From a virus, in the IMG/VR virus record IMGVR_UViG_3300025141_000291, positions 1-38,015 of that record: a stretch of 38,015 nt of DNA. The stretch is one strand, 5' to 3'. Made by a program: the position numbers and the translations under genes. Under the pieces are notes generated by a model that saw only the letters and a program-made list of their open reading frames with translations, was not told the origin of the DNA and did no database searches. Shown here one piece after another: positions 1-38,015 of the stretch (the first letter of the stretch is position 1; each line of letters starts with the position of its first letter).

Positions 1-346
1 CCTTGACAAACTTAAGATCCCCCACATCTGGGTTCATTCTAATTCTATGCAAGAATTCAACTATTTGATCTCTAAGGATTATATCCTTTCCCTCCCTTAG
101 GTCGTCACGAACTATCGTGATTAAGAGCGGAAGTGTAGGGAAGTCCTTGTACTTGAGATAATAAGAAAAGTACTTATCTGAGAGATATCTCAGGTACTTT
201 AAATCAAAGTATGTCGGAGTCATAACCTCAGACATTTGTGTGGACCAGTTCTTGTCAGTGATTAAGCACTGAAAGATTTTCTCCTGGAAGGATTTACCAT
301 ATTGCTTAAAATGTGGAGTGCCTTCAGGAGCAAACTCATTTATCAT
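1..346 (-). CDS. Replicative DNA helicase, DnaB/T4 gp41-like, N-terminal part (cut by window edge)
   Basis: The frame is open from an ATG at 346 to the left edge, giving 115 residues; the rest lies outside the window. The translation has the layout of the N-terminal domain of DnaB/gp41-type helicases in T4-like phages: a YGKSFQEKIFQCLITD segment, then PTYFDLKYLRYL, a tyrosine-rich YFSYYLKYKDFPTLP segment and a short helical end. The Walker-type ATPase core is not visible. In the family this hexameric enzyme unwinds DNA 5'-3' at the fork and recruits primase. The start overlaps the end of the upstream 5' nuclease gene by 11 bases, so the two are probably translationally coupled. A GGA lies about 12 bases upstream. 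The assignment rests on N-terminal pattern only. Confidence 0.78.
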   Translation of the reverse strand, partial: MINEFAPEGTPHFKQYGKSFQEKIFQCLITDKNWSTQMSEVMTPTYFDLKYLRYLSDKYFSYYLKYKDFPTLPLLITIVRDDLREGKDIILRDQIVEFLHRIRMNPDVGDLKFVK

Positions 347-1313
347 TACTACGTTTTCCAATGTTCCTCATTGATAGAAAAAGGTGATCGACATCAAGAT
401 TTTGAATTCCATTCTTTATCATCATCCTGATTAGTGATATTTTATTTGGTGCGGGACTAAAAGTATCAATTGAACTTTCAATCTTTTTAATTTGTTGTGG
501 AGATAGGTTTGAAGTATCTAGATATGTTAGCTTCCAGTTTGTTCTAATTAGGTTCTCACTAGCTGCTATTTCTTGAAAAATCTTTGGTGATCTCTTCTCT
601 TGAGCTCTTTCTCTGGCATGAGATATTATGTCTAATATAGTGCAGTCATCATCTGTAGATAGCGCAGGAAATCTTTTTGATACAGTCTTAAATCCCGCAC
701 CCTTTACACCCTTTATATTGTCAGAAGGATCACCACATATAGACTTTGCAAGACAGAAATTATTTGGGCTTATTGCAAACTTTTTTAATACTTCATTCTT
801 ATTAACAAATTTCTTCCATGTGGGGGAGTAAATGACAGTCCTGGTGTCCAGTAATTGATAGTAGTCTCTATCAGAAGAGATAATAACCTTTTTATCATCT
901 CTAAATTTATATCTAGAAAGATATCCTATAACATCGTCTGCCTCACAGCTGTCGACATACAGTTGAATTACAGGTAGATTTTTTAATGAGCTTATTAAAA
1001 AAGTAATTTGATCATTTCTATTCTCAATTGTATTAGGGATATCTTCATCCTCATAGAATCGATTTAGCTTTTGAGGTCTTCTACTCATCTTATAAGTGGG
1101 AAGAATATCTCTTCTCTTCTTAGATCCTCCACCCTCCCATACTACAACAACATCTGAGGGTGACATTTCGAGACATGTCTTCTTTAAGGCGTTTAAAAAT
1201 CCAACTATTCCACCTACGTGATTGCCCTGATCACTCATTGCTGGGTGAGCTATATAGTGGCGCATGAAAAGATTAAATGCATCAACTAAAACTACGGGCC
1301 TTATTTTACTCAA
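336..1313 (-). CDS. 5'-3' exonuclease / flap endonuclease (T4 RNase H-like, FEN family)
   Basis: This 325-residue protein is close to T4 RNase H (305) in length. Visible metal-site residues are D11 in the first strand (VVLVDAFNLF), E124, D126 and D127 in SCEADD, D148 and D150 in SSDRD, and D195 and D198 in the helix-three-turn-helix segment GDPSDNIKGVKGAG. The YKMSR stretch near residue 75 matches the arch/DNA-binding region. FEN enzymes remove RNA primers and 5' flaps during lagging-strand synthesis. That fits the neighbours: UvsX upstream by 7 bases and a replicative helicase overlapping downstream. The start is TTG, with only a weak purine-rich site in front, inside the uvsX 3' end. The polymerase of this window has no 5' nuclease domain, so this protein probably supplies that function. 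Confidence 0.92.
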   Translation of the reverse strand: MSKIRPVVLVDAFNLFMRHYIAHPAMSDQGNHVGGIVGFLNALKKTCLEMSPSDVVVVWEGGGSKKRRDILPTYKMSRRPQKLNRFYEDEDIPNTIENRNDQITFLISSLKNLPVIQLYVDSCEADDVIGYLSRYKFRDDKKVIISSDRDYYQLLDTRTVIYSPTWKKFVNKNEVLKKFAISPNNFCLAKSICGDPSDNIKGVKGAGFKTVSKRFPALSTDDDCTILDIISHARERAQEKRSPKIFQEIAASENLIRTNWKLTYLDTSNLSPQQIKKIESSIDTFSPAPNKISLIRMMIKNGIQNLDVDHLFLSMRNIGKRSNDK

Positions 1314-1320
1314 CTAAGTC

Positions 1321-2463
1321 TCACTCAATCTCAAGAGCGATTGATCTTACTTCCTCATATGATTCAATATCAATATCAGGATCTTCATTAAATTTCTTAA
1401 CCATTGCAACCTCTAGCAGGTTATTAATATACTTTGAATATTCTGGATTCTTCATTATCTCATCAAACTTTGGTTTGTGAAACTTCTTTTCAATCATAAC
1501 CTCACCTGTCTTGGCATCGGTCACAGTGAAGCACTTCCAGGAACCGGTTCCAGAAACCGAAACTTCCTTTCCTTCAAGCACTGCTGGCCCATTCTTTCTG
1601 AGCAGGTCAAACATCTGCTCATGCTCCTTGATTCCAACACCAAAGTGAATTTCAAAATCAATCTTCCTAAACGGAGGTGCAACCTTGTTCTTAATTGTCT
1701 TAGCAGAGACATGAATGCCTATAACATCTTCGCCTTCTTTGATTTGCTGTCCGGCACCTAGTTTAATTCTAGTTGAAGCATGAAAGGGAATAGCCTTTCC
1801 ACCAGGTGTTGTATCAGGATCCCCGTACATCACACCAATCTTAGTTCGAATCTGATTAAGAATTACAAATAGCACATTCTGATTAGCAATGACCCCAGTT
1901 ATCTTTCTCATTCCCTTTGAAATCGCACGTGCTTGCAAACCTATTGACTCTTTGTCATAGTCTCCAAGAAGCTCTGCTTTGGGAGAAGATGCAGCAACAG
2001 AATCCCAGACAATCGTAACGGGAAGGTCTTTATCCATCGCCTTTGCTTTCATTATTGTTGCCTCAGCAATTGAAAGAACTTCTTCTGTGCAGTGAGTGTC
2101 AACGTATACAAATCTCTTAGCAACGTCGACTCCAAGCATCTTTAAGTTCTCTACAGAAGTTGCATTCTCAGTATCGATGTAGACTACAATCCCACCCATT
2201 TGCTGAGTGGTTCTTGCAATTTGTGTTGCAATGTGAGATTTTCCAATAGAAGGTGGGCCGAATATCTCTACAATTCTTCCTTCTGGAAGGCCTCCGTCCC
2301 TTCTGTTTGAGCAGATATAGTCAAGAAGCTTTGAGCCAGTACTAATCCATCTATTCACATGAGTAGGAGATTCATCTTGACTTAAGTTATATGCTACACG
2401 GCTTCCATGCTCTTTATTAAGTGACTTAATTAGCTCACTAGTGAAATCATTTTTTTTTGCCAA
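1321..2463 (-). CDS. uvsX: RecA/UvsX-type recombinase
   Basis: This 380-residue strand-exchange ATPase is near the length of T4 UvsX (about 391). It has a Walker A motif GPPSIGKS (residues 69-76), the RecA-type catalytic glutamate in YIDTEN (E99), Walker B VTIVWDS ending at D154, and the DNA-binding loop 2 region NQIRTKIGVMYGDPDTTPGG from residue 203. It forms filaments on ssDNA for recombination-dependent replication and repair, working with the SSB encoded just upstream. The frame stays open to a TTG at 2511, but that start would place a 10-bp GC-rich hairpin inside the coding region. The TTG at 2463 has GGAG 8 bases upstream and gives a natural MAKKNDF start, so I chose it. Nine A residues follow the start codon. 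Confidence 0.95.
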   Translation of the reverse strand: MAKKNDFTSELIKSLNKEHGSRVAYNLSQDESPTHVNRWISTGSKLLDYICSNRRDGGLPEGRIVEIFGPPSIGKSHIATQIARTTQQMGGIVVYIDTENATSVENLKMLGVDVAKRFVYVDTHCTEEVLSIAEATIMKAKAMDKDLPVTIVWDSVAASSPKAELLGDYDKESIGLQARAISKGMRKITGVIANQNVLFVILNQIRTKIGVMYGDPDTTPGGKAIPFHASTRIKLGAGQQIKEGEDVIGIHVSAKTIKNKVAPPFRKIDFEIHFGVGIKEHEQMFDLLRKNGPAVLEGKEVSVSGTGSWKCFTVTDAKTGEVMIEKKFHKPKFDEIMKNPEYSKYINNLLEVAMVKKFNEDPDIDIESYEEVRSIALEIE

Positions 2464-2485
2464 ACTATACACTCCGGCGGTTAAA

Positions 2486-2509
2486 GAGAGAGGGGTTACC
2501 CCCTCTCTC
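2486..2509 (-). terminator. Hairpin after the SSB gene (terminator or mRNA end)
   Basis: A perfect 10-bp inverted repeat (GAGAGAGGGG / CCCCTCTCTC) closes on a GUAA tetraloop of the stable GNRA class in the minus-strand RNA. It begins 8 bases after the SSB stop and is followed by only UUU AA, so termination may be partial. It ends 22 bases before the preferred uvsX start and could separate high SSB expression from lower uvsX expression. Confidence 0.65.
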
Positions 2510-2517
2510 AATGTTGT

Positions 2518-3297
2518 CTATTCCATCAAATCTGCAAATGCATCATCAAGGGACTTGTACCCAGGACCGCTTGTGGCCTCTGTTGCCTTACTAGTAGTTG
2601 AGGAAGATCCTCCCATTGTAGTTCCCATAGAATCATCTTCAGCATCTGAGTTTAGCCAGTCGTTAATAATCTTTGTGAGCTCATCATGGGACTTGCACTC
2701 ATACATCGCAGTTGGATCTGGAATGTCTGACATCCACGTGGATGCTTGAGACTTATTGGTAGAAAGGGGCGTCTCCTTTCCTCTAGGTCTAACAGTGGTG
2801 GTGGCCCACTTTCTTCCAGCTTCTCTGGTGCAAGTAACCTTCACATCACGCCCCTCTAGAGGGTCAGTAATATCACCGTAGTCCTCGTCAAGCATAATGT
2901 TAAGAAGAGACTGATATACCATCTTTCCAAATCCCCAGATCTGAACACCCTTGTCTTCCTCTCCCCGAACAATGATAGGAGCATATATTCTCATCTTTGG
3001 ATAAAGCTTTTTGGCAAGCTCATAAGACTCACGAGCATCATCACCTCTAAGCTTGGTGATCAAATCCTGGATTGGATCAGGATCTCCAAACTGATATGGT
3101 GCCAATAGGCCTGGATTATTTCCAATATTATAATAGAAATAAAGCTCCTTAAAGGGCTGACCATCATTATCTGGAAAAGAGAGAAGTCTAATAGTAGAAT
3201 CCTCTCCCTCTGTAGGTCGCCAAGTGGCTGACTTCTTTCTTCGGTTTCCGCTTAGTGCGTCAAGCCTTCGCTGCAAGGCCTCTCTGTCAAATGCCAT
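2518..3297 (-). CDS. Single-stranded DNA-binding protein, T4 gp32-like
   Basis: This 259-residue protein has the three-part layout of gp32. The basic N-terminus carries RRKKSAT (residues 19-25), like the LAST motif used for cooperative binding. An aromatic-rich core (residues about 26-190, with ELYFYYNIGNN and a VQIWGFGKMVYQSLL segment) fits the OB fold. A Ser/Gly linker leads to an acidic tail, SLDDAFADLME, which in T4 contacts replication partners. Only isolated cysteines are seen, so the T4 zinc site seems to be missing. It coats ssDNA at forks and recombination intermediates. A strong AGGAGGT lies 5 bases before the ATG. The leader holds an inverted repeat placed like the T4 gene 32 autoregulatory pseudoknot, and a hairpin follows the stop. 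Confidence 0.9.
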   Translation of the reverse strand: MAFDREALQRRLDALSGNRRKKSATWRPTEGEDSTIRLLSFPDNDGQPFKELYFYYNIGNNPGLLAPYQFGDPDPIQDLITKLRGDDARESYELAKKLYPKMRIYAPIIVRGEEDKGVQIWGFGKMVYQSLLNIMLDEDYGDITDPLEGRDVKVTCTREAGRKWATTTVRPRGKETPLSTNKSQASTWMSDIPDPTAMYECKSHDELTKIINDWLNSDAEDDSMGTTMGGSSSTTSKATEATSGPGYKSLDDAFADLME

Positions 3298-3335
3298 GTT
3301 AACCTCCTAAATTTTTAAACTGGTAAATTGGCAAT

Positions 3336-3362
3336 ATTATTATGTAGTCTATAATGACTACA
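3336..3362 (-). promoter_or_regulatory. Structured leader upstream of the SSB gene (possible autoregulatory element)
   Basis: A 7-bp inverted repeat (TGTAGTC / GACTACA, 3356-3362 and 3343-3349) surrounds the loop AUUAUA, 46-65 bases before the SSB start. The loop can also pair over 4-5 A-U bp with AUAAU at 3336-3340, giving a weak H-type pseudoknot. An A/U-rich, apparently unstructured run follows up to AGGAGGT. T4 gene 32 is repressed by gp32 nucleating on a leader pseudoknot at a similar distance. Its role here is inferred; a dyad operator is an alternative. Confidence 0.4.
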
Positions 3363-3400
3363 ATTTAAAGATACAGCCTGTACTTTAGTTGTTCAATAAT

Positions 3401-5269
3401 TTAGTATCCCTTTACGGGATATGTCATCCATGTTGATGATCTTTTTCCTCCGCCAAATCCTCGCTCATTTGCATAAATGGATCTTTCTCTGGCTTCGTGG
3501 TCGTGTCCTTTTCCGCCATCTGGCCCTGTCCCAAGAGGGGTTACAGGTCCACCTCCTCCGCCCGAGACTACGCTTGCCTCATCCTTGTCTTCTTCATCTT
3601 TTTTTTTTGGATCTTTATCATTAGAGAGAAGCTTTTTTGCCTCTTCTCTAATAATCCTTCTTAGTGCAATTTCTGAAAGTGTTTCTCTTCTTGGCCTGGC
3701 ACTATGTGCCCCGTACCCAAGGTCTCCTTTATATGACACTGCGTACTCGTCAGCGATATCCTCTCTCTCTTCCTGCTCTTCATCTGTAATATAGTCCTGT
3801 CCATATGGGAGAACACTTGAAGGCAGATAGCCTGTTGCTCCGTGCCTGCTCGGCATATCTTGAGAATCTTTCTCATCTTTCTTTGCCTCCCAGATCATCT
3901 CTCTAACAAATTCCCTAAGGGTTGATTCTGACATTTCTAAATTCCTCGCGATTCTATTATATCTATTCTCTAAAAGCCTAAACCTCGCCTCAGATATTGG
4001 GCATGCACAGTGCTGAGCCTCTGGAAAATAATCATCTTCTACATCTGAGTCTGTTTCTCCTGATATAATTTCTAAGTCATGTTCACCATGTGTGTGCTCA
4101 GGCTCATAGTCAGAAAGTGTCTCAACTCCTGCACCGGGCAAAGCTGAAACGCCTGCAGACTCAGGAGGCAATTCTGAGTCATCTTCTTCTACCTCTAGGG
4201 CTGCTTCATCTGAGATGGGTAGAGATGACACTACGCACAAAGATGTGTCACCGTCTAAAGCTGCGTAGAGAGACCCAAGCCTTGACAGAGAGAGTGCAGG
4301 CCTCTGTCTAATTGCTGAAAATACTGGACCGAACCCGCTTTCAAGCTTGCCCATTGCCTCACCATACCTTGGAGAAACAGACTCAATATGTGATGATATC
4401 TCCATAACACCGGTAAACATTTGTGCCAGCTTTGAAGATAGATTGAACACAAGCCTCTCTATTGGCATTGCTCTAACAAAGAATCCCGAAATACCTGAAA
4501 TAAAGTTTACTGCCGGAACAGTCACAACCTCTTCGGGAGTTGCAGCTTGCGGACCTAGTTGTCCTGCCAGAAGTGTAAACACTGAATCATATGCCTGAAC
4601 AAGGGTTACTATTGCATCCTTAAGTGATTCCAGAAATTCTCTAAATTGTGTCCTCGCTTCGAGTCTGTCTTTGGGATCAAGATTGCAAATATACTGAATG
4701 ACTTCTATCATAGGCCCGTCATCATCATCAATCATAGCTGTCGAAACTGTCCCAGATTCAATGCCTATGAGTCTGCACATCTCTTCAATTGCAAAGTTTC
4801 CAGACTCTGCTTCTCTATCTAGAAGCATCTTACCAATTAGAACATCAACACCCGGAACAGAAAGCCCAAGACTTTTCGCAAAATCCTCTACAAACCCAGG
4901 AAGAAAACCCTCTTTGAGCGGATTAAGCTTTCTCTTGCCATATCTGGGTCTAGACCCTAAAGAGTATATTGGAAGCTTTCTAGTCTGTAAGAAGTAATCA
5001 TCTTCATCCATTTCTTCTTCAACCTGCTCTGGAAACATAGGCTCAGAAAATATATCGTCTTCATGGCCTTTGTTGACTCTTGCAAGACCATCAACAGAAG
5101 AAAATCCACTATCAGCACTCATTGAAGGCTGTCCGGATGACCCTGCGTATCTATATCTTCTAGGCCTTCCAAGATATTGAGATCCGTCAGTTGTAGACGA
5201 AGGTCCCATTGGGACCATAACGCCTCTACCAGATCCTAGACCTGTCTTACTTTCGCCGTTTCCTTTCAC
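3401..5269 (-). CDS. Large acidic protein of unknown function
   Basis: I do not recognise this 622-residue protein. The first 120 residues are Gly/Ser-rich and low in complexity. A mostly helical middle follows, with a hydrophobic stretch near residues 255-300 (VNFISGISGFFVRAM). An acidic Glu/Asp-rich region comes next, and the end is Gly-rich with a Lys/Asp/Glu run encoded by ten consecutive A. Two similar amphipathic segments are visible: LREFVREMIWEAKK from residue 451 and LRRIIREEAKK near 536. Related segments occur at the N-terminus of the 205-residue protein nearby. The start used is a GTG without a clear ribosome site; an ATG at 5218 (MVPMGPSS), 4 bases after GAGG, is an alternative. 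It lies between the HD-domain protein and SSB. A virion or prohead-core role is possible but unproven. Confidence 0.7.
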   Translation of the reverse strand: MKGNGESKTGLGSGRGVMVPMGPSSTTDGSQYLGRPRRYRYAGSSGQPSMSADSGFSSVDGLARVNKGHEDDIFSEPMFPEQVEEEMDEDDYFLQTRKLPIYSLGSRPRYGKRKLNPLKEGFLPGFVEDFAKSLGLSVPGVDVLIGKMLLDREAESGNFAIEEMCRLIGIESGTVSTAMIDDDDGPMIEVIQYICNLDPKDRLEARTQFREFLESLKDAIVTLVQAYDSVFTLLAGQLGPQAATPEEVVTVPAVNFISGISGFFVRAMPIERLVFNLSSKLAQMFTGVMEISSHIESVSPRYGEAMGKLESGFGPVFSAIRQRPALSLSRLGSLYAALDGDTSLCVVSSLPISDEAALEVEEDDSELPPESAGVSALPGAGVETLSDYEPEHTHGEHDLEIISGETDSDVEDDYFPEAQHCACPISEARFRLLENRYNRIARNLEMSESTLREFVREMIWEAKKDEKDSQDMPSRHGATGYLPSSVLPYGQDYITDEEQEEREDIADEYAVSYKGDLGYGAHSARPRRETLSEIALRRIIREEAKKLLSNDKDPKKKDEEDKDEASVVSGGGGGPVTPLGTGPDGGKGHDHEARERSIYANERGFGGGKRSSTWMTYPVKGY

Positions 5270-5290
5270 ATAGATAAATATTCACAACAA

Positions 5291-5878
5291 CTAGCTATTG
5301 CTTAATTTGAATCTGTGTATTGTCATAGATTTTGCCTGCTGCAGTGCTAGAGCAAGTGTGGGCTCATGCCCAACATAAAATCTATTTTCCTCAAAGTGAA
5401 ATCCAGAAGATAGCTGTATAGCTAGCCACTCAGCTTTGGTAAGTGAGACATTAAAGCTTTGAAGAAGGAAAAGTGATCTATGCGAAATAGACATCTTCGA
5501 TATCTTTTCATTAAACTTAAACATCTGGCCAAGCTTATCCCTGTGCCAGTCTGAGTCCTGTGAGACAAAATAGTCATTCTCAAGATCACCAACCTTACCC
5601 AGATCATGAAAGAGACATACTTTTAATATTGAGCCTACAGGTAGCCCAAGATCGTGAGAATCATTAACTGTTCTCGCAGTAGATGTTACGTCAAGTGTAT
5701 GTTGAACTAAACCTCCTGGATATGCATTATACTGATCGATTCTTGAGCTGGCGGGTGATATAGAAAGTCTCTCCCCTAAGCTCTCTACCATCCGATCTAA
5801 ATTTTGATCGCAGAGCCTTCCGCAAAGTTTTTCAAACACGCTCCAGTTATTTTCAATTTGATCTAATGATAGTTCCAT
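5291..5878 (-). CDS. HD-domain phosphohydrolase-like protein (YhaM-like)
   Basis: This 195-residue protein has the signature start of an HD domain: NAYPGGLVQHTLDV, with H60, matches the YhaM-type pattern, and CLFHDLGKV supplies H91-D92. Further histidines (H112, H133, H161, H171) could complete a metal site. The usual closing aspartate of the H-HD-D set is not evident: the expected place reads ALALQQAKSMTIH near residues 177-188. Family members are metal-dependent phosphodiesterases or phosphohydrolases, and YhaM itself is a 3'-5' exoribonuclease. Here it lacks an OB-fold domain. GAGGT precedes the ATG. Its place between the polymerase and SSB suggests nucleic-acid or nucleotide metabolism, but activity is uncertain. 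Confidence 0.72.
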   Translation of the reverse strand: MELSLDQIENNWSVFEKLCGRLCDQNLDRMVESLGERLSISPASSRIDQYNAYPGGLVQHTLDVTSTARTVNDSHDLGLPVGSILKVCLFHDLGKVGDLENDYFVSQDSDWHRDKLGQMFKFNEKISKMSISHRSLFLLQSFNVSLTKAEWLAIQLSSGFHFEENRFYVGHEPTLALALQQAKSMTIHRFKLSNS

Positions 5879-5921
5879 AGTTACCTCTTATAAATTGTAA
5901 CATTAAGAACTTAACTGTACA

Positions 5922-6539
5922 CTAAAGCTTAACAATAACGATTAACGTTTCACTTTGTTCTTGTCCAAATCCGCAAGGATTGATAATAAACTTTCCAGAT
6001 GCTTGAACTTTTTGATCAAGTAGGTATCTTAGTGCACAAGCTATCTCTTGATCAGTTGCAATTCTATTTTTTGGATCGTTCAAATATACTGCAATTTCAT
6101 CTCTTTTTATGTCTGCTACAATATTTTTAATATCATTTCTAAGAGGCTCTGATCCGCTTCTGACATATCCAAGAAGTGAGCTTGCTACAGAGCTAACCTC
6201 AGACGGCCCTGTACTGCGGGGTTCTTGCTGAACACTTTGCTGACGCTCGGTCCCTTGCTTGGGCTTTGACTTTCGGCCATATGCATCAGGATCTAGATCT
6301 ATATTGTGATATTTATAGAGATAATAAGCTGCGGTGTCAGAAATATCAGATAGAGACTGGCCTTTTCTTAGTATTAACTTTCCCTGCTTTGGCTCATATA
6401 GGTCATTTGATACTTCATCGCCTGGATTAGACATAAGTGCATGAATTATATAGCCGAACTGTGCAGCTGTTAGATCAGATCTATATACTTTAATTTCTTC
6501 ATTTATGATCTTTCTAATTCTGTCTTCAGAAATTACCAT
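5922..6539 (-). CDS. Hypothetical protein with IRKIINEE N-terminal helix
   Basis: I do not recognise this 205-residue protein. It opens with SEDRIRKIINEEIKVY, an amphipathic helix resembling two segments of the 622-residue protein nearby. Next come a compact region (about residues 20-90), a Gln/Pro/Ser-rich linker (about 95-125) and a second folded region ending in a hydrophobic strand (TLIVIVKL). The two-domain layout joined by a linker is all that can be said about fold. The frame extends upstream to a GTG at 6554, but the ATG at 6539 has AGGTGGAG about 9 bases upstream and is preferred. It lies between the polymerase and the HD protein in the same transcription direction, so it is probably expressed with the replication genes. 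Confidence 0.65.
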   Translation of the reverse strand: MVISEDRIRKIINEEIKVYRSDLTAAQFGYIIHALMSNPGDEVSNDLYEPKQGKLILRKGQSLSDISDTAAYYLYKYHNIDLDPDAYGRKSKPKQGTERQQSVQQEPRSTGPSEVSSVASSLLGYVRSGSEPLRNDIKNIVADIKRDEIAVYLNDPKNRIATDQEIACALRYLLDQKVQASGKFIINPCGFGQEQSETLIVIVKL

Positions 6540-6571
6540 ATCCACAATCTCCACCTATAAGTATTTCAGAG

Positions 6572-7783
6572 TTAGCTTATAGTCTCTAGAGAAATGGGAA
6601 AACCTCCTATCAGACCAGGAAGAGAAATTGGATCTTTAATAAATTCTTTAAGTAGATCGACTTCACATTTCTCAACATCTAAGACAAGTGCATCATGAAT
6701 TACAAACACGGGATTTGCATTAATCCCGCTTTCTCTAATTTTTTCAACAAGAGCTTTAAATCCAAGAAGCGCTGCATCAGTTGCAGTTGACTGAATGAAT
6801 CTATTAACTAAGACGTGCCTTGACGTGTCGTCAACATTCATTGCTCTTCCGTAGTGGCTTTTAATAAAGCCGTCTATCGATAGAGATCTATTTAGCTCAT
6901 TTTCGATGTGCTCTATTTTAAAATATCTTCGTATCTTTTTTAAAACATCTCGCGCCTCAGAGGCTTTGCTGATACCAACAATCTCAGAAAGCTTTCTTGA
7001 TGACATTCCATATAGAGATCCAATTGTAGCAATTTTTGCAATCTTTCTGCTGACACGTGAATCTAGGACATTTTTTCTAATATGCTCGTAAATGTCACTC
7101 GGGCTATCTTTACCAGATACTGAAAGTGCAACCCTTGGCTCAAGTGAGACAAAGTCAACTTGGACGATCGATCCATGCTTTCTTGTTGATCTAAGAAACT
7201 GTCTCCTGTCCTTTCTAAGGGTGAGGATTGCTGGGCCATTAGTAACTGTTAGACGGCCACTGCAAGATGCAACCTGGCTGTACGTTGGGCGTGAAAGAAA
7301 CCCGTCTCGCTCAGGAAGAAATGACGATAAAGATCCGTCTCTCTTTGTAGAGTCTGACAGGACGTTAGATACAGATTTGACATCAACAGAGCATCGATCT
7401 AGACCTTGTAGAAACTGACGTATTGTCACGAATTCATTTGTATAATAGGAATCATTGTAACTATCTAAAAGGTTCTGGATTTGGTAAAGAAGCTGCTCTA
7501 AATGAGTCTGGAATCGATCTCGACCTAGTGATAAGTGCCAGGGAATTCCGTCGGACCCATTCTCTCTTAAGAGCTTCCACATTGTAGTGTGAGATTCTGA
7601 AGGTGTGATTCTGATCTTTCTTCCCGTGGCTTGCAGTAGAGTGTCTATGCTTTTAGGATGTGATTCTGAAAATCCACACAGCCATGAGGTATCTGGTATG
7701 TCACTAACCCACCTAAACCCTTCTTCATCTTTGATAAGATGCAGATTTGATCCAATTAGCTTCTTGTGAATGCATATGCTCAT
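6572..7783 (-). CDS. Family A DNA polymerase, polymerase domain only
   Basis: This 403-residue protein has the ordered palm/fingers motifs of Pol I. An SGRL segment (about 175-178) matches the conserved TGRL. Motif A is VDFVSLEPRV, with catalytic D210 and steric-gate E215. The O helix is R246-x3-K250-x3-I254-x3-Y258-G. N327-x3-Q331 follows, and motif C is VIHDAL with D364. Two positions are unusual: Ile at the place of E. coli Phe762, and HDA instead of HDE in motif C. The N-terminal 170 residues are too short and show no DxE-type exonuclease motifs, so no proofreading or 5' nuclease domain is present. It probably replaces T4 gp43 as replicase or is a repair polymerase. No ribosome site is evident before the ATG. 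Confidence 0.88.
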   Translation of the reverse strand: MSICIHKKLIGSNLHLIKDEEGFRWVSDIPDTSWLCGFSESHPKSIDTLLQATGRKIRITPSESHTTMWKLLRENGSDGIPWHLSLGRDRFQTHLEQLLYQIQNLLDSYNDSYYTNEFVTIRQFLQGLDRCSVDVKSVSNVLSDSTKRDGSLSSFLPERDGFLSRPTYSQVASCSGRLTVTNGPAILTLRKDRRQFLRSTRKHGSIVQVDFVSLEPRVALSVSGKDSPSDIYEHIRKNVLDSRVSRKIAKIATIGSLYGMSSRKLSEIVGISKASEARDVLKKIRRYFKIEHIENELNRSLSIDGFIKSHYGRAMNVDDTSRHVLVNRFIQSTATDAALLGFKALVEKIRESGINANPVFVIHDALVLDVEKCEVDLLKEFIKDPISLPGLIGGFPISLETIS

Positions 7784-7803
7784 GTTATGAATATCATAGA
7801 CTG

Positions 7804-7821
7804 TGTACAGCTATCTGTACA
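7804..7821 (-). promoter_or_regulatory. Inverted repeat between the hub-like gene and the polymerase gene
   Basis: TGTACAG and CTGTACA form a perfect 7-bp dyad around a 4-base loop, 21 bases before the polymerase ATG. No U-run follows, so a terminator is unlikely. It may be an operator or a leader hairpin limiting polymerase translation, since no Shine-Dalgarno sequence is seen. The function is inferred. Confidence 0.3.
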
Positions 7822-7853
7822 ACAATACCACCCTAAAACAGAACCTAGCTAGC

Positions 7854-10800
7854 TCAGAGGCCACTCCCTGATCCCTGACCCTCGTGATCCCATAGTTCGC
7901 TGTCGTTCTCGCCGGACATCGTGCCGCCTGTATCCACCGGTGGGACCTCTGGGTTGACATTATTAATTTCATCTTGTATTCTTTCGAGCTCTGCTCGAAG
8001 AGCTGGGTTCTCTATGTCTAGGAAGTACTGTTCCTCCACTTCACTATATTCAGCATATAGTCTATCAAGTTCGCCAGTCATTTCTCTCATATCTCTCCTG
8101 TCGATTCTTAGCTGCCTCCTATCTTCTGCCTCCATCCTTCTCACATCTCGACGGGCGCTCCGTCGTGTCCTGCGGCCAGAGCTGTTACTTTTCCTAAGAT
8201 CAGAGACACGCCCAACAGAATTTGCAAAGGCTTCTACATCAGACTGCAGAGCATCTCCGAGCTCCTCGAGTAGTGGTGCCCTTGCTTCATTTATTGGGTC
8301 TCTAGACCCGTTATCAGACCCACCAAGCTTATCTATTGTCGCTAGTGCCTGGATAATATTTGTTCTCACAGATGAAACTGTTCCCTGAGTTCCTGCTGGT
8401 GAGAAGTCAATATCTGTTGTAAACTTTCCAGCACTAATGTTGTGTGTTACACTCCTGACTGTGAAGATGTTATCTGCTGTAGTTCCAGTTTTCAGATCTA
8501 AATAGAACTGCTGTCCATAGTGAAACATTGGGTTTCCAAGGCCTGAGACTTTTGCTGTAACAGGTACAACTGTCACCTCGTCTGCTCCGTGGCTACTTTG
8601 TGAATTGTCACTTGGATCGTCATTTTCCCTAAACGTCTCTGAAAGTAGTGCGTCGAATATAGCTCCGCTTGACATTCCTGAAATTGTCACGCTGCTAAAT
8701 GGTGAAAATGCTGTTCCAAATTGAATTGTTGGAACTTTTGACTTTACATAATTGTGAATAGACTGTCTTGTGGTATTTGCAGCAAGAATTCTTAGACTAT
8801 CTCCGGCTGTACTTGCATTGGTAACAATTTGATCCCTTACTAGAGGGATATCATCCTCTACAGCTGAAAGTGCAGAGGCTATATTTGAAGCTGCAGAGTC
8901 TGTACCGCCAGTAAAATTGGAAAATAAAGATACTGCAGATCCAGCCTCCAGGGTGTCTATCACAAGCTGCTCACCGGGATGAGCTTGTGCATTTTGGTCT
9001 ATTACATGTATTCTTAGAAGCGTCTTTCCTCTATCAACCTTGCCTTCAACTAACTGTTTTTGTTCGATCCGATCTCCTGATCGAACGAAGCCTCCTCCTC
9101 CCATAGCTGCAATCGGTGAAGTCTGAAATGGTGGATCGTCATACACTATCACGGGAACTGCTTCGTATATAATTTTTAATCTAGGTATCTTAAATTCAGG
9201 CCTGTACATGCCCAGGGCACACATTCTTTCAACATGTGCTTCACTAAGATTGAATTCTGCAGGTGTTATAGGCTCTTGAGAGTCAGGAGCTCTTGTATCC
9301 TCCCCCTCAGCCTGTCTCTGGGCCTCCCTTCTAGCCTCCATCGCCTCCATTCTAGCCTGCCTGTTATCTCTTGATGTCCTGTGAAGATCCTTAAACCCGT
9401 AAGCCTGTGCCCCGCCGTTGTTGACATGCCTGCCAAGAATTGCCTCCATCCTACTTGTTGTTAGATTTGCATTTGTCTCTACTGCGTCAGCAATTTCCTG
9501 AGCAAGCACAGTAGACCTTATTGGGAATACTGAGATTGGCTTGCCCTGGCAGGCTCCGGCACTGTCATTAAAGTTATAAAAGCAAAGCTGGACCTCGTCA
9601 TATCTACCTGTCGCTGCAAGCGGGGCAGCAACTAGACAGGACATTACCTTGCCCAGAGACACCCAGTCACCCTCACCAGGCGTCTCAGGATTCATAAAAT
9701 TATATTCCTGATCTGCAATTTCCTGCCGTTCTTCAGGTGTGAGCTCAGTGTCTTCATCTTCTTCTTCTTCAGACTCCTGTGTTGCCTCCCACATAGCAGC
9801 TGTAATATCATCTATACCAGACATCACAGTCGCTTCCGAGGCCATCTCCAGCGATTCCCCTGATGCCATTGTTGCAAATGAGAGCGAATTTCTTATCTCT
9901 GCATACTGCTGTCCAGCTTCAGTCTCTGCCTCTGCAGCTGACATTGCTAGCGGAAATAGATTTGTTATGAACGGGTCATCTGTTGTTGATGTTGAAGGGC
10001 ATAGGTTTCTAATTTGAAAACCTACTTCAGATGCAACAGTGTTTGTGTAGTGTGCTGGAAAAGAAGATGAAGCGGCAGATTCTCCTTCAACTGTAGACTC
10101 GATAACGTAAAGAAGTCTTGAAAGAACGCCTTGAATCACATTCTCGCTTACTGATGATGCGCTTGTTATGGTGTTAAGCAATCCCCTTAGATCATCATAG
10201 ATGGCTCTTTGAATTAGCTGCTGTGAATCAGAACCTCTTGTAGATAGACGCTGGACATCTCTTATTTCTTCTGATATTGGGCCATCTGTTGTCAATCTCA
10301 AGATTTCTGAAGTAATGTCTCTAATTGCTGAATTTATAAGTGAGACGTGAACCCAGTTGTTGCTCGTTGATACATGTGTTATCTTTGACTCCTCGCCTCC
10401 CATTGTTCCCATCTCAAGGGTAATCTTGACCTGTCCTGATGCATCCATGTCATAGTTGCCCTTTATCAATCTATACTTTTCAACACTTCTAAGAGAGTTT
10501 AAAAATGCACCATATGGTGATCCTGTTAGTATGTCTCCGTTTGGATGTGACCATCCGAACTCAAGAAATGCATTAACACGACCGAATGCAGAAGGTGCTA
10601 TAAAGTGAGATACCTCTCCAAGCCTTGTTCTGTCGTGCAGTGTTATGGTAACAGTTGCCTTTTTAAATCCAATTAGTCCGTATCCAGATGCATATTCTCT
10701 CACAGAGACGCTTTGTAGAGTCATAAGCGGCTGTGTGGGGTCAAGTACACGACTGGAGCCTCTTCGCTCACTATTTATATCCATATTCACAAGTGTCTGA

Positions 10801-12518
10801 GGGCTTGTGAACATCTCCATTCCTGTCCTTGTCTGCATGGATAGCGAGGTCTCTTTCTCAGGCTCATCTTGAAGAAATGTTGGAACCGTAATCGTTCCTC
10901 TGGTTGATGTCGATTCGCTGTGGTCAGAGTTTGCAATCTCATAGTCAGCTGTCCCTATGTTCACATTTCCCGTCCCGAGAAATGATATCATATTTCCCCT
11001 AGTTGAAGCGCTGGCCCCTCCAGCTGCTGAGCTTACATTCTCAAGTGCAGGTGTATTGTTATAGAAACTTAGGTTTAAGTAGGGTGCGCATAGCGACATT
11101 TCAGTAGTAGGAACACCTGCTGAAAATAGAGCTGCCTGAGCGCAGTGTCTCATGCATGGGTTAAACATAAGGTGAGGCATTATTAAGACAGAAAGACCTG
11201 GGTTGATCAGCTTATTAGGATCTTCTATGCAGCCGTTCACCTTGAACTCAGACGCTTCAGGATCAGGTGATGGAGAAATCGGAGTCATGCTGAATGATGC
11301 CGCAATTTCATCATAAAATGATGTAACTTTATAAGTAATATCTCTTAATATTCCAGCAACTATTATATCCTTATTAGCACCCCAGAATGTGTCGATTATG
11401 TAGTTATGACCTTCGAGTCTAGCGATGCCTTCTTGGGTGAATTCATCCACTGTTTCACCTTCACCCATATTAGCTGGATTCGTAGTCGTTCGCACCAACG
11501 TCTCAATCTCTTCTCTTGTGGTAATGAATTCTGTAAGAATAGACTCAATATCAGCTATTATTGACCCACCAGTTGGAGGTGATCCACCTCCAGCAGAACT
11601 GGCGTAACCGTTTAGCCTGAGATCGTCTGCTGTGACCTCAACGCGGATGTTGTGTCCGTAAATGTCACCCGATGTCAGCGGCGGTCTCCCTGAAATAATC
11701 ATCGTCGAGCTGTCTCGAGGGTCTTCGGCATTGAGGGATAACCCTGTCCCAGAAATATCAACAGCCAGGCCCATATCATCCCTGATGTTGTGGCAAGCTG
11801 CTGCTAAATATTCAGCTTCTGTATCTGCATCTCTAAGAGTGTCCACATCATAGTCACTAGGAAAGCACATTTCTGACATGCTGATTGCACAGGAATCAAG
11901 TGTCTGAGGATCTTCACCCTGGTAGGCGATATCTGCTGCCCCACCATTTCTGATTGTCCCTCTCAATGTGAGAGGTCTCTTTCCAGTTAGTACGAACTGC
12001 GCATCTTCAGAGCTGCCGTAGGGCATTGTCGGTGAAATAAATTCTAGACCACCCCCGATATCGAAACTGCCACCCGACTGCTCCATTACTCTAGGCTCAG
12101 CGGCGTATGCATAGTGAGCAAGATTTGGCATTATCATGCCTATCGAATTCTGAACATCTTCATCCCTTAGCTTTTCTTGATATACTCTAACATATGTTGA
12201 CACAACAGTCCGGTCTAAATTAGAAGCTGCATTACTTAAAAATTTAATTAGATCCTTTGTAAACATGCCGCCGCTGCTAACATCAAGAAATATCTCCATT
12301 AGCTGTGTTGTTGACAGGTCTCCTCCGACAAACACTATGCCACCAAAATCAATACGGCATACCATCTCATCTACACCGTCTCCGTCGAGATCTTCTGGTC
12401 TATACTCTGTGCCTACTGAATGATCGCTACTGTATGCAACATTGTCTACTCTGCTTCTAAATGCAAAGTATTCCATTAGCTCTTGAAGTGCCAAAAATGA
12501 TGTAGCTGGATATCTCAA
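7854..12518 (-). CDS. Very large baseplate/tail hub-like structural protein
   Basis: This 1554-residue protein is the largest in the window. Residues 43-51 (DLDGDGVDE) resemble a calcium-binding EF-hand/dockerin loop. The middle (about 600-720) has beta-rich segments with FLEFGWSHPNG and a YRLIKGNYDM strand. A later segment with NPMFHYGQQFYLDL, then VRSVTHNISAGKFTTDIDF (about 1340-1395), resembles the end of hub proteins of the gp27/gpD type. A basic-acidic, Arg-rich coiled-coil region (about 1440-1510) and a Gly/Ser tail close the protein. Its place after tail-tube-initiator-like and LysM genes supports a baseplate role. The start is TTG with AGGA 8 bases upstream, next to the stop of the LysM gene. 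Fusion of several hub functions would explain the size. Exact T4 equivalence is unclear. Confidence 0.65.
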   Translation of the reverse strand: MRYPATSFLALQELMEYFAFRSRVDNVAYSSDHSVGTEYRPEDLDGDGVDEMVCRIDFGGIVFVGGDLSTTQLMEIFLDVSSGGMFTKDLIKFLSNAASNLDRTVVSTYVRVYQEKLRDEDVQNSIGMIMPNLAHYAYAAEPRVMEQSGGSFDIGGGLEFISPTMPYGSSEDAQFVLTGKRPLTLRGTIRNGGAADIAYQGEDPQTLDSCAISMSEMCFPSDYDVDTLRDADTEAEYLAAACHNIRDDMGLAVDISGTGLSLNAEDPRDSSTMIISGRPPLTSGDIYGHNIRVEVTADDLRLNGYASSAGGGSPPTGGSIIADIESILTEFITTREEIETLVRTTTNPANMGEGETVDEFTQEGIARLEGHNYIIDTFWGANKDIIVAGILRDITYKVTSFYDEIAASFSMTPISPSPDPEASEFKVNGCIEDPNKLINPGLSVLIMPHLMFNPCMRHCAQAALFSAGVPTTEMSLCAPYLNLSFYNNTPALENVSSAAGGASASTRGNMISFLGTGNVNIGTADYEIANSDHSESTSTRGTITVPTFLQDEPEKETSLSMQTRTGMEMFTSPQTLVNMDINSERRGSSRVLDPTQPLMTLQSVSVREYASGYGLIGFKKATVTITLHDRTRLGEVSHFIAPSAFGRVNAFLEFGWSHPNGDILTGSPYGAFLNSLRSVEKYRLIKGNYDMDASGQVKITLEMGTMGGEESKITHVSTSNNWVHVSLINSAIRDITSEILRLTTDGPISEEIRDVQRLSTRGSDSQQLIQRAIYDDLRGLLNTITSASSVSENVIQGVLSRLLYVIESTVEGESAASSSFPAHYTNTVASEVGFQIRNLCPSTSTTDDPFITNLFPLAMSAAEAETEAGQQYAEIRNSLSFATMASGESLEMASEATVMSGIDDITAAMWEATQESEEEEDEDTELTPEERQEIADQEYNFMNPETPGEGDWVSLGKVMSCLVAAPLAATGRYDEVQLCFYNFNDSAGACQGKPISVFPIRSTVLAQEIADAVETNANLTTSRMEAILGRHVNNGGAQAYGFKDLHRTSRDNRQARMEAMEARREAQRQAEGEDTRAPDSQEPITPAEFNLSEAHVERMCALGMYRPEFKIPRLKIIYEAVPVIVYDDPPFQTSPIAAMGGGGFVRSGDRIEQKQLVEGKVDRGKTLLRIHVIDQNAQAHPGEQLVIDTLEAGSAVSLFSNFTGGTDSAASNIASALSAVEDDIPLVRDQIVTNASTAGDSLRILAANTTRQSIHNYVKSKVPTIQFGTAFSPFSSVTISGMSSGAIFDALLSETFRENDDPSDNSQSSHGADEVTVVPVTAKVSGLGNPMFHYGQQFYLDLKTGTTADNIFTVRSVTHNISAGKFTTDIDFSPAGTQGTVSSVRTNIIQALATIDKLGGSDNGSRDPINEARAPLLEELGDALQSDVEAFANSVGRVSDLRKSNSSGRRTRRSARRDVRRMEAEDRRQLRIDRRDMREMTGELDRLYAEYSEVEEQYFLDIENPALRAELERIQDEINNVNPEVPPVDTGGTMSGENDSELWDHEGQGSGSGL

Positions 12519-12527
12519 CTTCTAATC

Positions 12528-12821
12528 CTACAGGAAACCAAGAACGTCGCCCGGCGAATCGGGAATAAGTATGATTGTTCCAACTGGAACCTGTAATCCC
12601 CAGCCTATTCCAGAAGCTGCTGCAATAATCCACCACAGGTTTGCCTTGCCGTATTTCTGACCTGCAATTGTGTCTAGTCTTTGCCCTTCTGCGAGAACTG
12701 TAGAAGTGTATGAAATTGCTCCTGCAAGAACAGCACCTCTTATTCTTGCTGAAGTTTTAACAGTTGGGAATCCAAGTCCCCTGTTTGAAGCTTGAAGATT
12801 TGAATATCTACCAATTGACAT
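12528..12821 (-). CDS. LysM-domain baseplate protein, T4 gp53-like
   Basis: This 97-residue protein consists mainly of a LysM module (about residues 44-90). It has the order EGQRLDTIAGQKYGKANLWWIIAAASG, then VPVGTIILIP, matching the LysM pattern of a helix after the first strand, a tryptophan-rich turn and a closing strand. T4 gp53 and the LysM proteins of other contractile tails join baseplate wedges to the hub and act on the inner baseplate during assembly. T4 gp53 is larger (196 residues), so this is a minimal version. The ATG is separated from the stop of the upstream 1168-residue gene by only 5 bases, with a weak GAG ribosome site, which suggests coupled translation. Baseplate proteins flank it on both sides. 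Confidence 0.78.
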   Translation of the reverse strand: MSIGRYSNLQASNRGLGFPTVKTSARIRGAVLAGAISYTSTVLAEGQRLDTIAGQKYGKANLWWIIAAASGIGWGLQVPVGTIILIPDSPGDVLGFL

Positions 12822-12826
12822 CTTTG

Positions 12827-15800
12827 TTACTCATTTTTAAAGTTTTTCCTATGCTCAAATTCATAAGTTTCTTTAGATGACTGCCCGCCATCATCATATG
12901 CATCTCCCGCCATTGATTGTGCAAGCTTTCCAACATTATAAATCGGTGCTCTATTGAATCCTTCATTATCAATACCTGGAGGAATATCATGTATGGGAGC
13001 AAAGGTAATTGTTACCTTGCAGACCTGAGGAGCTCTGGATCCCCAGTCGATCTCCCAAGGCGTATTCTCTGTAAGCCAGTCAAATTTTAAGCCCTTTATA
13101 ACACCTGCAAGACCTCTTCCTCGTGTGCTTTCAAAAGATCTAATAATTGCATTTTTATCAGCTGATAAAAATCTTTGCTCATCTGATAGTGCTATGTTGA
13201 CTCCGCTGACATCTAGGCCTAGTGCTTGCGCGCCTTCATTTGCAAGATTTTGAGCAAATGCTCCAATAGCTGCTCCTGGATTTAATATGGGCATCATAAA
13301 TCTACTAAATGTGTCTTTTGGATCGTGAACAATGTCAGAATGTGATATTTCTATCTCTGCACCAAAAAGATCACTAGGTATATTAAAATCTATTAGCTTT
13401 ATTCTATAAAGTGTTACAGATCTTGACTTATCATTATCTCTATTGTCTCTATCCTTGCTCTTTGAAGTTTGAATGAATCTTCTTCCCAGGACTATTCCCA
13501 GAACGGGTCTATTAAATCTAATTTTCTTTATGCTGGAGTATTCTTCTCCATCTTTTGCAACAACCCTGTAGCTCTTTGACTGGGAGGGTTTTACAAATGC
13601 TCTGACACCAAAGAATCTATTTTTTGGATTTTTACCATTGGGCTTAGCATATCCGTCAAGAGAGTCACCTATGCTAGATATTGCATTTCCCAATCTTGCA
13701 GCAAGATTGCCAGAAGATGCTGCAGACTCTGAAGGTTCGTTATCTGGATCTCTATATTTTTTAAGAATGACGTTTAGGAATGGATTTGCAAATCCATTTT
13801 CTAATAACTTTGTAGCAGATCCAATGAGAGCGCTAGCAGCGGGCCCGGGTAGGCTAGATCCAAAGTTTGTTCCAAATGCTTTTTGAATTTGCAATGGGCT
13901 TCCGAATGCAACTAAAAATGCCTTTAAAAACAATTCATCAAGACTGTCAAGAATAGACAGGCCGCTTCTGATTGCATCTCCGATTGCTCCAAGAATACCG
14001 CCAGAGGCTGGTAGCTTCATATTTGTTGCCTCATATCCGACACCAAATATTCTTCCTATATTAAACTTTGAATAATTGCTCTTAACTATGTCACCAATTC
14101 TAACTCTAACTAGCGGTGAAGATGCAAGGACTTGACTGAATGGTTGTATAAACGTGTTTTCTCCGGAGCTTAGAACGTCACCTAGAGACCATTGTGGGTA
14201 AACAAGTGTTGTAAGCTTGTTAATCTTTAGCCACATCTCATCAAAGTCTTCTGGAGAGGTTGCAGCAACAGTAAAAGTAAAACTTATATCTCTCTTTGTA
14301 TTTGAATATGTCTGTACGGCATCCATTCTTCCGTATCCGGTAGATTCTGTAAAGTTTGCTGTGTATCCGTCTTGTAGGCTATCTAGAAATGCGTGAAACG
14401 AAGTTATTTCATTGGTTCTAATATCGTGAAAATAGAATGGAACATACTCAGCATCTAAAAGATCCTCCATTCTGTGGACAACTTCTGATGGTATTCTTCC
14501 TCCATCCTTAATTCCCTCACCCATAAAAATCTTTTTTCCAGAAGGCGAGGCAAGAAGTCTTGCTGGATTTGTATCTGTGCTACTCATTCCCATTCTTGAT
14601 ACAGCTCTGATTACACCTTTGGGTAGAACGAATGATGACGGAGTTGCAGATGTTCTCATAGAAAGAGCAGACACATTAAATCCATCAGAGGTTCTACTTT
14701 TTGAAATCCTTGTTGTTGGTCCATCTGGTAGGTCATCAACAGACCATGGGTTAGATGACCTAGTCATTCCAAAATCTTCAGATCTTGATCTCTTAATTTT
14801 TAGCCTAATGTCTCCAATAATCGCCAAAGAATTAAGAATTCCTATCACCCTTGTCTTACTGATCTTCTCCAAGATTGCCCGGGCATTCTCAGCGCTGTCA
14901 TAGTCACTACTTCCTTCTGAGTCTAAGATCTTATTTAAGCTTTCAACAGATAGAAGAATAGACCTAGAGAGTGCAAGAGCAAATCCTGGAGAATTTTTTA
15001 CAAGCCGAGAGGTTCCGGGACCCTTTGCATTCTTTCTATCTTTTATTTCAGATATATTTTTATCAAGACCGAGCATAAATTTTGCACCAGCATTGACACA
15101 AGACTTATAGGGCCTATCTGTGGGTGTGAACATAGAGTTCATAACAACAGACATTCTAAACTGTATATATCTTTTATGCTCACCCATAAGCATCGGAGTA
15201 TTTGCAGAGTCAATTTTAGAATTAATATTATCACAGCTATTCAGTGCAATATCTTTAAAAGACTCTATGGCAAGTATCATAGTCTTTATTGAAGCAGCTG
15301 CTCTTACTCTAAGGTACTTCTTATTAATTGGATCAAAAGCTGCATCTCCCTTGCCCGTCATTGAGCCATATGAGTTTGATGACTCTGTTTCAGAAAGGAT
15401 TAAAAATTCTCCCCTGCCCTGTCTTGTGGAGTCACCAGATAGAAGCTCTGGAAATCCATCAGAATTTTTTGCTCTTATATCAGACGGAACTATCTTGTTA
15501 ACAGGGTCAATGCCTGTTAATATTTTTTCTGGAAAGCTGTCATCATCTATGTTGGTGGACAATATTTGAGAAGAAGCTCTAAGCAGTGACTCTCCAATCT
15601 CACTAAGTGACTCAATGCTAGACATAAAGGTTTCATCATACTTTCCAAATTCTCTTTGAACTGTAAAAGCAGGATCTGTGCTAAACTCATCATCCTGCTT
15701 TCCTCTCTCGACAAATGCGTCACCCAGTGTCGAACCAGCTGGAGAAAACCTATTATGATTCTTTAAAATATTTACAGATGCATTAACTAGATTTTTTTCT

Positions 15801-16333
15801 TGTTTTGCAGTGGGCCCAGTAAACTTTTTAATATCTTTAACGTGAAGCTCTCCGGCAGTACTAACTGGCTTACCCTTGATCTGATGAAGCAGGTGATGGC
15901 TGTCAGTCTGTCCGGTTTTATCAATTATTTCACTAAGGCTTGTAGCATCTTGATCAAATTTTCCACTATTTGAATACTGACTCAATGAAACTGATGCCTG
16001 GGACCCGCCTGCGTATTCAACAAATACACTTTCTGCACCCTGATTTTCTGGCGGAGGAAGACTGTCACCTCTATTTGAGGTAGCTGCCCTTGTATTTCCT
16101 GGACTGACGTTGAATACAACGTCTTCATTTTCCTGTATAAAGTTTAAATAGTCTCCTAGAAGACCCTCATCTGTAGCCATGTTGACAAGTTCTTTTCCAG
16201 TATTCGGATCAATTCCAAGATCGTCTCCTGTGCCTATGCTCCCATCGCCAGAATCATCTCTCACAGTATAGGATACAGAATCTGCTCCCGATCCAATTGA
16301 AGTTAAAAAATCTCTTAATGTTTCTCTGGCCAA
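12827..16333 (-). CDS. Baseplate structural protein with tail-tube-initiator-like domain
   Basis: This protein has 1168 residues. The N-terminal half (1-600) is Ser/Asp-rich and not recognised. Residues about 630-770 are the most distinctive: YVPFYFHDIRTNEITSFHAF, then GYGRMDAVQTYSNTKRDISF, a DEMWLKINKLTTLVYPQW segment, and SPLVRVRIGDIV. Near residue 1090 comes TPWEIDWGSRAPQVCKVTITF followed by PIHDIPPG. This order, with a rigid-body strand, a W-K-N-L-YP segment, a PLVRVRIGD strand and a terminal strand, resembles gp48/gp54-type tail-tube cap and initiator proteins. The family link is by pattern only. The start is TTG with GAGG about 7 bases upstream, overlapping the upstream 88-residue gene by 19 bases. 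The gene ends next to the LysM baseplate gene. Confidence 0.62.
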   Translation of the reverse strand: MARETLRDFLTSIGSGADSVSYTVRDDSGDGSIGTGDDLGIDPNTGKELVNMATDEGLLGDYLNFIQENEDVVFNVSPGNTRAATSNRGDSLPPPENQGAESVFVEYAGGSQASVSLSQYSNSGKFDQDATSLSEIIDKTGQTDSHHLLHQIKGKPVSTAGELHVKDIKKFTGPTAKQEKNLVNASVNILKNHNRFSPAGSTLGDAFVERGKQDDEFSTDPAFTVQREFGKYDETFMSSIESLSEIGESLLRASSQILSTNIDDDSFPEKILTGIDPVNKIVPSDIRAKNSDGFPELLSGDSTRQGRGEFLILSETESSNSYGSMTGKGDAAFDPINKKYLRVRAAASIKTMILAIESFKDIALNSCDNINSKIDSANTPMLMGEHKRYIQFRMSVVMNSMFTPTDRPYKSCVNAGAKFMLGLDKNISEIKDRKNAKGPGTSRLVKNSPGFALALSRSILLSVESLNKILDSEGSSDYDSAENARAILEKISKTRVIGILNSLAIIGDIRLKIKRSRSEDFGMTRSSNPWSVDDLPDGPTTRISKSRTSDGFNVSALSMRTSATPSSFVLPKGVIRAVSRMGMSSTDTNPARLLASPSGKKIFMGEGIKDGGRIPSEVVHRMEDLLDAEYVPFYFHDIRTNEITSFHAFLDSLQDGYTANFTESTGYGRMDAVQTYSNTKRDISFTFTVAATSPEDFDEMWLKINKLTTLVYPQWSLGDVLSSGENTFIQPFSQVLASSPLVRVRIGDIVKSNYSKFNIGRIFGVGYEATNMKLPASGGILGAIGDAIRSGLSILDSLDELFLKAFLVAFGSPLQIQKAFGTNFGSSLPGPAASALIGSATKLLENGFANPFLNVILKKYRDPDNEPSESAASSGNLAARLGNAISSIGDSLDGYAKPNGKNPKNRFFGVRAFVKPSQSKSYRVVAKDGEEYSSIKKIRFNRPVLGIVLGRRFIQTSKSKDRDNRDNDKSRSVTLYRIKLIDFNIPSDLFGAEIEISHSDIVHDPKDTFSRFMMPILNPGAAIGAFAQNLANEGAQALGLDVSGVNIALSDEQRFLSADKNAIIRSFESTRGRGLAGVIKGLKFDWLTENTPWEIDWGSRAPQVCKVTITFAPIHDIPPGIDNEGFNRAPIYNVGKLAQSMAGDAYDDGGQSSKETYEFEHRKNFKNE

Positions 16334-16581
16334 TCTAGCACCTCAACACCTACATTTTCTTCCATGTCACTCATACTTATGGCCTTCCCAAGGTTGTCAA
16401 AAAAATCAACAATTTCATCCTCAGTCTTGAGCTTAGACTCCATGATTGAAAGAGATTTATTAAAATTTTTAATAATTGACGTCATCTCTGTCAAAAGGCT
16501 GTTCTTCTCCTCTTCCGTGAGATCCTCTAATAACTCCTGAATGTAGGGATCTCTCTCAAACTCTAAAAGTATATCCTTCAT
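16315..16581 (-). CDS. Small acidic helical protein between tape measure and baseplate genes
   Basis: This 88-residue protein is rich in Glu, Asp, Leu and Lys and is predicted to be almost all helical; I see no catalytic motif. The ATG overlaps the tape-measure stop in an ATGA arrangement, and the 3' end overlaps the next gene by 19 bases, so it is embedded in a translationally coupled tail operon. Such overlaps and its composition suggest an assembly factor or a small inner tail/baseplate component, but no family is recognised. A short Trp-Pro-Glu-Lys-His end (WPEKH) follows two predicted helices. The name is deliberately general. Confidence 0.68.
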   Translation of the reverse strand: MKDILLEFERDPYIQELLEDLTEEEKNSLLTEMTSIIKNFNKSLSIMESKLKTEDEIVDFFDNLGKAISMSDMEENVGVEVLDWPEKH

Positions 16582-18731
16582 CCCACCCTCTCTCTTTTGA
16601 GATCAAAGCTTCCCGCAGGACCGGCTTCAATTAGTGCACGTTTGATGTCAATAATCTCCTGTCCGCCTAGAGCAATTGATAGATTTAAATTTATCGGTCT
16701 GTCTTCTGCAGGAGTCCTGGGTGGAGAAGCAGTAGTAAGACGTCCACCGGGCCTTCTGTCTTCAAGAAGTGCCCGCTCCTGTGTTAACAGAGATTCCTCT
16801 CCTAAACGATCTGCTCTGTCCTGGAGGTCATTAAGAAGCTGCGTCTCAAAGTCACTTACCGGTGAAACAGCTGGCTCCACAGCTTCAGAATAGTCTTCTA
16901 ATATTGCAGAACCCATTGCATGTATCGCACGAGTGACAGCGCCACCAGGCTTTCCAATAAGAACTTCGTCACCTGGATCTCCAAGCTCAAATGCAGGACC
17001 CCCTACAGCTGGGACATAAAGATCTCCAGCTGGTGTCGGTGGAGTTCCTGGCGATCCAGTTGTCCCACCAACTTCAAGATTTATCGGACGCATACCTGCT
17101 TCAACCTGATCTGAGATGTAGGCGCCTGACTGCCGTAAGCCGGCTTGACCCTCGGAGGTGTCCAACCCTTCAAATAGACTATGTGGCATGGTTGCGCCCA
17201 TAGTCCTGACCTCAGATGCAATTCCCGTATTTAGACCGTTAATTCCAACCAGCATATTGTCCCTGATGCCTCCGACCATTTCAAGAACTGCCTGACCTGT
17301 ACCTCCCTCCTCGTCACCCAACATTCCTGCAACAGCTTCTGGAACAGCTGTTTGAGCTGTTGCTGCAAATTCAGTTAAGTTTGCATCTGCAACTAGAGCA
17401 GAGTTTGCAAGAGCAGAAAGATCTCTCATTGCCATTCTATTCATAACAGTCTCAGAGAACTTTCCTTGAAGCTCTGGGATGTGACCCATTGATGTTGCAA
17501 GTGAGTCAAGTGCCTCTGAAGTTGATAGAATCCCTCTCTCAGCAGTTTCCTCTGTAGCAGCTGTAAGCTCATCCATATTGGCAACGACACGATCTGGATC
17601 AAACAGTCTGGCAGCTGCCTCTGTATCTAGACCAGCCTGAGATGCAAGCAGGTTCTTCTGCTGGACTGTCAGATTTTCAAAGTCCTGCCCTGTTGAAAGA
17701 AATCCCTCTCTGAGCATCATCATGGCTTCGAACGGATCTTTAGATGCTGCCTCCATCATTCCCATGGTGTCAATCTGCATTCCAAATACTGTATTTAGAT
17801 TTGCCAGAGATTCAGCAGCAGTATCAAAGTTCATGAACTTCGTCGTTACAGCTTCAAGATCCTTGACCTCTAGGCCTATAGATCTTAGTCCGCCAACAGT
17901 AGTTGCAGCAGTTTCAACAGAGACGTTTGCAAATGTCTCAAAGTTTGTTGAGATTTCAAGTATTCCTCTAGCTATAACCTTGTTAGAGTCACCAGTTACA
18001 GCTGCTATTGAGTTTGAATATGTTGTAATCTCACGAAGAATATCATTGCTAAACTCTCCAGACTTACTGAATTGGGCGTCCATTGCGTCCATCATTTCTG
18101 TTGAAGTAAATCCCAGGCCTTTTGCCATAAGTGCAGAAGATGCGATCTGAGCATTTGCATCCTCGCCCATATCCCTCATGGCTGCATATCCAGATCCAAC
18201 AGCGCCATAAACTTCCTGAGCATATCCAGCATACGCTTCAAATGTTCCAAAGTAGTATGGCATCGAGGTGTTCATAAAGTCATTGAACATCTCGTCTACT
18301 AGACCGCCTACCTGTAATCCAAAATTCTCCGACGATGTTGTAAACTCATCAACCTGGTGCTGATAGTTTGTTCCAAGACCTTCGAGAAGATCCATGAATA
18401 CATTTTTCTTTTGCTGAAACTCAGCTAGCGAGGTAAGACTTTCATAGTATGCATCTATTCCCTGTCTAGCTTGATCAGCTCCCTGGCTTATTGAGGTCAT
18501 AAATGTTGCAGCAGAAGTTGATGCAGCTGCACCAAACGCCTCTAGTGAGGTAAGTGTGCCCTGTGCCTGTTCGTTGAGGTCCTCTAGAGCACCCCCAGCA
18601 TCAATGTATGACTGCCGGAGTTCACGGACACGATCAGTTAGTGTCCCAGTTCTTCGGATTTCGTCTTCTAGCGCTTGTTTCGCTGCTGCGACTGCTGCTG
18701 GATCGGGGGTTGTACCTGATGGGTCAGTCAT
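16578..18731 (-). CDS. Tail tape measure protein (T4 gp29 role)
   Basis: This 717-residue, Ala/Met/Gln/Glu-rich, mostly helical protein has the layout of tape measures. Long helices near the start (about 15-60) lead into repeated helical pairs (about 150-430) with EMMDAMDAQFSKSG and ALMAKGLGFTSTEMM segments typical of tape-measure helical domains. A Pro/Gly-rich linker and a C-terminal strand region follow. No strong membrane segment is seen. At about 0.15 nm per residue the length would set a tail near 108 nm, close to the T4 tail. It lies directly after the tail chaperone and its frameshift extension, the canonical position in tail operons. GAGG lies 9 bases before the ATG, and the stop overlaps the next start. 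Confidence 0.8.
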   Translation of the reverse strand: MTDPSGTTPDPAAVAAAKQALEDEIRRTGTLTDRVRELRQSYIDAGGALEDLNEQAQGTLTSLEAFGAAASTSAATFMTSISQGADQARQGIDAYYESLTSLAEFQQKKNVFMDLLEGLGTNYQHQVDEFTTSSENFGLQVGGLVDEMFNDFMNTSMPYYFGTFEAYAGYAQEVYGAVGSGYAAMRDMGEDANAQIASSALMAKGLGFTSTEMMDAMDAQFSKSGEFSNDILREITTYSNSIAAVTGDSNKVIARGILEISTNFETFANVSVETAATTVGGLRSIGLEVKDLEAVTTKFMNFDTAAESLANLNTVFGMQIDTMGMMEAASKDPFEAMMMLREGFLSTGQDFENLTVQQKNLLASQAGLDTEAAARLFDPDRVVANMDELTAATEETAERGILSTSEALDSLATSMGHIPELQGKFSETVMNRMAMRDLSALANSALVADANLTEFAATAQTAVPEAVAGMLGDEEGGTGQAVLEMVGGIRDNMLVGINGLNTGIASEVRTMGATMPHSLFEGLDTSEGQAGLRQSGAYISDQVEAGMRPINLEVGGTTGSPGTPPTPAGDLYVPAVGGPAFELGDPGDEVLIGKPGGAVTRAIHAMGSAILEDYSEAVEPAVSPVSDFETQLLNDLQDRADRLGEESLLTQERALLEDRRPGGRLTTASPPRTPAEDRPINLNLSIALGGQEIIDIKRALIEAGPAGSFDLKRERVG

Positions 18732-18774
18732 AGATCTCTACCTCTACATATTAAGTATTCAGATCTCAAGAACA

Positions 18775-19014
18775 TCACTTGAAACTTCTTTTGTCAGAGC
18801 CCATTAGATTGACAGTAGGTCCCGTGTCCTCGGTTATCATATTCTGCTCTCTCATTTGGTTCCGCTTCTTTACATCCTGGACAAGCTTTTCAATAAACCA
18901 TCTTCTGTATCTAATGGGCATTCTCCTGCACTCATCGTAACCCATTCCAAGGTGCTTAATGAGAGTAAATATCTCTTCTAATACAGATAATCTGTAACTA
19001 GAGCTTAGGCCAAA
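18775..19014 (-). CDS. C-terminal extension of the tail-assembly chaperone, reached by +1 frameshift
   Basis: This frame lies +1 to the upstream 284-residue gene. It stays open from about 19040 and ends at a TGA at 18775-18777, giving 79 residues after the slip. It has no ATG, GTG or TTG start until an ATG at 18945, which lacks a good ribosome site and would cut off the helix RLSVLEEIFTLIKHLGMGYDE. The remainder, RMPIRYRRWFIEKLVQDVKKRNQ, is strongly helical and basic. The coding quality before the first start and the T7 run at the junction support expression as a fused 358-residue product. Tail chaperones made by frameshift (lambda G/GT type) sit in exactly this place, between the tube and tape-measure genes. 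The +1 (or -2) shift is inferred. Confidence 0.72.
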   Translation of the reverse strand, partial: FGLSSSYRLSVLEEIFTLIKHLGMGYDECRRMPIRYRRWFIEKLVQDVKKRNQMREQNMITEDTGPTVNLMGSDKRSFK

Positions 19015-19852
19015 AAAAGCTTGAGCCCATGGGGAGGCTCACCTCCGAAACTCTTCCACATGCTTTGCAGTCAAGTTTTCCGATCATTTCGATTCCAGGT
19101 TCATTTTCACTTATATATTTTCTCAGCCTGCTAGAATCCATTGCAGGCATGCTTTCAATAAACTTTGAAATTTTATTTCTATCTTCTATTCCATCAATAG
19201 ACAGGACAGAAAATTTAAGCCTTCTCGTTACAGTGCTTCCGATATAGTCGTCTGGAAACAGCTGAGCCATCTTCTTAGATTCAGCCTCAATTAAATCATT
19301 ATCCTTTCCAGTGAGAAATTTAAATCTAACAGTCTTCTTTGTGACCGGTAGCTTATACTCAAAGCAATTTTGACCCTCAGTGACAGGAGATATCTTCAAT
19401 CTCTTTATAGGCATATCTGCTAGGTTAAATGTTCTGAGATCAACAGATAGACATTTTGGACATGTGGAGTTTGCATTATATTCCGGACCGTAACCTGTGA
19501 TTCTAACTGCGACCATAAGTGCATTTCTGTCTCCCACAAGAAGATCTTCAACTCTGATGTCTCCATCCATTATGCATGATCTAAGTAGCTCAATTATCAC
19601 AGTTCCATTTGCTGCTAGTGCCCTAGAAGATAAGATATCCTCCTCTTTTGCAGTCATTGCCTTTATATTAACTGTACTCTTTCCATGCATTGGGCTTCCG
19701 GGTGGGTAAAGAATACCGTTTGAGGGAAGCGGAACAGCTTCAACTGGAATCTCCCAGCCAAAATCTTCAGAAAGAACATTTCTCGTTGGAATTCCATGCT
19801 GCTGCCCTCCCTCAGAAAAAATCTTATTTCTATCCTCTCTAGAATTTGACAC
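18998..19852 (-). CDS. Tail/baseplate assembly protein, T4 gp26-like, with four-cysteine zinc site
   Basis: This 284-residue protein carries two CxxC pairs, C131/C134 (CPKC) and C262/C265 (CKAC), a likely zinc site. The second pair is followed by a strand and SSFFWPKL before the stop. This resembles the T4 baseplate-hub assembly protein family (gp26-like) used in early tail assembly. The start is GTG with AGGAG 8 bases upstream. The zero-frame end runs through TTT TTT TGG, where a one-base forward slip joins the 79-residue extension at 18775. Zero-frame product and fused product would be the short and long chaperone forms. It follows the tail tube gene and precedes the tape measure. The chaperone role is inferred from place and gene structure. 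Confidence 0.72.
   Translation of the reverse strand: MSNSREDRNKIFSEGGQQHGIPTRNVLSEDFGWEIPVEAVPLPSNGILYPPGSPMHGKSTVNIKAMTAKEEDILSSRALAANGTVIIELLRSCIMDGDIRVEDLLVGDRNALMVAVRITGYGPEYNANSTCPKCLSVDLRTFNLADMPIKRLKISPVTEGQNCFEYKLPVTKKTVRFKFLTGKDNDLIEAESKKMAQLFPDDYIGSTVTRRLKFSVLSIDGIEDRNKISKFIESMPAMDSSRLRKYISENEPGIEMIGKLDCKACGRVSEVSLPMGSSFFWPKL
19012..19018 (-). other. Candidate +1 frameshift slippery site (T7)
   Basis: Seven T residues in the coding strand read TTT TTT TGG in frame, 12 bases before the in-frame stop. A one-base forward slip of Phe-tRNA gives TTT TTT then GGC and enters the open +1 frame. Loss of one U by polymerase slippage would have the same effect. No stable stem was identified downstream by eye. 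Confidence 0.6.
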
Positions 19853-19903
19853 AATTATCTCCTGTTATTTCTAAATTCTAATCAAATAAGTGACATCAGT
19901 AAA

Positions 19904-19928
19904 CAAGGTCCACATAATGTGGACCTTG
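19904..19928 (-). terminator. Hairpin after the tail tube gene
   Basis: A perfect 11-bp stem (CAAGGTCCACA / TGTGGACCTTG) with a 3-base loop lies 23 bases after the tail tube stop. Only UUU follows on the transcript, so it may be an attenuating terminator or a 3'-end stabiliser that raises tube mRNA over the downstream tail genes. Confidence 0.5.
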
Positions 19929-19951
19929 AAATATTTGTAGGTATATAGAGA

Positions 19952-20443
19952 TCAGTACTGAAGAACGCAGTTGTCAAATCTTATCGATAGGGCAACTTCT
20001 AACATTGTTCCCTCATCATCGTATGATAGATCTCCATATTTTGCTGTCTTTAACCAGCAGCCCTTTATATCCCATAGCTCAACAACTGTCCCAACAGGGT
20101 CAAGGAGCTTAAGCTGACAGTCTCTCTTATAGAAGTCAGCATATCCTGCTCTTCCTGAGACTGATTCATAGTGTGTTCTTATCCATTCCATTACCTGCTG
20201 TGCACCAGAGGGTGCAATTGGGTCGTGAAGTGTCACGCTTATCTCATCAAACGTTAAGCGTCCTGCAAGATATCTAATTGAATTGATAAATTTAATAGGA
20301 GTCTCAGCAATTGAGAATCCTGGTCTTGCTGCCGTTTTAATTAGAAAGGCGTCAATTCCCTCTATAGCGAAAACCCATCTAAATTTTCTTTTGGGTTCAA
20401 ACTTATTAGGAAGTAAGTCGTTAACTGAAAGTGTTTCTGCCAT
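19952..20443 (-). CDS. Tail tube protein, T4 gp19-like
   Basis: This protein has 163 residues, the same length as T4 gp19. It shows the gp19 strand order: FRWVFAIEGIDAFLIKTAARPGFS (about 22-45), then KFINSIRYLAGRLTFDEISVTLHDPI (about 51-76), a helix with QVMEWIRTHYE (about 83-93), and a strand-rich end with KLLDPVGTVVELWDIKGCW and ALSIRFDNCVLQY. These tubes are stacked hexamers through which DNA passes. It follows the second sheath gene and is separated from the gp26-like gene by a hairpin. AGGAG lies about 11 bases before the ATG. The last residues have the aromatic strand expected at the tube end. No cysteine or signal peptide oddity is seen. Confidence 0.92.
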   Translation of the reverse strand: MAETLSVNDLLPNKFEPKRKFRWVFAIEGIDAFLIKTAARPGFSIAETPIKFINSIRYLAGRLTFDEISVTLHDPIAPSGAQQVMEWIRTHYESVSGRAGYADFYKRDCQLKLLDPVGTVVELWDIKGCWLKTAKYGDLSYDDEGTMLEVALSIRFDNCVLQY

Positions 20444-20498
20444 CTTTTTAATTCTCCTGAGGGATCCTATGTTCTAAGTATTCTTCAATTTTGTTTTT

Positions 20499-23400
20499 CT
20501 AGACTTCCGCACCAGCATTTGTGACGACAAAGTCAAGAGCAATAAACTCAGCTGTTCTAGTCGGCTGAACAAAGATCTTTCCTCTGATGGTATTATTCTC
20601 TATATCTGCTTGTGTGGTTGTGGTTGTGTCAATAATGACCTTGTAGCGATCAAGTCCACTCTTTTCCTGAATCTTTTGCAGGATTGGATTGACCAAGCTT
20701 GTAAATTTCTCTAAAGTTGACTCTCTATTTGGTTCGAAGAGAAGCGTGTTTGCTATTCCTCTAACCTTTCTTCTAATATCAATTAGAAGTCTTCTAACAT
20801 TAACTCTATCCAGAGCAGAAGCTGCTGAAAGAAGCGTCTTCTGTCCCCAGACTACGACACCAGTTCCCGGGAAGTCAGTAATTGGGTTAATATCTGCATC
20901 ATAAAGATTGTCAAGGTTTGCCCTATTAAGATCAACAGATGCCTGTACAACTGATGATAGAGCACCTCTTGAGAATCCTGCAGGTGCGAACCATGGATGT
21001 CCAAGTGCGTCATTAAGTGAAAATGCACCAAGAACAGCCACAGAAGGTGGACATCTAACATTTGTTCTTGTTACTGGATCCTGAATTACTACATCAGGGA
21101 AGTATGCAGCTGCAAATGATGAGTCTAGTGCGCGATTCTTAAATGCTGTTACTGTGTCACTAACATTGATATTTTGAACAGAGGATGTAACAACGTTGTT
21201 TAATACGTCTCTCTCTTCAATATCCATAATGTACATAGAGTCAAATCTATTTTCGACTGCATCTACCGCATAGTCTGTAATTGACTCGTCTCTCATTCCT
21301 GGAACAGCTAAGAGCTTAATCTCAACATCAGATCTATTTGCCATGATGTCGATAGCCTTTCTAAACGAAGCCACTGTGGGGCCTTCTTTTCCTCCTTGAT
21401 TTGTGGAGTCGTCCATCTCTCTCTTTGCAGCATTATCTCTTAGCTTTGCCTTGTCTTCATTGAATATATTTGTTCCATTAAATCCTCCTTGTAGGAAGAA
21501 TGTAAACTTAGCATATCTTCTGTTTCCAACTAAGCCAAGGTCATCAACTGAAAATGCTCTTGTCTTAAGAGTTCTATCTATTGATATTCCTCCCGCTCTA
21601 ACATATGATGCGCTGACCCATTCTTTTGGATCAGCATTTCCATCAGATCCAGTTCTAATCTTAATCCTCTCAAGAGAGAAGATGTTATTATTAAATCTAT
21701 CTGAATCTAAGATTCCGTTCGCAACTGTATCTGCTGTTCCAGCATTATTTCCAACAGAAAACTTCTGATTATCAAGTGAGAAATCTGGAAAATACTTTGC
21801 ATAATTTGCAAGAGACATGTCAAATAGATCTGGCTTGTTCGGTTGAGTGGGATCTGTCTTTCTAGATGACTGAATACCCCAGAATAGCTGTGCTGATGTT
21901 CTCTTCTTATTTCCTGTTCCAAAGTTTAAGTGCCCTCTGAATGGAATTGGCGGCTCAACAGTTAGCTTCATAGATCCAGTGAGATCATCCTCGAAGTTTG
22001 CAGCGCCGTGTCCCAGAGTTGCAATAACATCTGACCCTGATGTTACAAGGTGATTAGGTCCCCTAAATCCCATGGGAAGTGCATTATCAGGAACCTCTCC
22101 AGCCTTTTGTGAAGCTCCGATCTTAAGTCTAATATATTTAGACTGATTTGGGAAGTCTCCATCTACGACTAGCTTTTGTGAATCTGATGATTGGTCGAAA
22201 TCAAAGTATATCTTTTGATCACCTATGACTCTTGCAAAATACCTTTCAGACTCAGGATCCATCGATAGACCTCTAAATGACTCAAGTACAACCTTCTCTT
22301 CATCTGTGTCGAAGAAGTCTCTAACAACTAGGTCAAACTTTCCAAACCTATTAACATCAGAATTTGACTTAGCAAGGTTTTCAATTGAAACCTTATAGCT
22401 AGTGCTAACTGTGTCACCATCAGAAAGTGCCTCTACTCTAAATAGCTCGTATGGCCTTCCACCAAAGTTTTGAGATATAACATACGGTGACTTAGCGGTT
22501 GTAAACCTATCTTCAAATGATCTATATTCTGGAATTGTTGAGCTTCCACCAGCCTGTCCAACAGCACTTATCGATCCAGTTGTAATGAATATGCAGTCAT
22601 TATAATCAGCGTGTGATGTCGCTCCTTCACCAGAGATTCGCTCTGTTGCACCTGGTGTTAATACTCCAGATCCAGTTGGGACTGCCATTGATGAGTGTAT
22701 GTCGTAATGAGAGTATAGAAGGTGACCTGCCTGCTCTATTAGTGTAGGATCTGTATTAAAGACTCTTGAAATATAGGATGGAGAATTAACATCAAAAGAT
22801 GCTGATATAATTCTGCTGTAAGCACCTGTTCCCTTGAGGCCATTTAAGAAGAGAACGAAATCTTGATTACTTACTGTCATCGATCCAGTTAACCCACCTC
22901 GCAGTGAAGAGTGGCCTAGCTGTCCAATCGCATCCGAAGCCGGTCCGCTTCCTGGAGCTGTTACCTGGTAGTTTCCAGATAGTAGCGGCATAACACCAGA
23001 TGCTGAAAATAGAACACCTCTGAGGATTGGAATGGCGCGATTGTCATCAACACCTCCGGTAAATCCTGAGATTGTATAAATATTATCAGCTGTTACAACT
23101 GCGCGCGTAATCGTTTTATTACCTACGTATCCGCCCAATGCCTGTGTTAAAGTAAGAGTATCGTTTGCTGCATCTGCTGTTGACACTGCTATTGTGATTG
23201 CGCCGTTGTGCCCATTTGCACTTTCAATCGCAGCTTTAATTTGAGCTGCTACTTCACCAGCTGTTGTCTTACCGTTAATCTGTATTCTAACATTACCTGA
23301 TTCATCCACAGTACCAGTTGCATCGTCGTCGTCGTCGTCAAAAATATATGTTTTTGTCGTACTATGGCCGCTGGTTATAGTTAGTGTGCCCGCATCATAC

Positions 23401-23930
23401 TGTGAAACTGTTGCTGATACTGCCACTATTGTGGCTGTGGCAGCTGTTTGAGAAGTTTCCTGTATTCCCGCATCACTAAAGTATGTGCTACCTGCTGACT
23501 CTGACATGTAGCAGCCTATGAAGTGAACATTTCCTCTTTCTCCGCTTTCATTTGCGTATGGGTTTGCACCTATGATTCCATTTGCCTGTACCTGTTCTGC
23601 ACCTACAACAAATCCTGCGTTTGTCACCTTACCAGAAGAAGTGTTTCTCTTCTTTCCGTCTCCGACACCGAGAACTCTTACGTACGTAAGCGCTTGTGAA
23701 TTTTTTAACCACTCACTAACAGCAAGTGGTCCAAACTTTTCACCATCTGTCTCGCCAAATGTAGCTACGAACTCTGAAAAATTAGCAACTGTTACGGGTA
23801 CAAATGCCGGACCAAGGTCGGCAGTTCCAATAACACCTGCAGGAACACCCACAGGGCCCGTAACACTTGGTGTTGAAAGATCAATTTCTCTTGTGCTAAC
23901 ACCTGCACTTTTGAATGTCAACTCAGCCAT
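20499..23930 (-). CDS. Tail sheath protein, paralogue B, with inserted Ig-like module
   Basis: This 1143-residue protein has the sheath N-terminus (TFKSAGVSTREIDLS, then PAGVIGTADLGPAFVPVTVANF) and a typical sheath C-terminus: HPWFAPAGFSRGAL, VVWGQKTLLSAASALDRVNVRR, and PTRTAEFIALDFVVTN. Between residues about 161 and 296 sits a module with IFDDDDDDATGTVD, VRIQINGKTTA and NGHNGAITI that is absent from the adjacent paralogue. The two genes are related along most of their length. T4 gp18 has 659 residues, so both sheaths are large. The ATG at 23930 has GGAG 9 bases upstream; a TTG at 23945 is less likely because it lies within the ribosome site. Two sheath types may build one contractile sheath together. 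Confidence 0.93.
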   Translation of the reverse strand: MAELTFKSAGVSTREIDLSTPSVTGPVGVPAGVIGTADLGPAFVPVTVANFSEFVATFGETDGEKFGPLAVSEWLKNSQALTYVRVLGVGDGKKRNTSSGKVTNAGFVVGAEQVQANGIIGANPYANESGERGNVHFIGCYMSESAGSTYFSDAGIQETSQTAATATIVAVSATVSQYDAGTLTITSGHSTTKTYIFDDDDDDATGTVDESGNVRIQINGKTTAGEVAAQIKAAIESANGHNGAITIAVSTADAANDTLTLTQALGGYVGNKTITRAVVTADNIYTISGFTGGVDDNRAIPILRGVLFSASGVMPLLSGNYQVTAPGSGPASDAIGQLGHSSLRGGLTGSMTVSNQDFVLFLNGLKGTGAYSRIISASFDVNSPSYISRVFNTDPTLIEQAGHLLYSHYDIHSSMAVPTGSGVLTPGATERISGEGATSHADYNDCIFITTGSISAVGQAGGSSTIPEYRSFEDRFTTAKSPYVISQNFGGRPYELFRVEALSDGDTVSTSYKVSIENLAKSNSDVNRFGKFDLVVRDFFDTDEEKVVLESFRGLSMDPESERYFARVIGDQKIYFDFDQSSDSQKLVVDGDFPNQSKYIRLKIGASQKAGEVPDNALPMGFRGPNHLVTSGSDVIATLGHGAANFEDDLTGSMKLTVEPPIPFRGHLNFGTGNKKRTSAQLFWGIQSSRKTDPTQPNKPDLFDMSLANYAKYFPDFSLDNQKFSVGNNAGTADTVANGILDSDRFNNNIFSLERIKIRTGSDGNADPKEWVSASYVRAGGISIDRTLKTRAFSVDDLGLVGNRRYAKFTFFLQGGFNGTNIFNEDKAKLRDNAAKREMDDSTNQGGKEGPTVASFRKAIDIMANRSDVEIKLLAVPGMRDESITDYAVDAVENRFDSMYIMDIEERDVLNNVVTSSVQNINVSDTVTAFKNRALDSSFAAAYFPDVVIQDPVTRTNVRCPPSVAVLGAFSLNDALGHPWFAPAGFSRGALSSVVQASVDLNRANLDNLYDADINPITDFPGTGVVVWGQKTLLSAASALDRVNVRRLLIDIRRKVRGIANTLLFEPNRESTLEKFTSLVNPILQKIQEKSGLDRYKVIIDTTTTTQADIENNTIRGKIFVQPTRTAEFIALDFVVTNAGAEV
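23043..23450 (-). other. Domain insertion within sheath paralogue B
   Basis: Residues about 161-296 are a self-contained Ser/Thr/Ala-rich module with a D6 run, encoded by five GAC and one GAT codons at 23322-23339, and a TITSGHSTTKTYIFDD-like strand pair. The two sheath paralogues align to its left and right, so an insertion in one copy is the simplest reading. The module type is common in structural proteins of aquatic phages (by memory of such sequences), suggesting exchange between phage genes. Edges are approximate. Confidence 0.65.
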
Positions 23931-23968
23931 TCTAGTCTTCTCCAAAAACTCTTATCATTAAATATAAA

Positions 23969-26900
23969 TTACTCAAAGCTTACACCTGAATTAGTGACGA
24001 TAAAATCAACAGCAATAAATTCTACTGCCCTTGTTGGAACAAGGACTATTCTTCCATTTAGCCTATTTGACTCAATATCTTCAACTGTGTTATTGCTTTC
24101 ATCCATAATAACCCTAAACTTATCTATACCCTGTTGATTTTGAACTGTAGAAAGTAAAGGAGTAACCTGAGATATGAATTTTGCCCTAGTCGTAGGTGTA
24201 TTCTGCTCAAATACAAGCTTCTTGGCAACATCTGAGACTAGCCTCTTGACCTCAAGTAACATTCTTCTAACATTTACTCTATCTAGTGCCGATCTGGCCT
24301 GCTGTAGTGTTTTTTGTCCAAATATAACATATCCTGCCTGTGGAAATGATGCTATTGGATTAATTCTTGAATCATAAAGATCATCTCTGTCAGCGCTATT
24401 TAGCCTTGTGGCTGCATTAGAGACATTTGATAGTGCAGCCCTATTAAATCCTGCAGGTGCGAACCACGGATATGCTACTGAATCATTAAAGCCAAGTGCA
24501 CTTAGCGCTGCTATTGATGCAGGAACTCTTACAGGTGAACCTGTTCTATCATCTGTGATGCTAACATCTGGGAAGTATGTAGCTGCATAGTTGTTATCTA
24601 TTGCCCTTCCATCAAAAGTTTCCTTTGTCTTTGATACGCTTGGCTTAAGATCATCACTGTCAAATATTCTCACACTAGAATCTGTGTAGCTTGGAATATC
24701 CATAAGGTATATTGCCTGGCTATAGTCTCTTGTCTTATCTGCAGCATGATCTGTAACGAAGCTATCTCTTATTCCAGGAATTGACAAGATATTGATTCTT
24801 GTAATCATTGGATCAGTCATTATATCTATTGCAGATTTATAGGATGCTACAGTTGCATTATACCTGCCGGCACCAGATGTTGAAGAAGAGTCTAGCCCAA
24901 TATCTAGATCACCACCTGCTGCGGGTGCTGTTATAGATGCCTTTCCTCTTGCGTCACCTGAGCTAGCTCTGTCATTCATTCTAGACATGTCTAGGTCTAG
25001 AATATTAGTTCCATCAAACCCGCCGTGCATAATGTTTGTGAACTTCATGTACTCACTAAATCTATTAAAATATACAGATGACGTTAGTGTTAGAAGTGAA
25101 GCAAAAGTAAGCCTGTGATCAGTAGCTGTTTTCTCTCTAATTGTGTAGTTCTTTCCTGGGCTGATTCTTCCATTTCTAATGTAAGCCGCTTCTAACATGT
25201 GCTCTTTTGCTGTTCCAGTTAAATTTGAATCTACAGTTGTAATTAGTGCCCTCTTTGTACCCGCAGAGTCAAGAGTCGTGCTTAGAGCAACCTTTCCAAG
25301 TGTAAACCTATTATTAGAGAATGCATCTGCTCCAGAACCTGTAACAAGCGCGTCGAGCTTTTTGATTCCGAGAAGCTTAGTATATGTTCTAACAAGTTCA
25401 TTTGTCTCAGAAGATGCATTTGCATTTAAAACTGCATTTCCTAGTGAGCCTGTTCTAGGGCACCTTGTTGTCTTTACACCCCAGTAATACTTGCTATTAA
25501 CTCTCTCATTTGTTCCAGGGTATCCTGCATATCCAGACTTCGCTGCAGTTCCCTGCGTGACCTTGAATGTCATAGGTACTGGTGGAACAATAGATCCTGA
25601 AAGATGGCCATCTTCTCCGTATGCAGTTGTACTTCCTGATACAATCCCTAGCCTGATTCCGCCAGATCCGCCATTAAGAACATCGTCTTTAATTCTACTA
25701 GGAACTTCAGAAATTATTGTAGTATCAGCGAGAAGGTTATTTGTCTTTAGTACAGGAAGACCTCTAAATCCAAAAGGCAATGCACTAGCTGGAACATTTC
25801 CATTCTTAAGATCATCACTAAATACTATCCTTACCCTGCTTGAAACATTGGGATAGTCGCCGCTTATTACATATCTTCTTTCATCTGGATCAAGTGTGTC
25901 AAAGTTATACTTAACACTTAGATCGCCGATCTTTCTTCCGACAAAGTTCTCATCATTTGGATCTAGTGTGCAGAGAGGATATTGCTCAAGTATTTGAGGT
26001 GCTGTATCTGAATCATCAAATGCCCTTACTTGAACTGTGAATGATCCATACTCATTCTTTGGATCTGTTGACTTTCTAAGATTTGCTATTGAAACCTTAT
26101 ACATGTCGCATGTATTTTTACCATCTGCAAGGGTCTCGAAGTAGAACAGATCAAAGACTGTAGTTCCAAAGTCCTGAGATGTAAAGAATGTAGTTTTTGA
26201 TGGACTGTATCTTGTATCAAATCTTCCGTACATGTCTCTGTATGTAAGAGATGTATCTCCTGATCCATCAGATGTCTGTGACGTTCCAGACATGACGCCA
26301 ACATAGCTTGCAGCTGATGCAACCTCATCCTCAACAGCAAAATCTGCGTAAAGAAGGTGTTGTTCTGCCTGAAATCTATTCGGGTCAGTATTCAGTATCT
26401 TTGCAATATAGTCATCATTTGTAGGATTTAGAGAAGCAGTCATAATTCTAATTCCTGATATTCCATCATCACTTGCAAATGTAGATCCAACAGAGCTAGA
26501 GATGACAATTTTAAACTTCTTATATGTGTCAGATGAATTTTCGTCTGTACCCATTCTTGCAATGTCTTCTAGAGACGCTGAGGTTGGGTATGTTCCATCA
26601 TAGTTTAGTAGCTGGACTCTGCTTCCTGTTGATGAAAATATCATAGCTCTAACGAGGAATACATCTCCTCCTGCTGCTACATTAAAGCTATCATTATCAG
26701 TAAATACTGGATAGCCAAATGTCTCCCATGAATGGACTTCATGCTTTGCACCTATAAACTGAACAGCACCCTTATAGCCTTGCTTTGAACCCTGTGCTTC
26801 TGTTGCAACTGATCCTTTAATTCTAAACCCTGCATTCTTAACAGTTCCTAGATTTGTGGTATTGTGAATATCGGTACTATTTTCATTTGCGCCCGCACCG

Positions 26901-27157
26901 AGGACTCTCATGAAAGTAACAGCTGTTCTATTCTTAAGGAACTCATTTACAGCATATGGTCCAAATTTTGTTGAATCTAAGTCACCAAATCTTTCCTTAA
27001 AGTCAGCAAATGATCCAACAGTTACTGGAATAAATGCTGGACCAAACTCTGATGTCCCAATGACTCCTGCTGGAATTCCTGCAACTTCTTGAACTCTTCC
27101 TGAGAGGTCGATCTCTCTTTCAAAAAATCCTGGCGATCTGAAGGTCTGCTCGGCCAT
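23969..27157 (-). CDS. Tail sheath protein, paralogue A
   Basis: This 1062-residue sheath homologue is placed first in transcription. The N-terminus has FFEREIDLSGRVQ and PAGVIGTSEFGPAFIPVTVGSF; the C-terminus has YPWFAPAGFNRAAL, VIFGQKTLQQARSALDRVNVRRML, and PTRAVEFIAVDFIVTN. These last segments fit the sheath C-terminal domain that contacts the tube and the next ring. The middle differs from paralogue B and lacks its extra module. Length is about 1.6 times T4 gp18. AGAGGAG lies 9 bases before the ATG, and the stop is 38 bases before the paralogue B start. Both genes are intact, so one may have a specialised place such as the tail end, or they may alternate; this is inference. Confidence 0.93.
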   Translation of the reverse strand: MAEQTFRSPGFFEREIDLSGRVQEVAGIPAGVIGTSEFGPAFIPVTVGSFADFKERFGDLDSTKFGPYAVNEFLKNRTAVTFMRVLGAGANENSTDIHNTTNLGTVKNAGFRIKGSVATEAQGSKQGYKGAVQFIGAKHEVHSWETFGYPVFTDNDSFNVAAGGDVFLVRAMIFSSTGSRVQLLNYDGTYPTSASLEDIARMGTDENSSDTYKKFKIVISSSVGSTFASDDGISGIRIMTASLNPTNDDYIAKILNTDPNRFQAEQHLLYADFAVEDEVASAASYVGVMSGTSQTSDGSGDTSLTYRDMYGRFDTRYSPSKTTFFTSQDFGTTVFDLFYFETLADGKNTCDMYKVSIANLRKSTDPKNEYGSFTVQVRAFDDSDTAPQILEQYPLCTLDPNDENFVGRKIGDLSVKYNFDTLDPDERRYVISGDYPNVSSRVRIVFSDDLKNGNVPASALPFGFRGLPVLKTNNLLADTTIISEVPSRIKDDVLNGGSGGIRLGIVSGSTTAYGEDGHLSGSIVPPVPMTFKVTQGTAAKSGYAGYPGTNERVNSKYYWGVKTTRCPRTGSLGNAVLNANASSETNELVRTYTKLLGIKKLDALVTGSGADAFSNNRFTLGKVALSTTLDSAGTKRALITTVDSNLTGTAKEHMLEAAYIRNGRISPGKNYTIREKTATDHRLTFASLLTLTSSVYFNRFSEYMKFTNIMHGGFDGTNILDLDMSRMNDRASSGDARGKASITAPAAGGDLDIGLDSSSTSGAGRYNATVASYKSAIDIMTDPMITRINILSIPGIRDSFVTDHAADKTRDYSQAIYLMDIPSYTDSSVRIFDSDDLKPSVSKTKETFDGRAIDNNYAATYFPDVSITDDRTGSPVRVPASIAALSALGFNDSVAYPWFAPAGFNRAALSNVSNAATRLNSADRDDLYDSRINPIASFPQAGYVIFGQKTLQQARSALDRVNVRRMLLEVKRLVSDVAKKLVFEQNTPTTRAKFISQVTPLLSTVQNQQGIDKFRVIMDESNNTVEDIESNRLNGRIVLVPTRAVEFIAVDFIVTNSGVSFE

Positions 27158-27218
27158 AGATCATTCTCCTCTAAAATCAATCTACACAATATAACTATTG
27201 TCTCGAACTTCAAATGTC

Positions 27219-28430
27219 CTATTCAGTGTCTGTATCATTTATCGTTTCTAAGTCTACCACAATTCTAGAGCTAGCTACTGTCTCCCCAGACCTCTGATTC
27301 CTAGTTAAAATCTTGACATATTTTGAACTCTTGTCTCCAGAAAATGGGTCTTTTATGGTCTCTAGAACCCTCACACCCCTTCTTCCTCTTTGTACAGAAT
27401 CTTCACTTGTAAAACCTTCGTTCTCAACATCACTAAGTATAAATTTATCAACATCATTTTGAGATGGTCCTTTTGCCGATGTTGATGATACTTGTGTACC
27501 AACCTGTTTCATGCCAAACTCTATCTGAGGTGCTGAAAGGAATCTCCTATATGGGTTTGGTAATCCCTCAATCTTAGGTGCAATTATAAATCCAGGGACT
27601 TTTATCTTAAAATTGTACTTAATAACCCTTTCACTGTCTGTATAGTCGTTAAAATTAGTATCTGCTGAAAACTGTCCTTGAAAATATGCAACAAGCTCAT
27701 ATCCGCCAGATGTTATTATCTGAAATGCCTTCTCCTGTCCGTCAAATTGTACAAGCATTGACTCTAAGAGCTTGTTCATATTTTGCATATACTGAGTCCA
27801 GAATGTAACATCATATTCTATCATTATAAATTCAGGGTATGGAATTGTGATGATCTCAAATATGTTATTACCAAGGTCTGGATTAAATAAATCGGTTGGG
27901 CTTCCATTTATAAATGACAGCCCTGTTCCATTTCTTCTAGATGCTATCGTTCCTGGCTTTGCTTGAAGCCCGGGAAATTCTGATTTGTTGCCAAAATTTC
28001 CTCTTGTTGAAACATTTGATTGATTCTTTAGTCTTTTCTTATTTACAATATTCTGATAGTCTCTGTCAGAAGAGTCAAGCCTTCTTCTTACTGTATAGTC
28101 TATCTGATCTCTTGTTGCTATTGGTGTTCCGTACCCGCCAAGATCAGGTGTGTAATCTATTGTTCCTCTCTCAATTGATATAATTGGTAGAATAAGTGTA
28201 TTATTGACATCTCTAAAGTTTGCTGATCTTCTAGTTAGAGCGAATCTTTCTCCAGCAGCAAAAACTACTGGCACCTTTTTACTTGTTCCGTCAACCTCTA
28301 CTGAGAAATCGAGTCTATCATCAAACAGTTTAAATAAGGCTCTATCTATATCCTCCACACCGCATGAAGGAATTTCAAAATCATTCGCTACGTTTGTTCC
28401 TTCAAACTTTTTAGGAATTCCAGCAGACAT
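27219..28430 (-). CDS. Tail terminator/sheath stabiliser-like protein (T4 gp15-like)
   Basis: This protein has 403 residues, longer than T4 gp15 (272). Residues 53-90 have VPVVFAAGERFAL and then LILPIISIERG, a pattern typical of tail terminators. Residues 192-250 have ITIPYPEFIMIEYDVTF, then an aromatic helix WTQYMQNMNKLLESM, and a GGYELVAYFQG strand. A disordered Ser/Asn/Arg-rich stretch (about 113-165) separates the two parts. gp15 caps the tail at the neck and holds the last sheath ring. The gene lies directly before the sheath genes and after the gp14-like neck gene, the order expected from T4. A strong GGGAGGT precedes the ATG and overlaps the end of the upstream gene region. The match is by context and segment pattern. 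Confidence 0.7.
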   Translation of the reverse strand: MSAGIPKKFEGTNVANDFEIPSCGVEDIDRALFKLFDDRLDFSVEVDGTSKKVPVVFAAGERFALTRRSANFRDVNNTLILPIISIERGTIDYTPDLGGYGTPIATRDQIDYTVRRRLDSSDRDYQNIVNKKRLKNQSNVSTRGNFGNKSEFPGLQAKPGTIASRRNGTGLSFINGSPTDLFNPDLGNNIFEIITIPYPEFIMIEYDVTFWTQYMQNMNKLLESMLVQFDGQEKAFQIITSGGYELVAYFQGQFSADTNFNDYTDSERVIKYNFKIKVPGFIIAPKIEGLPNPYRRFLSAPQIEFGMKQVGTQVSSTSAKGPSQNDVDKFILSDVENEGFTSEDSVQRGRRGVRVLETIKDPFSGDKSSKYVKILTRNQRSGETVASSRIVVDLETINDTDTE

Positions 28431-28441
28431 TTATACCTCCC

Positions 28442-29107
28442 TTATTTCTCATCATAAAAGCTAGAGCCTGTCTTTCCTGAAGATCCTCTTGTTGAAACTT
28501 CAGACGGGCCTGAAATTGGTTCTTCGAGAACTCCTTTCTCCCTAAGATTTCTTTTATCTGCAGTCTCACCAAGCCTGTTGTTCTCAAAGCCTCTCTGTTG
28601 AACAAATGTCTCCTGAACTGCATCATTATCTGTATACTCCTCACTAGTTGGACCAAAGATTTTTGATACAAACTGCCCAGCCCTAGCCTGCCGTCCCTTG
28701 ACAGTGATGAAGCTCTTGTATTCAATTTCACCAAATATATCCTGTGAATCTGGTGCTGTAACTACTTCAAAGAATACAGTTCCGTAGCTAAAGAAATCCC
28801 CCTCTAATATCTTAATTCCTTTCTCAATAAGATCTCTCTTTTGTATATAAGCCTCGATTCCGTAATATTCTTCACTTCCAAACTTATTTGTCTTGATCGC
28901 CTGCGGTTCATACTTTACAAGAGCATCGATGGCTATCGGTGTCTCAAATATTTTTTCAGGAGCTTCTTCATAGACATCATGAACATTTGTCTTGATCTCT
29001 GATATCTGAAAATAGTATATTGTTTGACCGATTACATCCTTTACCAGCTCTTTAGCTGTGTCATTTATGAAATCTATCTCTCTTGGTGTAATAAAAAGTC
29101 TTGCCAT
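28442..29107 (-). CDS. Neck/head-closure protein (T4 gp14-like)
   Basis: This 221-residue protein is similar in size to T4 gp14 (256). The folded part is residues 1-150: ITPREIDFINDTAKELVKDVIG, then YYFQISEIKTNVHDVYEEAP, a YGIEAYIQKRDL helix, and EGDFFSYGTVFFEV strands. The Lys/Ser/Gly-rich, disordered end carries VSTRGSSGKTGSS. In T4, gp14 joins the portal/gp13 ring to the tail. Here the gene follows the gp13-like gene by 3 bases and precedes the gp15-like gene, so the neck set is intact. GGGGTGA before the ATG overlaps the stop of the upstream gene. The assignment is mostly by order. Confidence 0.68.
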   Translation of the reverse strand: MARLFITPREIDFINDTAKELVKDVIGQTIYYFQISEIKTNVHDVYEEAPEKIFETPIAIDALVKYEPQAIKTNKFGSEEYYGIEAYIQKRDLIEKGIKILEGDFFSYGTVFFEVVTAPDSQDIFGEIEYKSFITVKGRQARAGQFVSKIFGPTSEEYTDNDAVQETFVQQRGFENNRLGETADKRNLREKGVLEEPISGPSEVSTRGSSGKTGSSFYDEK

Positions 29108-29110
29108 CTA

Positions 29111-30295
29111 TCACCCCATAAAGATGCTAAAGCCGTTAGGCATTGGTGTAAATTTTAATTGCTTTTGTATAAACTCTGCTCGACTTGAAGCTGTCTCCAT
29201 TATCTTATCGTATGTAAGCGTCTCAAGCATCTCCTTTAGCTGCGTAACAAGTGCATCTCTATCGGCCCTTCCCTGTGTAATTAAGTCAGCACCGTTTAAT
29301 GAAACCTCTGCACCAGGAACTGGTATACTTCCAAACTTTGACCTGACAAGACCAAGTTGCTCTCTGGACAGTGCGAGTGCATACTGTCTTATCCACTGCC
29401 TTCCTATGCTGTTAATCTTATTATAGTTGAGATTTCCAAATGGAATATTGGAAAGATTTGACACCCCATCTATTGTCTCATCATGATATGATGGATTAAG
29501 AGGATCAGGGTAATACATTACGCGAAGATATAGCTTTTTTGAATTTGTTGAGGTTGGTGTTGGAAATATTCTTATATTTGTTCCAATAATCTTATATGAG
29601 TAATTTGACCTTCTAACCCTGTTTGAGAGATCTAGCTGTCCAGCTCTAAGAATATCTTCAAAGACAGGAAGTACATAGAATATTGTCTCAGGTGTAAATG
29701 ACTCAAAACTAAACTCATTGTTAAGATAGTTTATAGCAGAAGTTGTGTCAAAAAATCTATATGCACCCTCTGGACCAAAATGAAATACCTCACTAATCTT
29801 AAGCTTTGTACGTGGGCTTGCATTTGTTCCTGATGTAAATATCACGTCACCGTCTGCATTTTTTAGTTCAGAGTATATGTCGTAATCCTGCCTATTGTTT
29901 TCAAGATCTATGGATCCCGATATCATATTATATGATCCACCGACACCTGCCTCCATGGCATATGGTTCAGCAAATCTTATAAGGTACTCAAGATTCTCTC
30001 TTGGGTACTTTCCTTCTGATCCTGACATATGTCCGTCTGACCCTGTTGTTGGCATTCCTAAGAATTGAACCAATTGAGACTTTGCTTGGTATTGATTAAG
30101 AATTGACCCATATTCGAGACAAGACTCCTCTAGGTTTGCCCATATCTGCTTTTTTGTCAGCTCAACAGACAGGATATCGTCGCCCATCTTTCTCTTAACA
30201 AATGTGACTATATTGTCAGCCTCGCCCTGAAAGTCAGTATCAGAGTCGAAGAACCCAAAGGGTGTAGGATTTGTTGTATCTGAAAAAGTCGCCAT
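29111..30295 (-). CDS. Neck protein / head-tail adaptor (T4 gp13-like)
   Basis: This protein has 394 residues (T4 gp13 has 309). An N-terminal helix LTKKQIWANLEESCLEYGSI (about 45-64) is followed by strand-rich middle parts and a long C-terminal helical region with WIRQYALALSREQLGLVRSKFG, then SIPVPGAEVSLNGADLITQG and a DALVTQLKEMLETLTYDKIME helix. That W-R-Y-A-x-A-RE-LG-KF and PGAEVSLNG order is typical of head-tail adaptors in T4-like phages. The frame extends upstream to a TTG at 30340, but the ATG at 30295 has GGAG 5 bases upstream and is preferred. The ribosome site lies in an 8-10-bp stem, so translation may be controlled. It begins the neck gene set after the FtsZ-like gene. Confidence 0.75.
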   Translation of the reverse strand: MATFSDTTNPTPFGFFDSDTDFQGEADNIVTFVKRKMGDDILSVELTKKQIWANLEESCLEYGSILNQYQAKSQLVQFLGMPTTGSDGHMSGSEGKYPRENLEYLIRFAEPYAMEAGVGGSYNMISGSIDLENNRQDYDIYSELKNADGDVIFTSGTNASPRTKLKISEVFHFGPEGAYRFFDTTSAINYLNNEFSFESFTPETIFYVLPVFEDILRAGQLDLSNRVRRSNYSYKIIGTNIRIFPTPTSTNSKKLYLRVMYYPDPLNPSYHDETIDGVSNLSNIPFGNLNYNKINSIGRQWIRQYALALSREQLGLVRSKFGSIPVPGAEVSLNGADLITQGRADRDALVTQLKEMLETLTYDKIMETASSRAEFIQKQLKFTPMPNGFSIFMG

Positions 30296-30300
30296 TGATA

Positions 30301-30347
30301 CTCCAGTTGATTCAATAACTATCCATAAGTATGGACTCAAACTGGAG
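30301..30347 (-). promoter_or_regulatory. Stem that hides the neck-gene ribosome binding site
   Basis: The ribosome site of the gp13-like gene lies in AACTGGAG, which pairs with CTCCAGTT 31 bases upstream on the RNA (8 bp, 10 with a U bulge). Inside is a second hairpin, TCCATA-CU-TATGGA. The SD is thus closed in a two-stem structure, which should limit translation unless opened. Confidence 0.5.
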
Positions 30348-30433
30348 ATTCAACAATGAAAATATGGCACAATAACGCTGCTAGGATGTCTTCAGCATAT
30401 TTGAATAAAAATCTTTTAAAGATTTCTTATTTT

Positions 30434-31666
30434 TTACTCAATTCCGCCCAGAGCAGAAATGGCCACAAGGCCTGGAAGGCCCTCTCTAACGTATACACCT
30501 GAGAATAAAGCGTCAGTTCTCCCGCCGACATAAGAGATTGCTGCCTCAAGCTGTGTGCTAATTGATGGATCAGAAGCCATCGCCTCAGTAACAACGAGAA
30601 GAAGAACTCCTGTCTTTATCTTGCCGCTTGGAGAGGGACAGGGAGACTTTGTCATGCAATTCTGATAAATCATAGACCCTAGATTTAAATCGCTTGGATC
30701 TTTAACAACAGTAGTTCCTAGAAATAGTCTTCCACTTGTTGATAGACATGCTTCAAGATCTTTTGAATCAAATGTCTGAATCGGGGATGACTCAGATGAC
30801 AACTTAAGCACCTGGGCGATCAATTTGGCAAAGTTTTTATTTGCTGTAGGGTAGAGGCCTAACATTCCTACCTTGCCTCTTAGAAGCTGAAGCTGTCTCT
30901 CATTGTCTATGACAACGTGTGAAGATCCTGAGACATCAGACAGAAGAGCCTCATAGTTCTTCTTAATTGTTGGGTTTAGGAGCTCCTGTGCTGTCGGTGC
31001 TGTCACGACATAGACCACATTTCCTGAAGCTGAAACAGACTTAAGATATCTCTGAAGCGCTGAATCTAGTGAGTGGCAAGAGCTTCCGGTTCCGCCGCCG
31101 CCGCCTGCGAGTACGAATAGCCAGTCAACCCTTCCGACCTTTGATCTAAGGTGATCCTCAACCAGCGCACTATTGTTGGATAGAATTTGACGGCCTAGCT
31201 CAACATTCTTTCCTACTCCGTCTGCACCTGGAATAAGAAGAAAGTGATCAGCGCCTAGACCTGTTGGCTGATCCTTGTCTGTTGTGTTTACGACAAGAGT
31301 TTGAGTAAATCCTATGTCGATAAAAGCCTTGGCCATCTTTCCGCCGCCGCCTCCAACACCTATAAACCCTACTGAAAGAGATGAGGGTGCTGAATTTTCA
31401 GGAAGCAGTGTTCCACTTTCTCCCTCTACTGCATCATCGTAGTCGGCTACAAAATCAAAATCGTCATTAGTACTAGTCATATCTCTCTTAGTCTCCCTTT
31501 TGGGTGAGCTCTTCTCTCGCTCTTGTTTGTTATTGTTGTCTAGTGTTAGGTTATTTTCCACCACATCTTTGTCGGCGTAAAATTTAGAGACTGTTTCTTT
31601 CTTCTTGCGCTTTTTTTGCTTGTCTTCCCTGAAGTTTTTCTTTAGATTGCTCAAGCCAGAAGCCAT
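30434..31666 (-). CDS. FtsZ/tubulin-like GTPase with charged N-terminal extension
   Basis: This 410-residue protein has the ordered GTPase loops of the FtsZ/tubulin family: GVGGGGGKM (103-111), VVNTTDKD (125-132), GADGVGKN (147-154) and the signature GGGGGTGSS (188-196). A later FDSKDLE puts D300 and D303 at the place of the catalytic FtsZ DFAD pair, so polymer-dependent GTP hydrolysis is plausible. The C-terminal domain has TGVLLLVVTEAM and LVAISALGGIE, like the closing FtsZ strands. Residues 1-95 are Lys/Arg/Glu-rich and unlike FtsZ, and no C-terminal FtsA-binding tail is seen. GAGG precedes the ATG. It stands between an abundant structural gene and neck genes, not with replication genes. 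Relation to PhuZ, TubZ or FtsZ cannot be settled by eye. Confidence 0.88.
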   Translation of the reverse strand: MASGLSNLKKNFREDKQKKRKKKETVSKFYADKDVVENNLTLDNNNKQEREKSSPKRETKRDMTSTNDDFDFVADYDDAVEGESGTLLPENSAPSSLSVGFIGVGGGGGKMAKAFIDIGFTQTLVVNTTDKDQPTGLGADHFLLIPGADGVGKNVELGRQILSNNSALVEDHLRSKVGRVDWLFVLAGGGGGTGSSCHSLDSALQRYLKSVSASGNVVYVVTAPTAQELLNPTIKKNYEALLSDVSGSSHVVIDNERQLQLLRGKVGMLGLYPTANKNFAKLIAQVLKLSSESSPIQTFDSKDLEACLSTSGRLFLGTTVVKDPSDLNLGSMIYQNCMTKSPCPSPSGKIKTGVLLLVVTEAMASDPSISTQLEAAISYVGGRTDALFSGVYVREGLPGLVAISALGGIE

Positions 31667-31704
31667 GAATTACCTCTATAGATAATTATTCCCCATACAA
31701 GAAT

Positions 31705-31734
31705 AAAAAAAGACACCCTATAGCAGGGCGTCTT
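31705..31734 (-). terminator. Intrinsic terminator after the 170-residue protein
   Basis: A 10-bp stem (AAGACGCCCT / AGGGTGTCTT, one G-U pair) with a 5-base loop is followed on the RNA by seven U. It lies 23 bases after the stop of the 170-residue gene and ends that transcript before the FtsZ-like gene. Confidence 0.9.
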
Positions 31735-31756
31735 TATAGATTGTGTAAGATGCGTT

Positions 31757-32269
31757 CTATTGGAAACTAACGTACTTAATAATCCATGCCATTGTACCAG
31801 CAGTTGTTACTGAATGATCTGTTAACGTGGTATTAAGATAAATTGTTCTTGCTGAAGTTGTGTATGAAGCGTCTGCGCCGAGGTCTGTGTGATCTGTTGT
31901 TTCACGAACCATTGTAAGTCTAACTAGACCGCCTGCTAATAAGTCTGTTCCATCACCACCAGCATCAATGATGTCGTCAGCGTGAGTTGCAACGATCTGG
32001 GCACCGGAGCTTGATGTTCCGACCTCATACCCTAGATCAGCACTGGCTGCTGTAACCGGTCCTGTTAGGCAGAGCAGATCAATTCCCATAATAAAGGTAT
32101 TTGCAGGCTGTGCCCACTCGACGATTGAGTCTGAGTTCTGAACAAATCCAGTTGTGTTCTTGACAACTGCAACTTTGACAACTGAGTTGCTGTCATCTAG
32201 CGTGAGAGGCATTGTGCTACCAGCCTCCTGGACTAGACCTCTACCTCCATCAATTTTAATACTTGGCAT
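31757..32269 (-). CDS. Small, probably abundant virion protein (decoration-like)
   Basis: I recognise no named family for this 170-residue protein. It is Thr/Ser/Ala/Gly/Asp-rich, with alternating strands and few Lys or Cys, which fits a beta-rich virion surface protein. It forms a single-gene unit: a structured leader upstream, a strong AAGGAG about 6 bases before the ATG, and a strong terminator after it. The same kind of terminator closes the major capsid gene. The place just beyond the capsid gene, with only a sulfotransferase between, suggests a capsid decoration protein, although a fibre or whisker part is possible. The N-terminus (PSIKIDGGRGL) and the closing strand (MAWIIKYVSF) look complete. 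Confidence 0.72.
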   Translation of the reverse strand: MPSIKIDGGRGLVQEAGSTMPLTLDDSNSVVKVAVVKNTTGFVQNSDSIVEWAQPANTFIMGIDLLCLTGPVTAASADLGYEVGTSSSGAQIVATHADDIIDAGGDGTDLLAGGLVRLTMVRETTDHTDLGADASYTTSARTIYLNTTLTDHSVTTAGTMAWIIKYVSFQ

Positions 32270-32298
32270 AATTTCTCCTTTTTTAGGTTAGTGTTTGC

Positions 32299-32350
32299 CC
32301 TACATGCTTCCGATGCTAGCGTGTAGGTTCCGCCTTATACCATGCATCGG
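32299..32350 (-). promoter_or_regulatory. Pseudoknot-capable leader of the 170-residue gene
   Basis: On the minus strand, CCGATGC (32350-32344) can pair with GCATCGG (32316-32310), and CCTACA (32327-32322) with TGTAGG (32304-32299). The order a-b-a'-b' is that of an H-type pseudoknot, with loops of 16, 5 and 5 bases. It ends 29 bases before the start codon. The pairing is exact; the role is inferred. Confidence 0.45.
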
Positions 32351-32362
32351 GCTTAATGCTAA
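32334..32362 (-). promoter_or_regulatory. Candidate promoter for the 170-residue gene
   Basis: TTAGCA (32362-32357) and TATAAG (32339-32334) are 17 bases apart, 4/6 and 5/6 to sigma70 boxes. It lies between the sulfotransferase stop and the structured leader. If it is active, the transcript would begin near 32328, losing the first pseudoknot strand, so both features may not act on the same RNA. Confidence 0.35.
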
Positions 32363-32380
32363 GTATTGAACCATGGCCAA

Positions 32381-33259
32381 TTAATCAAAAATATATCCAA
32401 ACTTTTCTTCCCACATTGAAAGCTTATCAGCTATATGAGAAATGGTCCACTCGTTAAAATAATTCTGGTATGGCATTTTTATCTTTCTCTGACTGCTTTT
32501 TAACCTAGGGAGTGTTGAAGTAGGTATGTTGATATCTTTGCAAAACTTATCATAGTCTGGTTGAAGATTCTCGTATCTAAGAATATAGTCATAATCTTCT
32601 TGATAGTATTTTTTATTTATATCTACAAACCAGTCAAGAACATTCCTATTCTTTTCAAGTCCAAATGGCCCTCTAAAGTCTCCGCGTAGCTGGCAAAATA
32701 TCTCGAGCTTCTGGCGTAGTGTTTCTGCACTATCTAGCAGTGTTGGTGCTGCTTCTGGATGACTTGAAGGAGTAAAACCTAGATCACCATCACCTTTGTG
32801 TGCGACGCCATTGGAATCAATGTATCCGCTTTGTGAAGGATAAAAAGACCACCAGAAAAATGAGACAATCATATCCCAAGGATTTCTCACTATGGTTACT
32901 TTTTTATATTCACTTCCAATAGACATTAGATCTAAAACCTGCTCAGGTAGCGCATGCATGTGAAATTTTGGCTCTAAGATCTCTACTCTCAATCCTGATT
33001 TAATCATTTCAGGCGTGACTTTGTGAATATTTCCACTTTTTTTCATTATCTCTATTGCAACATCACCCTTGTGTGTATGTCTCACTATATTATTTCTAGT
33101 TGGATATTCATAATCACTTGATGAAATCTCATCTATGTGGTTTGTACCCGTTAAAATATCATCATCGCTACAGTGTCTACTTAATGCAGCTTCAACACTA
33201 GACCCTGCAACCTTCATTGGCTTAAAGAATATAAACTTATTCTTGTGTGAGATAATCAT
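32381..33259 (-). CDS. Sulfotransferase-family protein
   Basis: This 292-residue protein has the two PAPS-site segments of sulfotransferases: KPMKVAGSSVE (residues 13-23), the 5'-phosphosulfate loop, and VRNPWDMIVS (124-133), the 3'-phosphate RNP-x-D-x3-S motif. FHMHALPEQV (99-108) lies where the family has its histidine-rich strand. Such enzymes transfer sulfate from PAPS to sugars, lipids or proteins; the target here is unknown, with host surface or virion glycans as options. It lies between the capsid terminator and the decoration-like gene and is AT-rich, consistent with an added single gene. The ATG at 33259 has no ribosome site. TATAAATT lies 14 bases upstream and could be a phage late-type promoter for a nearly leaderless RNA. 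Confidence 0.85.
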   Translation of the reverse strand: MIISHKNKFIFFKPMKVAGSSVEAALSRHCSDDDILTGTNHIDEISSSDYEYPTRNNIVRHTHKGDVAIEIMKKSGNIHKVTPEMIKSGLRVEILEPKFHMHALPEQVLDLMSIGSEYKKVTIVRNPWDMIVSFFWWSFYPSQSGYIDSNGVAHKGDGDLGFTPSSHPEAAPTLLDSAETLRQKLEIFCQLRGDFRGPFGLEKNRNVLDWFVDINKKYYQEDYDYILRYENLQPDYDKFCKDINIPTSTLPRLKSSQRKIKMPYQNYFNEWTISHIADKLSMWEEKFGYIFD

Positions 33260-33297
33260 TCTAAATAGTATCAATTTATATCAATCAGTTAACAGAT

Positions 33298-33328
33298 AAA
33301 AAAAGAGGCGGCTCCAAAGAGCCGCCTC
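33298..33328 (-). terminator. Strong intrinsic terminator after the major capsid gene
   Basis: A perfect 10-bp stem (GAGGCGGCTC / GAGCCGCCTC) with a 4-base loop is followed by seven U on the transcript, 21 bases after the capsid stop. Confidence 0.95.
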
Positions 33329-33349
33329 AGCTTTAACTATGGTGTTATC

Positions 33350-35281
33350 TTAGATAACGTCCATATCCATACATGTTACTGTACCGTAGAAGTCAGCACG
33401 AACCATCTTCTTGCCGTATCGGGTCATCACGCCCTTACGGGGTGTGAAGTCTTCCGGCTGGAAGATAGTAGGAGTGACGATCAGCGGTACGTAAGGTGCG
33501 TATACGTATCCTGTCTCAAGGTAGCTTCCGCCCTTGTAACCAACGAGGACCTTGTTCCGTGGGAAGTATGGATCCTTGTAGACTGTGAAGCGGTTACTTA
33601 GAGAACCGATCTGTGCAGCACCCAGTGAGAATGGAGCACCGACCTGTCCGTCGCCGTCGAGCTTAAGTGCTGGCTTATAGAGCACTGATGCTTCGAAGAT
33701 TGTAGCAACATCTGGTGAGGTTACGATGAAGTTAGCTGAACCACGAAGTGTCTTTCTGTGGATCTCATTAGCAACATCGATGATTGTCTCAGTCAATGTC
33801 TCGTACCACTCACGAACTGTACCAGTAAACTGGGGTCCGGACGAGAGGCTTGAAGCCTTATCTTGCTCTGCACCTGATCTCTTGTTAACAAACTTACCAG
33901 GCATACGTGACCAGTAGAAGTTAGCACCCTGTGCTTCAACGAGTAGATCATTTAGGATCTCTCTATCGATCTCAAGTGCAACTTGCTCTGATAGGATCTG
34001 AGTAAGCTCGACCTCAGCGTCAAGGCTGTGGTAGGCGTTCAAGTCCTGAGCGAGCTCTGGTGACCAGCGAGCACGGAGCTTACGGGTTACCGCTGTAACA
34101 GCGATTGACTCGATCTTGATGTCGATCTCAGGGATGATCGGTGATGGTGAAGATGTATTAAAGTTCGACTCAAACGAAGGAATCGTTAGTGCAGAACCAT
34201 CTCCGCTATCAACATGAAGCGTAGGTGATATAACAAATGACGCTGTAATGTGGTGACCGGTTGCATGCTGTGTGGCATTAACACCTGAAACAACTGTTAG
34301 TAGAACACCATTCGATGTATTTCTATTAGCGAAAGGATCAGATGAGAAGATACCTGTTGCTGTATCGTATGTACCGATCTGATTTAGACGTCTAATATTC
34401 TTGATATTGCTTCCGCCCTGAATTGAATCTGGTAGGTTCTTATAGTTGAATGTAGTTGCATCAGCATCTGAAACAGTCTGACCACTGAATAGTCCAACTT
34501 CTTTTGCCTGTGTAAGGTCAACGCTGGCTGGGAATGAACTCAGATTCCATAGAATGAATGAGAATCTTCCTGTGCCGCACTGGCCGGGATCTTCTTCAAT
34601 TAGCTTTGTGATCTGTGGGTCAAACTGTAGTAGCTTACCGTCTGTACCTGTTGCAACACAAAGTGTATCCTGTGTAACGACCGATGCTGAATTACCATAT
34701 GCACCAGATGCAGCAGTTGTCAAAGTGGATGATGATGTGTGGACCTTGGAATATCCTGATCCAACAAGATCATACTGACCTCCGCGACCGAGTGATCCTG
34801 AGCGGATACCCTTTCCTGCAGGTGAGTTATAGATTGATTGACCAACAGCATATGTCTGAGCATCAACAGTTCCTGCAGCGCCAGATGCGTTGTTAGTATC
34901 ACCACCACGACGTGAACCGTAGGTGTAATCCAGATAGAAAAGCAGTCCTGATGGAAGGCTCATTGGCTGAATTGAAACTAGCTCATTGGCTACAAGTCCA
35001 CCGAAAACTCGACGAACGATTGGGAATGCGATATTGGTGAAGCCCTGAAGATCTCCAGAAGCTGTACCGGCACCGGCACCCGTTCCGACTGAGTTGGCTT
35101 CTCTAAGAAGCTGTGCAGCCTGATTTTCCAGAAGGCTTGCCATGTTCTCGCGATGCTGACCGTCAAGACCTCTGAGAAGTCCGGTACGTGACCACTTCTC
35201 AACAAGTCTCTTGTTCTGAGCACCGAGATGTCTTTGGCGAATTCCCTCTGTTAACTGATTTAACGTAAAGGTTTTACTCAT
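33350..35281 (-). CDS. Major capsid protein, T4 gp23-like
   Basis: This 643-residue protein is somewhat longer than T4 gp23 (521). The N-terminal segment is a proregion: KWSRTGLLRGL, then SLLENQAAQLLREANSV. The LRE/A site after E61 fits the gp21-type cleavage rule (I/L-x-E before a small residue), close to the T4 site after residue 65. The mature N-terminus would begin ANSVGTG. After it come GFTNIAFPIVRRVFGGLVANELVSIQPMSLPSG, the hallmark gp23 start of the HK97-fold part, and later DAEVELTQILSEQVALEIDREI. The C-terminus has APYVPLIVTPTIFQPEDFTPRKGVMTRYGKKMVR, again gp23-like. TAGGAG precedes the ATG, and a strong terminator follows. Codon use is more G/C-rich than in neighbours, as expected for a highly expressed gene. 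Confidence 0.94.
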   Translation of the reverse strand: MSKTFTLNQLTEGIRQRHLGAQNKRLVEKWSRTGLLRGLDGQHRENMASLLENQAAQLLREANSVGTGAGAGTASGDLQGFTNIAFPIVRRVFGGLVANELVSIQPMSLPSGLLFYLDYTYGSRRGGDTNNASGAAGTVDAQTYAVGQSIYNSPAGKGIRSGSLGRGGQYDLVGSGYSKVHTSSSTLTTAASGAYGNSASVVTQDTLCVATGTDGKLLQFDPQITKLIEEDPGQCGTGRFSFILWNLSSFPASVDLTQAKEVGLFSGQTVSDADATTFNYKNLPDSIQGGSNIKNIRRLNQIGTYDTATGIFSSDPFANRNTSNGVLLTVVSGVNATQHATGHHITASFVISPTLHVDSGDGSALTIPSFESNFNTSSPSPIIPEIDIKIESIAVTAVTRKLRARWSPELAQDLNAYHSLDAEVELTQILSEQVALEIDREILNDLLVEAQGANFYWSRMPGKFVNKRSGAEQDKASSLSSGPQFTGTVREWYETLTETIIDVANEIHRKTLRGSANFIVTSPDVATIFEASVLYKPALKLDGDGQVGAPFSLGAAQIGSLSNRFTVYKDPYFPRNKVLVGYKGGSYLETGYVYAPYVPLIVTPTIFQPEDFTPRKGVMTRYGKKMVRADFYGTVTCMDMDVI

Positions 35282-35311
35282 CTTAATTTACTCCTAAGTT
35301 TGATGAATTTG

Positions 35312-36778
35312 TTAATTAATACCCGCGAGTGTTGCCCACCTGCTAACTTCGGCTACTGAATTATTTGTAGATGAAGCCTGCTTCGTGGCTCGCGATGCGG
35401 AACCAAGATTTCTTCGAACCGCTGACTCGTTCAGCGTCCTTCCACTCTTTTTATTTCCAATAGATTCGGTAAGACTCTTATAAAGAAGCTTTACCTCTCT
35501 AAGGCTATTGGCACTGTCAAGAGCCTCAATTATGGATCGACGCTGCGAGGAAGAAACGTCCTTATTCTGAAGCATCTTATTTACATAGAGAAGCTTCGCA
35601 TTGAATAGATTCATTTCCGTTAATTGCTCACGAAGTGATTGAACTGCACTTCTGTATTCATCGAGCTTAGAACCCATGGCACGATTATTACGGCCCTGAT
35701 TTAAGATGGCTCTGCGCAACTTTTGATTTTCTTGCTTTACAGTACTTGATGAACCATTTTCTGTTCCACTAGTACTAGCATTTGGTTTCTTACTCTCAGA
35801 GAGAGATGTTTTCATTCTTCTAATTTCTGATTTAAGCATGTTAAGATCTACATCAACGGTCTCAGCTAGATCCTCGGGCTCTTCTTCTCCCTCTGGGGGA
35901 GCTTCTGCACCGAGATCAAGATCAGCAAGACCGGCTTCGAGGTCGGCAGCTTCTCCAGCGCCACCGCCGGTGAGCGCATCTAGAATTGCCTGTTCTAGGT
36001 CATCCATGGCTGCATCAACTGGCTCTGGAAGATCTCCTTCTCCGCCTCCGTCATCAACAGGTGGGAGCTCTCCTAGATCTCCTAAGTCCATATCATCTGC
36101 AGGTGGGACTTCATCAGCACCAGCATCATCTTCAGGAGCATCTTCTTCATCTTGTTCAAAAAGATCGTACTCATAAAGATCCTCATCATCCATTTCAGAG
36201 AGCATCTCTCTAATCATCTTTTCTTCAAGATCTTCCTTTTCACCAGCAGCTTCGTGAAGGCTGCTAACGATATCATTAAGATCGACCTCGTAAAGTGTTT
36301 CACGTCGTCTTGACATTTCAGAATTCTCCTTAATACTGATATTGTTCAATTCCTGCTCTATAACTATTCCCTCAGGGGATAAAGTTCCAGAATCATCTCT
36401 TAGCTTTTCAACTATTTGTAAAAGTTTCTGCCGCTTACTTTTTCCTAAAAGAGCTGCAGATTCATTAAATACATTTAAAACATCCATATTTTTTTCTGAT
36501 GAAATCTTTCCAGATGGGTCAATTAGTTCTGAAAGTGTCTTAAGTGCAGACTCATCAAGCACTATATCTTTAGATCTATCCTGTGATATTTTTTCAACTA
36601 TTGAATCTTCTCTATTGTTAGAGATTTTTTCAGATTCACCAGATATTAGCTGCTCTTCTATAAACTTTCTAATCTTTGGTGTTACAGCCTCAACAACTGC
36701 CTGTTTTGCATTTTTTTCAGCGACTTCTCTAAGTTGCCTTGCGTCTGCAATTGCTTCATCATAAAGAGACTTGGACAT
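35312..36778 (-). CDS. Prohead core scaffold protein, T4 gp22-like
   Basis: This 488-residue protein is long against T4 gp22 (269) because of a central, very acidic, Asp/Glu/Pro/Gly-rich region (about 205-310). The conserved part is near the C-terminus: EMNLFNAKLLYVNKMLQNKDVS, then a helix with RRSIIEALDSANSLREVKLLYKSL (about 390-440). Several I/L-x-E sites before A or S (LHE/A, IIE/A, LNE/S) fit cutting by a gp21-type protease during head maturation. It acts inside the prohead and is then degraded. It lies directly before the major capsid gene, 30 bases apart, the T4 order for gp22-gp23. CGGAG precedes the ATG. No protease gene is seen in the window. Confidence 0.85.
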   Translation of the reverse strand: MSKSLYDEAIADARQLREVAEKNAKQAVVEAVTPKIRKFIEEQLISGESEKISNNREDSIVEKISQDRSKDIVLDESALKTLSELIDPSGKISSEKNMDVLNVFNESAALLGKSKRQKLLQIVEKLRDDSGTLSPEGIVIEQELNNISIKENSEMSRRRETLYEVDLNDIVSSLHEAAGEKEDLEEKMIREMLSEMDDEDLYEYDLFEQDEEDAPEDDAGADEVPPADDMDLGDLGELPPVDDGGGEGDLPEPVDAAMDDLEQAILDALTGGGAGEAADLEAGLADLDLGAEAPPEGEEEPEDLAETVDVDLNMLKSEIRRMKTSLSESKKPNASTSGTENGSSSTVKQENQKLRRAILNQGRNNRAMGSKLDEYRSAVQSLREQLTEMNLFNAKLLYVNKMLQNKDVSSSQRRSIIEALDSANSLREVKLLYKSLTESIGNKKSGRTLNESAVRRNLGSASRATKQASSTNNSVAEVSRWATLAGIN

Positions 36779-36838
36779 TATTTGCTCCGTTTACTAATTT
36801 AAATATTATTCACTATCATAAACTACAATACGATTTAT

Positions 36839-37519
36839 TCATAAATCATCATTTGATTTATTTTTTTGCTTATTTGTAGATATTCTGGCCTTTGCTACAG
36901 CCTTAATATCAGGATATAAAATATCTTCTAGAGTGTACGCGTGTATATCGTCACTAGGATCATCTTCATGTGTTCCAAGGTGAAGCGGAGCATGAGATGT
37001 TCCGTACTGTGTCCCAGTCCGCTTAAGGGGTCCAGGGTTAAATGCAAAATTAGATGAAGATCCCCCAATTGCTGGACCATCAAAGCTTCCATATAAAGAT
37101 TTCTTTGGAATTGGTGAAATAGTTCCATGTAAACTATCACCCTTTCTAATACCAATACTGGACTCAGGTATTCTAACTCTTTGATTTGACACAAATGACG
37201 CACGATCCGCCCTTCTGGAAGGATCGGTTCTCACAAAGTTTTTATTTATCATTCTTACAAACTTGTCCATTAGAACGGGATCACCTGAAAAAACCTCATC
37301 CTCGACATTATTCTTATCTATATCAGTAGATGGTGGCTCAACATAGGGATACACAGACCCTTTTTTATACTGAATATCGAATTGTGGATCTGTTGTGCCA
37401 TATCCCGCACCCTTTCTATCGTCATAGGGTGTGTATGAAGTAGCAGGCGGTCCCTTTATTGACTCTTCTATTCTTTTTAATTTATAATAACTCTTACTAC
37501 GTTGGCTAAGATGTTTCAA
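36839..37519 (-). CDS. Hypothetical protein upstream of the scaffold gene
   Basis: I recognise no family for this 226-residue protein. It starts with a basic helix (KHLSQRSKSYYKLKRIEESIKG), then a Tyr/Pro/Gly-rich extended part, a short helix KFVRMINKNFV, an Arg/Ser-rich region and a Lys-rich end. The composition suggests an extended structural or scaffold-associated protein. The frame is open to 37606, but an ATG at about 37546 and a TTG at 37519 are both possible starts. The TTG has AAGGTG a few bases upstream and avoids overlap with the 157-residue gene, so I chose it. It lies directly before the scaffold gene, where T4-like phages often keep head-core proteins. Confidence 0.6.
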   Translation of the reverse strand: MKHLSQRSKSYYKLKRIEESIKGPPATSYTPYDDRKGAGYGTTDPQFDIQYKKGSVYPYVEPPSTDIDKNNVEDEVFSGDPVLMDKFVRMINKNFVRTDPSRRADRASFVSNQRVRIPESSIGIRKGDSLHGTISPIPKKSLYGSFDGPAIGGSSSNFAFNPGPLKRTGTQYGTSHAPLHLGTHEDDPSDDIHAYTLEDILYPDIKAVAKARISTNKQKNKSNDDL

Positions 37520-37520
37520 G

Positions 37521-37994
37521 TTACACCTTGCCGTCAGAGCCCTCATAAGATCTTCCAGAGATATATGACCCAATTGTCTGTGTTGATATTCCTGCAGATG
37601 TAGCAACTGGGCTTACAGTTCCCCCGAGGCCAGATCCAAATTCAACTCCAGCTGAAGGTAGGTCACCTGTGAATTCATCCTGGTCATTTGGAAATACACT
37701 TCCTGGACCGGGTGATGTTGGATTTGGAATATATGGAGATGCTGGAAGACCTCCACCACCAGTCTTTACATCTCCTAGAGAAGGTGCATCTGTGTAGTTT
37801 AGATCAAGTGTTCCAAACATGTAGCCACCATCGTTAACAACTCCATTTGAGTTGCCTGTGAGGTCATCTCCTGCCCCTCCATTTCCATTAAGTGCGGATA
37901 CACCGATGTTTAAAACAGATTCCTCATTATAGTCTGTGTAGAGAGGTGATGTAGAAAATAAAGCTTTAAGATTTTTATCACTTCTATTTCCCAT
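37521..37994 (-). CDS. Gly/Ser-rich hypothetical protein, possibly longer than the window
   Basis: The 157 residues shown are rich in Gly, Ser, Asn, Asp and Pro, with no domain I recognise; MGNRSDKNLKALFSTSPLYTDYN is the most regular segment. The composition suggests a largely disordered virion- or prohead-associated protein. The ATG at 37994 has only a weak GAGG upstream, and the frame stays open to the right edge (7 codons), so the true start may lie outside. It is first in the visible head gene run, followed by the 226-residue gene with one base between. Portal and protease genes, expected nearby in T4-like order, are not seen here. Confidence 0.58.
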   Translation of the reverse strand: MGNRSDKNLKALFSTSPLYTDYNEESVLNIGVSALNGNGGAGDDLTGNSNGVVNDGGYMFGTLDLNYTDAPSLGDVKTGGGGLPASPYIPNPTSPGPGSVFPNDQDEFTGDLPSAGVEFGSGLGGTVSPVATSAGISTQTIGSYISGRSYEGSDGKV

Positions 37995-38015
37995 GCCGCC
38001 CTCGCCTACTGGGCC

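What the first reader, a model, noticed from the sequence alone, without database searches (positions are those of the whole stretch)
30434..31666. FtsZ/tubulin-like GTPase inside the virion structural cluster
Seen: an ordered set of tubulin-family GTP loops (GVGGGGGKM, GADGVGKN, GGGGGTGSS) plus an FDSKD segment that keeps the DxxD spacing of the FtsZ catalytic loop, behind a 95-residue charged tail. Known: phage tubulins such as PhuZ and TubZ centre or segregate DNA in the cell. Inference: the gene sits between a decoration-like gene and neck genes, so this homologue may act late, for example in placing proheads or in head-tail joining, or may block host FtsZ. I recall no T4-type core phage with this arrangement.
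Basis: partly seen in the sequence, partly recalled or inferred. Interest (0 to 1): 0.88.

Follow-up and report, generated by a model that had tools for sequence, protein, structure and literature searches.

The report
Tubulin-like GTPase in T4-type phages
Large T4-type viruses of bacteria known only from environmental DNA carry their own intact tubulin/FtsZ-like protein, a separate lineage from the known phage tubulins, which suggests that phages without a 'nucleus' may also build filaments inside the infected cell.

Summary
ORF 30434-31666 (-) encodes a complete two-domain tubulin/FtsZ-superfamily GTPase. The AlphaFold2 core (pLDDT 92) matches CetZ, TubZ and FtsZ along its whole length (Z 28-32). 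All GTP loops are in register, and both T7-loop aspartates are invariant in 68 of 68 homologues. At least 359 IMG/VR stretches encode relatives, on contigs up to 293 kb that carry T4-type gp23 capsid genes. No isolate in INPHARED carries the family; the nearest isolate protein is Bacillus phage G gp138. PhuZ is not detectably related by sequence, and the C-terminal helix of PhuZ and TubZ is absent.

The gp23-gp13 slot is a variable cargo slot: many close relatives lack the gene there, and in others it lies far from gp23, between a tmRNA and PhoH. A role in head-tail joining is therefore unlikely. A phage promoter motif (ATANTTAT), enriched in the structural block, precedes the gene in several contexts. 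Most long homologues have a second internal start with a Shine-Dalgarno site, predicting two isoforms.

Most likely it is a late-expressed, GTP-driven filament that positions DNA or capsids, PhuZ-like in role but a separate lineage. Polymerisation and cargo are untested.

The parts
30434..31666 (-). Phage tubulin/FtsZ-like GTPase gene, 410 aa (long form)
31481..31666 (-). N-terminal extension, residues 1-62, basic (pI 9.9), starts MASGLSNLKK; variable between homologues but coding (dN/dS 0.32)
31478..31480 (-). Internal start codon (Met63) preceded by GGGAG (about 31493-31497): predicted start of a short form that matches the native start of short homologues
31382..31480 (-). Acidic linker, residues 63-95, with the conserved DDFDFVxxYDD motif (pI 4.1, dN/dS 0.115)
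30437..31381 (-). Tubulin/FtsZ core, residues 96-410, ends at the last core strand with no C-terminal helix or tail; dN/dS 0.019
31334..31360 (-). T1 GTP loop GVGGGGGKM (residues 103-111)
31079..31105 (-). T4 GTP (tubulin signature) loop GGGGGTGSS (residues 188-196)
30758..30772 (-). T7 catalytic loop FDSKD (residues 299-303); D300 and D303 invariant in 68/68 homologues
31683..31689 (-). Phage promoter-like motif ATAATTA, shared with structural genes
31709..31735 (-). Terminator-like hairpin before the tubulin gene (12 pairs, T tail), suggesting a transcription unit of its own
31757..32269 (-). Neighbour: 170-aa protein, decoration-like by position only
   Evidence: no family
32381..33274 (-). 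Neighbour in the cargo slot: sulfotransferase-like protein
33350..35281 (-). Neighbour: T4-type major capsid protein gp23
29111..30340 (-). Neighbour: head-tail adaptor/head completion protein (gp13-like)

Best explanation
The gene encodes an active phage tubulin: a GTP-dependent, protofilament-forming protein of the tubulin/FtsZ superfamily, in a lineage of its own. Subunits bind GTP through loops T1-T6 and stack head to tail so that the T7 loop (DSKD) of one subunit completes the GTPase site of the next. The filament is made while virion genes are expressed. It most likely works as a cytomotive scaffold that positions replicated DNA or capsids in the large infected cell, as PhuZ does, but in T4-type phages with no known phage nucleus. 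Cargo or adaptor contact is probably made by the N-terminal tail, since the C-terminal helix or tail used by PhuZ, TubZ and FtsZ is absent. The tail may come in two forms, a long basic one and a short acidic one, through two start codons. Shown by computation: fold, loop register, invariant catalytic residues, purifying selection, missing C-terminal extension, variable genomic location, promoter motif, second start with SD. Inferred: polymerisation, timing of expression, use of both starts, cargo, and the positioning role.
For: The core model has pLDDT 92.3 and pTM 0.88. Foldseek gives E about 1e-20 to FtsZ, CetZ and TubZ. VIA Z is 32.2 to the CetZ2 GTPgS protofilament, 32.1 to TubZ and 28.8 to FtsZ. 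Both T7 aspartates are invariant in 68/68, and the surfaces that form the two ends of a protofilament are among the most constrained: mean column entropy T1 0.12, T4 0.09, T7 0.38, T3 0.63, H10-S9 loop 0.60, against 1.6-1.8 for H3, H4 and H8. dN/dS of the core is 0.019. T3 and the H10-S9 loop are elements that rearrange to form the phiKZ filament interface (PMC3678025). The ATANTTAT motif is enriched 14-16 fold upstream of genes, is more frequent in the structural block (CMH odds ratio 4.2, p 5e-4), and precedes the tubulin in the slot, PhoH and groEL-side contexts (21 of 35 against 3.7 expected). There is one copy per large record, 20 of 20. Capsid traffic on phage tubulin filaments is established for PhuZ (PMC9067925, PMC7950403). 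Tail: dN/dS 0.32 in the extension, 27 of 34 tailed homologues have a strong SD before an internal ATG (p about 1e-6), and L075 encodes tail and core as two overlapping ORFs.
Against: No polymerisation, GTPase or localisation data exist, and no isolate carries the gene. The T7 asparagine of FtsZ (NxDxxD) is replaced by T, S, A or V. The family is accessory: close relatives with gp13 66-78% identical lack it in the slot, and 12 longer records without it in the slot had no match anywhere, although all may be fragments. A positioning role is by analogy with PhuZ, which is not detectably related by sequence. The promoter motif is not exclusive to late genes (19 of 63 upstream regions outside the structural block in G007), and it is not enriched upstream of the deep 'other' group of tubulins (5 of 24, p 0.19).
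Confidence: 0.55

Rival explanations
1. Virion-assembly factor: the protein acts on proheads or in head completion (scaffold-like, or packaged), with the basic N-terminal tail binding capsid or DNA, and need not form dynamic filaments.
For: Located between gp23 and the gp13-like adaptor in 18 of 62 non-redundant homologues, including a deep clade. A promoter motif is shared with structural genes. The tail is charged.
Against: The same protein lies far from gp23 in many relatives. The slot is variable cargo and is empty of tubulin in 28 of 37 complete relatives. A nearly invariant GTPase site and filament-end surfaces are not needed for a plain assembly factor.
Confidence: 0.15
2. Host-division effector: it co-polymerises with or poisons host FtsZ, blocking division and enlarging the cell for a long infection.
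For: FtsZ is the closest cellular family by sequence. Unrelated phage proteins that target FtsZ, such as lambda Kil and T7 Gp0.4, are known (abstracts).
Against: About 20% identity to FtsZ and no FtsZ C-terminal peptide; the catalytic site is under stronger constraint than a decoy needs (dN/dS 0.019). The host is unknown, so interface matching could not be tested.
Confidence: 0.15
3. TubZ-like partition filament that segregates phage DNA in a carrier or plasmid-like state.
For: Fold match to TubZ is among the best (Z 32.1), and a phage TubZ (c-st) is known to do this (PMC7950403).
Against: No TubR-like small DNA-binding gene was seen conserved beside it and no centromere-like repeat array was found (only chance two-copy repeats). 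The TubZ C-terminal helix is absent. The relatives carry T4-type virion genes.
Confidence: 0.08

Closest known systems
Bacillus phage G gp138 (putative FtsZ-like protein)
   Same: Closest annotated phage protein: hhalign Prob 97.5, E 6e-12 over the GTPase domain through the T7 loop, including IIDNEK and FDKNDL; the only isolate hit by tblastn.
   Different: 24.9% identity by tblastn; different phage group; no long N-terminal tail (starts at the core); function untested.
PhuZ of nucleus-forming phages (phiKZ gp39, 201phi2-1 gp59)
   Same: Same superfamily; a phage-encoded tubulin in large genomes; a lytic positioning role is the best analogy (PMC7950403, PMC9067925).
   Different: No sequence relation detected (hhalign Prob 0.3); weaker fold match (TMq 0.54 for Noxifer PhuZ); PhuZ has C-terminal helix H11 and acidic knuckle (PMC3678025), absent here; PhuZ phages belong to another family, and chimallin was not found here (uninformative without a control).
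TubZ (Bacillus plasmids, Clostridium phage c-st)
   Same: Fold Z 28-32; profile matches to c-st and Bacillus TubZ sequences.
   Different: Lacks the C-terminal H11 extension; no TubR/centromere neighbourhood seen.
FtsZ (bacterial cell division)
   Same: GTPase domain and T7 loop in register; the best PDB sequence hits by phmmer are FtsZ, also top in Foldseek.
   Different: Scores 38.5 bits against the 295.2 equivalog cut-off; no C-terminal linker or peptide; T7 Asn replaced; N-terminal tail instead.
CetZ (archaea)
   Same: Best structural Z (CetZ2 protofilament 32.2); M. thermophila CetZ aligns over both domains at E 7.6e-10 (3zid).
   Different: About 20% identity; archaeal protein; no phage context.

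Membership tests
Tubulin/FtsZ superfamily | Two-domain tubulin/FtsZ fold joined by helix H7 | tested here: met
   pLDDT 92.3; Z 28-32 over model residues 30-348
Tubulin/FtsZ superfamily | GTP-binding loops incl. GGGTG(S/T) signature | tested here: met
   T1 and T4 nearly invariant, mean entropy about 0.1
Tubulin/FtsZ superfamily | Catalytic aspartates of the T7 loop (DxxD) | tested here: met
   D238 and D241 (core numbering) 68/68
Tubulin/FtsZ superfamily | GTP-dependent head-to-tail polymerisation | not testable with these tools
   Needs purified protein
FtsZ (cell division orthologue) | TIGR00065 equivalog score | tested here: not met
   38.5 bits against 295.2
FtsZ (cell division orthologue) | C-terminal linker and conserved peptide | tested here: not met
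   The window protein ends at the last core strand and aligned homologues end within a few residues of it
PhuZ | Sequence relation to PhuZ | tested here: not met
   hhalign Prob 0.3, E 0.23
PhuZ | C-terminal helix H11 and acidic knuckle | tested here: not met
   Absent in model and alignment; feature from PMC3678025
PhuZ | Phage encodes chimallin (phage nucleus) | tested here: inconclusive
   No match to phiKZ gp54 in 20 records, but no positive control and records may be fragments
TubZ | C-terminal helix H11 | tested here: not met
TubZ | TubR partner and centromere repeats beside the gene | tested here: inconclusive
   Only two-copy chance repeats near the gene; no conserved neighbour of that kind noticed in relatives, distant sites not excluded
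Bacillus phage G gp138 group | Sequence relation over GTPase domain and T7 | tested here: met
   hhalign Prob 97.5, E 6e-12
T4-type phage (the virus that carries the gene) | gp23 capsid, adaptor, sheath and tube genes in order | tested here: met

The most novel reading that the evidence does not exclude
A third, previously undescribed lineage of phage tubulin, widespread in uncultivated T4-type phages that build no phage nucleus. It forms a late cytoskeleton whose subunits come in two co-assembling isoforms (basic-tailed and acidic-tailed) made from two start codons of one gene, the N-terminal tail replacing the C-terminal tail of the known bacterial and phage tubulin-like filaments as the cargo handle. 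It implies that intracellular trafficking of capsids or DNA exists far outside the nucleus-forming phages.
Probability: 0.25. Interest if true: 0.88.

Novelty: new variant of a known kind. Interest (0 to 1): 0.7.

Why it matters
Dynamic filaments that move phage DNA and capsids in lytic infection are so far known from the nucleus-forming phages. An intact, strongly conserved tubulin in a large T4-type group would show that phage cytoskeletons arose or spread more than once, and would ask whether ordinary cytoplasmic replication of large phages also needs spatial organisation. The conserved N-terminal tail and possible two-isoform design would be a new way to couple a tubulin filament to cargo, and a single small protein of this kind is easy to test in a heterologous cell.

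Tried and rejected
(1) First AlphaFold2 job with 10 sequences gave pLDDT 54; solved with 68 sequences. (2) T4 late promoter TATAAATA: absent upstream of genes (0 found, 2.4 expected) and not near the gene in the window; a different motif (ATANTTAT) emerged. (3) Prohead-protease site (L/I)xE in the conserved LLPEN segment before the core: rejected as general, because homologues have LLPDN and LAAN. (4) Host assignment: 3 of 4 bacterial MAG contigs with the family are Flavobacteriales and one is Halobacteriovorax, and among isolates gp23 is nearest to a Flavobacterium phage; but binned phage contigs are weak evidence and the phages use Shine-Dalgarno sites, which from general knowledge Bacteroidota seldom do. 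Host left open. (5) PhuZ/chimallin relation: none found. (6) TubZ-type repeats: none. (7) Literature: no paper found on this family; one comparative study speaks of 'two distinct representatives' of FtsZ/tubulin in jumbo phages (PMC7824862). (8) PhuZ did not appear among the PDB sequence hits listed; absence from a list is not evidence of a different fold.

Full report
OBSERVATION. The ORF at 30434-31666 on the minus strand is 410 codons long and starts at ATG. By sequence alone it matches Pfam Tubulin (E 2.5e-6, 28.4 bits, just below the curated 33), NCBIfam ftsZ (E 8e-10) and PDB FtsZ chains (E about 1e-7, residues 102-320 in register, FDSKD on the FtsZ T7 loop). With 68 homologues the core model reaches pLDDT 92.3 and pTM 0.88. 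Foldseek's best PDB matches are FtsZ, CetZ and TubZ at E about 1e-20, and VIA-align gives Z 32.2 to the CetZ2 GTPgS protofilament, 32.1 to Bacillus TubZ and 28.8 to S. aureus FtsZ over nearly the whole model.

THE FAMILY. A pattern search of IMG/VR found 14 close relatives. With a family alignment, 359 stretches were confirmed by tblastn, of which 80 were kept; a second scan gave more distant ones. Near-duplicate contigs are included in these counts. Twenty long records (86-293 kb) each hold exactly one copy, and 18 of 20 hold a T4-type gp23. No isolate in INPHARED has the family; the only tblastn hit is Bacillus phage G gp138 at 24.9% identity. Profile comparison ranks gp138 first (Prob 97.5, E 6e-12), then E. 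coli FtsZ (96.2, 3e-9), and finds no relation to phiKZ PhuZ (0.3). In the library of viral structures the best match is an automatically named 'FtsZ cell division GTPase' of an uncultured Caudovirales phage (TMq 0.81, 20% identity); a PhuZ scores 0.54. The family therefore sits with the FtsZ-like phage proteins, not with PhuZ.

IS IT AN ACTIVE, POLYMERISING GTPASE? Selection on the core is very strong (dN/dS 0.019 among five ~90% identical homologues). In 68 diverse homologues both T7 aspartates are invariant, and segments at the two ends of a protofilament are among the least variable: T1 0.12, T4 0.09, T7 0.38, the H10-S9 loop 0.60, against 1.6-1.8 bits for helices H3, H4 and H8. In phiKZ TubZ the T3 and H10-S9 loops are elements that change to make the filament interface (PMC3678025). 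This pattern suits assembly-coupled GTP hydrolysis; it is inference, not proof. The FtsZ T7 asparagine is not kept (T, S, A or V).

WHAT IS MISSING AND WHAT IS ADDED. The protein stops right after the last core strand, so it has neither the FtsZ C-terminal peptide nor the H11 helix of PhuZ and TubZ. Instead it has an N-terminal tail: residues 1-62 basic (pI 9.9) and 63-96 acidic (pI 4.1) with a conserved DFDFVxxYDD motif. Several homologues start directly at the acidic part (L011, L012, L087). Where the basic part is present, the ATG that corresponds to the short start usually carries a Shine-Dalgarno sequence: 27 of 34 tailed homologues, against 13 expected from ATGs inside the core (p about 1e-6). 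The expected number assumes independent ATGs, and the homologues are related, so the p-value is approximate. The basic part is nevertheless coding (dN/dS 0.32). In L075 tail and core are two ORFs that overlap as ATGA. I infer two protein forms; only one start may be used in fact.

GENE ORDER. Gene order around the tubulin is of two main kinds. In the first, as in the window, it lies between gp23 and the gp13-like head-tail adaptor (18 of 62 non-redundant homologues, in several clades including a deep one). In the isolated relatives Flavobacterium phage immuto and Microcystis phage Mel-JY01 the same slot holds PhoH and no tubulin. Among 37 relatives with a complete slot only 9 hold tubulin there; the others hold varied small genes, sulfotransferases or nothing. 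Twelve of the longer records without it in the slot had no match elsewhere either, though all may be fragments. In the second kind, tubulin is tens of kilobases from gp23, just downstream of a tmRNA and upstream of PhoH. The slot is thus a cargo position, and the neighbours do not define the function. L070 even carries a truncated tubulin of another type just before the intact one, a trace of allele replacement.

EXPRESSION. The window gene is preceded by a strong terminator-like hairpin (31709-31735), a promoter-like ATAATTA (31683-31689) and an SD. The motif ATANTTA(T) is the most enriched word upstream of genes in these phages (14-16 fold). It is commoner in the structural block than elsewhere (pooled odds ratio 4.2, p 5e-4; significant alone only in G007). 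It precedes the tubulin in 21 of 35 cases across the slot, PhoH and groEL-side contexts (3.7 expected), but is not enriched in the deep 'other' group (5 of 24). Late or middle-late expression is therefore likely for the window's lineage, not proven.

MECHANISM. I favour a GTP-driven filament made when virions are made, positioning DNA or capsids. The analogy is PhuZ, whose filaments centre the phage DNA and carry capsids (PMC7950403, PMC9067925). Fold, loops and conservation are shown; polymerisation, cargo and timing are inferred. Confidence is 0.55 for the whole statement, about 0.8 for the narrower claim that it is an active polymerising GTPase. Rivals are an assembly factor (0.15), an FtsZ poison (0.15) and a TubZ-like partition filament (0.08).

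NOVELTY. Phage tubulins are known (PhuZ, c-st TubZ), and single FtsZ-like phage proteins are annotated. I found no description of this family, of a tubulin in the T4-type group, of its tail architecture, or of its tmRNA/PhoH linkage (the library lacks most subscription papers). I rate it a new variant of a known kind.

Noticed in passing
L068:8832-9216, L073:1217-1578, L077:9519-9918, L044:9533-9877, L071:9393-9755, L081:9447-9880 and others: Phage-encoded tmRNA genes (tags such as ANDNVEFNYALAA) lie just upstream of the tubulin gene in many relatives, giving a recurrent tmRNA - tubulin - PhoH order; G007 has a tmRNA far from its tubulin.
   Followed up: partly
window 20499-23945 and 23969-27157: Two adjacent, very long tail-sheath paralogues (1148 and 1062 aa), both matching phrog_23.
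   Followed up: no
G001:C1:176269-180120 and G004:C1:139350-142938: Two tandem gp23 major capsid genes in the same genome.
   Followed up: no
L070:9953-10273: Truncated tubulin gene (stops after the T1 loop) of another subtype directly upstream of an intact tubulin gene: allele replacement in the cargo slot.
   Followed up: partly
L075:2949-3350 and L042:7667-7984: Separate small K/P-rich proteins starting MPSS, like the tubulin tail; in L075 the ORF overlaps the tubulin start by ATGA.
   Followed up: partly
window and relatives, upstream regions: A phage-wide promoter-like motif ATANTTAT replaces the T4 late promoter TATAAATA, which is absent.
   Followed up: partly
window 32381-33274: Sulfotransferase-like gene in the capsid-adaptor slot, recurrent in relatives and sometimes after the tubulin (L026, L028).
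   Followed up: no
window 6572-7783: A 403-aa ORF matches only part of DNA polymerase profiles; the polymerase may be split.
   Followed up: no
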